Origin: an uncultured SAR86 cluster bacterium
Lineage (GTDB): Bacteria > Pseudomonadota > Gammaproteobacteria > Magnimaribacterales > D2472
DNA length: 64,000 nucleotides
Direction: 5' to 3'
Assembly: GCA_902560315.1 (NCBI GenBank)
Contig: CACELG010000001.1
Coordinates: 220,871-284,870 of the forward strand
The notes under the pieces: model-generated
Told to the model about the DNA's origin: nothing
The model's input: only the letters and a program-made list of their open reading frames with translations
Databases searched by the model: none
Made by a program: the position numbers and the translations under genes
Part shown: positions 1 to 64,000 of the stretch, piece by piece
Position numbering within the stretch: position 1 is the stretch's first letter
How the letters are laid out: each line of letters opens with the position of its first letter

Positions 1-1226
1 ACAAAATGGAAGAACAACCTGGTGAAAAACCAACCCCTTGGATGTCTCTTTACAACAGACCAAAAAAACACCAAAAACAACTATCTTGTTTTATAACAAG
101 AACCAACAAAAAAACCCATCAAATAATTGAAAAAAATACACACCTTTCTGCAATGTACTCTGGAAATATAGTTGGAACCGGACCTAGATACTGCCCCTCA
201 ATTGAAGACAAAGTAAATAAATTTAAAAACAAAGAAAGCCACCAGATTTTTATTGAACCAGAAGGAATCAACAAAGACCTCGTTTACCCAAACGGAATAT
301 CAACAAGCCTCCCAAAAAAAACACAAGAGAGTTTTATTTATTCAATAAAAGGACTAGAGAATGCCAATATCACCGAGTATGGCTATGCTGTTGAGTACGA
401 TTTCATAGACCCGAGAAGTATAAAACAAAGCCTAGAAACAAAATTTTTCAAAAATTTTTATTTAGCCGGACAGATTAATGGGACAACCGGCTATGAAGAA
501 GCGGCGGCACAGGGGCTAATGGCAGGAGTTAATGCAGCAAGGTCAATCCAAAAAAAAACAGAGGTTGTTTTAGAGAGAAGCGAAGCCTATATAGGGGTGT
601 TAATAGACGACCTTACAAACCATGGAATAACCGAACCATATAGAATGTTTACAAGCAGAGCAGAACATAGACTCCTTTTATCACAAAACAACGCTGAGCA
701 AAGATTGCTGCTTAAAGCTTTTGGCCTAGGCTTGATTGAAAAAAACAGAAAAACAGAATATATAAAAAAAGAACATGAATATAAAGAGTTTATAAAAAAC
801 ACCCTGAAAAAAACAAAAACCAAGTCTTTTATAAACAACAAAAATGAGAAAATTGATTTACCAGAGAAAAAAAACATCATCGAATTGCTTAAAAGAACAG
901 ACATAGACAACAAAAAAATTTACAAAACAAAAACAAACGAAAAAAAGCTTTTTGAAAGAGCGGCAAGGGAAGCAAAATACGAAGGATATATCGAAAAACA
1001 ATTAAGAGAAATTAAAAAAACAAAAAAACAAAACAAGAAAAAAATTCCATCAAACCTTAACTATTTAAACATAGCCGGGCTTTCTAATGAAGTAAAAGAA
1101 AAACTCACAAACCAGAAACCAGAAACAATTGGTATGGCCTCAAGACTAGAGGGCGTAACCCCAGCGGCTGTTAATCTAATACTAATACATTTGAAAAAAA
1201 ACGAGCTGCAAAAACAAAATGCATAA
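1..1226 (+). CDS. mnmG: tRNA uridine-5-carboxymethylaminomethyl(34) synthesis enzyme MnmG, C-terminal part (5' end outside window)
   Basis: MYSGNIVGTGPRYCPSIEDKV, AGQINGTTGYEEAAAQGLMAGVNAA and RMFTSRAEHRLLLSQNNAEQRL motifs typical of MnmG/GidA; followed by rsmG-parAB. Confidence 0.97.
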   Translation, partial: KMEEQPGEKPTPWMSLYNRPKKHQKQLSCFITRTNKKTHQIIEKNTHLSAMYSGNIVGTGPRYCPSIEDKVNKFKNKESHQIFIEPEGINKDLVYPNGISTSLPKKTQESFIYSIKGLENANITEYGYAVEYDFIDPRSIKQSLETKFFKNFYLAGQINGTTGYEEAAAQGLMAGVNAARSIQKKTEVVLERSEAYIGVLIDDLTNHGITEPYRMFTSRAEHRLLLSQNNAEQRLLLKAFGLGLIEKNRKTEYIKKEHEYKEFIKNTLKKTKTKSFINNKNEKIDLPEKKNIIELLKRTDIDNKKIYKTKTNEKKLFERAAREAKYEGYIEKQLREIKKTKKQNKKKIPSNLNYLNIAGLSNEVKEKLTNQKPETIGMASRLEGVTPAAVNLILIHLKKNELQKQNA

Positions 1227-1806
1227 CCCGTTCACAAAAGAACAAAATGAAAAAATATCCACATTTATAGATCTCGCACTAGAATTCAACAAAACACATA
1301 ATATTTTTTCAAGAGAAGACAGCCAAGAGGTTTTTCATAAAGACATTCTTGATTGCCATCCGATAACCCAATACCTAAAAAAAGAAAAAACAGCCCTAGA
1401 CCTTGGTTCTGGAGGGGGTTTTCCAGGCATTCTTTTATCAATAACAAAACCAAAAAATAAAATATATCTTATAGAAAGCAGTGCTAAAAAATGCTATTTC
1501 CTAAGGTCTGTTGCCGACAAGCTTTCTCTAAATAACACAATCATAATTAATGAAAAAATAACGACAAACAACACGCTTGGAACATTTGATATCATCACAG
1601 CAAGAGCTTTTGCAAGCATAAAAAACATAATAGACCTTACTCAAAACAACACAAACAACAAATCCAAATATGTTTTACTAAAAGGCAAAGAACAAACCAT
1701 AAAACAAGAATTAAAAGACATAAACAAAAACACACATATATGTGAAATAATTAAACAAGAGCTAGGCCCAGAAGAAAGACATGTGGTTTTGATAAGAGAA
1801 AAATGA
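1219..1806 (+). CDS. rsmG: 16S rRNA (guanine(527)-N7)-methyltransferase RsmG
   Basis: LDLGSGGGFPGILLSI SAM-binding motif; position between mnmG and parA. Confidence 0.95.
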   Translation: MHNPFTKEQNEKISTFIDLALEFNKTHNIFSREDSQEVFHKDILDCHPITQYLKKEKTALDLGSGGGFPGILLSITKPKNKIYLIESSAKKCYFLRSVADKLSLNNTIIINEKITTNNTLGTFDIITARAFASIKNIIDLTQNNTNNKSKYVLLKGKEQTIKQELKDINKNTHICEIIKQELGPEERHVVLIREK

Positions 1807-2564
1807 ACAAAATAATAGCAATTGCAAACCAAAAAGGAGGGGTTGGCAAAACAACCACAGCAGTTAATCTTTCAGCAAGCCTCGCAGCAACAAAAAGAAA
1901 GGTTCTTTTAATTGACATGGATCCACAAGGAAACGCCAGCACCGCAGCAGGCATTCCAACAGAGGACTCGAACACTCTTTATGATCATTATTTTGATGCA
2001 ACTATAATCGAGGATTGCATATATCCAAGCAACGAGGGATATGACATTATCCCCGGGGGTGAAGAATTGATAGCGCTTGAGGTTTCAATTAGAAACGACA
2101 ACAAACAAGGGTTTCTTTTAAAAAGCCTAGAAGGTGTTGCTGATAAATATGACTACACGATTATTGATACCCCACCAACATTAAACCAACTAACAATAGA
2201 GGGTCTTTTTTGTGCATCTGGAACACTTATACCACTTCAGTGTGAGTATTATTCGTTGGAAGGGGTTGCTGGTCTTATGGCAACCATTCAAACACTTTCA
2301 GACAAAAACATGTCATCTAACAGGGTTATTGGTATTGTAAGAACAATGGTTGATATGAGAAACAACCTAGCAAAAGAGGTTTCTGATGAGCTGGAAAAGC
2401 ACTTTAAGAATTTGGTTTTTAATACACTAATACCAAGAAATGTAAAACTGGCCGAGGCCCCCAGCCATGGAATATCTGGTATAAAATATATGCCAAACTC
2501 TTATGGTGCTAAGGCTTATTTAGCCCTGGCTGGTGAGGTAATTAGGAAGGTGGAGTATGCCTGA
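1803..2564 (+). CDS. parA: ParA family chromosome partitioning ATPase
   Basis: IIAIANQKGGVGKTTTAVNLSASLA deviant Walker A; DMDPQGNAS; upstream of parB. Confidence 0.96.
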   Translation: MNKIIAIANQKGGVGKTTTAVNLSASLAATKRKVLLIDMDPQGNASTAAGIPTEDSNTLYDHYFDATIIEDCIYPSNEGYDIIPGGEELIALEVSIRNDNKQGFLLKSLEGVADKYDYTIIDTPPTLNQLTIEGLFCASGTLIPLQCEYYSLEGVAGLMATIQTLSDKNMSSNRVIGIVRTMVDMRNNLAKEVSDELEKHFKNLVFNTLIPRNVKLAEAPSHGISGIKYMPNSYGAKAYLALAGEVIRKVEYA

Positions 2565-3396
2565 AGACAAAAAAACATTAAACAAAGGACTAGATGCTTT
2601 GTTAGGTCAATCAAACACAAACCAAAGAGCGGTAAAAGAAATTGACCTAAACAAAATAAAACCTGGAAGATTCCAACCAAGATCAAATTTTGATAACGAA
2701 AAACTGGAAGAACTAACAGCCTCGATAAAAAACCAAGGGGTGTTATCTCCAATCTTAGTGAGAGAGCTCGGCTTAAATGAATATGAGGTTATTGCAGGAG
2801 AAAGAAGATTAAGGGCCTCAAGAATGGCTAAACTAAAAACAATTCCATGTTTGGTCGACCAAAAACAAGACCAAGATGCGTTGGTATCGGCCCTTATAGA
2901 AAACTTACAAAGAGAAGATCTTAACCCTGTAGAGGAGGCAAGAGGCCTAGACAGATTAAAAAGAGAATTTGGTCTAACCCAAGAAGAGGTTGCTACTTCT
3001 ACAGGAAAGGCTAGAAGCACTATAGCAAACTCCCTGAGGTTATTATCTCTTCCACCTAGGGTTCTGGATATGCTTTCGGCTGGGCAAATTGAAAAAGGGC
3101 ACGCTAAACTCCTTGCATCCCTTGATCCAGAAGAGGCAGAAAAAGCAGCCGAAAATATTATAAAAAACAAGCTTAGTGTCAAAGATCTAAACAAACTATC
3201 GAACCATAAAAAAACATCTAAAAGCGCTAATAAAAACAACAAAGACACAGATATTTTAAATATAGAACAAGAGATGTCTGGAGATTTTGGACATAAGATA
3301 GAAATAGAGTCAAAAAATAAAAAAAGCGGCAAAGTAAGTATTTTTTATAAGACCCTGGACGAGCTTGATATTATTATTTCAAAACTAAAAAAGTAA
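2557..3396 (+). CDS. parB: ParB/RepB/Spo0J family partition protein
   Basis: IKPGRFQPRSNFD, VIAGERRLRASRMA and ALIENLQREDLNPVEEA motifs. Confidence 0.96.
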   Translation: MPEDKKTLNKGLDALLGQSNTNQRAVKEIDLNKIKPGRFQPRSNFDNEKLEELTASIKNQGVLSPILVRELGLNEYEVIAGERRLRASRMAKLKTIPCLVDQKQDQDALVSALIENLQREDLNPVEEARGLDRLKREFGLTQEEVATSTGKARSTIANSLRLLSLPPRVLDMLSAGQIEKGHAKLLASLDPEEAEKAAENIIKNKLSVKDLNKLSNHKKTSKSANKNNKDTDILNIEQEMSGDFGHKIEIESKNKKSGKVSIFYKTLDELDIIISKLKK

Positions 3397-3427
3397 TTAA
3401 GGTTTAAAAAATTAAGATAAAAACAAC

Positions 3428-4731
<1,304 letters not shown>

Positions 4732-4739
4732 ACTTATAG

Positions 4740-4970
<231 letters not shown>

Positions 4971-4985
4971 GATAACAAATAAGAT

Positions 4986-5456
4986 ATGAATATAAACGCA
5001 ACCTTACTTGCTCAAGCAGTCGTAATGATTGTTTTTGTGGCTATATGTTGGAGATATATTTATCCTCCAATACTTTCGGTTATGCAAGAAAGAGAAAAAA
5101 AGATTTCCGATGGATTAGAGGCAGCCAAAAAAGCAGACGATTCTCTAGAGGAGGCCAAATTAGCTTTTGATAAGGAGTTAAATCAAGCAAAAAGTGAGGC
5201 CGCCGAAATTCTTGAGAAGGCAAACACTAGAGCGTCTCAGATTGTTGGAGACGCATCAAAGAAAGCAGAGTCTGAAGCAGAGAAAATAATGGCGTCAGCA
5301 TCAACGGCTATTGAGAATGAAACCAATAAAGCCAAAGAAGAACTGAGAGAACAAATGTCAGACATCATTATTGATACAACCCAAAAAATTCTAGGCGATG
5401 AGATCTCAAAAGAAAAACACGAAGCTATTCTCAAAAAAGCAGCAGAGGAACTATAG
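4986..5456 (+). CDS. atpF: F0F1 ATP synthase subunit b
   Basis: N-terminal TM plus long charged coiled coil; operon position. Confidence 0.95.
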   Translation: MNINATLLAQAVVMIVFVAICWRYIYPPILSVMQEREKKISDGLEAAKKADDSLEEAKLAFDKELNQAKSEAAEILEKANTRASQIVGDASKKAESEAEKIMASASTAIENETNKAKEELREQMSDIIIDTTQKILGDEISKEKHEAILKKAAEEL

Positions 5457-5459
5457 ATA

Positions 5460-5996
5460 ATGATTGAATTAACGCCTTTAGCTAGACCATATGCAAAAGC
5501 TCTTTTTGCCTCAGCTGTGGAGTCAAACAATCTTGATGAAATGGCAGAAGAACTTAAGATAATGGCTGCTGCTTCACAAACAAAAGGTGTTAAAAATACT
5601 ATAGAAAATCCTTCTTTATCAAGAAAAGAGGTTGTAAAAATTCTTGTTAAATTATTTGAAGAAAGCGCTTCCGATACTTTAATAAAACTTATTGAAATAT
5701 TGGCTGAAAACAAGCGTTTAAATTTACTTGAGCCCATATATTCTATTTACCAAAGCCTTCTAGAGAAACATAAAGAGCAAAATACAATTCAGGTTTATGT
5801 TGCTGTTGAACCTGGAGAGGAAGCTAAAAATAGCATAGAAAAAAAACTAAGATCAACATATGGCAAGGATGCCAACATTTATTTTTCAAAAGACCCAAAA
5901 ATGATGGGCGGCTTATCAATCAAGATAGGCGACGAAACACTTGACCTCTCTATTAGAGGAAAGGTCAACAAACTTGTAAACCAATTAAATTTTTAA
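5460..5996 (+). CDS. atpH: F0F1 ATP synthase subunit delta
   Basis: ARPYAKALFASA N-terminus, GGLSIKIGDETLDLSIRGKVNKL C-terminus. Confidence 0.95.
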   Translation: MIELTPLARPYAKALFASAVESNNLDEMAEELKIMAAASQTKGVKNTIENPSLSRKEVVKILVKLFEESASDTLIKLIEILAENKRLNLLEPIYSIYQSLLEKHKEQNTIQVYVAVEPGEEAKNSIEKKLRSTYGKDANIYFSKDPKMMGGLSIKIGDETLDLSIRGKVNKLVNQLNF

Positions 5997-6005
5997 GGTG
6001 AAAAA

Positions 6006-7550
6006 ATGAGTCAATTAAATCCATCAGAAATATCTAGCGTTTTAAAAGAGAAAATTGCTGGTCTGGATCTTTCTGCAGAAAGAAAAAATGAAGGTATTGT
6101 TGTTAGTGTGTCTGACGGTATTGTAAGAATACATGGCATGGGAGATGTAATGTATGGTGAGGTTATAGAGTTTGAAAATGGCACTAAGGGCATGGCTCTA
6201 AACCTAGAGCAAGACTCCGTTGGAGCGGTTGTCTTAGGAGATTATTTAGAAATAATTGAAGGTCAAAAAGCAGTTTGTACAGGAAAAGTTTTAGAGGTTC
6301 CAGTTGGTGAGGCTATGCTAGGAAGAGTAGTAAATACTTTGGGTGTTCCAATTGATGGAAAGGGTGAAATAAAAGCAGAAAATACTGCGCCTGTTGAGGT
6401 TGTTGCTCCAGGCGTTATTGCTCGTCAATCTGTTGATCAACCAGTTCAGATTGGCTTGAAAGCAGTTGATGCCATGGTTCCAATCGGTAGAGGCCAAAGA
6501 GAATTAATAATTGGAGACAGACAAACAGGCAAAACAGCTGTTGCAATTGATGCAATTATTAACCAAAAAGGAACTGGCATTAAATGTATTTATGTTGCTA
6601 TTGGTCAAAAACAGTCAACAGTTGCAAATGTTGTCAGAAAATTAGAAGAGTATGGGGCGATGGAGCATACGATAGTTGTATCAGCGACAGCTGCTGATCC
6701 TGCACCAATGCAATATCTTTCAGCATATGCAGGATGCACAATGGGAGAATATTTCAGAGACAAAGGAGAGGATGCATTAATTGTTTATGACGACCTTTCA
6801 AAACAAGCAGTTGCTTATAGACAGGTATCATTATTATTAAAAAGGCCTCCAGGCAGAGAGGCATATCCTGGAGATGTTTTTTATCTTCACTCAAGATTGC
6901 TTGAGAGAGCAGCCAGAGTAAATGCTGATTATGTTGAGCAAGTCACAGGTGGAAAAGTTAAGGGTAAAACAGGCTCATTAACAGCCCTGCCAATTATTGA
7001 AACCCTTGCAGGCGATGTTTCAGCTTTTGTTCCAACTAATGTAATCTCAATCACAGACGGACAAATATACTTAGAGACAGAATTATTTAATTCAGGGGTA
7101 AGACCAGCCATCAATCCAGGACTTTCAGTTTCAAGGGTAGGCGGATCAGCACAAACAAAGATAATGAAAAAACTGGCTGGTGGCGTAAGAACAGCATTAG
7201 CTCAATATCGTGAGTTGGCAGCTTTTTCACAATTTGCTTCTGATTTAGATGATGCAACAAAACAACAACTTGCCAATGGTAAAGCCTTTACTGAGTTATT
7301 AAAGCAAAAGCAATATGCTCCAATGAGTGTTGCACAACAAGCATTAAGTTTGTTTGCTGCTGATAGAGGTTATATGGCTGATGTTGAAGTTGATAAGATT
7401 TTAGCTTTTGAAGAAGCCCTTCATGGTTATTTATCTGCAGAAAAAGGCGAATTGGAAAAACAAATAAACTCAACAGGTGATTGGAGTGATGATATAGAGA
7501 GCCAATTCACATCTCTTGTTGAAGACTTCAAAAAGACACAGACTTTTTAA
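6006..7550 (+). CDS. atpA: F0F1 ATP synthase subunit alpha
   Basis: [15 protein letters not shown] Walker [11 protein letters not shown]. Confidence 0.98.
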
Positions 7551-7558
7551 TATAAATA

Positions 7559-9830
<2,272 letters not shown>

Positions 9831-9832
9831 AG

Positions 9833-10246
9833 ATGAGTACAATCAAAATAAATATAGTGTCATCAAGTGAAGAAATATATTCAGGTGAAGCTACTATGGT
9901 TTTTGCTACAGGCACCTTGGGTGAGCTTGGTATAGCCCCAGGACATACTCCTCTTTTAACTGGTTTAGCGCCAGGACCTGTTAGAGTTCAAAACGGCTCT
10001 GAAGAAGAAGCCTTTTTTTGCTCTGGAGGTTTTTTAGAGGTACAGCCAGACCTGGTAACAGTATTATCCGATACTGCAGAGAGGGCTGATAGCTTAGATG
10101 AGTCAGAGGCTATAAAAGCGAAAGAAATTGCAGAGCAAGAATTGGCAAATAAAGATGCAACGCTTGACTATGCAAAAGCTTCAGCGCAATTAGCTGAGGC
10201 AGTTGCCAGACTTAAAACTATTCAAAAACTTCGTAAAAAACAGTAA
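9833..10246 (+). CDS. atpC: F0F1 ATP synthase subunit epsilon
   Basis: N-terminal beta-sandwich GTLGELGIAPGHTPLLTGLAPGPVRV; C-terminal helices; operon position. Confidence 0.96.
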   Translation: MSTIKINIVSSSEEIYSGEATMVFATGTLGELGIAPGHTPLLTGLAPGPVRVQNGSEEEAFFCSGGFLEVQPDLVTVLSDTAERADSLDESEAIKAKEIAEQELANKDATLDYAKASAQLAEAVARLKTIQKLRKKQ

Positions 10247-10264
10247 GGTATATATTTAACCTTA
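10244..10264 (+). other. Small inverted repeat TAAGGT-N9-ACCTTA between atpC and glmU
   Basis: Perfect 6-bp arms overlapping the atpC stop and ending 4 nt before the glmU GTG. Confidence 0.3.
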
Positions 10265-10268
10265 TATT

Positions 10269-11624
10269 GTGAAGATTCATACTGTAATTCTAGCTGCCGG
10301 AGAGGGCTCTAGGATGATTTCAAATAAAGCAAAATCTCTTCAACCTATTGGCGGCCACTCAATGCTTAAAAGGATTTATGAAACTGTTGCTAACATCACA
10401 GATGAAACTTCTTTTGTTGTGGGATATGAAAAAGAATCAATAATCAAAGAAACAAAAAGCTTTGACGGAACCCTGCATATTAGCGAACAAAAAAAACCAA
10501 TCGGAACTGCTGATGCTGTTAAATCATCATTTGATTCTATTTCAGATGACTCTAAAGTTTTAGTTTTATACGGCGATGTCCCATTAATCAAGGAATCAAC
10601 TCTCAAAAACTTATTATCTTTGACTAAAGACAGTCTAACTATATTAACCACTGAGTTAGATGATCCTTTTGGTTATGGCCGAGTTAAAAAAGACATATCG
10701 GGCTCCGCCAAGGCAATAGTTGAAGAAAAAGATGCATCAGAAGAAGAGAAAAAAATAAAAGAGATTTTTACAGGCATTCTTTGTTGCAATAAGAAGCTAC
10801 TAGCAGAAGCCGTTAATGATGTTAATAATGAAAATGCAGCCAACGAGTTTTACTTAACCGATATAGTCTCTATAATTTGCAAGAAAGGGTTTAAAATTAA
10901 TACATGTATTGTGCCAAATGAAGAAGTTAAAGGCGCAAATACCAAGAAAGAGTTGTCAGAATTAGAAAGTATATATAGAAAAATGAAAGCAGAAGATTTA
11001 ATGAATATGGGGGTAACAATTTCTGATCCCTCCAGAATCGATATAAGGGGAGAAGTTTCTGTTGGAAAGGACTGTGAAATTGATATAAATGTAATACTTG
11101 ATGGAAATATAACTCTTGGAAACAATGTTTCTATTGGACCTAATACAATCTTAAAAGATGTTGATATTGGCGATAACACTTCTATAGAAGCTTTTTCACA
11201 CCTCGTATCCTCTAAAGTAGGTAAAGACTGCTCAATTGGACCATACGCAAGACTTAGAGAAGGAAGCCATATAGAGGATGCAGCAAGGATTGGTAATTTT
11301 GTTGAAACCAAAAAAACAAAAATCGGCAAGGACTCAAAAGCTAATCATTTTGCTTATTTGGGAGATGCTGAGATTGGAGCAGAATCAAATATTGGTGCAG
11401 GAACAATTACTTGTAATTATGATGGCAAAAATAAACATCAAACAAAAATAGGAGATAATAGTTTTATAGGAACGAACTCATCTTTAGTTGCTCCTGTGAC
11501 AATAGGATCGAATGCATACGTTGCAGCTGGCTCTGTGATAACAAAAGATGTGCCAGATAATGCTCTTGGAGTCGGAAGATCAAAACAAGACAATAAAGAG
11601 AATTGGTCTAAAAAAAAGGACTAG
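10269..11624 (+). CDS. glmU: Bifunctional UDP-N-acetylglucosamine pyrophosphorylase / glucosamine-1-phosphate N-acetyltransferase (GTG start)
   Basis: VILAAGEGSRMISNKAKSLQPIGG; left-handed beta-helix hexapeptides; NFVETKKTKIG, GAGTITCNYDG. Confidence 0.97.
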   Translation: MKIHTVILAAGEGSRMISNKAKSLQPIGGHSMLKRIYETVANITDETSFVVGYEKESIIKETKSFDGTLHISEQKKPIGTADAVKSSFDSISDDSKVLVLYGDVPLIKESTLKNLLSLTKDSLTILTTELDDPFGYGRVKKDISGSAKAIVEEKDASEEEKKIKEIFTGILCCNKKLLAEAVNDVNNENAANEFYLTDIVSIICKKGFKINTCIVPNEEVKGANTKKELSELESIYRKMKAEDLMNMGVTISDPSRIDIRGEVSVGKDCEIDINVILDGNITLGNNVSIGPNTILKDVDIGDNTSIEAFSHLVSSKVGKDCSIGPYARLREGSHIEDAARIGNFVETKKTKIGKDSKANHFAYLGDAEIGAESNIGAGTITCNYDGKNKHQTKIGDNSFIGTNSSLVAPVTIGSNAYVAAGSVITKDVPDNALGVGRSKQDNKENWSKKKD

Positions 11625-11627
11625 TAT

Positions 11628-13454
11628 ATGTGTGGAATAATAGCGGCTGCTTCGAATCGAAATGTAGGTAAACTGTTAGTCCAAGGCTTACATAAAATGG
11701 AATATCGAGGCTATGACTCTGCAGGAATAGCTCTTCATCAAATAGACAAAATTGCTCATTTAAGAACTCTAGGCAAAGTTAATTTGCTAGAAGAAAAAAT
11801 GATTGCTGAAAAACCAAAAAGCAAACTAGGTATTGCTCACACCAGATGGGCAACACATGGAGAGCCTTCTGAAGAAAATGCTCACCCACACAAGTCCAAT
11901 GAAAGGGTTTACATAGTTCATAACGGAATTATTGAGAATTATTTAGATTTAAAAGAATTTCTAAAAAAAGAAGGCTACACGTTCTCATCACAAACTGACT
12001 CTGAGCTCATTGCACATATGCTTGAATATTTTCTTAATAAAGGAAATTCAATGCTTGATTCAATGTACTTAACAAAAGAAAAACTGGAAGGGGCATATGC
12101 AATTGCAGCAATAGACAAAGAGGATGATAAAAATGTAATGATAGCAAGAAGCAAGTCTCCTCTTTTAATAGGGGTGGGAGTTGATGAGTTTTTGGCAGCT
12201 TCAGACCCATTAGCAATCGGACAATTAACTAATGAATTTGTTTTTCTTGAGGATGGTGATGTTGCTGAGCTTTCATCTGAAAGCTATACGATTTATGACG
12301 CAGAAAAGACAGAGGTTCAAAGAGAAGTTACACAGATTGATATTTCTAGCCAATCAACTTCAAAGGGCGACTATAAACATTTCATGGAAAAAGAAATTTA
12401 TGAGCAACCAGATGCTATCTTGAATACCATTGATGGAAGAGTTGGCGGAGAAGATGTTTTAGATAATATATTTGGGCTTGGATCATCTGAAATATTTGAA
12501 AAAGTTAAGAGAATTCAGATTGTTGCTTGCGGAACTAGCTTGCATGCTGGAAGAGTAGCCGCTAATTGGTTTTCATCGATTTCAGAATTACCAACGCAAA
12601 CTGATTATGCTTCAGAATACAGATATAGAAACCCTCATGTTGATGAAGATTCTTTATTGGTAACAATTTCACAATCTGGAGAAACCGCTGATACCTTAGC
12701 TGCACTAAGATATGCAAAAGAAAAAAACTATCTTTCAACTTTATGCATATGCAATGTCCCAACGAGCTCACTTGCTAGAGAATCTGACTATTCAATTTTT
12801 ACAAATGCCGGTCCAGAAATTGGTGTTGCATCAACTAAAGCTTTTACTACTCAACTTGCGGCTTTAATGTTATTAGCCTTATCTTTAGCAAAAAGTAGAA
12901 AAATAAATCCAAAATTAAGAACAAGAGTTATTACAGCCTTAAGATCTTTGCCAGATACGATTCAAGAAACCCTAAAATTAAAAGACACCATTTTAGAAAT
13001 TGCTCCAGAAATAGCTAACAAAGATAATGCATTATTCTTGGGTAGAGGGATTTTTTATCCGATTGCAAAAGAAGGAGCCCTAAAATTAAAAGAAATTTCA
13101 TATATTCATGCTGAAGCATATCCCGCAGGCGAGTTAAAACATGGACCACTAGCATTAATTGATGAGGAAATGCCAGTAATTGCTTTAGCGCCAGAGAGTG
13201 AAATCGCAGAAAAGCTTGTTTCTAACTTAGAGGAAGTTAAAGCAAGAGGTGGAACTATTTATGTGTTTGCTGATCCATCAATAACAATGGATTTGAAATC
13301 AGGAAAACTAATTAATATGCCAAAATGTGATTTTCTTCTCACACCAATTATTTATACGATTCCTCTTCAGATACTTTCTTATGAAGTTGCTTTGTTAAGA
13401 GGCACTGATATTGATCAGCCGAGAAACTTAGCGAAATCAGTTACTGTCGAATAA
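11628..13454 (+). CDS. glmS: Glutamine--fructose-6-phosphate transaminase (isomerizing)
   Basis: MCGIIAAASNRNVGKLLVQGLHKMEYRGYDSAGIA; LRGTDIDQPRNLAKSVTVE C-terminus. Confidence 0.98.
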   Translation: MCGIIAAASNRNVGKLLVQGLHKMEYRGYDSAGIALHQIDKIAHLRTLGKVNLLEEKMIAEKPKSKLGIAHTRWATHGEPSEENAHPHKSNERVYIVHNGIIENYLDLKEFLKKEGYTFSSQTDSELIAHMLEYFLNKGNSMLDSMYLTKEKLEGAYAIAAIDKEDDKNVMIARSKSPLLIGVGVDEFLAASDPLAIGQLTNEFVFLEDGDVAELSSESYTIYDAEKTEVQREVTQIDISSQSTSKGDYKHFMEKEIYEQPDAILNTIDGRVGGEDVLDNIFGLGSSEIFEKVKRIQIVACGTSLHAGRVAANWFSSISELPTQTDYASEYRYRNPHVDEDSLLVTISQSGETADTLAALRYAKEKNYLSTLCICNVPTSSLARESDYSIFTNAGPEIGVASTKAFTTQLAALMLLALSLAKSRKINPKLRTRVITALRSLPDTIQETLKLKDTILEIAPEIANKDNALFLGRGIFYPIAKEGALKLKEISYIHAEAYPAGELKHGPLALIDEEMPVIALAPESEIAEKLVSNLEEVKARGGTIYVFADPSITMDLKSGKLINMPKCDFLLTPIIYTIPLQILSYEVALLRGTDIDQPRNLAKSVTVE

Positions 13455-13457
13455 AAA

Positions 13458-14435
13458 TTAGTATTTTTGTTTTTCAGGGATAACTCCTCTTACCCCACCT
13501 CTTGGATCTTTTACATCTCCATCACGTCTAGGTATTAAATGTATGTGACAGTGAAAGATTGTCTGACCTGCTGATACACCAGAATTAATTCCAATATTAA
13601 AACCTGTAATAGTTTTATCTTTCTTTTCTAAATTATGTTTAACAGAAAATAAAATTTTATTAATTGAATTGATCTCAGATTGTTCTAAATCAAAATAGTC
13701 TGACACATGTCTTTTTGGAATAACCAAATGATGACCTTTTGTAACTGGAAAATTATCTTTAATTGCAAATGCAAACTCATTCTCTTCTATTTTCTTTCGT
13801 TTTAAATTACAAAAAACACAACCTTCTTCTCGGTATTCAAAAAATTTACCAATATCGCGCAAATCAGCATTGTCCAAGTTTCTTTTTTGCCTATTACATG
13901 TATAACAGAGTGACTGAAGGTTTGATATATCATTTGAACCACCCTTAGACCTGGGTATTATGTGGTCAACATCGAGACTTTTTTCTTTATTGCTAATTCC
14001 ACATAGTTCACATTTGCCTTTTGCACGTTTCAAAACCTCATATCTTATACTTCCTGGAATAGGGTCATTAGAAAGATGTCTGTGTGACCAAATCCTTTCA
14101 CCTCTCTTTTGGATGTACTCAGATATTTTTAAGTCACAAATCTTAATAAGTGATTTTTGTTGATCTTTTGAAAGTTTGTCAAAACCATCTAGACAATATT
14201 TTGACCCCTCTTTGGAAGTTATCTTTCTGTTTTTGGTTAATACTTTTCCAACCATATTTTTGGTCACTAACTCATAGTATTCTTTTTGACTTGTATCATA
14301 AGAGAGAAGATCTTGTGCAATTCTGGATATTTCTGCTGATCCACCATGTTTTAAAAGTGTTTTGATCATTACTGGTTGATAGATGTGAGACATTCTCATA
14401 TCTTTTTGCAAGAAATCTTTTAATTTTTTATACAT
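13458..14435 (-). CDS. Fusion protein: N-terminal putative winged-helix region, HNH endonuclease domain, C-terminal HIT domain
   Basis: CELCGISNKEKSLDVDHIIPRSKGGSNDISNLQSLCYTCNRQK (HNH with CxxC pairs), then CVFCNLKR...HLVIPKRHV...GQTIFHCHIHLIPRRDGD (HIT HxHxH) in one ORF. Confidence 0.88.
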   Translation of the reverse strand: MYKKLKDFLQKDMRMSHIYQPVMIKTLLKHGGSAEISRIAQDLLSYDTSQKEYYELVTKNMVGKVLTKNRKITSKEGSKYCLDGFDKLSKDQQKSLIKICDLKISEYIQKRGERIWSHRHLSNDPIPGSIRYEVLKRAKGKCELCGISNKEKSLDVDHIIPRSKGGSNDISNLQSLCYTCNRQKRNLDNADLRDIGKFFEYREEGCVFCNLKRKKIEENEFAFAIKDNFPVTKGHHLVIPKRHVSDYFDLEQSEINSINKILFSVKHNLEKKDKTITGFNIGINSGVSAGQTIFHCHIHLIPRRDGDVKDPRGGVRGVIPEKQKY

Positions 14436-14514
14436 GCTAAAATTATCTCATAATAAATTTGGGTGGGGTAAGAATACTCTGCTACTGTGGAGTAGATAAA
14501 GGTGTCTACATAAT

Positions 14515-14667
14515 ATGAGTAAAAAATTATTAATTTCTAATTCAATTATGTGGGCAGCAGCAATCCTTGTTGTTGCTATAGTTGAAGATAAACAGTTTGC
14601 AATTTTGATGCTTGTTGTATTAGCAACAACTTCATTAATGTTTTTAAAGAAAGGAAATAAGGTATAA
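14515..14667 (+). CDS. Small (50 aa) predicted membrane protein
   Basis: MSKKLLISNSIMWAAAILVVAIVEDKQFAILMLVVLATTSLMFLKKGNKV; two hydrophobic stretches; not in the supplied ORF track. Confidence 0.5.
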   Translation: MSKKLLISNSIMWAAAILVVAIVEDKQFAILMLVVLATTSLMFLKKGNKV

Positions 14668-14674
14668 TTAGTTT

Positions 14675-14722
14675 ATGTGTGATTGTTGTGATTGCTGCGA
14701 GTGTTCTTGCTGCTCTAAATAG
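14675..14722 (+). CDS. Candidate Cys-rich micropeptide MCDCCDCCECSCCSK (15 aa, 8 Cys)
   Basis: ATG TGT GAT TGT TGT GAT TGC TGC GAG TGT TCT TGC TGC TCT AAA TAG; TATAAT at 14663-14668 and an inverted repeat at 14725-14745. Confidence 0.45.
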   Translation: MCDCCDCCECSCCSK

Positions 14723-14724
14723 TA

Positions 14725-14745
14725 AAATTTAATAGCCTTAAATTT
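14725..14745. terminator. Inverted repeat AAATTTAA-TAGCC-TTAAATTT between the Cys-rich ORF and the convergent cyclase gene
   Basis: Perfect 8-bp AT-only arms with 5-nt loop between two convergent ORFs; terminator function is inferred. Confidence 0.35.
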
Positions 14746-14754
14746 AAATAAGCT

Positions 14755-15693
14755 CTACCAAAGAGCAACTGGGTTAATGATCATTTGCACAGCTCCTTTA
14801 AGTTTTGGTTGGCCTAAGACAAATAAAAATTCTGTAACGTTATCTTCAGCTAGTTTGCCTGTATTCATTGTTTCTAGAATATAAATACCATTCTCTTTAA
14901 TCAGGGTAACGTGATCGTAGTAGACTAAATCACCTTCAATTGGTGGAACTGCACCCAAGCCCCATGTATCAGCCCCAACAGCCATTGGACTTAATGATGC
15001 CAAATAAATAGCAGCATCATTTGTAATTCCAGGTATTGTGCTTCCCCACAACTCAGGAGAGCTTTTTAAGTATGCATCTGTCCAACCTGTATGAAAAAGA
15101 ATGATATCCCCTTCTTGAAACTTAATATTTTGTTGTTTAGCTGCATTCTTAATATCTTCTCTTGTAATTCCTTGACCACCCTCCATTGAATCAATTCCAT
15201 AATATTTCGCCATATTGATAACAATACCTCGACCTACAAGTGGAGGTACTTTCTCAATACCAAATTTTGTCAATCCAGTTATAAAAGAAAAGTCAGCACC
15301 TTTTTGACAGTTATAAAAGATATCATCGTCACCTATATGTCCTAAGCCATCAAGCTGAGGACCTGTTCCAATCCACATCTGTAGGATATCGTCGTTATAG
15401 GTAATGTCATATCCAAAGTCTGTTGTTGTATCTCTTCCAAAGTGTTGATTGGGTTGAACAACTTGAAGTTCTGTATACCTTGGTGGAAAAGCTGGCATAC
15501 CTGGTTCGATAACAATACCAAGACCATGCGACATTCCCTTTTTTACAAGCTTTATTGCTTTTAATGTATTTTCATTTGATATTAGATTTGCAGCACCAAC
15601 CTCATCATCTTCGCCCCATTTAGAAATTTCGCACCCATCATCTGAGATTGCAAAAAAAGAAATAAATAAAATACAAAAAATTGAATTACGCAT
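14755..15693 (-). CDS. Cyclase family protein (kynurenine formamidase-like fold) with signal peptide
   Basis: WGEDDEVGAANLISNENTLKAIKLVKKGMSHGL and LDGLGHIG; hydrophobic N-terminus. Confidence 0.85.
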   Translation of the reverse strand: MRNSIFCILFISFFAISDDGCEISKWGEDDEVGAANLISNENTLKAIKLVKKGMSHGLGIVIEPGMPAFPPRYTELQVVQPNQHFGRDTTTDFGYDITYNDDILQMWIGTGPQLDGLGHIGDDDIFYNCQKGADFSFITGLTKFGIEKVPPLVGRGIVINMAKYYGIDSMEGGQGITREDIKNAAKQQNIKFQEGDIILFHTGWTDAYLKSSPELWGSTIPGITNDAAIYLASLSPMAVGADTWGLGAVPPIEGDLVYYDHVTLIKENGIYILETMNTGKLAEDNVTEFLFVLGQPKLKGAVQMIINPVALW

Positions 15694-15715
15694 TTCGACC
15701 TCCTATAGCCCTCAA

Positions 15716-15737
15716 CATTATTATAATCACAATAATG
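15716..15737. promoter_or_regulatory. Inverted repeat CATTATT-N8-AATAATG in a divergent intergenic region
   Basis: Perfect 7-bp arms between the cyclase gene (-) and the methyltransferase gene (+). Confidence 0.35.
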
Positions 15738-15778
15738 AATATATTTAAGGTAACAAAAAAATATGATTTAATTGATTC

Positions 15779-16225
15779 ATGAATAATAAAATACCGCCGC
15801 CTATAGTTACTTTAGTTTTTGGATTAGCAATCTATTTTTCTAGATCTATATTCCCTGATTTTAGCAATGCAATATTTAATATTATCAGCATGCTGCTGAT
15901 AATATCGGGACCGTTTATTCTTATATCTGCAGTAAGATCATTTAAAGCTCACCAAACCACAATTAATCCAATTAATATTGATAAGGCAACCTCATTGGTT
16001 CAATCAGGAACTTTTAAATATTCAAGAAACCCAATGTATTTAGGGATGGCAATAATTCTTCTTTCAATATCATTTAAATTCAATCTTATAGGAGGAATTT
16101 TTTTTACTTTGCTTTTTGCTATTTACATAACAAGATTTCAGATTATTCCAGAAGAGGCTGTAATGGAAAAATTATTTGGTGAAGATTTTCAAAAATACAA
16201 GGGCAAAACAAGAATGTGGATTTAA
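15779..16225 (+). CDS. Isoprenylcysteine carboxyl methyltransferase (ICMT/PEMT-like) family membrane protein
   Basis: YSRNPMYLGMAIILLS and EEAVMEKLFGEDFQKYKGKTRMWI. Confidence 0.85.
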   Translation: MNNKIPPPIVTLVFGLAIYFSRSIFPDFSNAIFNIISMLLIISGPFILISAVRSFKAHQTTINPINIDKATSLVQSGTFKYSRNPMYLGMAIILLSISFKFNLIGGIFFTLLFAIYITRFQIIPEEAVMEKLFGEDFQKYKGKTRMWI

Positions 16226-16229
16226 TATT

Positions 16230-16400
16230 ATGTCGTATCAAGCCCATTTATTTGTTGCATTAACAATTGGATTTATTGGAACAATTTTTTGTATATCCTT
16301 ATATCAAATGAATAAGGTCAAACAAGCACAAATATTTTTATTTTTAACTATAGGAATGATGGCTTTTTGGATGTTTGTAGCTACAGGATATTTGTTATAA
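16230..16400 (+). CDS. Small (56 aa) two-TM membrane protein
   Basis: MSYQAHLFVALTIGFIGTIFCISLYQMNKVKQAQIFLFLTIGMMAFWMFVATGYLL; ATG at 16230 preferred over 16176. Confidence 0.55.
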   Translation: MSYQAHLFVALTIGFIGTIFCISLYQMNKVKQAQIFLFLTIGMMAFWMFVATGYLL

Positions 16401-16406
16401 GTTTTT

Positions 16407-16772
16407 ATGAAAGAATATACTGGAAGCTGTCACTGTGGGGGAGTTAAATTTAAATTTAAATCTGATGAATTAGTTCAAATATGGAATTGTAATTGTTCAA
16501 TTTGTGGCATGCTTAATTATCAACACCTTTTTGTAAAACATGATTTGTTTGAGCTAATCTCAGGAAAAGAATTAATTTCAGAATATAATTTTGAAAGCGG
16601 GTCGGCAAAACATTATTTTTGTAAAAAATGTGGAATTAAGTCTTTTTATCAACCCAGATCTCACCCCGAAATGTTTAGTATAAACCTAAGATGTGTTGAA
16701 GATCCTCCTGAGGTAATAGAGGTAATTCATTTTGATGGGATAAATTTTGAAGAGAGCATTAAAAAAATATGA
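16407..16772 (+). CDS. GFA family (CENP-V/GFA domain) zinc protein
   Basis: GSCHCGGVKFKF, CNCSICG, CKKCG zinc motifs. Confidence 0.88.
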   Translation: MKEYTGSCHCGGVKFKFKSDELVQIWNCNCSICGMLNYQHLFVKHDLFELISGKELISEYNFESGSAKHYFCKKCGIKSFYQPRSHPEMFSINLRCVEDPPEVIEVIHFDGINFEESIKKI

Positions 16773-17089
16773 ATGTTTATGTAATGCTGTTTACTGCAAT
16801 ATTTTTTGAGATTCTTGGAACAATGCTTTTGCCAGCATCACAAAACTTTACAAAAATTTTTCCTACAATTGTTTTATTAATTTCATATGCAATATCTTTT
16901 TATTTTTTGGCAATTGTTTCCCAAAAGTTACCTTTATCAATTGTCTATGCCTCTTGGTCGGGAGTAGGAATATTTTCAATAGCAATATTAAGTTATATTT
17001 TTTATAAGCAAACTTTAAATTGGCAAATAATTTTAGGACTTTTCTTTATAGTCATAGGCGTAACAATTGTGAACATATTTAAAACATGA
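16769..17089 (+). CDS. Small multidrug resistance (SMR) family transporter
   Basis: 106 aa, four TM; conserved FFEILGT Glu; LPLSIVYASWSGVG. Confidence 0.87.
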   Translation: MNVYVMLFTAIFFEILGTMLLPASQNFTKIFPTIVLLISYAISFYFLAIVSQKLPLSIVYASWSGVGIFSIAILSYIFYKQTLNWQIILGLFFIVIGVTIVNIFKT

Positions 17090-17949
17090 AAAATTTTGAG
17101 AATAAAGTTGCCCTAATTACTGGTGCTGCCTCTGGAATAGGAAGAGCACTTGCTATGGAGTTGGCTGATTTGGGTTGCAGCCTAGCACTGGTTGACTGGA
17201 ATGCGGAATCACTTGAAGAAACAAAACAACTTGCAAGAAAGAAAAATATCTCAGTATCCACACACGCATTTGATTTAAGAGATAGAGATAAAATAGAATC
17301 TTTGCCTATTGAAGTTTTAGAGGCTCACAAGCAAATAGATATGGTATTTAATAATGCTGGAGTCTCAGTGGTTGGAACTATTGATGAAGTTGACCAGGAA
17401 GATTGGGATTGGGGGCTAGACATTCTTTTACACTCTGTTATCAAGATGACCACAACTTTTCTTCCCCATTTAGAAAAAAGACCTGAAGCAGCAATTGTTA
17501 ATGTGTCATCAATTTTTGGCTTGTTTAGTGTCCCAAGACAATCAATTTATAACGTCGGTAAGTTTGGAGTGAAAGCCTTCACTGAATCTCTATCACTTGA
17601 ATTAAAAGTATCAGATTCTCCAGTTGAGGCTTATTGTGTTTTTCCAGGACATATAGGGACAAACATATATCAGTCTTCAAGGTTTAAAAGCTTTCAGCCT
17701 GAAACCTTTTTTGGTCCAGCGCCCACAAAAGAAGAGGCAATAGTAGCTTTCAAAGACAATGCACCAACTAGCCCTGAAAAAGCTGCAAAAGTTATTCTAA
17801 AAAATATAAAAAAGAAGAAAAATAGAATACTTATTGGTTTTGATGCCCATTTTTATGATATTACCAGCAGACTATTTCCGAACCATTTCTTAAAGATAAT
17901 ATGGATATTACCCGTTATTAGAAATCTTTTTAAATTTAAAAAAAATTAA
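17086..17949 (+). CDS. SDR family NAD(P)-dependent oxidoreductase
   Basis: ALITGAASGIGRALA, NNAGVS, YNVGKFG active site. Confidence 0.92.
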   Translation: MKNFENKVALITGAASGIGRALAMELADLGCSLALVDWNAESLEETKQLARKKNISVSTHAFDLRDRDKIESLPIEVLEAHKQIDMVFNNAGVSVVGTIDEVDQEDWDWGLDILLHSVIKMTTTFLPHLEKRPEAAIVNVSSIFGLFSVPRQSIYNVGKFGVKAFTESLSLELKVSDSPVEAYCVFPGHIGTNIYQSSRFKSFQPETFFGPAPTKEEAIVAFKDNAPTSPEKAAKVILKNIKKKKNRILIGFDAHFYDITSRLFPNHFLKIIWILPVIRNLFKFKKN

Positions 17950-17951
17950 AT

Positions 17952-18794
17952 ATGTTTTCAAGATTAGACCACTTAATAGTTGCTGTTAATGATTTAGAGG
18001 AAGCAGAGGCAAACTATACTAAAGTATTTGGAATGGAGTCTGTATGGAAAGGTGAACACAAAGCACTGGGAACTTCTAATGTAATATTCAATTTTAAAAA
18101 TACATATTTTGAACTTTTGGCTGCCAAAGGAGAAGGCCTTGGCGCTGAACTAGTTAAAAATATGATAAAAGAAAAAGGAGAAGGGTTAATTGGAATAGTT
18201 TTTGGAACTAAAAATATTAATCAGTGCTCTAGCCAGTTAAAAGAGATAGGGTATTCAATTTCTGAAATATCTGATGGAGAGGGTATTGATGGCAAGACAA
18301 ATCAAATTAGAAATTGGAAAAACCTATTTCTTCCGCCTGAATTAACACGAGGACTTTTTTCTTTCATTATTGAGCATACTAACGGAGAGCTCCCAGCAGC
18401 AGACAAATATTCAAAAGCTGTTTTGAATAAATTAGACCATGTTGTTATTAACACAAATGATGCAGACGGTTTTATTAGCATTTACAAAGATGTTTTTAAT
18501 ATTCGGTTGGCGTTGGATAAGGTAATTGAACATTGGGAAAGAAGAATACTATTTTTTAGATTAAACGAAACAACCATAGAGGTTATCGAAGAAAAAAATG
18601 AGAAAGACTCATTAGATACCTTATGGGGCTTAGCATGGGAAGTTGATTCAATTGAAGAGGCTCATAAAAGACTTTCTGATCAAGGCATCGATTTAACACC
18701 GATTAAAAAAGGTTTAAAAGAAAACACTTTAGTTACAACAATTAAATCTCATACACACAATGTCCCAACATTATTAATTGAGCACAAAAAGTGA
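17952..18794 (+). CDS. VOC/glyoxalase-like domain protein (two-domain)
   Basis: LDHLIVAVNDLEEAEANYTKVFGMESVW and a second KLDHVVINTNDADGF repeat. Confidence 0.82.
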   Translation: MFSRLDHLIVAVNDLEEAEANYTKVFGMESVWKGEHKALGTSNVIFNFKNTYFELLAAKGEGLGAELVKNMIKEKGEGLIGIVFGTKNINQCSSQLKEIGYSISEISDGEGIDGKTNQIRNWKNLFLPPELTRGLFSFIIEHTNGELPAADKYSKAVLNKLDHVVINTNDADGFISIYKDVFNIRLALDKVIEHWERRILFFRLNETTIEVIEEKNEKDSLDTLWGLAWEVDSIEEAHKRLSDQGIDLTPIKKGLKENTLVTTIKSHTHNVPTLLIEHKK

Positions 18795-19705
18795 CATTAT
18801 TTATAGGAGTCTTGTTAGCGTTTACAGCAATATTGATAGGATCTCCTTTGTTGGCGTTACTGTTTGGGTCGGTCTTAGTTATAATTTTTAAATTTCCAAG
18901 CAACCATATAAATCAATCACTTGGGACTAATTTCTTACAAATTGGAATTATTATTATTGGCCTTACAATGTCAGCATCCAATGCTTTAGAGGTTACTGCA
19001 AAATATTTCCCTTATATCTCAATTTTTGTAATTACAATTTTTATAGTCGGAATATTTTTAGCCAATCTCCTTAAAGTTGATAAAAGAATGGGATTATTGA
19101 TTGCTTCAGGAACAGCTATATGCGGCGCAACCGCAATGGCAGCAATCGCATCACTAATAAAAGCGAAACCAAAAGACTTATTGGTTGCTTTTGGGATGGT
19201 GTTTATTTTTAATGCTATATCTATTGGAATATTTCCTGTTATTGGAAATAGTATAGGGATGACTAATGAGGCTTTTGGAGCATGGGTTGCAATGGCAATT
19301 CATGACACGAGCTCTGTTCTTGGTGCTGCAATGGCCTATGGCGGAAGCACCATTGAAATTGCGACGACACTAAAGCTAGGAAGAACCATATGGTTGATAC
19401 CACTGATATTATTAATTGGATTGCTTTATAAAGATAATAACAACTCAAAAATAAAATTCCCAATTTTTATTTTCATTTTTGTTATAGCTCTTTTGCTTGG
19501 ATCTTATCTAAATCTAGCTCAAAACACATTGTCGCTATTAGAGTCAATAAGTAAGATATTTTTGATAGCTGCACTTTTCTGCATTGGAACACAAATCAAC
19601 TATGAATCAATGAAAGGAATAGAAATCAAGACCCTTTCAATAGCGCTTATTTTATGGATCTTTGCATCAGTAGTTGCATACCTCTTAATTGATTTATTAA
19701 TATAA
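18791..19705 (+). CDS. YeiH/PSE family putative sulfate exporter (GTG start)
   Basis: NFLQIGIIIIGLTMSASNAL, LIASGTAICGATAMAAIA, AIHDTSSVLGAAMAYG. Confidence 0.87.
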   Translation: MTLFIGVLLAFTAILIGSPLLALLFGSVLVIIFKFPSNHINQSLGTNFLQIGIIIIGLTMSASNALEVTAKYFPYISIFVITIFIVGIFLANLLKVDKRMGLLIASGTAICGATAMAAIASLIKAKPKDLLVAFGMVFIFNAISIGIFPVIGNSIGMTNEAFGAWVAMAIHDTSSVLGAAMAYGGSTIEIATTLKLGRTIWLIPLILLIGLLYKDNNNSKIKFPIFIFIFVIALLLGSYLNLAQNTLSLLESISKIFLIAALFCIGTQINYESMKGIEIKTLSIALILWIFASVVAYLLIDLLI

Positions 19706-19728
19706 GATTATGAATGTGAGAATAAATA

Positions 19729-20121
19729 ATGTTTAGTCATGTAATGCTAGGAACAAACGATATAGAAGAATCTAGAAAGTTTTATGATGAGTTATTTGAT
19801 GCGCTTGGAGCTCGCCCTGGGCGAATGTATCCAAGTCGGACCGGAGAGAAAAGGTATTTCTATAACTTTAAAGATACTAGTTTTGCTATTTCAGAACCAA
19901 TAGATGGCAATCCAGCAACAGTAGCAAACGGAGGAACAATTGGATTCAATGTAGAGAGCATTGAACAAGGAGATGCCTGGCATAAAGCTGGTATTGAAAA
20001 TGGCGGAACTTCTATTGAAGAAGCGCCTGGTATCAGAGACTATGGTAAGTTTAAAATGTATTTAGCGTATTTAAGAGATCCAACTGGGCATAAACTATGC
20101 GCTCTCCTTGCTATAAAGTAA
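19729..20121 (+). CDS. VOC family protein
   Basis: MFSHVMLGTNDIEESRKFYDELFDALGA...YLRDPTGHKLCAL. Confidence 0.88.
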   Translation: MFSHVMLGTNDIEESRKFYDELFDALGARPGRMYPSRTGEKRYFYNFKDTSFAISEPIDGNPATVANGGTIGFNVESIEQGDAWHKAGIENGGTSIEEAPGIRDYGKFKMYLAYLRDPTGHKLCALLAIK

Positions 20122-21054
20122 GTAAAGAATCATAGGGCCAAACCTTTCCCCAAAAAAGTTTGTTCCATGATCATGGCCTTCAAAGACTTTGCTCTGAAAC
20201 TCAATACCATTAATTTTAAATAATTCATTTATTTCTGTTTGAGGATTTCCATAAAGAGAATCAAGTCCAACTGTTCCATGATCAAAGTAAATTCTCTTCT
20301 CATTAAGATTATTAATTTTGCTAGCTATATATTTTTTTATCGCTTTTGCAGTATCCTCATCTCCTGTTATAAATGGATCTTTGCTAAAAGGAAGAGATAT
20401 ATATTCACTTGGCTTTATTCCAACCCAGTGAGTTGATATACATCCAGCAAATCCAAAATATTCTGGATATTCTAAGACAGTATTTATTGCAGACAATCCC
20501 CCCATACTTGCACCAATAACACCTAAATTTGAGCTACTTAGCTTCACATCAAACCTTCCTTCTATGAAGGGAATAACTTCGTTTACTAGAAATTCTGGAT
20601 AATTTAATGACTCTTTATCTATTAAAAAAGAATATGTACTTTTCTTAAAACCTTTATTAAAGAATCCTATTGCTTGTTTTGGAAAATATTCTGAGTACCG
20701 TCTTGTTTCATCAATAATTTTTCCTTTAAATCTTTTAGCACTATGAATAGCAATTACTACAAGGTTCAATTCAATGCCTTGTTTTTTTAGTTCAAGAAAA
20801 CTATTGTCTATATTCCAAGCTCCTCCATGCCATGAGTCTTCTTCTGAGAACAGCTCTTCACCATCATTTATAATAATAAATTTAGTTTCAGCATTAATTT
20901 TTTTGCTTGCAGGATAATATATTTGAATAACTCTTTCATTATTGCCATTAGAAATATATGTCTTTTCAATAAAGCCTGTTGAAAGTTCTGCTTTTGCAAA
21001 ACTAAAGAATAAGAACAAACAAAGTATTTTTCTTGAATAAAACATCTTAGACAT
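20095..21054 (-). CDS. Esterase (alpha/beta hydrolase, esterase-D-like) with signal peptide
   Basis: LGVIGASMGGLSAINTVLEYPEYFG nucleophile elbow; EGHDHGTNFFGERFG; start reassigned to an internal Met. Confidence 0.82.
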   Translation of the reverse strand: MSKMFYSRKILCLFLFFSFAKAELSTGFIEKTYISNGNNERVIQIYYPASKKINAETKFIIINDGEELFSEEDSWHGGAWNIDNSFLELKKQGIELNLVVIAIHSAKRFKGKIIDETRRYSEYFPKQAIGFFNKGFKKSTYSFLIDKESLNYPEFLVNEVIPFIEGRFDVKLSSSNLGVIGASMGGLSAINTVLEYPEYFGFAGCISTHWVGIKPSEYISLPFSKDPFITGDEDTAKAIKKYIASKINNLNEKRIYFDHGTVGLDSLYGNPQTEINELFKINGIEFQSKVFEGHDHGTNFFGERFGPMILYLLYSKESA

Positions 21055-21076
21055 GAGTTTACTGTAGAATAAATAT

Positions 21077-21526
21077 ATGAACAATAAAGCGACTGGCAAA
21101 TGCCAGTGCGGGAAAATTTCTTACTCTTTGAAACAAGATAAAGTTATCTCAGGACACCATTGTCACTGCAAAGACTGCCAAAGAGCAACCGGCTCTGGCA
21201 AAGCAACAATATTATTCATCGCAAGGAAACATATTGATATAAAAGGCGATCTTAAATATTTTGAAAGTAAAGGTTCTTCTGGCTCAACTGTAAGGAGGGG
21301 CTTCTGTGATAATTGTGGTTCAGGGGTGTTAAGCTATGCAAAAGAAATACCACATATAGTTTATGTAAAGGCTGGGACTTTGGATGATTCAAGCTGGGTA
21401 ACAATAGACTCAAATTTTTTTACAAAATCCGCGCATGATTGGAATAGACCAGATACTTCTATTAAATGCTTTGAAGGCAACCCAAGTATTATGGCTGGTA
21501 TAAAGACTTTATTAAAATCTTTTTAG
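21077..21526 (+). CDS. GFA family zinc protein (second copy)
   Basis: GKCQCGKISYSL, HCHCKDCQRATGSGKATILF, FCDNCGSGVL. Confidence 0.92.
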   Translation: MNNKATGKCQCGKISYSLKQDKVISGHHCHCKDCQRATGSGKATILFIARKHIDIKGDLKYFESKGSSGSTVRRGFCDNCGSGVLSYAKEIPHIVYVKAGTLDDSSWVTIDSNFFTKSAHDWNRPDTSIKCFEGNPSIMAGIKTLLKSF

Positions 21527-21948
21527 TTAATTAATAAGAATATTCCCAAATCAATCATTAAATAAAAACTAGCCAAAAAACCAATTGCCCAAAAAATACT
21601 TCTTGGACTTGGGTTCTTATTGGTAGCAATTTTGTAATACAAAATCATATGAATAATCCTACTAATAGCATATGTCCATATGATGATTGAAAGCTTAAAA
21701 GCACCATAGCCTGATAGCATTGCAATAATTGCCATACCAAGGACAGGAATTATGTTTTCTAAAGAATTTTGGAAAGTTCTATGAGCCCTAAAAACTATCG
21801 ATGATTGTCCAAGTTCTGATTTAATCACCCCAGGACTATATCCACCACTTTGCCTTCGATGAACCCTAACAGCAACCATAGCCTGAACAATAATGGTGGC
21901 TAATATTAACCATATACCCAACAGTGATGAATTATAAACATCAAACAT
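21523..21948 (-). CDS. MAPEG family membrane protein
   Basis: VRVHRRQSGGYSPGV, FRAHRTFQNSLENIIPVLG. Confidence 0.87.
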   Translation of the reverse strand: MFDVYNSSLLGIWLILATIIVQAMVAVRVHRRQSGGYSPGVIKSELGQSSIVFRAHRTFQNSLENIIPVLGMAIIAMLSGYGAFKLSIIIWTYAISRIIHMILYYKIATNKNPSPRSIFWAIGFLASFYLMIDLGIFLLIN

Positions 21949-22016
21949 ATTTGATCCCCCAAAATTTGATTAGTATGCCTAATTATAGACATAATACATT
22001 CTTTCAAAGACATGTG

Positions 22017-22382
22017 ATGAATGATATTTATAAAATTTTGACGGAAGATGAATGGAACCAAGCCTCTAAGATTGGTTATGTCGAAACAGCTCTAGATAAA
22101 GAAGATGGATTTATTCATTTTTCAACATCTAAGCAACTTCCTTTAACGCTTAAACTATATTTTAAGGATTCTAAAAAATTAATTCTATTACAAGTCGACG
22201 AAGAAAAAATACAAGATAAAATAATATATGAGGAATCTAATTCAAATGACAGGGTAGGTAAATTTCCTCATCTATATGACAAATTTAATATAAATGCTGT
22301 TTTAAATAAATGGAACATAACAAGAGAGGCATTTAGTTTACCAAAAGAGGTTTTAATAGAAGCTGAGAAGAATTTTAATTAG
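22017..22382 (+). CDS. DUF952 domain protein
   Basis: IYKILTEDEWNQA...DGFIHFSTSKQLPLTLKLYF...FPHLYDKFNINAV; start reassigned to 22017. Confidence 0.85.
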   Translation: MNDIYKILTEDEWNQASKIGYVETALDKEDGFIHFSTSKQLPLTLKLYFKDSKKLILLQVDEEKIQDKIIYEESNSNDRVGKFPHLYDKFNINAVLNKWNITREAFSLPKEVLIEAEKNFN

Positions 22383-22397
22383 AATATAACTTAAACT

Positions 22398-23231
22398 ATG
22401 ACAGACTTATCAATCACAGAAATATACGCAATAGGCGCCCCAATAGTATTGGCGATGATTCTCTTTGAGGCTTTATTTTCTAGTGCTTATAACAAAAATC
22501 TTTACAAAAAAGATGATACTCTTTGCACAGTAGGGCTGCTAACAGGAAATGTTCTAATGGTCTTTGCTTTAAAGGGAGCAACCCTGGCGCTGCATTTTTA
22601 TCTTTTCCAATTTAAGTTGATTAATCTATCTGAACTAATGCCAATTTGGGCATTATGGATAGCAACATTTGTAATGATAGATCTTGTTTTTTATATCTAT
22701 CATCGCATTTCTCATAGAGTTAATTTTTTATGGGCTATTCATATGAGCCATCACTCAAGCGAGGAAATGAATTTTGCTGTGTCATTTAGACAAGCCTGGT
22801 TCGGGCCTGTTTCTAAAATTCCATTTTTTATGATGATGCCTCTTATAGGCTTTGATCCAACAATAATTGCAGTCGCAGGAGTAATAAGTACTCTATGGGG
22901 AATAGTTGGGCATACTCAAATTGTTGGAAAACTTGGCCCTTTAGAGTGGATTTTCAACACTCCATCTCATCACAGAGTTCATCATGGATCAAATAGCCAG
23001 TATATAGATAAGAATTATGGAAACTTACTAATTATATGGGACAGAATGTTTGGAACTTTTGAGCCAGAAATAGAGCCAGTAAAATATGGCTTGGTCAACA
23101 ATGTAAACACCTATAATCCTACAAAAATAACTTTTATGGGATGGCAGAATATATATAGAAATATTAGAAATGCATCCAACATAAATGAGGTATTATATTT
23201 CTTGTTTGGACCACCAAAAACAAAGAATTAA
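22398..23231 (+). CDS. Sterol desaturase / fatty acid hydroxylase family protein
   Basis: YHRISHR, HMSHHSSEEMNFAVSFRQ, TPSHHRVHHGSNSQYIDKNYGN histidine boxes. Confidence 0.93.
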   Translation: MTDLSITEIYAIGAPIVLAMILFEALFSSAYNKNLYKKDDTLCTVGLLTGNVLMVFALKGATLALHFYLFQFKLINLSELMPIWALWIATFVMIDLVFYIYHRISHRVNFLWAIHMSHHSSEEMNFAVSFRQAWFGPVSKIPFFMMMPLIGFDPTIIAVAGVISTLWGIVGHTQIVGKLGPLEWIFNTPSHHRVHHGSNSQYIDKNYGNLLIIWDRMFGTFEPEIEPVKYGLVNNVNTYNPTKITFMGWQNIYRNIRNASNINEVLYFLFGPPKTKN

Positions 23232-23233
23232 TT

Positions 23234-23689
23234 ATGAAAAAAGCTTTATTTATATTATTTTTATCTCCCTTAGTTATGTCTTTTGAGAGTGTCGACAAAA
23301 GCTGTGATGATATTGAGTTATTTTTTCTAAGTCCAATAGATGGTTATCAATCAAGCAATAAAGAGTTTAAAGTCGAGTTTGGAAGTAAAAATATTATTAT
23401 CAGTCCAGCAGGAATAGAGGTAGAAAATATCAAAGATTGTCATATCAGCGGCCATCACCATTTAATAATTAATGATTCATATGATGTCGATGATAATAAA
23501 AATATACCAATTCCATTTGAAAGAAACGTTTTGCATTTTGGTGGAGGGCAGACAGAGGCAGTTCTTTCTCTACCTTCTGGCAAATATAGCCTTCAGCTTG
23601 TCATTGGAGACTATGAACACATGCCAATAATGCCTTTAGGAGATAATCCAATTGTTTCAGATAAAATAAATATAGAGATTTTGCCTTAA
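23234..23689 (+). CDS. DUF4399-like secreted protein
   Basis: Signal peptide; SGHHHLIIN; HFGGGQTEAVLSLPSGKYSLQLVIGDYEHMP. Confidence 0.78.
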   Translation: MKKALFILFLSPLVMSFESVDKSCDDIELFFLSPIDGYQSSNKEFKVEFGSKNIIISPAGIEVENIKDCHISGHHHLIINDSYDVDDNKNIPIPFERNVLHFGGGQTEAVLSLPSGKYSLQLVIGDYEHMPIMPLGDNPIVSDKINIEILP

Positions 23690-23734
23690 AGCAAGCATAG
23701 CTTTTTCTTATTGCACATTTCTAATACAATAATT

Positions 23735-25009
23735 ATGTTATTTAACCCAGGAGAAAAAATTTTTTTCAAGATTAATACAAATTTATCTCTGCTAGGATCA
23801 AGCTTGTTCTTGGCATGTCTTGCTATTTCAACATTTTCTTATTCCAAAGAAATTATAATTAGCCCAGGAGATGACTCACAAGAAAGACTTCAAGAGGCAA
23901 TGATACTAATGTCTGAAGGAGATACCCTTGTTATTAAATCAGGTTATTATTCATTTGAAGATGGCCTTTCATTGGATGTTGATAATGTAATCATTACTGG
24001 CGAAGGAATGGATAAAACTATTTTAGACTTTAAAGATCAAAAGTCAGGCGCACAAGGACTATTAGTAACTTCAGATAAAGTAACTTTAAAAGATTTTGCA
24101 ATTTTAGATGCTAAAGGAGATGCTTTAAAAGTCATCGGTACGAAAGGCATCAACATGATTAATTTAAGAACAGAATGGACAGGCGGGCCTAAGAGCAGCA
24201 ATGGGGCTTATGGTTTTTATCCAGTCGAATCTGAGGATGTTTTGATTGATGGTTGTGTGGCTATTGGAGCATCTGATGCCGGAATATACGTAGGACAGTC
24301 TAAGAATATTATTGTAAGAAATAGCATTGCTCAATATAACGTAGCTGGCATTGAAATTGAGAACTCTTACTATGCAGATGTCTATAATAATTTGGCTTCA
24401 CATAATACTGGAGGCATACTTATTTTTGACTTACCAGACCTTCCGCAACAAGGAGGACATCACATAAGGGTTTTTGATAATAAATCTATCAACAATGACA
24501 CAGATAATTTTGCTCCAGAAGGAAACATTGTTGGGGAGGTTCCAAGAGGAACAGGCATTATTATTATGGCCAACTCTGATGTAGAAGTTTTCAATAACTT
24601 AATGAGTGGCAATGGAACTGTAAATCTTTCAATAGTTTCTTACTCAGACGAAACTGATGATCCTAACTATTACCCACATCCAAAAAGAATTCAGGTTCAT
24701 AATAATACTTATGGCCCAAGTGGTTTTGATCCAGACATTGAAACTGGAGAGTTGGCCAAAGCTCTTTTTGAAATAAGCAGCGGAAATATGCCTGATATAT
24801 TTTGGGATGGGGTTGTTCCGTTATCTCAAATGTTATTTGGCCAACCAGATAACGAAAAGTTAATTATTTCAGAAGATAGCCAAGTAAACTTTCTTACAAT
24901 TAGCCCCATTAAATATATGCTTGGATTTTCTAATCCAATTAATATAGAAAAAGAAGATTTTCAAGGCATTATCAATCCTCTAGAGTCAATAACTATTGAT
25001 GGCATTTAG
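23735..25009 (+). CDS. Parallel beta-helix repeat protein (TIGR03805-like)
   Basis: ISPGDDSQERLQEAMILMSEGDTLVIKSGYYSF and right-handed helix repeats; start reassigned from the TTG at 23711. Confidence 0.8.
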   Translation: MLFNPGEKIFFKINTNLSLLGSSLFLACLAISTFSYSKEIIISPGDDSQERLQEAMILMSEGDTLVIKSGYYSFEDGLSLDVDNVIITGEGMDKTILDFKDQKSGAQGLLVTSDKVTLKDFAILDAKGDALKVIGTKGINMINLRTEWTGGPKSSNGAYGFYPVESEDVLIDGCVAIGASDAGIYVGQSKNIIVRNSIAQYNVAGIEIENSYYADVYNNLASHNTGGILIFDLPDLPQQGGHHIRVFDNKSINNDTDNFAPEGNIVGEVPRGTGIIIMANSDVEVFNNLMSGNGTVNLSIVSYSDETDDPNYYPHPKRIQVHNNTYGPSGFDPDIETGELAKALFEISSGNMPDIFWDGVVPLSQMLFGQPDNEKLIISEDSQVNFLTISPIKYMLGFSNPINIEKEDFQGIINPLESITIDGI

Positions 25010-25014
25010 TAGTA

Positions 25015-26052
25015 ATGAAAAAAATACTTAAATACTTTTTTGTGCTTTTCATATGCACTTATATTTATAGCGTGGATGAAGAATTAATTTTATCTCAAGA
25101 ATTTCCAGACAAGCTTTCAGATTTTAGATTTTTTAAGGATGCCTCTGCACAAGTCCCTCACGACAAAGTTATACCTTATGAATTAATTTCCACTTTATTT
25201 TCAGATTATTCTTATAAACAAAGATGGGTATATGTTCCAAATGAAAAAAAAGCAGAGTATCAAGAAGACTGGGTTTTTGATTTTCCAACAGGCTCTGCTT
25301 TAATAAAAACTTTTTACTATCCAATTGATGAAAGAAATCCAGAATTAGGAAAAAATCTTTTAGAAACAAGACTTCTCTTAAAAAAGGACCAAGGTTGGGA
25401 AGCGGTTTCTTATGCGTGGAACAAAGAACAGAATGAGGCATTTAAAAAAATTGCTGGAAAAACTATTAATGTTTCCTGGACGGACTTTATGGGCGAAGAA
25501 AGAGATGTTAGATATAGGGTCCCTAATGTCAATCAATGTAAGGAATGCCATGATGCAGACGATAAAATTAGCCCCATAGGACCAAAAGCAAGAAATATAA
25601 ACAAAGACTTTGCTTTCAAAGAAGGCACCTTTAATCAACTTACATATTGGATGAACAGACAAATTATTGATGAATACCCGTTAGACCTAGTTTCACCAGT
25701 AGATTGGACAGATGAAAGTAAAGATATTAATGACAGAGTAAGATCATACCTAGATGTAAACTGTGGACATTGTCACTCCCCAACCGGCAATGCAAATTCG
25801 ACAGGACTATATCTTCATCTAAATGAAACGAGAAACATAAATTTAGGAGTATTTAAAAAACCGGTTGCAACCGGAAGAGGAAGTGGAGGCTTAAAATATT
25901 CTATTGTTCCTGGAGAACCAGAAGAATCGATTTTATTGCATCGCATGATTTCAATGGATCCTGGTGTGATGATGCCAGAATCTGGACGAGCTCTTACTCA
26001 TACAGAAGCAGTTGAAATGGTAAGAGATTGGATTCTCTTAATGGAAGACTAA
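25015..26052 (+). CDS. SO2930/TIGR03806-like diheme c-type cytochrome
   Basis: Two CXXCH motifs: CKECH (25537-25551) and CGHCH (25762-25776); FPTGSALIKTF; MMPESGRAL. Confidence 0.85.
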   Translation: MKKILKYFFVLFICTYIYSVDEELILSQEFPDKLSDFRFFKDASAQVPHDKVIPYELISTLFSDYSYKQRWVYVPNEKKAEYQEDWVFDFPTGSALIKTFYYPIDERNPELGKNLLETRLLLKKDQGWEAVSYAWNKEQNEAFKKIAGKTINVSWTDFMGEERDVRYRVPNVNQCKECHDADDKISPIGPKARNINKDFAFKEGTFNQLTYWMNRQIIDEYPLDLVSPVDWTDESKDINDRVRSYLDVNCGHCHSPTGNANSTGLYLHLNETRNINLGVFKKPVATGRGSGGLKYSIVPGEPEESILLHRMISMDPGVMMPESGRALTHTEAVEMVRDWILLMED

Positions 26053-26065
26053 TATAAAACCATTC

Positions 26066-26623
26066 ATGCCCAAGATATTTGCAATAGTAGCAATTATTTT
26101 CATAATTTCTTCATGTGAAGTTCAAGAATCAAACAATATTTATAAAGGACCTAACGTTCCTGGAGATTTTAACAATCAATTTAATTCCAATAGTTTTTCA
26201 AAGCAAGAGCTAGACAGGATCACAAAAAAACTTTCAAATCTTTTGAATATTGAAGTTGATCTAAATAAAAAAATAGTTATTAACCTTGAAGATAAGACTA
26301 TCTCAAACCTCATAGATTGCGGCTATATGAATAATGAGGTCTATGTTGAATATATTGAAAGAATATTTGGATCCAAATTAAATATCACCATCCAGTTTAA
26401 AAATATATTTGATGAAGGTAATTATTTAATTACAAATAAGCCCATTGAATACATCTTTACATCAAAGGAAACAGGTACACGTTGGAGATTTAGAACAAAT
26501 AGCCCTAAAGAATTGCTTGTTGGAAACCCAGTATATGACAACAATCCTTATAGAGTATGTTTATCAAAAAATAAACTAGAGAGTAAAATTGTTAATATAT
26601 TTAATAATATAAAAAATGAATAA
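26066..26623 (+). CDS. Putative lipoprotein of unknown function
   Basis: MPKIFAIVAIIFIISSCEVQ lipobox-like N-terminus. Confidence 0.6.
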   Translation: MPKIFAIVAIIFIISSCEVQESNNIYKGPNVPGDFNNQFNSNSFSKQELDRITKKLSNLLNIEVDLNKKIVINLEDKTISNLIDCGYMNNEVYVEYIERIFGSKLNITIQFKNIFDEGNYLITNKPIEYIFTSKETGTRWRFRTNSPKELLVGNPVYDNNPYRVCLSKNKLESKIVNIFNNIKNE

Positions 26624-27125
26624 GACCATTATCAAGATATTTTACTCATTAGCAGTTGCTGTTTTATGTTTCTCTATTAACGCTAGCAATAAAGACTCTT
26701 CAATGACTGGATATTGGCTGACCTCTCAATCCATAGTTCATGTTAAGGAATGTGAAAATTCATTATGCGCGGTAATCGAACATATATTTGTTGAAAACGG
26801 AATAGATCAAGAATCAATACTTGATAAAAATAATAAAGACAAATCAATGAGAGAAAGAAGTTTAATTGGAATTAATTTGATAGATAATTTTTCCTATATC
26901 AGCGGAGCAAAAGAATTATCTGGTGGAAAAATATATGATCCAGGTCGAGGAAGGTCTTTTAAATCTAGTTTATATCTGTTGGAAAATGGAAACTTAAAGG
27001 TAGAAGGGTGTTTGATGAGACTTTGCGGACATGAAGAATGGAAGCCTCTATTAGTCAGCTTAAATGATGATGGCACAAAGTCAGCTACACTTAGGGAGGC
27101 GCTTCAACTGTATGAAAAAAATTAA
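26616..27125 (+). CDS. DUF2147-like secreted protein
   Basis: Signal peptide, MTGYWLTSQSIVHVKEC...GGKIYDPGRGRSFKSSLYLLENGNLKVEGCLM. Confidence 0.72.
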   Translation: MNKTIIKIFYSLAVAVLCFSINASNKDSSMTGYWLTSQSIVHVKECENSLCAVIEHIFVENGIDQESILDKNNKDKSMRERSLIGINLIDNFSYISGAKELSGGKIYDPGRGRSFKSSLYLLENGNLKVEGCLMRLCGHEEWKPLLVSLNDDGTKSATLREALQLYEKN

Positions 27126-27471
27126 TTTCAAAAATAAATTTAAAAAATTTTCAGATCAATGGTCCCCAAAAGTTATTGCAGAGCTAAATGACTATCAATT
27201 TAAACTTGTAAAGATTCAAAATGATTTTATATGGCATCAGCACAATGATACAGATGAAGTATTTATTGTAATAAAGGGTAAGATGTTTATTGAATTTGAA
27301 ACTGAGTTAATCGAGTTAAATGAAGGTGAAATGATAGTAGTTCCTAAAGGCGTTAGGCATAGACCATATTCTGAAGAAGAAGCAAGTATAATGTTGGTTG
27401 AACCTAGGGGAGTTCTAAATACTGGTGATAAAGTTGATGAATTAACAGCGCTAAATGATCAATGGATTTAG
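27112..27471 (+). CDS. Cupin domain protein
   Basis: FIWHQHNDTDEVFIVIKGKMFIEFE...MIVVPKGVRHRP; start reassigned to 27112. Confidence 0.9.
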   Translation: MKKINFKNKFKKFSDQWSPKVIAELNDYQFKLVKIQNDFIWHQHNDTDEVFIVIKGKMFIEFETELIELNEGEMIVVPKGVRHRPYSEEEASIMLVEPRGVLNTGDKVDELTALNDQWI

Positions 27472-27488
27472 CGGGGGAGACATTTTTA

Positions 27489-28694
27489 ATGAGTAAATAT
27501 TTAATTGTTATTTTAGCAATACTTGTTTTGGCAATTGTTCTTTATAGTCCCAATATTTATAAACTTTATAAGCTAGCAACTCTATATAACGAAAAATCAA
27601 TTGCAAAAAATTTTATAAGTATTAATAAAATTTTTGATACTTCTAATCCAATATCAGCATCTGAAAAACCTTTTGTATTTGAAAAAGAAGATTTTGAATT
27701 ACCAGATTCTTATGAGTTTGAAGGAGAACAATTAAATTTGATAGAGGGGCTTGACCATTTTCATACTGATGGGCTCATAATTTTGCATGATGGAAAAATG
27801 TTATTCGAGAAATATTGGAACGGCAATACAAAAGATAGCAAACACATAGCCTTTTCTGTTTCAAAATCATACTTGTCAGCACTATTTGGAATAGCTATCG
27901 AGGAAGGATTAATAAAAAGCATTGATGATAATGTCTCTATATATCTGGATGACTTTGAAGGAACTGGATATGAGGATGTTAAGATTAAAAATCTTCTTCA
28001 AATGTCATCTGGTATAGAATTCAATGAGGATTATGCAGATCCAAATTCAGATATAAATAGATTTGCTAGAGCTACAGCAAAAGGATCTTCATTTAGAGAT
28101 TTTGCAAAAACCCTTAAAAATGGAAAAAAACAAGGAACTTATAATCATTATGTAAGTCTTGATACTCAAGTATTGGGAATGATTCTTGAATCAGTTACTG
28201 ATATGCCCTTAAGAGAATATTTATATAAAAGAATTTGGAGCAAGATCGGAACAGAAAGTGATGCTTATTATATAGCTGATAAAACTGGTACAGACATGGC
28301 GCTTGGAGGCCTAAACGCTACATTAAGAGACTTTTCTAAATTCGGGCAATTATATTTAAATGAAGGTAGCTGGGATGGCGAACAAATTGTTCCCAAATCA
28401 TGGGTTGTTAAATCTCATACACCAGATGCACCTCATTTGATGCCAAATGCTGGAGATCTCTCTTCAAGTGAATGGGGGTATGGCTATCAGTGGTGGATTC
28501 CAGGAGATCCACTAACTGACTACACAGCTCATGGAATATTTAATCAGTTTATTTATGTTGATCCAGTATCAAATGTTGTAATTGCAAAAACATCTTCTAA
28601 TCATAGATTTAGGTCTGAAAAAGAATATTCAAAAGCTGCTCATATAGCTATGTTTAGGAGCATAACTAAACATATTCAAAATACATTCAATTAA
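27489..28694 (+). CDS. Serine hydrolase, class C beta-lactamase family
   Basis: SVSKSYLSALFGIA (SxxK) and NHYVSLDTQVLG motif; start reassigned to 27489. Confidence 0.9.
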   Translation: MSKYLIVILAILVLAIVLYSPNIYKLYKLATLYNEKSIAKNFISINKIFDTSNPISASEKPFVFEKEDFELPDSYEFEGEQLNLIEGLDHFHTDGLIILHDGKMLFEKYWNGNTKDSKHIAFSVSKSYLSALFGIAIEEGLIKSIDDNVSIYLDDFEGTGYEDVKIKNLLQMSSGIEFNEDYADPNSDINRFARATAKGSSFRDFAKTLKNGKKQGTYNHYVSLDTQVLGMILESVTDMPLREYLYKRIWSKIGTESDAYYIADKTGTDMALGGLNATLRDFSKFGQLYLNEGSWDGEQIVPKSWVVKSHTPDAPHLMPNAGDLSSSEWGYGYQWWIPGDPLTDYTAHGIFNQFIYVDPVSNVVIAKTSSNHRFRSEKEYSKAAHIAMFRSITKHIQNTFN

Positions 28695-28756
28695 TATATT
28701 TGTATTCATTCAAATTCTTTTTTAGAATTAGTTAAACAATTTTTAGAGGAAAAAAA

Positions 28757-29368
28757 ATGAATTCTAAACTATTAGGCTTTATAGCTTTTTTATTTGTAAT
28801 TAATATTTCTGCTGGTCATCATGAGGGTGGAAAGATGCACGGTAACTCTGCTGAATGGGAGATAGAAACATATACTTCTTCTGCACCTGATTTTATTGGG
28901 GACTTTGCAACTGTTGTAAGTGCTAGCGGAGATATTCTAAGAGAAGGTACAAATGGATGGACTTGTCTTCCATTTATAGCAATGCCCAAAATGGGATTTA
29001 AAACTGCAAATGAAGCAGCTCCAGCATGTGCAGATGCAAATGCAGTTGCATGGGCAAATGCATATATGAGTCAATCAAAGCCAGAAATAGCTAATGATGG
29101 CTGGATTTGGATGATCCATGGAGATACGGGCGTTGATAACTTTAGACCTTATTCTGAAGGCGACAAGGAAAACACTGATCCAGAAGACTGGATATATTCA
29201 GGCTCTCATTTAATGTTAATGCCAAAAGATCCGGCGTCACTTGAAGGAGTATCGACAGATTTTACTACTGGAGCACCTTACGTAATGATGAAAGGAACAC
29301 CTTTCGTACACTTAATGATTCCACTTGAAGGTTACTACGATTATCAACCTGAGTCGGCGCCAAAGTAA
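28757..29368 (+). CDS. Secreted protein of unknown function
   Basis: Signal peptide, strong AGAGG-like RBS, compact 203-aa ORF with DGWIWMIHGD and SGSHLMLMPKDP. Confidence 0.65.
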   Translation: MNSKLLGFIAFLFVINISAGHHEGGKMHGNSAEWEIETYTSSAPDFIGDFATVVSASGDILREGTNGWTCLPFIAMPKMGFKTANEAAPACADANAVAWANAYMSQSKPEIANDGWIWMIHGDTGVDNFRPYSEGDKENTDPEDWIYSGSHLMLMPKDPASLEGVSTDFTTGAPYVMMKGTPFVHLMIPLEGYYDYQPESAPK

Positions 29369-29370
29369 AG

Positions 29371-29676
29371 ATGAAAAAATATAAGAGTTTTAACGAGTTT
29401 TATCCTTACTACATATCAGAGCATGACAATAAATATACCAAGCTTATGCATTTTATTGGTACCAGCATAAGTATATTTTTCTTAATTAAATTTTTCTTAT
29501 CATTTAATATTTTATTTATTCTTTATGCTCTTTTATCTGGATATGGATTTGCCTGGATAGGACATTTTTTCATTGAGAAGAATAAACCTGCTACATTTAA
29601 ATATCCTTTTTATAGTTTTATAGGTGATTACAAAATGTACTTAGAGATTCTTCAAGGCAAGCATAAGATATTTTAA
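29371..29676 (+). CDS. DUF962/Mpo1-like membrane protein
   Basis: FNEFYPYYISEHDNKYTKLMHFIGTSI and YGFAWIGHFFIEKNKPATFKYP. Confidence 0.88.
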   Translation: MKKYKSFNEFYPYYISEHDNKYTKLMHFIGTSISIFFLIKFFLSFNILFILYALLSGYGFAWIGHFFIEKNKPATFKYPFYSFIGDYKMYLEILQGKHKIF

Positions 29677-29706
29677 TTCTTTTAAATACAAACTATTCAT
29701 ACTTGA

Positions 29707-30489
29707 ATGGGAGCTATGAATAATCACTTTTGGCAAAACCCACCATGGGGTAATGGTGATAGAAAATATCGATTAGGACTAAAACCTATTGAAATAGATA
29801 AATGGCTTGATAGAGCCATAGGCAAGGATTTATTAAAACATAAACTAGACTTATTTAAATCACAATATAATCAGGTTGTTGCCGCAACAACAGATTCAAA
29901 TGAGGCTCAAAAATGTTTAGCAGAGATATTTGAGATACGAAGTACAAATTATCCAGATTTAATTGCAGAAATGAGTCTTAATATACAGGATGACTTATGT
30001 TTAATAGAATCGCATGGAGAACAAAGACTTTTAGCAGCAAGCATTTGTTCACCTAGTTACTGGGATGTAAGAACAAAGATTGGAAAGCCTCTAAAAGAAA
30101 TCCACGATCCAGTTACAACTCTTGAAGAAAAAATAGGAGATAGGATTTCGACCTTTATAAGACAATCACCCTTAATGAAGCCTTTTGCAAGACAGAACTG
30201 GTTAATTCATGGCGATACAAAAAGATTCCATTTAGAAGAAGAAAAGCTTTTAATGTCAGACCCTTCAACTTGGTTTATAAGATCAGAAAAGGAAACTTTA
30301 TGCAGATTCCATGAAGATTACTCTCTTTTTACAATAAACGTTTTATTCGAGCCTTTAAATAAAATTTTTAACTATTCAGAAATTCAAAAAGGATTGATAA
30401 GAAGTCTAGAATCATTTGATGAAGATGAGGCAAAATATTTTGGCGGCATAGACAAAATAAATACTTTATTGGAATACCTAAAAGCTTAA
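29707..30489 (+). CDS. Heme-dependent oxidative N-demethylase (HODM) alpha-subunit-like protein (DUF3445)
   Basis: LGLKPIEIDKWL, SICSPSYWDVRTKIGKPLKEIHDPV, FARQNWLIHGD, WFIRSEKETLCRF. Confidence 0.8.
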   Translation: MGAMNNHFWQNPPWGNGDRKYRLGLKPIEIDKWLDRAIGKDLLKHKLDLFKSQYNQVVAATTDSNEAQKCLAEIFEIRSTNYPDLIAEMSLNIQDDLCLIESHGEQRLLAASICSPSYWDVRTKIGKPLKEIHDPVTTLEEKIGDRISTFIRQSPLMKPFARQNWLIHGDTKRFHLEEEKLLMSDPSTWFIRSEKETLCRFHEDYSLFTINVLFEPLNKIFNYSEIQKGLIRSLESFDEDEAKYFGGIDKINTLLEYLKA

Positions 30490-30493
30490 CTAT

Positions 30494-30511
30494 AGTAAAA
30501 TATATCTTACT
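30494..30511. promoter_or_regulatory. Near-perfect 18-bp palindrome AGTAAAATATATCTTACT upstream of the ALDH gene
   Basis: One mismatched base pair; ends 34 bp before the ALDH ATG. Confidence 0.35.
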
Positions 30512-30545
30512 GGGGGGAAGCAAATCAAAATTGCCATAAATTTCG

Positions 30546-31919
30546 ATGACCAAGAAAAACTTCGATGAGATAGTCAAAAATTCACAAGATATTTCAAATA
30601 AATGGAGACAAGTTCCAGCCCCTCAAAGAGGTGAATATATTAGGTTGTTTGGAGAAGAGCTAAGACAAAAGAAAAAAGAATTAGCAGAAACTATCACCAA
30701 AGAAGCCAGGAAAATAAAAACAGAATCACTTGGTGAAGTGCAAGAAGCTATTGATATGTGTGATTTTGCAGTGGGCTTAAGCAGACAGCTATATGGTTTG
30801 ACAATGCCAAGTGAAAGACCAAATCATAGATTGCAGGAACTATGGCATCCTTTGGGTGTGGTTGGATGTATCACTGCTTTTAATTTCCCAATGGCAGTAT
30901 TTGCTTGGAATTTTTGCTTAGCTGCAGTTTGTGGAAATAGTATTATATGGAAACCAAGCCCTCACTCAAATGAATGCGCAAAAGGTATTAAAGAAGCATG
31001 GGATAAAGTGAGTGGAGAATTCTCTGATTTAATCCAGATATTAGAAGGAGGAAATGAAGAAGCAGTTTCTATATGCAAGGATGCAAGAATTAACTTAATT
31101 TCTGCTACTGGAAGCACACAAATGGGGAAGGAGTTAGCTCCGATTGTTTCAGCAAGACTTGGTAAACTTTTGCTTGAGTTGGGAGGCAATAATGCTGCTA
31201 TTGTATGCCCTTCCGCAGATCTAGATTTAACGATTAAAGGGATTGCATTTTCTGCATGTGGAACAACTGGCCAAAGGTGTACGTCATTAAGAAGGCTATT
31301 TGTTCATAAAGATATTTATGATGATTGTGTTAGTAGACTTAAGCAATGTTTTGATGAATTAAATATAGGTTGTCCTTCAAAAGATTCTTCTCAGATAGGA
31401 CCACTAATTTCAGAAGATAGCTTTAAAACAATGCAACAAACTCTCAACTCATTAAAAAATAAGAATGTATCAGTTATTGGGGGCGACAGAATAGAGATTG
31501 AAGATCCAAATGAATACTATGTTAAACCAGCGCTGGTATTGGTTGAAGAAATAGAAGAAGAAATGCTTTCTGAAACTTTCGCACCAATTTTATATGTAAA
31601 AGCATACGAAGATATTAAAGATGCTATTCATATGCAAAATAATGTGAAACAGGGATTAAGTAGTTCTATATTTACAAATGATATTAGAGAATCTGAATTA
31701 TTCTTAAGTGAGTCTGGAAGCGATTGCGGCATTGCAAATGTAAATATTGGCACTAGTGGAGCTGAAATTGGTGGTGCTTTTGGAGGTGAGAAGGATACCG
31801 GTGGCGGAAGAGAGTCCGGTTCAGATGCTTGGAAAAATTATATGAGAAGAGTAACAGCAACAGTTAACTATGGTGAAGAACTACCTCTGGCACAAGGAGT
31901 AGAATTTGACGAAACCTAA
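30546..31919 (+). CDS. ALDH7-like aldehyde dehydrogenase (alpha-aminoadipate semialdehyde / piperideine-6-carboxylate dehydrogenase-like)
   Basis: SERPNHRLQELWHPLGVVGCITAFNFPMAVFAWN, LLELGGNNAAIV, GQRCTSLRRLFVH. Confidence 0.88.
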   Translation: MTKKNFDEIVKNSQDISNKWRQVPAPQRGEYIRLFGEELRQKKKELAETITKEARKIKTESLGEVQEAIDMCDFAVGLSRQLYGLTMPSERPNHRLQELWHPLGVVGCITAFNFPMAVFAWNFCLAAVCGNSIIWKPSPHSNECAKGIKEAWDKVSGEFSDLIQILEGGNEEAVSICKDARINLISATGSTQMGKELAPIVSARLGKLLLELGGNNAAIVCPSADLDLTIKGIAFSACGTTGQRCTSLRRLFVHKDIYDDCVSRLKQCFDELNIGCPSKDSSQIGPLISEDSFKTMQQTLNSLKNKNVSVIGGDRIEIEDPNEYYVKPALVLVEEIEEEMLSETFAPILYVKAYEDIKDAIHMQNNVKQGLSSSIFTNDIRESELFLSESGSDCGIANVNIGTSGAEIGGAFGGEKDTGGGRESGSDAWKNYMRRVTATVNYGEELPLAQGVEFDET

Positions 31920-32916
31920 GATAGCAATTGTTGGAAGCGGGAATATTGGATGGGCTTTAAAACAGCTTTTAAAAGAAGATTATGATATCAGGCAAGGTGA
32001 TATAGAAGATGGATTTGATGCAAATGACATTTCTCAAGTTAATGATTTTCTTAAAGGGGCTGATGCAGTAATATCGGCTGGACCTTTCGCGGTAAATAAA
32101 AATATTGCCAGTGTGTCTGCTAAAGAGGGCATAGGGTATTTTGATTTAACAGAAGATGTTGAAACAACCGAATTTATAAGGTCTCTTAAGTCAGAAAATA
32201 TTTTGATGCCACAATGTGGACTTGCACCAGGCGCTATTAATATTTGTGCAGCAGGCATGATGGAACAATTTGATAGTGTAAATGAGGTATTAATGAGGGT
32301 TGGAGCATTGCCAAGATTCACAACAAATGAGATGAGCTATTATTTAAGTTGGTCAACAAATGGGTTAATAAATGAATATTGTAATGAGGCTGATGCAATT
32401 TATGAAGGAAAGTCTATTAAATTAATGCCATTAGAAGGAGCTGAGAAAATTGTTATTGAAGGAGAAAGCTTTGAGGCTTTTAATACCAGTGGAGGATGCG
32501 CAACAATGTGTGAGACCTATGAAAATGAAGTTCAGAATCTTTCATACAAGACCATTAGATACCCAGGACATTTAAATCACATGAAGTTTTTATTTAATGA
32601 CTTGCATCTAAAAAAGAATAAAGATGTCCTTGAAAAATTATTTGATAAAGAAGTCCCAAGAACAAAGAACGACGTAATAATATTTTTTGTAAAAGTTATT
32701 GGATTAATTGATGGAGTTCTTCAAGAGAAAACCTATTTAAGAAAAATCTATGGAGATGAAAAGTTTAGTGCTATACAAATAACCACGGCATCTGGAGTTT
32801 GCAGTGTTTTAAAAATGTACTTAGATGGAAAAATACATAGCAAAGGTTTTACAAAGCAAGAATCTTTATCTTGGAACGATTTTCTTAATAATGAATTTGG
32901 AAAAGTTTATTCATAG
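31906..32916 (+). CDS. Saccharopine dehydrogenase-like NAD(P)-binding protein (TTG start)
   Basis: KIAIVGSGNIGWALKQLL; GLAPGAINI; AAGGAG at 31894-31899 supports the TTG start; overlaps the ALDH gene. Confidence 0.83.
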   Translation: MTKPKIAIVGSGNIGWALKQLLKEDYDIRQGDIEDGFDANDISQVNDFLKGADAVISAGPFAVNKNIASVSAKEGIGYFDLTEDVETTEFIRSLKSENILMPQCGLAPGAINICAAGMMEQFDSVNEVLMRVGALPRFTTNEMSYYLSWSTNGLINEYCNEADAIYEGKSIKLMPLEGAEKIVIEGESFEAFNTSGGCATMCETYENEVQNLSYKTIRYPGHLNHMKFLFNDLHLKKNKDVLEKLFDKEVPRTKNDVIIFFVKVIGLIDGVLQEKTYLRKIYGDEKFSAIQITTASGVCSVLKMYLDGKIHSKGFTKQESLSWNDFLNNEFGKVYS

Positions 32917-32926
32917 ATTATAAAAA

Positions 32927-33622
32927 ATGACTGATTTTAATATCTTAAGCCCATCCCATATATTTTTTACAATATTATGTATTGCGATCATAATTTATTT
33001 ACCAAGGATCTTTGTTGACAAAACAAGTTCTTCAAAAAAAACTCTTATATTTATAATTATTTCTCTCATATTAGTTAATCAGGGAATGGATTTATATAGA
33101 GAGGGCTATATGCAAGAGTGGAAATTAGGTTTGCCATTGCATCTTTGTGATTTCTCTTCTGCCTCAATTATTATTTACTTATTAACTCAAAGGAGAGAAT
33201 TCTTTTTGTTTGCTTTTTTTGCTGGTATTTCAGGAGCAGGAATGGCGATATTAACTCCAGACGTCCTATATAATTTTCCACATATTGATTATGTTCGACA
33301 TATGATTGGACATTCGATGATATTGCTTGGTGTTACTTATGCGATGATTATTGATAATCAAAGACCTGAATTAAAGGATGTTCATAGAGTATTATTTGTT
33401 TTATCAATATTATTATTTTTGATGTATCCAATAAATTATTTGCTTGGCGCTCCAGCAAACTACTGGTATGTGATTGAAAAACCTCCTGGACTTAATGTTA
33501 CAGGATTTATGAGAGAGGCACCTTTCCATATGATAGACATATACATACTTGCAGTCATAGTCTGTTATTCAATATATTTACCTTACTTTATAAAGGATAA
33601 GTTGAGTAAAAATAATTTGTAG
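32927..33622 (+). CDS. TIGR02206/YwaF-like integral membrane protein
   Basis: LPLHLCDFSSASIIIYLLT; FPHIDYVRHMIGHSMILLGV. Confidence 0.8.
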   Translation: MTDFNILSPSHIFFTILCIAIIIYLPRIFVDKTSSSKKTLIFIIISLILVNQGMDLYREGYMQEWKLGLPLHLCDFSSASIIIYLLTQRREFFLFAFFAGISGAGMAILTPDVLYNFPHIDYVRHMIGHSMILLGVTYAMIIDNQRPELKDVHRVLFVLSILLFLMYPINYLLGAPANYWYVIEKPPGLNVTGFMREAPFHMIDIYILAVIVCYSIYLPYFIKDKLSKNNL

Positions 33623-33624
33623 TC

Positions 33625-34227
33625 ATGAATAGCGTATCAAACACACAGATTCCTCTAAGTTTTCGAGCACATAGACCAAAAGCTCTTCAATGGCTTGGTA
33701 GGGCTGTGCTTTCATTTTTTGGCTGGAAAGTGTGTGGGAAAATATCTGAGAAATTAAGTGGACAAAAACTTGTTGTTATCGTCGCGCCACATACTTCTAA
33801 TTGGGATGGAATTCTTGGAGTCGCTACTGTAGCTGGATTAGATGCAAAGATTACTTTCATTGGAAAACACACCGTTTTTAAATATGGCCTAGGTGCTTTC
33901 CTGCGTTATATGGGAGGCATTCCCGTTGATAGATCAAAGCCAGGAGGTATTATTCAAGATGCTATAAACCAGATAAAAGAGATCGATGGTTCCTTAATTG
34001 CGATGTCACCAGAAGGAACTAGATCAAAGGTTAAAGAATGGAAGACAGGGTTTTTACGAATTTCGAAAGAATTAAATTCTAAAATTATTCTAGCTTCTTT
34101 AGATTTTGCTAAAAAAGAGATACTCCTTGGTAAGGCTTTTGCTCCATCAGGCAATAACGAGAAAGATATTAGGGATCTTAAAGATTACTATAGTGTTTTC
34201 ACTCCCAAACACCCTGAAAAATATTAA
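33625..34227 (+). CDS. 1-acyl-sn-glycerol-3-phosphate acyltransferase family protein
   Basis: VVIVAPHTSNWDGILG (HX4D), GGIPVDRSKPGG, MSPEGTRSK. Confidence 0.9.
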   Translation: MNSVSNTQIPLSFRAHRPKALQWLGRAVLSFFGWKVCGKISEKLSGQKLVVIVAPHTSNWDGILGVATVAGLDAKITFIGKHTVFKYGLGAFLRYMGGIPVDRSKPGGIIQDAINQIKEIDGSLIAMSPEGTRSKVKEWKTGFLRISKELNSKIILASLDFAKKEILLGKAFAPSGNNEKDIRDLKDYYSVFTPKHPEKY

Positions 34228-36050
34228 TTAAGATTTTCCTCTATCATTTTATCTACCATTTCTTCAACGATAAATAGAGGAGGATTTCCATGGTCTAATA
34301 CTGCAGAATGGAAGTCTTTAATATTAAATTTATTCCCTAGTTCCTTCATTGCTCTTTCTCTAAGCTCAAGAATTTTTATCATTCCAACCTTGTAACTAAG
34401 AGCTTGTCCTGGCCAAACAATATATCTTTCAATTTCAACCCTTACTTCAGTATCAGACATGCCAGTAACAGACTTCATATAGTCCATTGCTTCTTCTCTA
34501 GTCCATCTTTTATAGTGCATACCCGTGTCAACAACCAATCTGTTAGCACGAAATAATTCGCTCTGTAAAATTCCAAGCTCATCATATGGATTTTCTGCTA
34601 AGCCAACTTCGAGAGCAAGTATTTCAGAATATAAAGCCCATCCTTCTGCAAAGGCCGATGTGAAATAACCAAATCTTCTGTATAAGGTTAATTCTTCGTT
34701 TTCTAATGAATGAGCTATTTGATGATGATGGCCTGGTGTAGCCTCATGATATGCCAATGTTCTCATACTATAAGTAGGAGTTTGTTTTATATCATATAAA
34801 TTTGCATAAAATACTCCAGGCCTACTTCCATCAAGAGCGGGAGATTGATAATATCCTCCAGCTGCATTTTGTTCCGAATATTCTGGTACAGCCTTAACTA
34901 TGACTTCAGATTTTGGCATCGTATGAAAATAGTTAGTCATAACTCTTATAGCTTCATTAACCATCTCCGTATAATCATTAACCACAATTTCTTTTCTATT
35001 TGGAGTATCTGCATAAAGAAAATCTGGATTTTCATTTAATTCATTCATTAATTCACCAACACTTTTATTTTCGTCATAACCAAGTGATGTAAGAATCTCT
35101 CTCATTCTTGAAGAAATTCTTTCTACTTCATTTAAACCCATTTGATGTATTTCTTCTGGTGAGTAATCTGTAGTAGTAAAAGTTCTAATTTTTAATTTAT
35201 AGTATTCATCTCCACCTGGTTGAGACCATATCCCATGATTTTTATTAGCATTTTTTTGAGTGCTTGCCATAAAATTTCTAAGAAGTTTAAATCCTGGAGT
35301 GACACTATCATTTATTGATCTTTTTATTTCTGCTTCTAGATAATCAAACTCATCATTGCTTAAGTTTAATTCTTTAACTTTCAACATAAATTGTTTGTAT
35401 AAAGGATGCTCACTAATTGAAACGTTTATAAATTCATCAAGTTGATTTATTACGTGACCATAAACAAATTCTGGAGGATAGATTCCATTTTCAGCTTGAT
35501 CTTCTAAATGATTTAAAGTTCCTTGATAAACCTCTTTTACTAAATCTGTTCGTTTTATAAAGTCATTAGCTTCAGACTTTGATCTTATTGGATGAACGCT
35601 ATTCATGAATTCAATCAAATTTAGATGAATGCCACCAATTTGATTCAGGGGATAATCCAAATATGGGAAATATTGGAGTTCCTTTAATTGGTTTTCATAA
35701 TCAAATATTGCTATTTTTTTAGTATTTTTTTGTATATTTGATAGTCTTGAATCATCGTATTTATATAGAGTTTTGATAACTTTTTCTATATGTTTAATCT
35801 GATTCTCAATATCATCGTCTTGTGGAATTGACAGCTTAGAATTATGCCTAGTTAACCAATTAAAGCTGTCTAAAACCCCAACATATGTAAGCTCTTCTGG
35901 AGACCCGGTTAAATCGAATACGAGCTCTTTGCCTAAATAATGATCAATTGAGAAAGGCTTCATAAAAAATAAATTTATTAAATATAAAGATGCTATGCCT
36001 AAAGCAATTAATACTAATCTTTGAGTGTGCTTAAGAATTTTTTTAATCAT
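34224..36050 (-). CDS. DUF885 family protein with N-terminal membrane anchor
   Basis: YHEATPGHHHQIAHSLENE metalloprotease-like motif; AYSEILALEVGL context. Confidence 0.9.
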   Translation of the reverse strand: MIKKILKHTQRLVLIALGIASLYLINLFFMKPFSIDHYLGKELVFDLTGSPEELTYVGVLDSFNWLTRHNSKLSIPQDDDIENQIKHIEKVIKTLYKYDDSRLSNIQKNTKKIAIFDYENQLKELQYFPYLDYPLNQIGGIHLNLIEFMNSVHPIRSKSEANDFIKRTDLVKEVYQGTLNHLEDQAENGIYPPEFVYGHVINQLDEFINVSISEHPLYKQFMLKVKELNLSNDEFDYLEAEIKRSINDSVTPGFKLLRNFMASTQKNANKNHGIWSQPGGDEYYKLKIRTFTTTDYSPEEIHQMGLNEVERISSRMREILTSLGYDENKSVGELMNELNENPDFLYADTPNRKEIVVNDYTEMVNEAIRVMTNYFHTMPKSEVIVKAVPEYSEQNAAGGYYQSPALDGSRPGVFYANLYDIKQTPTYSMRTLAYHEATPGHHHQIAHSLENEELTLYRRFGYFTSAFAEGWALYSEILALEVGLAENPYDELGILQSELFRANRLVVDTGMHYKRWTREEAMDYMKSVTGMSDTEVRVEIERYIVWPGQALSYKVGMIKILELRERAMKELGNKFNIKDFHSAVLDHGNPPLFIVEEMVDKMIEENLN

Positions 36051-36082
36051 GTTAGAATTTCTTTTTAAATTATTAATATATT

Positions 36083-36775
36083 ATGGCAGAAAAATTAGCA
36101 ACCCTTAATAAAGACGGAAATATATCAACAATTACACTTGATGACGGAAAAGCAAACGTTTTTTCTTCAAAGATGTCACAAGATATTAATCAATGCTTAG
36201 ATGAAGTAGCGACTGAGGAAGGCTGCTTAATAATTACTGGCAAAGAAGGAATGTTTTCAGCTGGATTGGACTTAAAAACTATTCAAAGCGGTGATACAGA
36301 TAAAATCATAGAAATGTCCACGGCTGCTTTTAAATTGCTAGCAAGAATTTTTTCATTTCCAAGGCCTGTAATTGCTGCGTGCTCAGGACATGGAATTGCT
36401 TTGGGAACTTTTTTATTGTGCTGTTGTGATTATAGGATAGGCGTTAAGGGTGATTTTATGATTGGGGCCAATGAGATGAGAACCAATATGGTAATTCCTG
36501 ATCCTATATTAGAATTGATTAAATTTAGAGTGGCCCAATCTCATAAGTATAGGGCTATTCTTGGTGCTGAAATGTATAGTATTGATAAAGCCTTAGAGGC
36601 TGGCCTTCTTGATGAAATTGTTTCACCTGATGATCTAGCAAAAACTGTAAATGAAAAAGCCAAAGACTTAGCCACAATGGGACACCCTAGTTATACGATG
36701 ACAAAAGAATTATTTATTGCCGAACCTCTCAAGAAGATTAATCAAGCCATAGTTGATTTGCATTCCAATTCATAG
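36083..36775 (+). CDS. Enoyl-CoA hydratase/isomerase family protein
   Basis: ITGKEGMFSAGLDLKTI, CSGHGIALGTFLLCCCDYRIG. Confidence 0.9.
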   Translation: MAEKLATLNKDGNISTITLDDGKANVFSSKMSQDINQCLDEVATEEGCLIITGKEGMFSAGLDLKTIQSGDTDKIIEMSTAAFKLLARIFSFPRPVIAACSGHGIALGTFLLCCCDYRIGVKGDFMIGANEMRTNMVIPDPILELIKFRVAQSHKYRAILGAEMYSIDKALEAGLLDEIVSPDDLAKTVNEKAKDLATMGHPSYTMTKELFIAEPLKKINQAIVDLHSNS

Positions 36776-36787
36776 AAACAGAAATAG

Positions 36788-37300
36788 ATGAGCTTAAATT
36801 CAAAATTTAAGGTTTCAGAGTTTCCATCCCAAATACCCAATAGTTTTTTTAATGAAATATATAAGTTTAATCAAGAACATACTCCTGAGGTTGGAAGTCT
36901 TTCTTCTGTTGAGTACCTTAAGCAATTAATTAAACTCAGCTCAAATAATTTTTATATTTCTTGTGACGGCAATATTATTGGATTTATGATTTGCTTTAGA
37001 GAGGGGTCAGAATATAACTCAAAAAATTATAATTTTTTTTCTAAAAATCAATCTAAATTTTTATATATAGATCGAATTGCAGTAAAAGAAGAGTTTAGAA
37101 GAAAAGGAATTGGAAGAAACTTATATAATTTAATAAGTACCATAGCTGAAGATAAGAAAATTCCTTTATGCTGTGAAGTGAATACTGTTCCTTTAAATCA
37201 AGCTTCAATCTATTTTCATGAGAATTTTGGGTTTTATAAAGTTGGTGAACATTCATTCGCAGACCATTCGGTTGCATATTTTATGAAAGATTATTCATAA
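36788..37300 (+). CDS. GNAT family N-acetyltransferase
   Basis: YIDRIAVKEEFRRKGIGRNLYNLI acetyl-CoA motif. Confidence 0.9.
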   Translation: MSLNSKFKVSEFPSQIPNSFFNEIYKFNQEHTPEVGSLSSVEYLKQLIKLSSNNFYISCDGNIIGFMICFREGSEYNSKNYNFFSKNQSKFLYIDRIAVKEEFRRKGIGRNLYNLISTIAEDKKIPLCCEVNTVPLNQASIYFHENFGFYKVGEHSFADHSVAYFMKDYS

Positions 37301-37352
37301 TCTATATGTAAAAAATAAACACAATTTAAATCATTATGCTAAGGTTTATTCA

Positions 37353-38222
37353 ATGTTTATTGAAACGTCTTTATTGTTTAAAACCATCATAGTTCTCTCA
37401 TCACAATTGGCTATTGTGTTAGCTGGATGCTTTTTTTCTTTGAGAATGGCTAGAGAGGCATATGAAAAAAATTCAACGTTTATGGGACTGTCTTTTAAAG
37501 GCTCTGTAAATATGAAAAGAAAATTAGATTTAATTCCATATCTAAAACAAAAAGACACTTTTCCCAAGAATATGGCAAAGGTTATAGATAAAGATACGAC
37601 AGAATATGTAGCTGCGAAAGATCAAGATGAAGTAATAGCATTCATGAAGGATGGATATAGGCACTCACCAGAAGAAGATGGTAGGATTTTTGCATTATTT
37701 ATAATATGGGTTATTGCTTTATTTCTTACAAGTTCATTGGTCTCTCTTAATAGCGGTATTAATACATGGGTTCTTTTAAGTATATTTTCTGCAACAAGCA
37801 TTTTTTTTGGTCCTCTCTTAGGGCTAATAATGCTTGAAATGGACGAAAATGACGGATTTACTGCTCTTAAAATTGTATTGGTAGTTACTATTATGACAGG
37901 AATTATTGGTTACAGTGACTTTTACTCTTTTTCTGAAAGTGCGCTCTTTGGAGCAATGCTTATGTTTTCACTATTTGGGTTATTAATATTTAACTTTGTC
38001 AGGTTTTTTATGGAATTTAGTAGAAATACAACCAGAATAGCTGCAATTTTTGGCTCAATAGTATTTTCTTTATTTTTAATATTCGATTTTAACTACATAA
38101 AAATACAGGCAGACTTTTATGCAATAAATGATTGGAACACAGCCGTTGAAATGGCATTTATTTTATACCTAGATATTATTAATTTACTTCTTGAAATATT
38201 AGAGGCTATGGGTAATTCATAA
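37353..38222 (+). CDS. Integral membrane protein of unknown function
   Basis: Multiple hydrophobic segments in a 289-aa ORF; no family recognised. Confidence 0.65.
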   Translation: MFIETSLLFKTIIVLSSQLAIVLAGCFFSLRMAREAYEKNSTFMGLSFKGSVNMKRKLDLIPYLKQKDTFPKNMAKVIDKDTTEYVAAKDQDEVIAFMKDGYRHSPEEDGRIFALFIIWVIALFLTSSLVSLNSGINTWVLLSIFSATSIFFGPLLGLIMLEMDENDGFTALKIVLVVTIMTGIIGYSDFYSFSESALFGAMLMFSLFGLLIFNFVRFFMEFSRNTTRIAAIFGSIVFSLFLIFDFNYIKIQADFYAINDWNTAVEMAFILYLDIINLLLEILEAMGNS

Positions 38223-38271
38223 CAATACAAACCACCCTTTATAAAAATAGATTTATATTTATAATCTCAAT

Positions 38272-39588
38272 ATGAAAAGAATATTATTTTATGTTTTTTT
38301 ACTTTCATCAGTTAACCTTGCAGCTGACTTAACTTCAAATCTTAACAATAATCTTGATTCTTTAATGGAGAAAGTAATCGAGTGGAGACACGATATTCAC
38401 GAACATCCTGAGTTAGGAAATAGAGAATTTAGAACTTCAAAAAAAATTGAAGAACATCTTAGATCACTTGGGATGCAAGTTGAAACAAAAATTGCTTATA
38501 CAGGTTTGGTGGGAATGCTTGAAGGTGATTTACCAGGACCAACTATTGCTTTAAGAGCAGATATGGATGCACTTCCAGTTGAAGAAAAGACAGGGCTTCC
38601 ATTTGCTTCAAAAGTTAGGACAACATATCTTGGCAATGAAGTAGGAGTAATGCATGCATGTGGACACGATGCACATGTAGCAATATTGATGGGAGTTGCA
38701 GAGTATTTAGCTAAAAATAAATCACAGCTAAAAGGCAAAGTAATGTTTATCTTTCAACCTGCCGAAGAGGGCCCACCTGAGGATGAAGGAGGGGGAGCTA
38801 AAATGATGCTCGAAGAAGGAATTTTTGACCGTTATAAGCCAGAAGTTATTTTTGGCCTGCATGTAACAAATATTCCAAACGGAGTTTTGGTGGTAAAGTC
38901 GGGACCAGCACTTGCTGCAGCCTCTGCATATAGAATTAAGATTAAGGGAACACAAACTCACGGTTCAACACCATGGGCTGGAATTGATCCGGTTATGGCA
39001 ACAGCAGAACTAATACAATCTCTAAATACTATTGTAAGTAGGCGAATAAATATTATAAATAATCCTGCTGTTATTTCAGTTGGGATGGTCAAAGCTGGTA
39101 CAAGAAACAATATCATCCCAGAAGATGCTGAAATTATGGGGACCATAAGAACATTTGATCCCGAACTAAGAAAAGAAATATATTCTGAAATTGAACAAGT
39201 TGCAGAAGGCGTTGCATTAGGCACAGGAACAAAGATAACTGTTGAATTTGATGTTGGAGGTTTTTTCCCTGAAACATATAATGATCCAAAGCTAGTTGAA
39301 GCTATGAAAGAATCATTGATGAAAGCTTCTCCTGGAAGATTTGTTGAATCTAATATTCCAGTTACTGGAGCTGAAGACTTTTCATATTTTTCAAAAGAAA
39401 TTCCAGGATTTTATTTTTGGCTTGGTGTGAACAAACCTGGGGTAGGAACTGATTCGACCAACTTTGGTGAAAGAACAGATGTGGCTGGAAATCACTCACC
39501 GTATTTTTATGTTGATGATTCTGCATTAGATGAAGGTTTGAGGGCTTTTGTTCATCTGGTTGATGATTATCCAGATAAATTTAAATAA
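38272..39588 (+). CDS. M20 family amidohydrolase/peptidase with signal peptide
   Basis: WRHDIHEHPELGNREF, RADMDALPVEEKTGLPF, MHACGHDAHVAILMG. Confidence 0.95.
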   Translation: MKRILFYVFLLSSVNLAADLTSNLNNNLDSLMEKVIEWRHDIHEHPELGNREFRTSKKIEEHLRSLGMQVETKIAYTGLVGMLEGDLPGPTIALRADMDALPVEEKTGLPFASKVRTTYLGNEVGVMHACGHDAHVAILMGVAEYLAKNKSQLKGKVMFIFQPAEEGPPEDEGGGAKMMLEEGIFDRYKPEVIFGLHVTNIPNGVLVVKSGPALAAASAYRIKIKGTQTHGSTPWAGIDPVMATAELIQSLNTIVSRRINIINNPAVISVGMVKAGTRNNIIPEDAEIMGTIRTFDPELRKEIYSEIEQVAEGVALGTGTKITVEFDVGGFFPETYNDPKLVEAMKESLMKASPGRFVESNIPVTGAEDFSYFSKEIPGFYFWLGVNKPGVGTDSTNFGERTDVAGNHSPYFYVDDSALDEGLRAFVHLVDDYPDKFK

Positions 39589-39616
39589 GTAATTAAAATT
39601 ACAAGGAGTTACAAAA

Positions 39617-40591
39617 TTGGCTATACCAAAACACATTAAAGATAATATTTCTATGCCTGTAATTGGGGCGCCCCTTTTTCTAGTCTCAGGACCAGATCTA
39701 GTAATCGCACAGTGCAAGGCAGGAATTATAGGCTCATTCCCAGCTTTAAATGCTAGACCACAACATGTCTTAGAGGAATGGATTATAAGAATTAAGACAG
39801 AGTTAGCAGAATTCCAAGAACAAAACCCTGATGCCAAGGTAGCTCCATTTGCAGTAAATCAAATCTGCCATGGTTCAAACGATAGATTAATGCAAGATAT
39901 GGAAACCTGCGTAAAGCATGAGGTGCCAATAATCATTACTTCATTAAGACCACCTTCGGAAGTTGTTGAAGCAGCTCACAGTTATGGAGGATTAGTTTTT
40001 CATGATGTTATTAGTGTAAGGCATGCTCAAAAAGCAGCTGAGCAGGGTGTTGATGGTCTAATTTTAGTTTGTGCAGGTGCTGGTGGGCATGCTGGAACTT
40101 TGTCACCATTTGCATTAGTAAGAGAAGTAAAACAATGGTTTGATGGAACTGTAATACTTTCAGGATCAATTGGAGATGGTCACTCTGTTGCTTCTGCAAT
40201 CGCATTAGGAGCTGACTTTGCATATTTAGGAACAAGATTTATTGCTACTGAAGAAGCAAATGCCGAACCTGAATATAAGAAAATGTTAGAGGAAAGTGCT
40301 GCTCAAGATATTGTATATTCTTCATTGTTTACAGGTGTTTTAGGAAACTATCTTAAACCCTCTATAAAAAATGCTGGTTTAGACCCAGACAATCTTCCAG
40401 ATGCTGACAAATCTTCGATGAATTTTGGCTCAGGCGGTAATACAGACTCAAAAGCATGGAAAGATATATGGGGATCTGGTCAGGGTATAGGTGGAATAAA
40501 AGATTCTCCTTCAGTAGCCGATCTTGTCGGAAGAATTAAATCCGAATACGAAGAAGCTTATAGCGAATTTAAATCAAAAATTGATAATTAA
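39617..40591 (+). CDS. Nitronate monooxygenase family protein (TTG start)
   Basis: MPVIGAPLFLVSGPDLVIAQCKAGIIGSFPALNARP, CAGAGGHAGTLSPFALV; AAGGAG upstream. Confidence 0.92.
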   Translation: MAIPKHIKDNISMPVIGAPLFLVSGPDLVIAQCKAGIIGSFPALNARPQHVLEEWIIRIKTELAEFQEQNPDAKVAPFAVNQICHGSNDRLMQDMETCVKHEVPIIITSLRPPSEVVEAAHSYGGLVFHDVISVRHAQKAAEQGVDGLILVCAGAGGHAGTLSPFALVREVKQWFDGTVILSGSIGDGHSVASAIALGADFAYLGTRFIATEEANAEPEYKKMLEESAAQDIVYSSLFTGVLGNYLKPSIKNAGLDPDNLPDADKSSMNFGSGGNTDSKAWKDIWGSGQGIGGIKDSPSVADLVGRIKSEYEEAYSEFKSKIDN

Positions 40592-40602
40592 ACTTAACAA
40601 AA

Positions 40603-40770
40603 ATGTTTGAGATCATAATATTAGTTCCAATAATGTGGATTGTAATGTCTGCAATATATATGTTGTTGTTAAAAAATGTTGAAGGCACAAAAGGAATTAC
40701 ATCCGAGTATCAAACAAAAGATGGTGTTAAAAGAACAGCAAAAAAAGATAGAGAAGATTTTATCGTATGA
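40603..40770 (+). CDS. Small (55 aa) single-TM protein
   Basis: MFEIIILVPIMWIVMSAIYMLLLKNVEGTKGITSEYQTKDGVKRTAKKDREDFIV; ATGA overlap with the next gene. Confidence 0.5.
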   Translation: MFEIIILVPIMWIVMSAIYMLLLKNVEGTKGITSEYQTKDGVKRTAKKDREDFIV

Positions 40771-41639
40771 ACAAAGCCATTGGCTTTATTGGGTTAGGCG
40801 TAATGGGATTTCCTATGGCCGGACATCTGTCAAAGAAATATCAAGTTTCAGTATTTAATCGCTCAATTGAAAAATCTGAAGACTGGGTAAAGAAATATAA
40901 AGGCAATATAAGCAGTTCACTTAAAGATATTACTCATAGATCTGATGTTTTAATTCTTTGTGTAGGCAAGGATGATGATGTCAGAAATATTGTTTGTGGG
41001 AAAGATGGAATTCTTGAGAATATAAATCCTGGAATGATAATAATTGACCATACAACAACCTCTTCCGAGCTTCCATTAGAATTAAATAAATTACTGAATA
41101 TAAAAGAAGTAGATTTTATAGATGCTCCTATATCTGGCGGAGAAGCTGGTGCAAAATCAGGACAGCTATCGATTATGGCAGGAGGCAATGAAAAAGCATT
41201 TAAAGAAATAAAAGATATTATTCAGCTCTATTCAAAGTTTACAAAATTAATGGGCTCAAGTGGGGCAGGACAGTTAACTAAAATGGTAAATCAAATATGT
41301 ATAGCAGGCCTATTACAAGGCCTTGCTGAGGCAATGAATTTTTCAGATAAAGTTGGATTAAAAACGGATGAAGTTATTGAAGTCATTTCTAAGGGTGCTG
41401 CCCAATCATGGCAGATGGAAAACAGGTGGGAAACAATGATGAACGATGAATTTAATCATGGTTTTGCAGTTGATTTAATGAGAAAAGACTTAGATATAGT
41501 TATTAATAAAGCGAAAGGCTCAAACATTAACCTAGATGTAACAAAAATTGTTAACGAATACTACAAAGATATTCAAGAAGCTGGAGGGGGAAGGTGGGAT
41601 ACATCAAGCTTATACAAGAGATTAAAAGAAATTATTTAA
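40767..41639 (+). CDS. NAD(P)-dependent oxidoreductase, 3-hydroxyisobutyrate dehydrogenase family
   Basis: IGFIGLGVMGFPMAGHL, DAPISGGEAGAKSGQLSIMAGG. Confidence 0.93.
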   Translation: MNKAIGFIGLGVMGFPMAGHLSKKYQVSVFNRSIEKSEDWVKKYKGNISSSLKDITHRSDVLILCVGKDDDVRNIVCGKDGILENINPGMIIIDHTTTSSELPLELNKLLNIKEVDFIDAPISGGEAGAKSGQLSIMAGGNEKAFKEIKDIIQLYSKFTKLMGSSGAGQLTKMVNQICIAGLLQGLAEAMNFSDKVGLKTDEVIEVISKGAAQSWQMENRWETMMNDEFNHGFAVDLMRKDLDIVINKAKGSNINLDVTKIVNEYYKDIQEAGGGRWDTSSLYKRLKEII

Positions 41640-41998
41640 ATTATTCTTGAGAAATAAACGAAAACACCCATCCCTATGACAATCATTGACGTAGCTACTT
41701 CCATTGAGTCTATATCAATGGAAGAATCTTCAGCCATAGCATAGTAATTGTCTGGGTTTGTAATAATCCAAATAACACCAAAAATATGAATTATCATTAT
41801 TACAGTAACTGCCCAGTTTAGTGGTTGAGATGTAAAAACAATTAACGAACAAAGAATAATAAAGATAAGTTCTATCGACAATTGCACATTGATATTTTTT
41901 CTTTTTAGAAGATACCTTAATAGGCTGTATCCTTTTAGGTAAGTATAAAAAAGAATAAAACCATAAATAAAATATAAAGTTGATAGCAGGATTAACAT
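41636..41998 (-). CDS. Small membrane protein of unknown function
   Basis: 120-aa hydrophobic ORF, convergent with the HIBADH gene. Confidence 0.55.
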   Translation of the reverse strand: MLILLSTLYFIYGFILFYTYLKGYSLLRYLLKRKNINVQLSIELIFIILCSLIVFTSQPLNWAVTVIMIIHIFGVIWIITNPDNYYAMAEDSSIDIDSMEVATSMIVIGMGVFVYFSRII

Positions 41999-42008
41999 AT
42001 TTATTTAA

Positions 42009-42425
42009 TTATAAATCTCCTTCTTTTCTAACCTCACTTCTTCCAACTTCAAATTTTTCTCCATACCTAGCAGCTAGCTTTTCTTGATTCTCACTTATGA
42101 CCTCATATGGATCTAGGTTTAGAGCAGCACATGCTGTAACCCAGTACCACATGATATCTCCAAGTTCCCTTTTCATATGAAATATATTGTCTTCTGAGGG
42201 AGGCTTTCCTTGTAAAAACATTTTTTTTACGATTTCTACAAATTCACCAGTTTCACTTCCAAGACCCAGTGCTGCAGTAAGAAGTCGAGGTGTTTTTATA
42301 TCTGAATTTTTTTCAATTTCTTCAAAACTTTTTTTAAGGTCCTCTAAATTAATACTTGGATCACTAGTTACTTTAGTTACAAAGTCGGTATAGGTTGTAA
42401 AAAATTTCTTGATTTCTTCACTCAT
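42009..42425 (-). CDS. MazG-like nucleotide pyrophosphohydrolase
   Basis: ALGLGSETGEFVEIVKK...MKRELGDIMWYWVTACAALNLDP. Confidence 0.87.
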   Translation of the reverse strand: MSEEIKKFFTTYTDFVTKVTSDPSINLEDLKKSFEEIEKNSDIKTPRLLTAALGLGSETGEFVEIVKKMFLQGKPPSEDNIFHMKRELGDIMWYWVTACAALNLDPYEVISENQEKLAARYGEKFEVGRSEVRKEGDL

Positions 42426-42470
42426 TTTTTCTCCCGAATTAATATTTAAATTTTATCATTCATAGGGCCT

Positions 42471-43316
42471 TTAATTGTCCACTTTTAACGATCTCTGACT
42501 ATCAGCAATATTGTATAGATGATCTTGCGCTTCTGGTTTTAACTGAGCAACTCCCATTGTTAGGACATCAATGACTGCTGTATAAGCAATTCTTGAAGTT
42601 AAAGGCTTAGATATTCTATTATTTATCCCTACGTTAATTGTTAATGGAAAATCACAGATATTTGCTAGCGGCGTATCTCCTGGCATTATTCCAATAACTT
42701 TAACTCCATTTTTACGAACAATTTTTACACTATCTATTAATGCAGAAGTAGTTCCCGACTGTGAAATAGCAACAACTACATCATTCTTCTCTAGTGAGTT
42801 AGCAGACATAAATTGAAGATGTGGATCAGATATATAAGATGAAGGAATTTTAAGTCTAAAAAATTTGTGTTGCCCATCCATTGCAACGGGAGCAGAACCT
42901 CCAAACGCATAAAATTCTACTCTTTCTGCATTAACCAATAATTCAATTGCATTTTCAAGGACTGCTTGATCAATTTGAGAACGAACATTCAAAATTTCAC
43001 TAATAGTTGTATCAAAGACTTTTTCACAAAGTTCGTGAATTGAGTCATCTTCATTTATTTCATACATAACGAAATAATCGTCAGCAGCGAGCTGTTGAGA
43101 AAGATTTATTTTTAGTTCCTGAAAGCCTGAAAATCCAATTGCTTTACAAAATCTTATCAAAGTCGGTTCACTTATACCCATAGCCTCAGATGCTTCAGCA
43201 GTTTTCATTGTAATGACTGACTTTGGATCTTTTAAGATAAACTCCCCAACAGTTTTTTCAGATTTTCTTAAATCAGGAAGTGAATTTTTAATTTGTCTCA
43301 ATAATTTTGTCGACAT
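42471..43316 (-). CDS. MurR/RpiR (HexR-like) transcriptional regulator with SIS domain
   Basis: N-terminal HTH (AMGISEPTLIRFCKAIGFSGFQELKINLSQ); SIS region VVVAISQSGTTSALIDSVKIVRKNG. Confidence 0.9.
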   Translation of the reverse strand: MSTKLLRQIKNSLPDLRKSEKTVGEFILKDPKSVITMKTAEASEAMGISEPTLIRFCKAIGFSGFQELKINLSQQLAADDYFVMYEINEDDSIHELCEKVFDTTISEILNVRSQIDQAVLENAIELLVNAERVEFYAFGGSAPVAMDGQHKFFRLKIPSSYISDPHLQFMSANSLEKNDVVVAISQSGTTSALIDSVKIVRKNGVKVIGIMPGDTPLANICDFPLTINVGINNRISKPLTSRIAYTAVIDVLTMGVAQLKPEAQDHLYNIADSQRSLKVDN

Positions 43317-43319
43317 AAG

Positions 43320-43334
43320 GTTAGAATATCTAAC
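43320..43334. promoter_or_regulatory. Inverted repeat GTTAGA-ATA-TCTAAC in the HexR-like/uvrD divergent intergenic region
   Basis: Perfect 6-3-6 palindrome directly upstream of the regulator start codon. Confidence 0.45.
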
Positions 43335-43358
43335 TTAAACAAAAAAATGAATCCCTAA

Positions 43359-45533
43359 ATGGATGTATCTCATATTTTAGATAATTTAAACGAGGAACAA
43401 AGAAAGGCTGTTACTTCTGAAAAGCAGCATCTTCTAGTTTTAGCTGGCGCAGGTTCTGGAAAAACAAGAGTTCTAGTTCATAAAATTGCTTGGGAAGTGG
43501 AAGCTCTTGGAAGAAGCCCATCTTCAGTTATGGCTGTAACTTTTACTAATAAGGCTGCAAACGAAATGCGTTCTAGAATTGAATCTTTATTAAAAGCTCC
43601 TATTTTGGATTCATGGGTTGGAACTTTTCATGGACTTTCACATAAATTGCTAAAAAGATTTTATAAAGAGGCTGGTTTATCTAGTGGATTCACCATCATA
43701 GACTCGGATGACCAACTAAGAATAATCAAAAGGATTTCTAAAGAGTTGAATTTAGATGAATCAACATGGCCATCCAGACAAACACAATGGCAAATAAATA
43801 CATGGAAAGATGATGGGTTAAGATTTAAAGATATTGATGATAAAGGAGATTTTTATACTGAAACAGTTAGCAAAATATATAAAGAGTATCAGGAGGTATG
43901 CCAAAGAGATCACTTAGTAGATTTTGGAGAACTTCTTCTAAAATCTTATGAAACAATTAAAACTTCACCTTCTGTAAAAACTTTTTTCCAAACGAGGTTT
44001 CAATCTATATTAATAGACGAGTTTCAAGATACAAATACTATTCAGTATAAGTGGCTTCAAGAAATAACCTCTGATAAAACTAACATTACTGCGGTTGGAG
44101 ATGATGATCAGTCAATATATGGATGGAGAGGAGCAAAAGTTGAGCATGTTAATTCATTTACTGAAGACTTTAAGGCTACAGAGGTAGTAAGGCTCGAACA
44201 AAACTACAGATCAACAGATATTATCCTTAATGCTGCAAATGCTCTCATAGACAATAACAAAGATAGGCTTGGTAAAAATCTTTGGACAGAAAAGAAAGAA
44301 GGTGAGCAGATAGTTTTATACCAAGCATATAACGAACAAGATGAAGCTAGATTTGTTGCTGATGTTCTAAATGAATGGATGAATGGCGGAGGTGCATACC
44401 AAGAAACAGCAGTTCTTTACAGATCAAATGCACAATCAAGAGCAATAGAAGAGGCATTATTGAGGGTTAGTATCCCTTATAGAATATATGGAGGCCTTCG
44501 CTTTTATGAAAGATTGGAAATTAAGAATGCTATAGCTTATTTGAGAGTTATTTTTAATAATAATGATAATCCATCTTTTGAAAGGTCAATCTCTAATCCT
44601 ACCAGAGGAGTAGGAGAAAAAACCCTTGCAAAAATAAGATATACAGCCAAGCAATATAATATTTCGTATATCAAAGCATCAGCAAAATTAATAGACGAGG
44701 GATCAATATCGGGAAGAGGTGGTGCTGGGCTAAGAGACTATTTAGAATTTATTGCCGGATGCAAATCATTTATTGAAGAAAATCTTTTATCAGAACTAAT
44801 GGAATTAATTATTAAGGAATCAGGGTTGTATGCATATCATGCTAAAGAACCTGGTGAAAAGGGTAAGACTAGAACAGAAAACTTAGAAGAGTTAATAACC
44901 GCAACCAAGAACTTTGAACAAAGTATTAAAGAAGATAAAACTAATTTTGAGATAGCTGAAAATTACTTAGATATTATCTCCTTAGACTCAGGAGATAGGC
45001 AGGCCTCAGAGCATGATGATGCCGCACAGCTAATGACAATGCATTCAGCTAAAGGATTAGAATTTAAATTGGTTCTTATCACAGGTCTTGAAGAAAGCTT
45101 ATTTCCTCATGGGAGATCAATGGAGAGCGCTTCACAATTAGAAGAAGAAAGAAGGCTTTGTTATGTTGCAGTAACAAGAGCTATGGAAAAGCTATACATA
45201 ACTCATGCAGAATCAAGAAGACTTCATGGGACAGACACTTTTAATCCGCCCTCAAGATTTTTAAGGGAAATACCTAAAGACCTTATAAATGAAATAAGAC
45301 CTAGAGCACAAACCAATATTCCTTATAATAGAAAGGACTTTAGAGATACAAAAATCGAATTTGAGGAGGAGATTGGAATAGCACTAGGCCAAAAAGTCCA
45401 GCATAAGAAATTTGGAGAAGGCATTGTTTTAAATTATGAAGGTTCAGGGGAGTCTGCAAGGGTTCAAGTAAACTTTGATAATTCAGGGACAAAATGGTTG
45501 GTGATGGCATACGCAAATCTGGAAAAATTATAA
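43359..45533 (+). CDS. uvrD: DNA helicase II (UvrD/Rep family)
   Basis: LAGAGSGKTRVLVHKIAW, DEFQDTNTIQYKWL, VGDDDQSIYGWRGA; C-terminal VQVNFDNSGTKWLVMAYANLEKL. Confidence 0.96.
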   Translation: MDVSHILDNLNEEQRKAVTSEKQHLLVLAGAGSGKTRVLVHKIAWEVEALGRSPSSVMAVTFTNKAANEMRSRIESLLKAPILDSWVGTFHGLSHKLLKRFYKEAGLSSGFTIIDSDDQLRIIKRISKELNLDESTWPSRQTQWQINTWKDDGLRFKDIDDKGDFYTETVSKIYKEYQEVCQRDHLVDFGELLLKSYETIKTSPSVKTFFQTRFQSILIDEFQDTNTIQYKWLQEITSDKTNITAVGDDDQSIYGWRGAKVEHVNSFTEDFKATEVVRLEQNYRSTDIILNAANALIDNNKDRLGKNLWTEKKEGEQIVLYQAYNEQDEARFVADVLNEWMNGGGAYQETAVLYRSNAQSRAIEEALLRVSIPYRIYGGLRFYERLEIKNAIAYLRVIFNNNDNPSFERSISNPTRGVGEKTLAKIRYTAKQYNISYIKASAKLIDEGSISGRGGAGLRDYLEFIAGCKSFIEENLLSELMELIIKESGLYAYHAKEPGEKGKTRTENLEELITATKNFEQSIKEDKTNFEIAENYLDIISLDSGDRQASEHDDAAQLMTMHSAKGLEFKLVLITGLEESLFPHGRSMESASQLEEERRLCYVAVTRAMEKLYITHAESRRLHGTDTFNPPSRFLREIPKDLINEIRPRAQTNIPYNRKDFRDTKIEFEEEIGIALGQKVQHKKFGEGIVLNYEGSGESARVQVNFDNSGTKWLVMAYANLEKL

Positions 45534-46618
45534 TGAAGAAATTTATTTTATTGCCTCTAATAATTTTAATAGCTGGTTGTTCAAATGATATGGACAGCAC
45601 AATAGAGACGTCAACTGATATAGAAGAAACATTCAATTGGCGCTTAGTTACATCTTGGCCTAAAAACTATCCTGGTCTAGGAATGGCTCCTGAAAGAATT
45701 GCAGATTTAGTTGAAGAGATGAGTGATGGACAAATGAAGATCACTGTTTATGGTGCAGAAGAGCAAGTTCCTGCATTTGGTGTATTTGATGCTGTGTCTA
45801 GCGGATCTCATCAGATGGGACACAGCGGAGGATATTTTTGGAAGGGTAAAGTTCCTGCAGCTCAATTTTTTACTAGTGTTCCATTTGGGTTAACTGCAGA
45901 TGAAATTAATGCATGGGTTAATAGGGGTGGAGGCCTAGAATTATGGAGAGAAATATATGCCCCTTTTAATATTTATCCAATTCCTGCAGGAAATACAGGA
46001 ACCCAAATGTTTGGTTGGTTTAATAAAGAAATTAATTCTCTTGAAGACATAAAAGGACTTAAAATGAGAATACCTGGAATAGGTGGAGAGGTTCTAAAAG
46101 AAGCTGGAGGTATTCCGGTTACACTTCCTGGTGGAGAACTTTTCACAGCACTTCAAACAGGCGTTATTGACGCAACTGAGTGGGTTGGACCCTATAATGA
46201 CCTTACCTTTGGCTTTCATCAAGCTGCAAAATATTACTATTACCCAGGATGGCACGAGCCTGGACCAATGTTAGAACTGTTAATCAATATAGATGCTTGG
46301 AATTCTTTACCAAAGCATCTTCAAGTCATTATTGAAACAGCATCCAAGGCTGTTAACCAAGATATGCTTGATGAATATTTAGCAAAAAACAATCAAGCAT
46401 TAACTGAGTTAGTAGAAGTGCATGGTGTAGAACTAAGAAGATTACCAGATGATGTCATTGAGGAGTTTAGAGAAATTTCAAATTCGATTCTCGATGATCT
46501 AGCTAAAGAAGATGAAACTATTTCAAAGGTGTATAGGTCTTATTTAGATTTTAAAAATAATGTGTCCGCTTATCATAAAATTTCTGAAGATGCATTCGTT
46601 GAATCAAGAAACAAATAG
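45533..46618 (+). CDS. TRAP transporter substrate-binding protein (DctP/TakP-like)
   Basis: Lipobox (LIAGCSN); LKMRIPGIGGEVLKEAGGIPVTLPGGELFTALQTGVIDATEWVGPYND; start reassigned to 45533. Confidence 0.92.
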   Translation: MKKFILLPLIILIAGCSNDMDSTIETSTDIEETFNWRLVTSWPKNYPGLGMAPERIADLVEEMSDGQMKITVYGAEEQVPAFGVFDAVSSGSHQMGHSGGYFWKGKVPAAQFFTSVPFGLTADEINAWVNRGGGLELWREIYAPFNIYPIPAGNTGTQMFGWFNKEINSLEDIKGLKMRIPGIGGEVLKEAGGIPVTLPGGELFTALQTGVIDATEWVGPYNDLTFGFHQAAKYYYYPGWHEPGPMLELLINIDAWNSLPKHLQVIIETASKAVNQDMLDEYLAKNNQALTELVEVHGVELRRLPDDVIEEFREISNSILDDLAKEDETISKVYRSYLDFKNNVSAYHKISEDAFVESRNK

Positions 46619-47220
46619 TGCTTGAAGATTTAACTTTTAAATCACTGGGAATTGTGAATTATCATGAGACCCTTGAGCTAATGAAATCTCATATTAAAGA
46701 AAAAGATTTTAGTAATGAGATATGGCTTCTCGAACATCCTTCGATATTTACTCTTGGCACAGCCGCTGATAAAAATCATATATTAGATTCAAAAGACATT
46801 CCTGTTGTTCAGTCAGACAGAGGCGGGGAAGTAACTTATCATGGTCCTGGCCAACTTATTATCTATTTTTTACTAGATATTAAAAAATTAGATTGCGGAC
46901 CAAACAAGTTTGTTTTAACAATTCAGGATTTTATAAAAGAATTACTTTTAAGTCTTTCGATAGATAGTAATTATATTGAGGGTGCTCCTGGAGTATATGT
47001 AGATAAAAAGAAAATTGCTTCAATAGGATTAAGGATCTCTAAAGGTAAGTCATATCATGGAATCAGCCTTAATTTTGATATGGATTTATCGCCTTTTAAA
47101 CAAATAAATCCCTGTGGCTATGAAGGGTTAGAGGTTACACAGATAAAAGATTTAAATAAGAATGTTTCTAAATTACAATTAGAGAAATTAGTCATAGACT
47201 CTCTTAAGAATATCTTTTAA
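46618..47220 (+). CDS. lipB: Lipoyl(octanoyl) transferase LipB (GTG start)
   Basis: [49 protein letters not shown]. Confidence 0.96.
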
Positions 47221-47222
47221 TT

Positions 47223-48185
47223 ATGGAAATAATAGCAACAACTAAAATCACTAACAGAGATGGCATTAAGGCTATTAGGAACGGTCAAAAGTTAAATAAA
47301 TTTGCTGATATCCCAACTCCTAAAAAGCCAAGTTGGTTAAAAGTAAAAGCACAATTTAATCCTAATTTTCATAAAGTAAAAGAGCAGGTTAATAGCAAAC
47401 AACTTTATACAGTATGCGAAGAGGCACATTGTCCAAATATCAGTGAGTGCTGGTCGGCTGGAACAGCTACCTTCATGCTGATGGGATCGGTTTGTACGAG
47501 AGCCTGTAAATTTTGTTCTGTTGATACAGGAAACCCTAATGGTTGGCTTGATAAAGATGAGCCAATTAATACTGCTAAAGCTGTTGAGATAATGAAATTA
47601 AAATATGTTGTACTTACTTCTGTTAATAGAGATGATCTCAAGGATGGCGGAGCTCAACATTTTGCTAAAACCGTAAAACTTATAAAAGAATTAAATCCAA
47701 ATACCGCAGTAGAAGCATTAACTCCTGACTTTAAAGGATTATCGTCTTCTATAGATACTCTAGTAAATTGTGGATTAGAAGTTTTTGCACAAAATATTGA
47801 AACAGTTGAAAGACTTACTCATCAAGTCAGGGATATCAGAGCAGGATATAAACAAACATTGGATGTACTTGCAGAATCAAAAAGAATTAATCCAAAAGTT
47901 CTAACAAAAACCAGCATTATTTTAGGACTTGGAGAAACAGACACTGAAATTGAACAAACAATGGATGACCTAATAGCAAACAAAGTTGATATTTTAACTA
48001 TTGGGCAGTATTTAAGACCAACGGTAAATCACCATCCAATTGAAAGATGGGTAACCCCAGAAGAATTTGAGAAATATAGACAAACTGGACTTCAAAAAGG
48101 CTTTCTTGAAGTTGTATCTGGGCCTATGGTTCGTTCCAGCTATAGGGCTGAAAGAGCTCTAGAAAAAAATAATGCAGGACTTTAA
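47223..48185 (+). CDS. lipA: Lipoyl synthase (radical SAM)
   Basis: [39 protein letters not shown]. Confidence 0.98.
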
Positions 48186-48753
48186 TCCAGGCTTATATTC
48201 GCCGTTAGTATCACTAATGGAAAATATTTTTTTAGTAATATTTATTTTTTTATGTTTTCTTACTTTATATCTGTATAAAAATAAGAAAAGTTACTTGATA
48301 ACTGCCTTTCCTTTAGGGGCACTTTCAGCACATCAGGTTGAAGAATATATATTGTCACCCATGTTGCTAGGTGAGAAATATCATTTTTTAGAATGGGCTT
48401 ATAGGTCTGGAGTTTATATTTCTCCAATTGAGGTTGCTACTGTAAATACAATTCCTTATTTCTTAACCCCGTTACTATTTTTATTTAATCCATCAACAAA
48501 GATATTCGCAATTTTATTTTTATTCACATCTTCAATGCTGCTTTCAAATGGAATGTTTCATATTGGAGTATCCTCAGCTCAGACAGATTATAGTCCTGGA
48601 TTAATAACTTCTTTATTTATGTATATACCACTTTATATAAAAGCGCTCTCACTAGCTTCTGAAAGAGCAGTACCAATGAAGATGCTGATTGCAATAACTA
48701 TATACGGCTCCATTGCACATTTTTTAATGCTTTGGTTAATTAATATCTTCTAA
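48172..48753 (+). CDS. HXXEE-domain integral membrane protein
   Basis: [16 protein letters not shown] motif and several TM segments. Confidence 0.72.
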
Positions 48754-49503
48754 AAGACTTCTCCTAACTAGCTTTGTCCAAACTTCATATCCTTTTTTAT
48801 TCATATGAAGGCCATCCTCAACATACAATTCTGGCATTCTAGACCCATCCTCACTTAGCATAGAATCCCAAACATCAATATACTCTAAATAAGCATCTTC
48901 GCTTGCAAGTAGTTTAATCGAATTATTAAAAATCTTTTCTTCTTCATCAAGATAAAATCTTTCAACAGATGGCTTTATGCCAATCATATATACTTTAATA
49001 TTTCCAAATTCTTTCCTTATAAGACTTAAGAATTTTTGGAAATCATGCACAGTTTCTTCTGGTGTCTTTAATGCAGTTAAATCATTTGTCCCACAAAAAA
49101 AAACAATAGCCTTTGGATCGTAGGGCTTAATGATTTCTTCAAAATGATAAATAACATGAGAAATTTGTGCTCCTCCAAAACCACGATTTAGCACTTCAAG
49201 TGGTTCCATATCTTCTTCTAAGGAATCCCAAAACCTTATACTCGAACTGCCTGTAAATAGAATTTTGCCTTTTTCTGGAAAATTTTCGTTATCTAATCTT
49301 TTAAATTCATTAATTTCATCAATGAATGTATCGTCTTTACTCCACTGTTGAATATATAGAGCCTCTTTTTTAACTTGAAGAAAAGACTTCTCAATACCAT
49401 TCTTTTCTGCATGAATTTTGACTCTGTCTTCTAATTTAACAAAATCATCTGAGCAGCTAATTAAAATAAAGAAAGTAGATATGATTAAGAATTTTTTATT
49501 CAT
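48736..49503 (-). CDS. GDSL/SGNH-type hydrolase lipoprotein
   Basis: ILISCSD lipobox; KILFTGSSSIRFW, FCGTNDL, VEDGLHMNKKGYEVW. Confidence 0.9.
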   Translation of the reverse strand: MNKKFLIISTFFILISCSDDFVKLEDRVKIHAEKNGIEKSFLQVKKEALYIQQWSKDDTFIDEINEFKRLDNENFPEKGKILFTGSSSIRFWDSLEEDMEPLEVLNRGFGGAQISHVIYHFEEIIKPYDPKAIVFFCGTNDLTALKTPEETVHDFQKFLSLIRKEFGNIKVYMIGIKPSVERFYLDEEEKIFNNSIKLLASEDAYLEYIDVWDSMLSEDGSRMPELYVEDGLHMNKKGYEVWTKLVRRSLLEDIN

Positions 49504-49509
49504 GAACTC

Positions 49510-50847
49510 TTATATTATTAGAATTGGGAATAGCATAACTGCAAAAAGAATAATAATTTGAATTAATATAAAAGGAACAACACCTTTATAAATTTCTTTA
49601 GTTTGTATGCTCTCATCTGCAACACCCCTCAGATAAAACAAAGAAAATCCAAAAGGCGGCGTTAGAAAAGAAGTCTGAAGATTAATTGCAAATAGAATCG
49701 CTAACCATACAGGATCAAAACCCATCATTAAAAGAGGCGGCGCAATTAAAGGAACTATTACATAACAAATTTCTATAAAGTCTAAGATGAACCCTAAAAA
49801 AAATATTACTAGCAAGACAAAGATAAGGGCAGTATATGAACCACCAGGAAGCGAGTTAAAAATAAGATTAATTAATTCATCCCCACCGACTCCTCTAAAG
49901 ATTAACGAAAAAATTGAAGCTCCTATAAGAATAGTAAAAATCATAGTTGATACAACAGCAGTTTTTTCTGAAGTTTCCTTTAAAAAATTGAAATTTATTT
50001 TTCTATTTATTAATGCAATTACTAAGGCACCAAAAGCTCCAATAGCTGCTGCCTCTGTTGGTGTTGCAATACCTGCAAATATTGATCCAAGTACGAGAAA
50101 AATTAAAATTATTGGAAGTGCGAGCGTTTTAAATAATTCAATCTTCTCAATTGATAATCCATTTGAATTAGCCTTTATATTTTTATTGTTATTATTTTTA
50201 TAGATTGTATATATAAGATATCCAACACATATCATTATTCCAGGAACAATAGCACCAATAAAAAGATCTCCTACAGTTACAGTTTGTTGTGAAAATATAC
50301 CCATATCATTTTGAGCTCTTTGATAAGCATTGGACATAACATCTCCAAGCAAAACCAGAGCAATCGATGGAGGTATAATTTGCCCTAAGGTTCCTGTCGA
50401 AGCCACCAATCCAGTAGAAAAGCTTTTTTCATATCCTTGATTAATTAAAATTGGCAAAGACATTAGACCCATTGTTACAACTGTTGCTCCAACAATCCCT
50501 GTGCTTGCTGCAAGAAGTGCTCCAACTAAAATAATTGATATTGAAAGACCGCCTTTAGTATTTCTGAAAGCTGCTGCCATATTTTCAAGCATCTTTGCTG
50601 CAATTCCAGATCTTTCAAGAATAGTTCCCATAAAAATAAATAATGGGACTGCTAGAAGTGTTACATTATTCATAATTCCAAAGATTCTAATAGGGATGCT
50701 TTTAAAAATAGTAGGATCAAATATCCCAAAAGGAACACAAATTAATGCAAATAAAATTGATACTCCTGCTAGAGTAAAAGCTACAGGATATCCGAGTAAC
50801 AATGCAGTACAAATTAATATAAGAAGCAGAAGAGGTATTATTTCCAT
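49510..50847 (-). CDS. TRAP transporter large permease (DctM family)
   Basis: 445 aa, many TM; GTLGQIIPPSIALVLLGD; GSIFAGIATPTEAAAIGAFGAL. Confidence 0.95.
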   Translation of the reverse strand: MEIIPLLLLILICTALLLGYPVAFTLAGVSILFALICVPFGIFDPTIFKSIPIRIFGIMNNVTLLAVPLFIFMGTILERSGIAAKMLENMAAAFRNTKGGLSISIILVGALLAASTGIVGATVVTMGLMSLPILINQGYEKSFSTGLVASTGTLGQIIPPSIALVLLGDVMSNAYQRAQNDMGIFSQQTVTVGDLFIGAIVPGIMICVGYLIYTIYKNNNNKNIKANSNGLSIEKIELFKTLALPIILIFLVLGSIFAGIATPTEAAAIGAFGALVIALINRKINFNFLKETSEKTAVVSTMIFTILIGASIFSLIFRGVGGDELINLIFNSLPGGSYTALIFVLLVIFFLGFILDFIEICYVIVPLIAPPLLMMGFDPVWLAILFAINLQTSFLTPPFGFSLFYLRGVADESIQTKEIYKGVVPFILIQIIILFAVMLFPILII

Positions 50848-51308
50848 TTGCCACTCAATAGTTGATACAAATAAGTCAATAGCAGGGTCATTGGAAAAAG
50901 AATAATTAGTGTTTTTTGAAGATACACATAATCTAAACCGCCTGCCTCAGTAGAAACCTCTTTTATCCTCCAAGACATTCCAATTAATTCTATTGAGTAG
51001 TAACCGATAACAAAACAAACTGGAATTAGAAAAATTAAACTTAAGAAATAATTAATATTTTTCTTATAAAAATCTGAAGATCCTCTATAAAAAATATCCA
51101 CCCTTACGTGCTCATCTTTGTAATGAACGTAGCCAGCACAACCAAGAAAAATTAAAGCATGGATATACATCACCAACTCTTGGAGGCCAGTTAAACCAAT
51201 ACCAAAGAAATATCTAGCCACTATTATCACTATCATTAATATTGTCATGATAGGAATCATCAATGATATGAATTTTCCAAAAGAATTTATCATTTTTTCT
51301 ATATACAT
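50838..51308 (-). CDS. TRAP transporter small permease (DctQ family)
   Basis: Four TM; EHVRVDIFYRG; overlaps the dctM-like gene; start reassigned to an internal Met. Confidence 0.88.
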   Translation of the reverse strand: MYIEKMINSFGKFISLMIPIMTILMIVIIVARYFFGIGLTGLQELVMYIHALIFLGCAGYVHYKDEHVRVDIFYRGSSDFYKKNINYFLSLIFLIPVCFVIGYYSIELIGMSWRIKEVSTEAGGLDYVYLQKTLIILFPMTLLLTYLYQLLSGKWK

Positions 51309-51346
51309 TATTGAATAAGCCTCATGATATTCGTTAGAATACAGCA

Positions 51347-52117
51347 ATGATTATAGTACTTTCTCCAGCAAAAACACTTGATTACGAATTTGATGCATCA
51401 AATGAATATTCTGTGCCTGCGTTTTTAAATCAGTCATCAAAACTAATTGGTGAATTAAAAGAGAAAGAACCCAAGGATATTGCATCGCTAATGGGACTTA
51501 GTGATAAACTTGCAACTCTTAACTATGATAGATATCAATCATGGTCACCATCTAAAAAAGTTTCTGCTGATTCCAAGCCTTCAATGTTAGTTTTTAAAGG
51601 GGACGTCTATCAAGGACTTCAAGCGGAAGACTTAAGTAAATCTGAAATGAAGTTTGCTCAAAAACATATAAGAATCTTATCAGGGTTATACGGAATTTTA
51701 AGACCATTAGATGTAATGAAGCCATATAGATTAGAAATGGGGACTAAGTTAGAAACTTCACAAGGGAAGAATCTTTATGAATTTTGGGGTAATAAAGTAC
51801 AAAAAAATGTATTAGAGGAATTAACAAATCAAAAGTCTGATCTTTTAATTAATTTAGCTTCGAAAGAATACTTTACCGTTTTAGGAAAATTACCTGAAGA
51901 AGTAAATATAGTTACTCCAACTTTCAAAGATTATAAGAATGGTAAATATAAAATTATTAGCTTCTATGCAAAAAAAGCAAGAGGTTTAATGGCAAGATGG
52001 ATTATTCAAAACAAAGTAACTGATTTTGAAGCACTATCTGGTTTTAATGTAGACGGTTATAAATATTCAAAAGCTGAATCCACAGCGACCGCGCCTGTCT
52101 TCTTAAGAAAACCCTAA
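51347..52117 (+). CDS. yaaA: Peroxide stress protein YaaA (DUF328)
   Basis: MIIVLSPAKTLDYE, FKGDVYQGLQAEDLS, LSGLYGILRPLDVMKPYRLEMGTKL. Confidence 0.97.
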   Translation: MIIVLSPAKTLDYEFDASNEYSVPAFLNQSSKLIGELKEKEPKDIASLMGLSDKLATLNYDRYQSWSPSKKVSADSKPSMLVFKGDVYQGLQAEDLSKSEMKFAQKHIRILSGLYGILRPLDVMKPYRLEMGTKLETSQGKNLYEFWGNKVQKNVLEELTNQKSDLLINLASKEYFTVLGKLPEEVNIVTPTFKDYKNGKYKIISFYAKKARGLMARWIIQNKVTDFEALSGFNVDGYKYSKAESTATAPVFLRKP

Positions 52118-52980
52118 GAATCTGACTCGTTAAATTTCTTTACATCAACTAATTTATCAAATGATGCTTCTCTTTTTTCCATATTAGCTGTCATGGCTTC
52201 AGTCATATCTTTTTGACTTAGCATCGCTCCACTCCATAATGCGTTATATTCCAAACTATCATTTACATTATGATCTCTTGAATAGTTCATAACTGCTTTG
52301 AGTCCATATATTGCAACTGGAGATTTTGAAGCAATTTCATTTGCTATTTTATTTGCTCCCTCAAGAAGTTTTTCTTGTGATTCAAAAGTATCACTTACTA
52401 AACCAGCATCTTTAGCTTCTTCTGCATACATTCTTCTGCCTGTATATGCCATCTCACGCATTTTAGAATCTGGAATTAGTTTCGGAAGTCTTTGAAGGGT
52501 TCCAACATCAGCAGCCATACCAATATTTATTTCTTGAATACAGAAAAACGCATCATTAGAGGCCATTCTAATATCGCATGCAGTAACCAAATCCACGGCT
52601 CCACCAACGCATCCACCTTGAATTGCAGCAATGACAGGCACTCTTATTTTTTCTAAAGAACTTATATATCCCTGAAGTTCCTTTGCCACTCTGTAAACAG
52701 CCTCACCAATTCTTGAATTATCTGGCTTTTTATCATCTGGGATATTATCTACACCATTAGAGAAAGCACTTAAATCCATTCCTGCACAAAAATGTTTACC
52801 AGTTGAAGACATAACAACTACTCTAATCTCTGAGTTTCTATTTACTTCTTCACAAACATCTCCAAGCTCAACCCAAAAATCTCTAGACATTGTATTCAAT
52901 TCATCTGGTCGAGATAAAACTAAATTTGCTACATGATCTGAAACACTTATATCAAAACATTTATATTTTTTGTCAGCCAT
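52114..52980 (-). CDS. Enoyl-CoA hydratase/isomerase (crotonase) family protein
   Basis: STGKHFCAGMDLSAFS, AIQGGCVGGAVDLVTACDIRMAS. Confidence 0.93.
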   Translation of the reverse strand: MADKKYKCFDISVSDHVANLVLSRPDELNTMSRDFWVELGDVCEEVNRNSEIRVVVMSSTGKHFCAGMDLSAFSNGVDNIPDDKKPDNSRIGEAVYRVAKELQGYISSLEKIRVPVIAAIQGGCVGGAVDLVTACDIRMASNDAFFCIQEINIGMAADVGTLQRLPKLIPDSKMREMAYTGRRMYAEEAKDAGLVSDTFESQEKLLEGANKIANEIASKSPVAIYGLKAVMNYSRDHNVNDSLEYNALWSGAMLSQKDMTEAMTANMEKREASFDKLVDVKKFNESDS

Positions 52981-53138
52981 TATCCCCTCGCTATATCTAT
53001 TGATTCATTGACGATTGATCTCATTTTTTCAACATGTTCAAACGTTTTATGGTGAGATAATACTACTTTTCTATCTTCACTCAGAAGAACCAACATTTTT
53101 TTTAATTTTTCTAAATTCTCTATAATTTTGTTATCCAT
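52980..53138 (-). CDS. Small (52 aa) helical protein upstream of and overlapping the crotonase gene
   Basis: MDNKIIENLEKLKKMLVLLSEDRKVVLSHHKTFEHVEKMRSIVNESIDIARG; stop overlaps the crotonase ATG. Confidence 0.5.
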   Translation of the reverse strand: MDNKIIENLEKLKKMLVLLSEDRKVVLSHHKTFEHVEKMRSIVNESIDIARG

Positions 53139-53148
53139 AAATATGCTT

Positions 53149-53181
53149 TTGTAACTTAATTTAATTAAGCATTATAATGCT
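53149..53181 (+). promoter_or_regulatory. Candidate promoter TTGTAA-N18-TATAAT overlaid by two palindromes (CTTAATT-T-AATTAAG and AGCATTATAATGCT)
   Basis: Read directly; 53155-53169 and 53168-53181 are perfect palindromes upstream of the 53190 ATG. Confidence 0.5.
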
Positions 53182-53189
53182 CTTGAACC

Positions 53190-54026
53190 ATGAAATCACT
53201 AAGACACATTTTTTTATTCTGCATAATTTTTTTCAATCATGCACCATTTGCAAGTGAAATTGATAATTCTTATCAAAAACAATCACTTCTTGCAGTCTTA
53301 TTTAAAAGAACATCTGCTGAATACAAAGCGAATACTTTTCAAGCCTATGCATCTGCTCAAAGGAATATTGATAAGGCATTAGCAGACAAATCTTGGACTG
53401 CTCTATTAAATCAAAAGAATGGCTATCAAACTTTGCCACCCGCAGTCATTTTAGATATTGATGAAACTGTTCTTGATAATTCAGAGCATCAAGTAAGAAG
53501 TATTAAAAATGGAACAAATTATCCAGTTGGCTGGAAAGAATGGGTTTCTGAAGAATCAGCTGGCGCATTACCTGGTGTAAAAGAATATCTTAGTTATGCA
53601 GATTCTAAAGGCATCAAAATTTTCTATGTTACAAACAGAACTCATGATTTAGAAGAATATACTAGGAACAATATTAAAGCTTTAGGACTACCTTTAGATA
53701 ATGACAGAGATGTACTGCTTATGAAGAATGAAAAAGGTTGGGCTTCAGATAAAACAAGTCGTAGAGATTTAATAAAGAAAGATTTTCGAGTTATTCAAAT
53801 TTTTGGAGACCAACTAGATGACTTTATACCAATGGAGGAGACTGCAACAAGTGTAGATAGCAGAAAGGCACTTATAGATAAATATGCAAGCATGTGGGGA
53901 GAAAAATGGTATATGCTAATTAATCCTATGTACGGTGAATGGGAAGAAGCCTTATATGAGCATTGCTGGAGTTGTTTTCCTGAGCAGAGCGATAGAGTAA
54001 ATCAAAGATTTAAGGCGCTTGATTAA
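53190..54026 (+). CDS. HAD-family acid phosphatase, 5'-nucleotidase e(P4)-like
   Basis: PAVILDIDETVLDNSEHQ, FYVTNRTHDLEEYTRNN, IQIFGDQLDDF. Confidence 0.92.
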   Translation: MKSLRHIFLFCIIFFNHAPFASEIDNSYQKQSLLAVLFKRTSAEYKANTFQAYASAQRNIDKALADKSWTALLNQKNGYQTLPPAVILDIDETVLDNSEHQVRSIKNGTNYPVGWKEWVSEESAGALPGVKEYLSYADSKGIKIFYVTNRTHDLEEYTRNNIKALGLPLDNDRDVLLMKNEKGWASDKTSRRDLIKKDFRVIQIFGDQLDDFIPMEETATSVDSRKALIDKYASMWGEKWYMLINPMYGEWEEALYEHCWSCFPEQSDRVNQRFKALD

Positions 54027-54032
54027 AATTTA

Positions 54033-55160
54033 ATGAAATATATTTTTCTTATAGTAATCTTAGTAATTTCATCATGTGATACATCTAAAAAGACCGAATC
54101 GATTTCAATTGGCACAAAAGAAACAGAAGTTATTGAAATAAAAAATTTTTCTGATAATTTAAAAGCTAAAAATATAATTCTTGTTATTGGAGATGGAGTT
54201 GGGCCTAATCAAATAACCTTATCCAGAATCGCAATTGGTGGCTTAGACCATAGACTTTTCATTGATCAAATGCCATATCATGGCACCTCTTTAACCCATT
54301 CTTATAATAATGCATATACAGATTCAGCTGCTGCAGCAACAACTTGGTCAACCGGACATAAAACAAAAAACAGATATTTGTCATTAGATCCAGATAAGGA
54401 AGTATTAGAGACCATTGTAGAAATGCTTCATAAAAAGGGTTATGCCTCAGGCATAGTTGCCACATCTTCAGTAACTCATGCAACGCCGGCAGCTTTATAT
54501 GCTCATACTGACAGCAGGTATGAATATAAGAATATAGCCAATCAACTTATTAATTCTCCAATCGATATTGCGTTGGGAGGAGGTAAAGAATTATTTGACT
54601 TGAACAAAATAAATGATACTCACCATGTGCTAACAGAAAAAGAATCTTTGCAATTAAATTTTGATTATTCTAAAAAGCTTATTGGTCTTTTTGATGATGA
54701 TGGTATTCAACGATCAAATGAAAAACCAACCCAGAGACAAATGACAAACTTCGCATTACAGCATTTGAACAACCAGTGTAATGGCTTTTTTTTGATGACT
54801 GAGGGAAGTCAAATAGATTGGGCTGGACACGATAATGATGCAAATAAAATGGTAGAAGAGTTTAGAGATTTTGATTTAACAATTAAAGATTTGATTAAAT
54901 TTGTAAATAAAAATAGCAATACATTATTGATAGTAACATCAGATCATGAAACTGGAGGCCTGCAAATTCTTAAGCAAGACGGTAATAAAGTAATTATTCA
55001 ATGGGGCACAGGTAGACATACTTCAATTCCTGTAGGAGTCCAAGCCTATGGGCCCGGTGCAGAATTATTTCAAGGGCTGATGGATAACACAGATATTCAT
55101 TATAAAATGCTAGAAGCAATCGATTACAAAAATCTTAAGAACCAAACTTGTGATATTTGA
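54033..55160 (+). CDS. Alkaline phosphatase (lipoprotein)
   Basis: ILVIGDGVGPNQITLSRI, YTDSAAAATTWSTGHKTKN, TSDHETGGL; lipobox-like VISSCDTS. Confidence 0.94.
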   Translation: MKYIFLIVILVISSCDTSKKTESISIGTKETEVIEIKNFSDNLKAKNIILVIGDGVGPNQITLSRIAIGGLDHRLFIDQMPYHGTSLTHSYNNAYTDSAAAATTWSTGHKTKNRYLSLDPDKEVLETIVEMLHKKGYASGIVATSSVTHATPAALYAHTDSRYEYKNIANQLINSPIDIALGGGKELFDLNKINDTHHVLTEKESLQLNFDYSKKLIGLFDDDGIQRSNEKPTQRQMTNFALQHLNNQCNGFFLMTEGSQIDWAGHDNDANKMVEEFRDFDLTIKDLIKFVNKNSNTLLIVTSDHETGGLQILKQDGNKVIIQWGTGRHTSIPVGVQAYGPGAELFQGLMDNTDIHYKMLEAIDYKNLKNQTCDI

Positions 55161-55165
55161 ACAAA

Positions 55166-55978
55166 ATGATAAATAAAACTTTTTTTGATAATCATTTAAA
55201 TACTCTAGAAGAATGTGTCAATTCTGCTTCAAACGAAATTATGCAGATTTATAATTCTGATAGCTTTGGTCAAGAAGAAAAATCAGATGGCTCACCTTTA
55301 ACAAAAGCGGATAAAAAATCTAATGAAATAATTTTGGACTCATTAAAAAAAATATCAAAAGATATTCCAATTATCTCAGAGGAAACCTTCAACGAAGATC
55401 AAATAAAAAGTTTAGACGAAACATACTGGCTAATTGATCCTTTAGATGGAACAAAAGAATTTATAAATAAGACAGATGAATTCACAGTGAATATCGCATT
55501 GATTAACAATAAGAAAGTTATATTTGGAATTGTCGGCGCACCAGTAACTGGAAAAATTTGGCATGGCTCTATTTTTGATAATAACGACTATGATTCTAAA
55601 TCTGTTGAAAAACTCAGAATAGTTATGAGCAAAAGTCATAAAAGTGATAATGATAAGGCGTTTCTCGAATATCTAATTAGTAATAATATTGACTATGAGA
55701 TTATTGAAAAGGGTAGTTCATTGAAATTATGTAGTTTGGCTGATAGCGAGGCTGATATTTATCCAAGATTTGGCCCAACTTCTGAATGGGATATAGCAGC
55801 AGCACATGCAGTTCTATCAAGTTATGGTGGAAGTGTTATAAAGATTGAGGATTACAATGAATTAGATTATGCAAAACAGACGTCCATACTTAATCCATAT
55901 TTCATTGCATTTAGGAATAATTCAATAAAAGACGATTTTTTACCACTTTTAGGAGATTTTTTTAAAAAATTGGTATAA
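55166..55978 (+). CDS. cysQ: 3'(2'),5'-bisphosphate nucleotidase CysQ (inositol monophosphatase family)
   Basis: SDGSPLTKADKKSNEII, YWLIDPLDGTKEFINKTDEFTVNIALI, PTSEWDIAAAHAVL. Confidence 0.94.
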   Translation: MINKTFFDNHLNTLEECVNSASNEIMQIYNSDSFGQEEKSDGSPLTKADKKSNEIILDSLKKISKDIPIISEETFNEDQIKSLDETYWLIDPLDGTKEFINKTDEFTVNIALINNKKVIFGIVGAPVTGKIWHGSIFDNNDYDSKSVEKLRIVMSKSHKSDNDKAFLEYLISNNIDYEIIEKGSSLKLCSLADSEADIYPRFGPTSEWDIAAAHAVLSSYGGSVIKIEDYNELDYAKQTSILNPYFIAFRNNSIKDDFLPLLGDFFKKLV

Positions 55979-56032
55979 TTTCTAATTAATCATAATAAAT
56001 TGATATAATATATTATAATTAAAATTTATATT

Positions 56033-56893
56033 ATGGGCACACAGTTACAACCTTCACAACTTAATAGTCCAGGTAAGGATATAGAATCGTATCTTTCATC
56101 TGTTCATTCAATACCTATTCTTACAAAAGAAGAGGAGCAGGAGCTTGCATTAAAGCTTTATGAGGAAGATGACCTTGATGCTGCAAGACAATTAGTTATT
56201 CATCATCTGAGATTTGTTGTTCATATCGCAAGATCCTATCAAGGATATGGACTGCCACTAGGCGACATTGTTCAAGAAGGAAATGTTGGACTTATGAAAG
56301 CTGTAGACAAATATGATCCTCATAGAGGCGTAAAATTAGTTTCATTCGCTGTTCATTGGATTAAAGCAGAAATTCATGAATATATTCTTAGAAATTGGAG
56401 ACAAGTAAAGATAGCGACCACTAAAGCTCAAAGAAAACTCTTTTTTAATTTGAGAAGTAAAAAGAAATCTTTAGATTGGCTTACAAAGGAAGAAGCTGAA
56501 AAAATTGCAAAAGATTTAAATGTGGAAGTTAAAGATGTTCTGCATATGGAGAACAGACTATCTTCAAATGATTCTTCTTTTGACGCTCCAATTTCAACTG
56601 GAGATGATGATGAAATTATGGCGCCAGCTCAGTACTTGGAAGACAAAAGATATGACCCAGAAGTTATTGTTGCTTCCGAACAAGCTGATCAAGTAAATAA
56701 ACAGGAGCTTATTGCTGCATTAAAAATGCTTGATGACAGAAGCAAAGACATCCTACAAAGAAGATATTTATCTGACAACAAAGCAACGCTTCATGATCTA
56801 GCAGACGAATATGAGATCTCTGCTGAAAGAGTAAGACAAATAGAAAATAGCGCTCTTAAAAAATTAAAATCATTAATGGTAGATTTTGCATAA
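56033..56893 (+). CDS. rpoH: RNA polymerase sigma-32 factor
   Basis: DIVQEGNVGLMKAVDKYDPHRGVKLVSFAVHWIKAEIHEYILRNWRQVKIATTKAQRKLFFNLR. Confidence 0.97.
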   Translation: MGTQLQPSQLNSPGKDIESYLSSVHSIPILTKEEEQELALKLYEEDDLDAARQLVIHHLRFVVHIARSYQGYGLPLGDIVQEGNVGLMKAVDKYDPHRGVKLVSFAVHWIKAEIHEYILRNWRQVKIATTKAQRKLFFNLRSKKKSLDWLTKEEAEKIAKDLNVEVKDVLHMENRLSSNDSSFDAPISTGDDDEIMAPAQYLEDKRYDPEVIVASEQADQVNKQELIAALKMLDDRSKDILQRRYLSDNKATLHDLADEYEISAERVRQIENSALKKLKSLMVDFA

Positions 56894-56908
56894 ATCTATC
56901 GTTAAAAA

Positions 56909-57556
56909 ATGCGGTTAAAATTTCTTCCATCTTTTGTAAAAAGAAGAGGCAGAATCACTAAGAAGCAAGAGCAAAGCTTAAAATCCTTACCTAACTTTTC
57001 AGTACACACAATCAATGAAATCCAATCTGAGTTAAAAAATTTTAATGAATGTTGCTTAGAAATAGGATTTGGGAATGCTGAACACTTGGTTCAACAAGCC
57101 ATAAATAATCCTGAAATTTTATTTATAGGTTCTGAGGTGTATATGTCAGGCATAGGAACGCTTGTCTCAAAGATTAAGGAAAATGATTTAAAAAATATAA
57201 AAATTTTTTCAGATGACATTCGATTGCTTCTTGATTCAGAACCTTTAAAGATATTTGATTCAGTAAAGATAATTTGCCCAGACCCTTGGCCTAAAGACAG
57301 ACATCATAAAAGAAGACTAATCAATAAAGATTTTTTAAATATGATTCATGGTTTTATTAAAGAGAGTGGAAATTTATACATTTCAACCGATTGGGAAAAT
57401 TATGCTGAAAGTATTAAAAATTTATTAGAATCAGACAGCTTATTTATTGAATCTGAAAAAATATATTTAGAAAAGAATAACCTAACAAAATTTGAACAAA
57501 GAGGGGAGTTTGAAGGAAGAAGAGTTTTTAAATTTAATTATGAAAGATGTTCATAG
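56909..57556 (+). CDS. trmB: tRNA (guanine(46)-N7)-methyltransferase
   Basis: CCLEIGFGNAEHLV, CPDPWPKDRHHKRRLINKDFL. Confidence 0.95.
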   Translation: MRLKFLPSFVKRRGRITKKQEQSLKSLPNFSVHTINEIQSELKNFNECCLEIGFGNAEHLVQQAINNPEILFIGSEVYMSGIGTLVSKIKENDLKNIKIFSDDIRLLLDSEPLKIFDSVKIICPDPWPKDRHHKRRLINKDFLNMIHGFIKESGNLYISTDWENYAESIKNLLESDSLFIESEKIYLEKNNLTKFEQRGEFEGRRVFKFNYERCS

Positions 57557-58150
57557 TTGATTATTAAATATCTCCATAAACTTTTTAGTAGCAATCGCTC
57601 TATGGCTTATTTTATTTTTTACATCTTGTTCTATTGATGCCATAGAGCATGAATAATCATTTGGATAAAAGATCTTGTCATATCCAAACCCACCTTCACC
57701 TGAGCTTTCTACAGAAATTTTCCCATGAATTTTGCCTTGAGCGATTATGGGAATAGAATCATTCGCATCTCTCACTCCAACTAGAACACAAATATAGTAA
57801 GCATCAAGGCTTTTTACATTTTTTTCATTTAGTTTCTTTATTACTTTATCTCTATTTTCTTTGTCAGTCGCATTCTCACCGGCGTATCTTGCTGAAAAGA
57901 TACCAGGTTCAAAATCAAGACCAGGAACAACAAGTCCAGAATCATCTGCTATAGAATATTTTTTTGATTCTTTAGCACCATGCTTAGCTTTTATCAGCGC
58001 ATTTTCAAGAAAAGAACTACCATCCTCTATAGCATCAGTAATATTTAGATCAGTTAATGAAAATATATTATGATTTTGAAATAACTTTTTAAACTCTTTT
58101 ACTTTACCCTTGTTAGATGTAGCAATAAGGATTCCATCATTACTTTTCAA
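57551..58150 (-). CDS. rdgB: Non-canonical purine NTP pyrophosphatase (RdgB/HAM1), probable TTG start
   Basis: ILIATSNKGKVKEFKKLF, ADDSGLVVPGLDFEPGIFSARYAG, GEGGFGYDKIFYP, SHRAIA; start at 58150 from family N-terminus. Confidence 0.93.
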   Translation of the reverse strand: MKSNDGILIATSNKGKVKEFKKLFQNHNIFSLTDLNITDAIEDGSSFLENALIKAKHGAKESKKYSIADDSGLVVPGLDFEPGIFSARYAGENATDKENRDKVIKKLNEKNVKSLDAYYICVLVGVRDANDSIPIIAQGKIHGKISVESSGEGGFGYDKIFYPNDYSCSMASIEQDVKNKISHRAIATKKFMEIFNNQL

Positions 58151-58730
58151 GTAAATATACTCCTTCAACTGCCAATAAATTTGGTTTAATTGAAGCAAGC
58201 CCTCCACGACTGCCATCTTTGTTTAAGAAGACCTTATCTTTAATTTTGATATTTTCTTTTTTACAAAGATTTTCAAAATCTTTAATTGTGCATAGATGAA
58301 TATTCTCTGTTTCATACCAGCTTGATGGAAGCTCAGGCGTTACAGGCATCTTCCCAGATGCAAGATTAATTCTACATCTCCAATAACCAAGGTTAGGAAG
58401 AGTTACAACACACCTTTTTGAAAGTTCAAGCATTCTGTTTAATGCTAAGTCTGGATTTTTCAGACATTGAATTGACCTTGCCATAATAGATAAATCAAAA
58501 TTTGATGATTTAAATTCATTCATACCTTTATCGATATCTTGTTTTATAACAGGCACACCTTTTTCAATGCATTTTTCGATTTTTAGATTATTTATTTCTA
58601 CACCATACCCAAGAATATTTTTGGTCTCGATTAATTCTTTTAGCAAAGAGCCATCCCCACAACCAAAGTCAATAACTTTGCTATTTTCAGGTACCCAATG
58701 ATTTATAATTTTTGAAAGTTTCGTAGCCAT
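58140..58730 (-). CDS. metW: Methionine biosynthesis protein MetW
   Basis: WVPENSKVIDFGCGDGSLLKELIE; RSIQCLKNPDLALNRMLE; adjacent to metX. Confidence 0.93.
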   Translation of the reverse strand: MATKLSKIINHWVPENSKVIDFGCGDGSLLKELIETKNILGYGVEINNLKIEKCIEKGVPVIKQDIDKGMNEFKSSNFDLSIMARSIQCLKNPDLALNRMLELSKRCVVTLPNLGYWRCRINLASGKMPVTPELPSSWYETENIHLCTIKDFENLCKKENIKIKDKVFLNKDGSRGGLASIKPNLLAVEGVYLLEK

Positions 58731-59815
58731 TATGATTCAATAAATTTTTTAATTACATTTGAATATTCTTTGGAGTGAAACAAGAAACTATCATGACCAT
58801 GCTCGCCATCAAAGACAACGAAGGATGATTTGATATTATTATTCATACCTGCAATTTGTATTTCTTTGCCTCTTTCAGCTGGATAAAGCCAATCAGAATA
58901 AAATCCAACTATTAGCAATTCAGCTTTTATATTTTCCATCGCTTTTTCTAAATCTCTATCTTTACCAGCATCGTATCCATCCATAGCTTTTGTCATAAGA
59001 ATATAGGAATTAGCATCAAAAAATTCTGAAAATTTCTCGCCTTTATACTGCAAATAATTCTCAACTTCAAAATCAACATCCTGATCAACTTTTGAAGCTT
59101 CATCTTGAAATTTTCTTCCAAATCTTGAATCCATTAGTTCTTCTGATAAATAAGTTATATGCCCGAGCATACGAGCAGTTTTTATTCCATTCTTTGGTGT
59201 AACGTTGTGATCATAATAATCTCCATTATGAAAATTTTTATCTTTCCTTATTGATTCTCGAGCAACTTCATTCATAGCAATATTTTGTGTGCTAGACTTT
59301 GCCGCTGCAGCAAAAATTCCAGCTTTTTTTATTTTATTTGGATAAGCAATAGACCACTGCAAGGCTTGCATTCCTCCCAAGCTACCCCCAGCAACTAAAT
59401 GCCAGTAGGGTATATCTAATTTATCCATAAGCATTTTTTGAGAATTTACCCAATCATCAACAGTAACCAATGGAAAATCTTTACCAAAGACTTTATTTGT
59501 TGCTGCATTTATTGTCGTTGGGCCAGAGGAACCAGCACATCCACCTAAATTATTGCAGCAAACCACATAATATTTTTCTGTATCTATTGCTTTCTTTGGA
59601 CCAACTATCTGGTCCCACCATCCAATACCCAATTCTTTATCTTCTCCAGCTGCATGATGATTTCCGGAAAACGCATGACATAAGAGAATTGCATTTGATT
59701 TTGATTCATTTAGCTCACCATAGGACTCAATTATTAAATCAAATGAATCTAATTTTTCACCAGATTCTAAGGATAATCCTTCAGAAAAATGTATTTGTTC
59801 AGTTTTTATCTTCAT
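58730..59815 (-). CDS. metX: Homoserine O-acyltransferase (MetX family)
   Basis: AILLCHAFSGNHHAAG, GSLGGMQALQWSIAYPNKI, DGEHGHDSFLF. Confidence 0.94.
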   Translation of the reverse strand: MKIKTEQIHFSEGLSLESGEKLDSFDLIIESYGELNESKSNAILLCHAFSGNHHAAGEDKELGIGWWDQIVGPKKAIDTEKYYVVCCNNLGGCAGSSGPTTINAATNKVFGKDFPLVTVDDWVNSQKMLMDKLDIPYWHLVAGGSLGGMQALQWSIAYPNKIKKAGIFAAAAKSSTQNIAMNEVARESIRKDKNFHNGDYYDHNVTPKNGIKTARMLGHITYLSEELMDSRFGRKFQDEASKVDQDVDFEVENYLQYKGEKFSEFFDANSYILMTKAMDGYDAGKDRDLEKAMENIKAELLIVGFYSDWLYPAERGKEIQIAGMNNNIKSSFVVFDGEHGHDSFLFHSKEYSNVIKKFIES

Positions 59816-60336
59816 ACTATTGATTTAAGAATATCTGATAAAAAGGATTCAAGTAGATTTATTAATATTAAAACAAATAAAGGAGAAAAATCTAACCCAC
59901 CAGCTGAGGGAATATATTTTCTTATTGGCGCTAAAGATTTATAAGAAATTTCTTCCACTAACTCAAGAAACGCATTAGATTTCTCAGGCGATACCCAACT
60001 TAAAATCACACCACCAATAACGGCAAAGAAAATAATTCTTAATGAAACCATCAAAGTTTGTATTATTGCAACACCAAAAAGAGTTAAAGTCTCATACTGA
60101 CTCCCAAAGTATATGATTAATGATAAAAGCTTTAGAGCGATTGCAATAACAAGAATATTGATAGCCTGTATTGGAAAAATTCCAAAAACCTTTGATATTG
60201 GTTTATATACTTTAACAAATGTAGATACTATTGGATTGAAGTAATTAACCTTTAGAAGGTTAAAGATAAACAAAAATACAAATGCATAATTTAGTATATT
60301 GAATATTAAGCCTAGTATCTCTATATTAGAATTCAT
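59812..60336 (-). CDS. yggT: YggT family membrane protein
   Basis: FVFLFIFNLLKVNYFNPIVSTFVKVYKPISKV and YKSLAPIRKYIPSAGGLDFSPLFVLILI. Confidence 0.9.
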   Translation of the reverse strand: MNSNIEILGLIFNILNYAFVFLFIFNLLKVNYFNPIVSTFVKVYKPISKVFGIFPIQAINILVIAIALKLLSLIIYFGSQYETLTLFGVAIIQTLMVSLRIIFFAVIGGVILSWVSPEKSNAFLELVEEISYKSLAPIRKYIPSAGGLDFSPLFVLILINLLESFLSDILKSIV

Positions 60337-61117
60337 TTGAAATTTCCTTTGATCTTTTAATAGCAGCACTTAAACCTTTCTCAAAGATATTACCTAGCTT
60401 ATTTGATTTAAAATATTTCAAACCTGCTTCAGTTGTTCCTTTTTTTGATGCAACAGCTGTAATTAAATTATCTAGATTGGTATTGTTTTCAATTGACATT
60501 CCAACCCCTTTCATTAAATTAGACATGATTTCATTTACAATTTTTTTATCACCATTAGATATGGTTAGAAGTTTTCTTTCATATGATTTAAGAAGGTGAA
60601 AGAAGTAAGCAGGGCCACTGCCAATTATTCCTGTAAAAGTATCTATCTTTGATTCTTTATCGACTGTTATGACGATACCTACTTTATTCAAAAAAATAAT
60701 TACTTTCTTAAGATTATTTTTTGTAAAACTTGAATTGAATACAGCAGTAATTCCAAGGCCATGTTTTGAGGATGTATTTGGCATCGCTCTAAGAAACTCA
60801 ATTTTTTTATCAAAATTAATATATTTCTTTGATCTTATTCCAGCTACCAAACTTATCACCTTTGGATTTTTATGTTGATCTAGGATTTCTTTATATGCAT
60901 CGATTGCATCTTTTGGCTTTACAGCAAGAATAAATAAATCAACTTTAGCATTATTATTTTTTTTAAAGCTTCGAATTTTTAACTTTTTTAACTTCTTATT
61001 GTTGGTTGAGTTTCTATCTACATAAAAAATATTTTCTTTATTAAATCCTGAGGCTATAAGACCCTCTATAATAGCTTGAGAAATACTTCCACCACCATAA
61101 AAAACGACATTCTTCAT
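60326..61117 (-). CDS. proC: Pyrroline-5-carboxylate reductase
   Basis: VVFYGGGSISQAIIEGLIASG, LRAMPNTSSKHGLGITAVF, GSGPAYFFHLL. Confidence 0.93.
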   Translation of the reverse strand: MKNVVFYGGGSISQAIIEGLIASGFNKENIFYVDRNSTNNKKLKKLKIRSFKKNNNAKVDLFILAVKPKDAIDAYKEILDQHKNPKVISLVAGIRSKKYINFDKKIEFLRAMPNTSSKHGLGITAVFNSSFTKNNLKKVIIFLNKVGIVITVDKESKIDTFTGIIGSGPAYFFHLLKSYERKLLTISNGDKKIVNEIMSNLMKGVGMSIENNTNLDNLITAVASKKGTTEAGLKYFKSNKLGNIFEKGLSAAIKRSKEISNEF

Positions 61118-61800
61118 AGTCTTTTGCCAAAGATTGATTCTCCAATTCTTACCATATTGGCTCCATTAATAATTGCATCATAAAAATCAGAGGTAGTTCC
61201 TAATGATACATATGTTGCCCTAGGATAGACTGACTGAAGTTCTGTGCTTAGCTTTTTAACTGATTGCATCATATGTTCCCGTTCATTTTTATCATTTGTT
61301 AGCTTGGGGAGAGCCATTATGCCTTTTAAATTAATATTTTCCATAGATTCTACTAATTTTGATAGATTTATTAGATCTTCTGGATGACAGCCATTTTTCG
61401 ATTCTTCATTAGAAATATTTACCTGAATGCATGCATTAATTACTTTGTTTTCCTTTTTGCACTCGTTGTTCAATTTCACAACTACTTTCTTTCTATCTAG
61501 GGTATGAACCCAATCAGCACACCTGGCAATAACTTTTACTTTATTTGATTGAATTGGCCCAATGAAATGCCAAATAATTTCGCTTGAATCAATCAAAGAT
61601 GATTTTTCTTCAAGCTCTTGAGCATAGTTCTCTCCAAAATTATTAACTCCATTTTGAAAAGCAATCTCTATTAATTCATGACTCTTTTTCTTTGAAACAG
61701 CAATTAAAGTTATATCATTCCTTGATTTATTAATTAATGATGATGCTTTAGATATTTCATCATTAATCTGCTTAATATTTTCAATTAATTCTCTTTGCAT
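61114..61800 (-). CDS. yggS: YggS family pyridoxal phosphate-dependent protein
   Basis: TLIAVSKKKSHELIEIAFQNGVNNFGENYAQEL, IWHFIGPIQSNKVK, VRIGESIFGKR. Confidence 0.95.
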   Translation of the reverse strand: MQRELIENIKQINDEISKASSLINKSRNDITLIAVSKKKSHELIEIAFQNGVNNFGENYAQELEEKSSLIDSSEIIWHFIGPIQSNKVKVIARCADWVHTLDRKKVVVKLNNECKKENKVINACIQVNISNEESKNGCHPEDLINLSKLVESMENINLKGIMALPKLTNDKNEREHMMQSVKKLSTELQSVYPRATYVSLGTTSDFYDAIINGANMVRIGESIFGKRL

Positions 61801-62318
61801 AAAGTTCTTAGGCGTGGATCAAACCCACTTTTAGTAATTTTCTCTTTTGCATTATTTGCTGCTGACCTATTTAGATATGGACCTGATATAACACTATTTA
61901 AAAGTTTGCCAGGGAGATTAGTGCTGTATACCTCATTTATTGTTAGGTCGCTGATATCGTCATCTAATATATTTACTGCCTCAATTGCATATTTCTTATT
62001 TCCATAAGCCCCTACTTGAACAAAATACTCACATTCCATCAAAACATTCTCTTCATTAAATTCAATTAAAACAGAGTTTTCCATCAGTGAAGTTGGAAAA
62101 TCAATGGTCACAGAATTTGTTACATTACTCGGCTTGATTGAAGAAACATCAGTTTTAAAATAAAAAAAAGAAGTGGCAGCGAGGCCGAGACTTATAAAAA
62201 GCAAAACCATTAAAGTGTTTGATGATATGGTTTTAGTAGAGGACTTTCTTGAGCTAAAGACAGTCTTTTTCTTTTTTGGCTTTCTTCTTTTGTGTTTTAT
62301 GTTTGCAAAATCTTTCAT
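61785..62318 (-). CDS. SPOR domain protein (FtsN-like)
   Basis: Basic N-terminus, single TM, C-terminal YFVQVGAYGNKKYAIEAVNIL...VISGPYLNRSAANNAKEKITKSGFDPRL; adjacent to argS. Confidence 0.83.
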   Translation of the reverse strand: MKDFANIKHKRRKPKKKKTVFSSRKSSTKTISSNTLMVLLFISLGLAATSFFYFKTDVSSIKPSNVTNSVTIDFPTSLMENSVLIEFNEENVLMECEYFVQVGAYGNKKYAIEAVNILDDDISDLTINEVYSTNLPGKLLNSVISGPYLNRSAANNAKEKITKSGFDPRLRTLCKEN

Positions 62319-62321
62319 AAA

Positions 62322-64000
62322 TCACATTTTTTCAATAGGAGATATTCCAAGAAGGTCTAGACCATTTGAAATGACTTGTCTGACAGACAATAAACATGCA
62401 AGAATTGATTCAATATTTTGGTCAGTTTCTGAAAGAACATGATTGTCGTTGTAATAGCTATGAAATAATTGAGCCAGGTCTCTCAAATAATAGATTACCA
62501 AATGAGGTTGAAGTGCATTCGCGGCCTTGTTAACAACATCAGGATATTTTGATATTTCATGAATCAGCTTATCGCATTCTTTGTAGCTATTATTTTCTAT
62601 GTTATTAATATTTGTTTTTATTTTAGAGTTCTTTTTTAAAGCCTTTTCTTCTAAAGAAACAATTCTGGCATGAGCATATTGAATATAATAAAAAATATTC
62701 TCTTTACTGTCTGATTTTGCTAAATCTATATCAAAATCTAAATGTTGATCAGCTTGTTTTGATAAGTAGTAAAATCTTGCTGCATCAGTACCTATATCAT
62801 CAATCAGATCTTTTAAAGTAAAAAATTCACCTGATCTTGTGGACATCTTTACCTTTTTGCCTTCCTTAAAAAGATTTGCAAATTGGACAAGTTTAACAAT
62901 AAGTTTTTCTTTGCTTGATCCTAAAGTTTCAATAGATGCCTCAATTCTTTTGATATAACCATGATGATCTGCACCCCATATATTTACTAATTTATCAAAA
63001 CCTCTATCAATTTTATTTTTATGATAAGCAACATCTGATGCAAAATAAGTTGCTCTTCCATCCTCTCTTATTAGAACTCGATGTTTGTCATCGCCGCTTA
63101 TATCTGTATTAAGCCATATCGCACCGTCTTTTTCATAAGCATTACCATCGCTTTTTAATTTGTTTATTGAATTTGATATCTCTGATGAGGAATCACTCAC
63201 ATCCCCTAATGATGATTCATTAAACCAATGATCAAAATCAACATTAAATGTTTTAAGATCATTTTTAATAGATTTAACCATTTCAGCCAATGAAAATTCT
63301 TTCGCTTGATTCCATGAGGATTCATCCTGATCTTTTATATTTTCAATAATTTGATCAATTTCCTTTTCAGGATCTTTAGGCATATCTTTAGTCAATGATT
63401 CATAATCACAATTTAAATTTATATCTTTTTTGAGTTTATTAGCGATATCTTCAATATATTTTCCTTTATATGCATTTTGCGGAAAATAATTATTTATATC
63501 TTCCTTAATCATTCTCAATAAAACGCTTGTAGTGAGAATATCGATCTGCCTTCCTGCATCATTAATGTAATATTCTTTTTCAACCAATGATCCTGTTGCT
63601 TCAAGGATTCTGCCTATTGCATCTCCAAAAGCAGCACCTCTTCCGTGACCAACATGAAGTGGTCCAGTTGGATTAGCAGATACAAATTCAATTTGAACTT
63701 TTTTTCCATCTCCAACTTTTGATTTGCCGAATGAGTCCCTCATTTTATTGATAACATTTATGGTTGATACGAAGTCATTTCTTTTAAGAAAGATATTTAT
63801 AAAACCAGGTCCTGCAGATTGAACGTCTTCAAAAAAGTCTAGCTTTATTAATTTTTCTTTTAAATTGTTAGCCAATTCATTTGGTTTAGATTTAAGAGTA
63901 CTTGCAGCAACCATACATACATTTGTAGTTAAATGCCCCTTGTTTAAATCATCTGTTATAGAAGTTGTACTCTTTTCAAGAATGGCTTGTATATTTTTCT
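62322..64000 (-). CDS. argS: Arginine--tRNA ligase (5' end outside window)
   Basis: EFVSANPTGPLHVGHGRGAAFGDAIGRIL; the reading frame continues past the track ORF start at 63914 to the window edge as KNIQAILEKSTTSITDDLNKGHLTTNVCMVAAS. Confidence 0.96.
   Translation of the reverse strand, partial: KNIQAILEKSTTSITDDLNKGHLTTNVCMVAASTLKSKPNELANNLKEKLIKLDFFEDVQSAGPGFINIFLKRNDFVSTINVINKMRDSFGKSKVGDGKKVQIEFVSANPTGPLHVGHGRGAAFGDAIGRILEATGSLVEKEYYINDAGRQIDILTTSVLLRMIKEDINNYFPQNAYKGKYIEDIANKLKKDINLNCDYESLTKDMPKDPEKEIDQIIENIKDQDESSWNQAKEFSLAEMVKSIKNDLKTFNVDFDHWFNESSLGDVSDSSSEISNSINKLKSDGNAYEKDGAIWLNTDISGDDKHRVLIREDGRATYFASDVAYHKNKIDRGFDKLVNIWGADHHGYIKRIEASIETLGSSKEKLIVKLVQFANLFKEGKKVKMSTRSGEFFTLKDLIDDIGTDAARFYYLSKQADQHLDFDIDLAKSDSKENIFYYIQYAHARIVSLEEKALKKNSKIKTNINNIENNSYKECDKLIHEISKYPDVVNKAANALQPHLVIYYLRDLAQLFHSYYNDNHVLSETDQNIESILACLLSVRQVISNGLDLLGISPIEKM

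Follow-up and report, generated by a model that had tools for sequence, protein, structure and literature searches.

A 64,000-nucleotide stretch of DNA (the window) from a 1.08 Mb genome of SAR86, a widespread uncultured lineage of the surface ocean, contains a very short and strikingly Cys-rich open reading frame. Six-frame reading places it at 14675–14722 on the forward strand, from an ATG start to a TAG stop, encoding the 15-residue peptide MCDCCDCCECSCCSK with eight Cys. The first-pass annotation had reported this frame and considered its Cys density beyond chance, and our re-reading bears out both points. The Cys fraction of 0.53 compares with 0.25 in the runner-up among 1147 ATG-initiated mini-ORFs of 8–45 codons in the window, and a chance origin is excluded. 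The flanking genes also lie where they had been described. The locus comprises the following features.

14515–14667: 50-residue ORF, upstream of the micropeptide gene
14658–14662 (+): extension on the 5′ side of the −10 box, agreeing with the family consensus TRGTT at −17 (T) and −16 (R) and continuing with AGG
14663–14668 (+): predicted −10 hexamer TATAAT, separated from the ATG by 6 nt
14675–14722 (+): micropeptide gene, MCDCCDCCECSCCSK plus TAG stop, pattern CxCCxCCxCxCC; recognised from its sequence, its homologues and Cys codons conserved in an ascertainment-free set
14725–14732 and 14738–14745: 8-bp inverted repeat AAATTTAA/TTAAATTT, 3′ of the stop codon
14755–15693 (−): convergent cyclase gene (PF04199), downstream

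The perfect inverted repeat noted earlier does exist in the window. It is probably incidental, since the sequence after the stop codon is not conserved in relatives; as a terminator it was rejected, being made of A and T only and likewise unconserved. An Rfam search returned nothing credible.

Distribution and selection of the peptide gene

The eight-Cys pattern matched 74 of 204 genomes of the order. Removal of one genome whose only match was of the repeat type left 73 genomes and 74 loci, one copy per genome except for a single genome with two. Matches of the CTG-repeat type (G130:C12, G137:C26 and G141:C1) and one promoter-pattern match (G137:C19) were judged to be chance and excluded. The genuine loci fall in families f1, f3 and f4 of the order, and no genome sampled from family f2 gave a match. 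In the genus, 18 of 34 genomes carry the pattern, each in single copy, including 5 of the 6 genomes that are at least 90% complete; the reversed pattern matched nothing in the same 34 genomes, and a pattern-free DNA search of the genus was positive in 19. The lack of a match in 131 of the 204 genomes, many of them incomplete, and throughout f2 indicates that the peptide is dispensable in some relatives. Outside the order, the ATG-anchored pattern had no match in thin samples of 369 genomes from the class and 399 from the phylum, for which the reversed-pattern controls also stood at 0. The peptide is therefore restricted to the order in the samples searched, and its distribution may be wider. 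A phage origin was rejected on a search of phage records, which gave no match.

Because a search with the eight-Cys pattern itself forces Cys conservation, the search was rerun with the promoter, the ATG and the first three Cys only. Across the 64 genuine matches of this independent test, 319 of 320 later Cys codons were kept, with both synonymous codons in use (TGC 235, TGT 84). Conserved Cys codons and synonymous change in relatives, which had been proposed as a check on the frame, are thus both present. The sole loss is a TGA at Cys13 in genome G003, where the copy (L129) is shortened to MCDCCDCCECSC, either through a nonsense mutation of recent date or through an error in sequencing. In the pattern-selected set, which was used for the codon-position count, positions 1 and 2 of the Cys codons are invariant across 49 distinct sequences and position 3 varies. 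This confinement of change to the third position leads us to reject the suggestion that the locus is a non-coding element.

The rest of the peptide varies within narrow limits. It is 14–19 residues long, with 1–6 residues past the last Cys and a TAA, TAG or TGA stop. The spacers consist only of D, E, S, T, N, K, Q or Ala, so that hydrophobic residues are absent beyond a few Ala, and no aromatic residue occurs in 73 aligned copies. Such restricted spacers fit the peptide itself being functional. One copy (L145) carries an insertion of two codons just behind the ATG and keeps the frame. Homology, the reading frame and purifying selection are established by these computations, and the unannotated micropeptide family is real. 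What stands of the earlier interpretation is a real, probably leaderless micropeptide with conserved Cys codons, and metal chelation stays plausible; of its two alternatives, a regulatory leader is less likely and a non-coding element is rejected.

Promoter and genomic surroundings

In 61 of 73 loci, 6 nt separate the −10 box from the ATG, which places the box at −12 to −7 when the A of the ATG is counted as +1, compared with TATANT at the same distance in 8 of 558 neighbouring genes. This is the ordinary promoter numbering with +1 at the ATG, and in the window the A is the 7th nucleotide after the box. Given this spacing, the mRNA is probably leaderless. A leaderless start, earlier offered as possible, is strongly predicted from promoter position. 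Position counts over the 73 loci gave the consensus TRGTT upstream of the −10 box and no clear −35 element. Two natural variants bear out this mode of expression. The copy with two added codons (L145) retains the distance between box and ATG. Another copy (L123) instead has TTGACA-17-TATAAT, a longer leader and a Shine-Dalgarno-like GAGAGG before the ATG, an arrangement that supports translation.

In the 14 genus genomes with both genes on one contig, the peptide gene follows glmS on the same strand at a distance of about 1–12 kb, and its neighbours in the genus form a variable block of small genes. Near-copies of the glmS 3′ end (AAATCAGTNACNGTNGARTAR) occur in the window at 13434–13454 and 14475–14495, in the same direction and at gene boundaries downstream of glmS, and are also found at L010, L014, L016, L017 and L127; relatives contain up to four per 6 kb. 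Matches with at most 4 mismatches numbered 37, against 10 in shuffled sequence. Insertions recurring at the 3′ end of glmS, in the manner of attTn7-type sites, may be how the small-gene block grows.

The 50-residue membrane ORF upstream (MSKKLLISNSIMWAAAILVV...) has no Pfam match; a search of 60 genomes showed it to be conserved in 8, the window's own counted. Its contexts differ (L010–L017), some relatives having flanking GTGTCTAC/GTAGACAC inverted repeats and glmS-end copies, and it was discarded as a fixed partner since it occurs in relatives without an adjoining peptide gene. MerC, about single-copy per genome, has a gene within some 3 kb in 32 of 74 peptide loci, which at first suggested a link to metals. 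HXXEE, a control family of unknown function, co-occurs with the peptide in 30 genomes and is found within about 3 kb of it in 27 of them. As this control clusters equally closely, we read the proximity of MerC as a shared hot spot and only a lead, and rejected MerC as a functional partner. Near four loci (L090, L101, L106 and L110), a recurrent gene pair (clusters c4 and c17) encodes a small PepSY_TM protein together with a protein rich in His and Met that has no Pfam match, possibly a metal-related module. In the window itself, the reverse-strand frame at 13458–14435 is a fusion of 325 residues that joins an HNH endonuclease domain to a HIT domain.

Proposed function and rival readings

The reading we favour, and hold to be fairly probable, is that of a stand-alone, leaderless gene whose product binds soft metals like a one-cluster metallothionein. 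Its own promoter would yield an mRNA starting at the ATG or within a nucleotide or two of it, and translation without a leader would produce a hydrophilic, presumably cytosolic peptide of 14–19 residues. With the thiolates of its eight Cys, arranged as CxCCxCCxCxCC, the peptide would wrap around a soft metal, namely Cu(I), Zn(II), Cd(II) or Hg(II), and would serve in metal buffering or detoxification. Leaderless translation, the cytosolic location, metal binding and the choice of metal are all features that we infer. Metal binding is plausible from the chemistry of the sequence and from comparison with metallothioneins, for which CxC, CC and CxCC are the metal-binding motifs. The peptide shares their broad traits, with 8 Cys in 15 residues, CxC, CC and CxCC motifs and no aromatics. 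The SAR86 genomes are about 1 Mb in size and their encoded proteins contain about 1% Cys; that so Cys-expensive a peptide is kept in them suggests a real need. We therefore put forward, as a proposal about evenly balanced between right and wrong, that the shortest gene-encoded metallothionein known is a SAR86 product, a peptide of 14–19 residues with one metal cluster, translated from a leaderless mRNA and overlooked because it falls below annotation size limits. No paper naming both SAR86 and metallothionein was found in the literature searched. If the proposal is true, a conserved 15-residue product with 53% Cys would be smaller than any natural metal-buffering protein known so far. The family also illustrates that ORFs far under annotation limits can be clearly under selection.

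A regulatory reading was weighed against this one. The frame could be a leaderless, Cys-rich uORF that senses Cys supply or metal, the speed of the ribosome through the Cys codons controlling the downstream gene in cis; the metal-sensing leader peptide raised by the first-pass annotation is of this kind. What keeps this reading alive is an excess of same-strand next genes, 70 of 74 loci compared with 82.5% in the background. However, the next gene is convergent in the window and in three other loci, and the next genes belong to about thirty unrelated families, none of them for Cys synthesis. The median gap to the next same-strand gene is 68 nt, compared with the usual 15 nt. A hairpin or terminator downstream of the peptide was detected in 1 of 74 loci (mean fold z −0.25), and the spacers are constrained, which a codon-sensing leader would not need. 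Given this variety of next genes from genome to genome and the lack of a conserved hairpin, we consider a sensing leader unlikely.

The peptide could instead handle thiol redox, persulfides or Fe-S, with the Cys array storing or passing on sulfur or electrons and metal binding secondary. This reading draws on the same sequence evidence as the metallothionein-like one: a peptide with 8 Cys among its 15 residues could just as well act in redox or sulfur chemistry, and vicinal CC pairs are redox-active in principle. Against it, no sulfur or Fe-S genes recur beside the peptide loci, and metal-thiolate clusters typically show such an alternation of CxC and CC. We regard it as decidedly unlikely.

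A very short conserved peptide near variable small genes would also accord with a signal, or with the precursor of a peptide that is secreted or modified (RiPP-like), but the peptide lacks a leader region and an export signal, and neither a modifying enzyme nor a transporter recurs beside it, making this highly improbable. Finally, the +2 frame here does read as hydrophobic residues, a known source of TGY runs. The idea of an artefact, with the runs being either a hydrophobic segment read out of frame or part of a non-coding element, is refuted by codon-position conservation and has next to no likelihood: start, stop and promoter all match the peptide frame, the two-codon insertion preserves it, and only a single truncated copy was seen.

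Comparison with known systems

The metallothionein-like peptide that we favour can be set beside several known systems. Phytochelatins are also short, acidic, Cys-rich chelators; they are made enzymatically from glutathione with gamma bonds, whereas the SAR86 peptide is gene-encoded. If our reading is right, the peptide would resemble bacterial metallothioneins of the SmtA/BmtA type (PF02069) in being a bacterial, cytosolic, Cys-based metal buffer. PF02069, however, is a 51-position model, and 15 residues do not reach the length of that fold. No match above the cut-off occurs in the 34 genus genomes; sub-threshold matches of up to about 20 bits, against a cut-off of 33, fall in an ORF of about 72 residues elsewhere in the genome. 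Thus, we do not file the peptide in this family, and it may still work like a bacterial metallothionein.

Among regulatory systems, the mycobacterial polycysteine sORFs are reported to regulate the downstream gene by attenuation (Canestrari et al. 2020). They resemble the peptide gene in being leaderless (predicted here), short and rich in Cys codons, and differ in that the SAR86 peptide gene has a varied or convergent next gene and constrained spacers; the consistent co-directional target expected of a polycysteine attenuator was not found in the 74 loci. CruR (DUF2946) is a copper-responsive uORF of 145 residues, exported, with a CXXC and a RAPP stall motif and first in its operon (PMC9426467). 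It too is a small bacterial ORF, with Cys implicated in its metal response, whereas the SAR86 peptide has 15 residues and neither RAPP motif nor export signal.

The fungi Neurospora crassa and Agaricus bisporus have copper metallothioneins that formerly counted as the shortest, with 26 residues and 7 Cys in the pattern X2-CXC-X5-CXC-X3-CXC-X2-C-X3; their copper binding has been measured (PMC4755600), whereas metal binding by the SAR86 peptide is a prediction. They are nearly twice as long, their Cys pattern differs, and no sequence homology can be claimed. Like the SAR86 peptide, they are very short, ribosomally made and built from CxC units with small or polar spacers, without a hydrophobic core.
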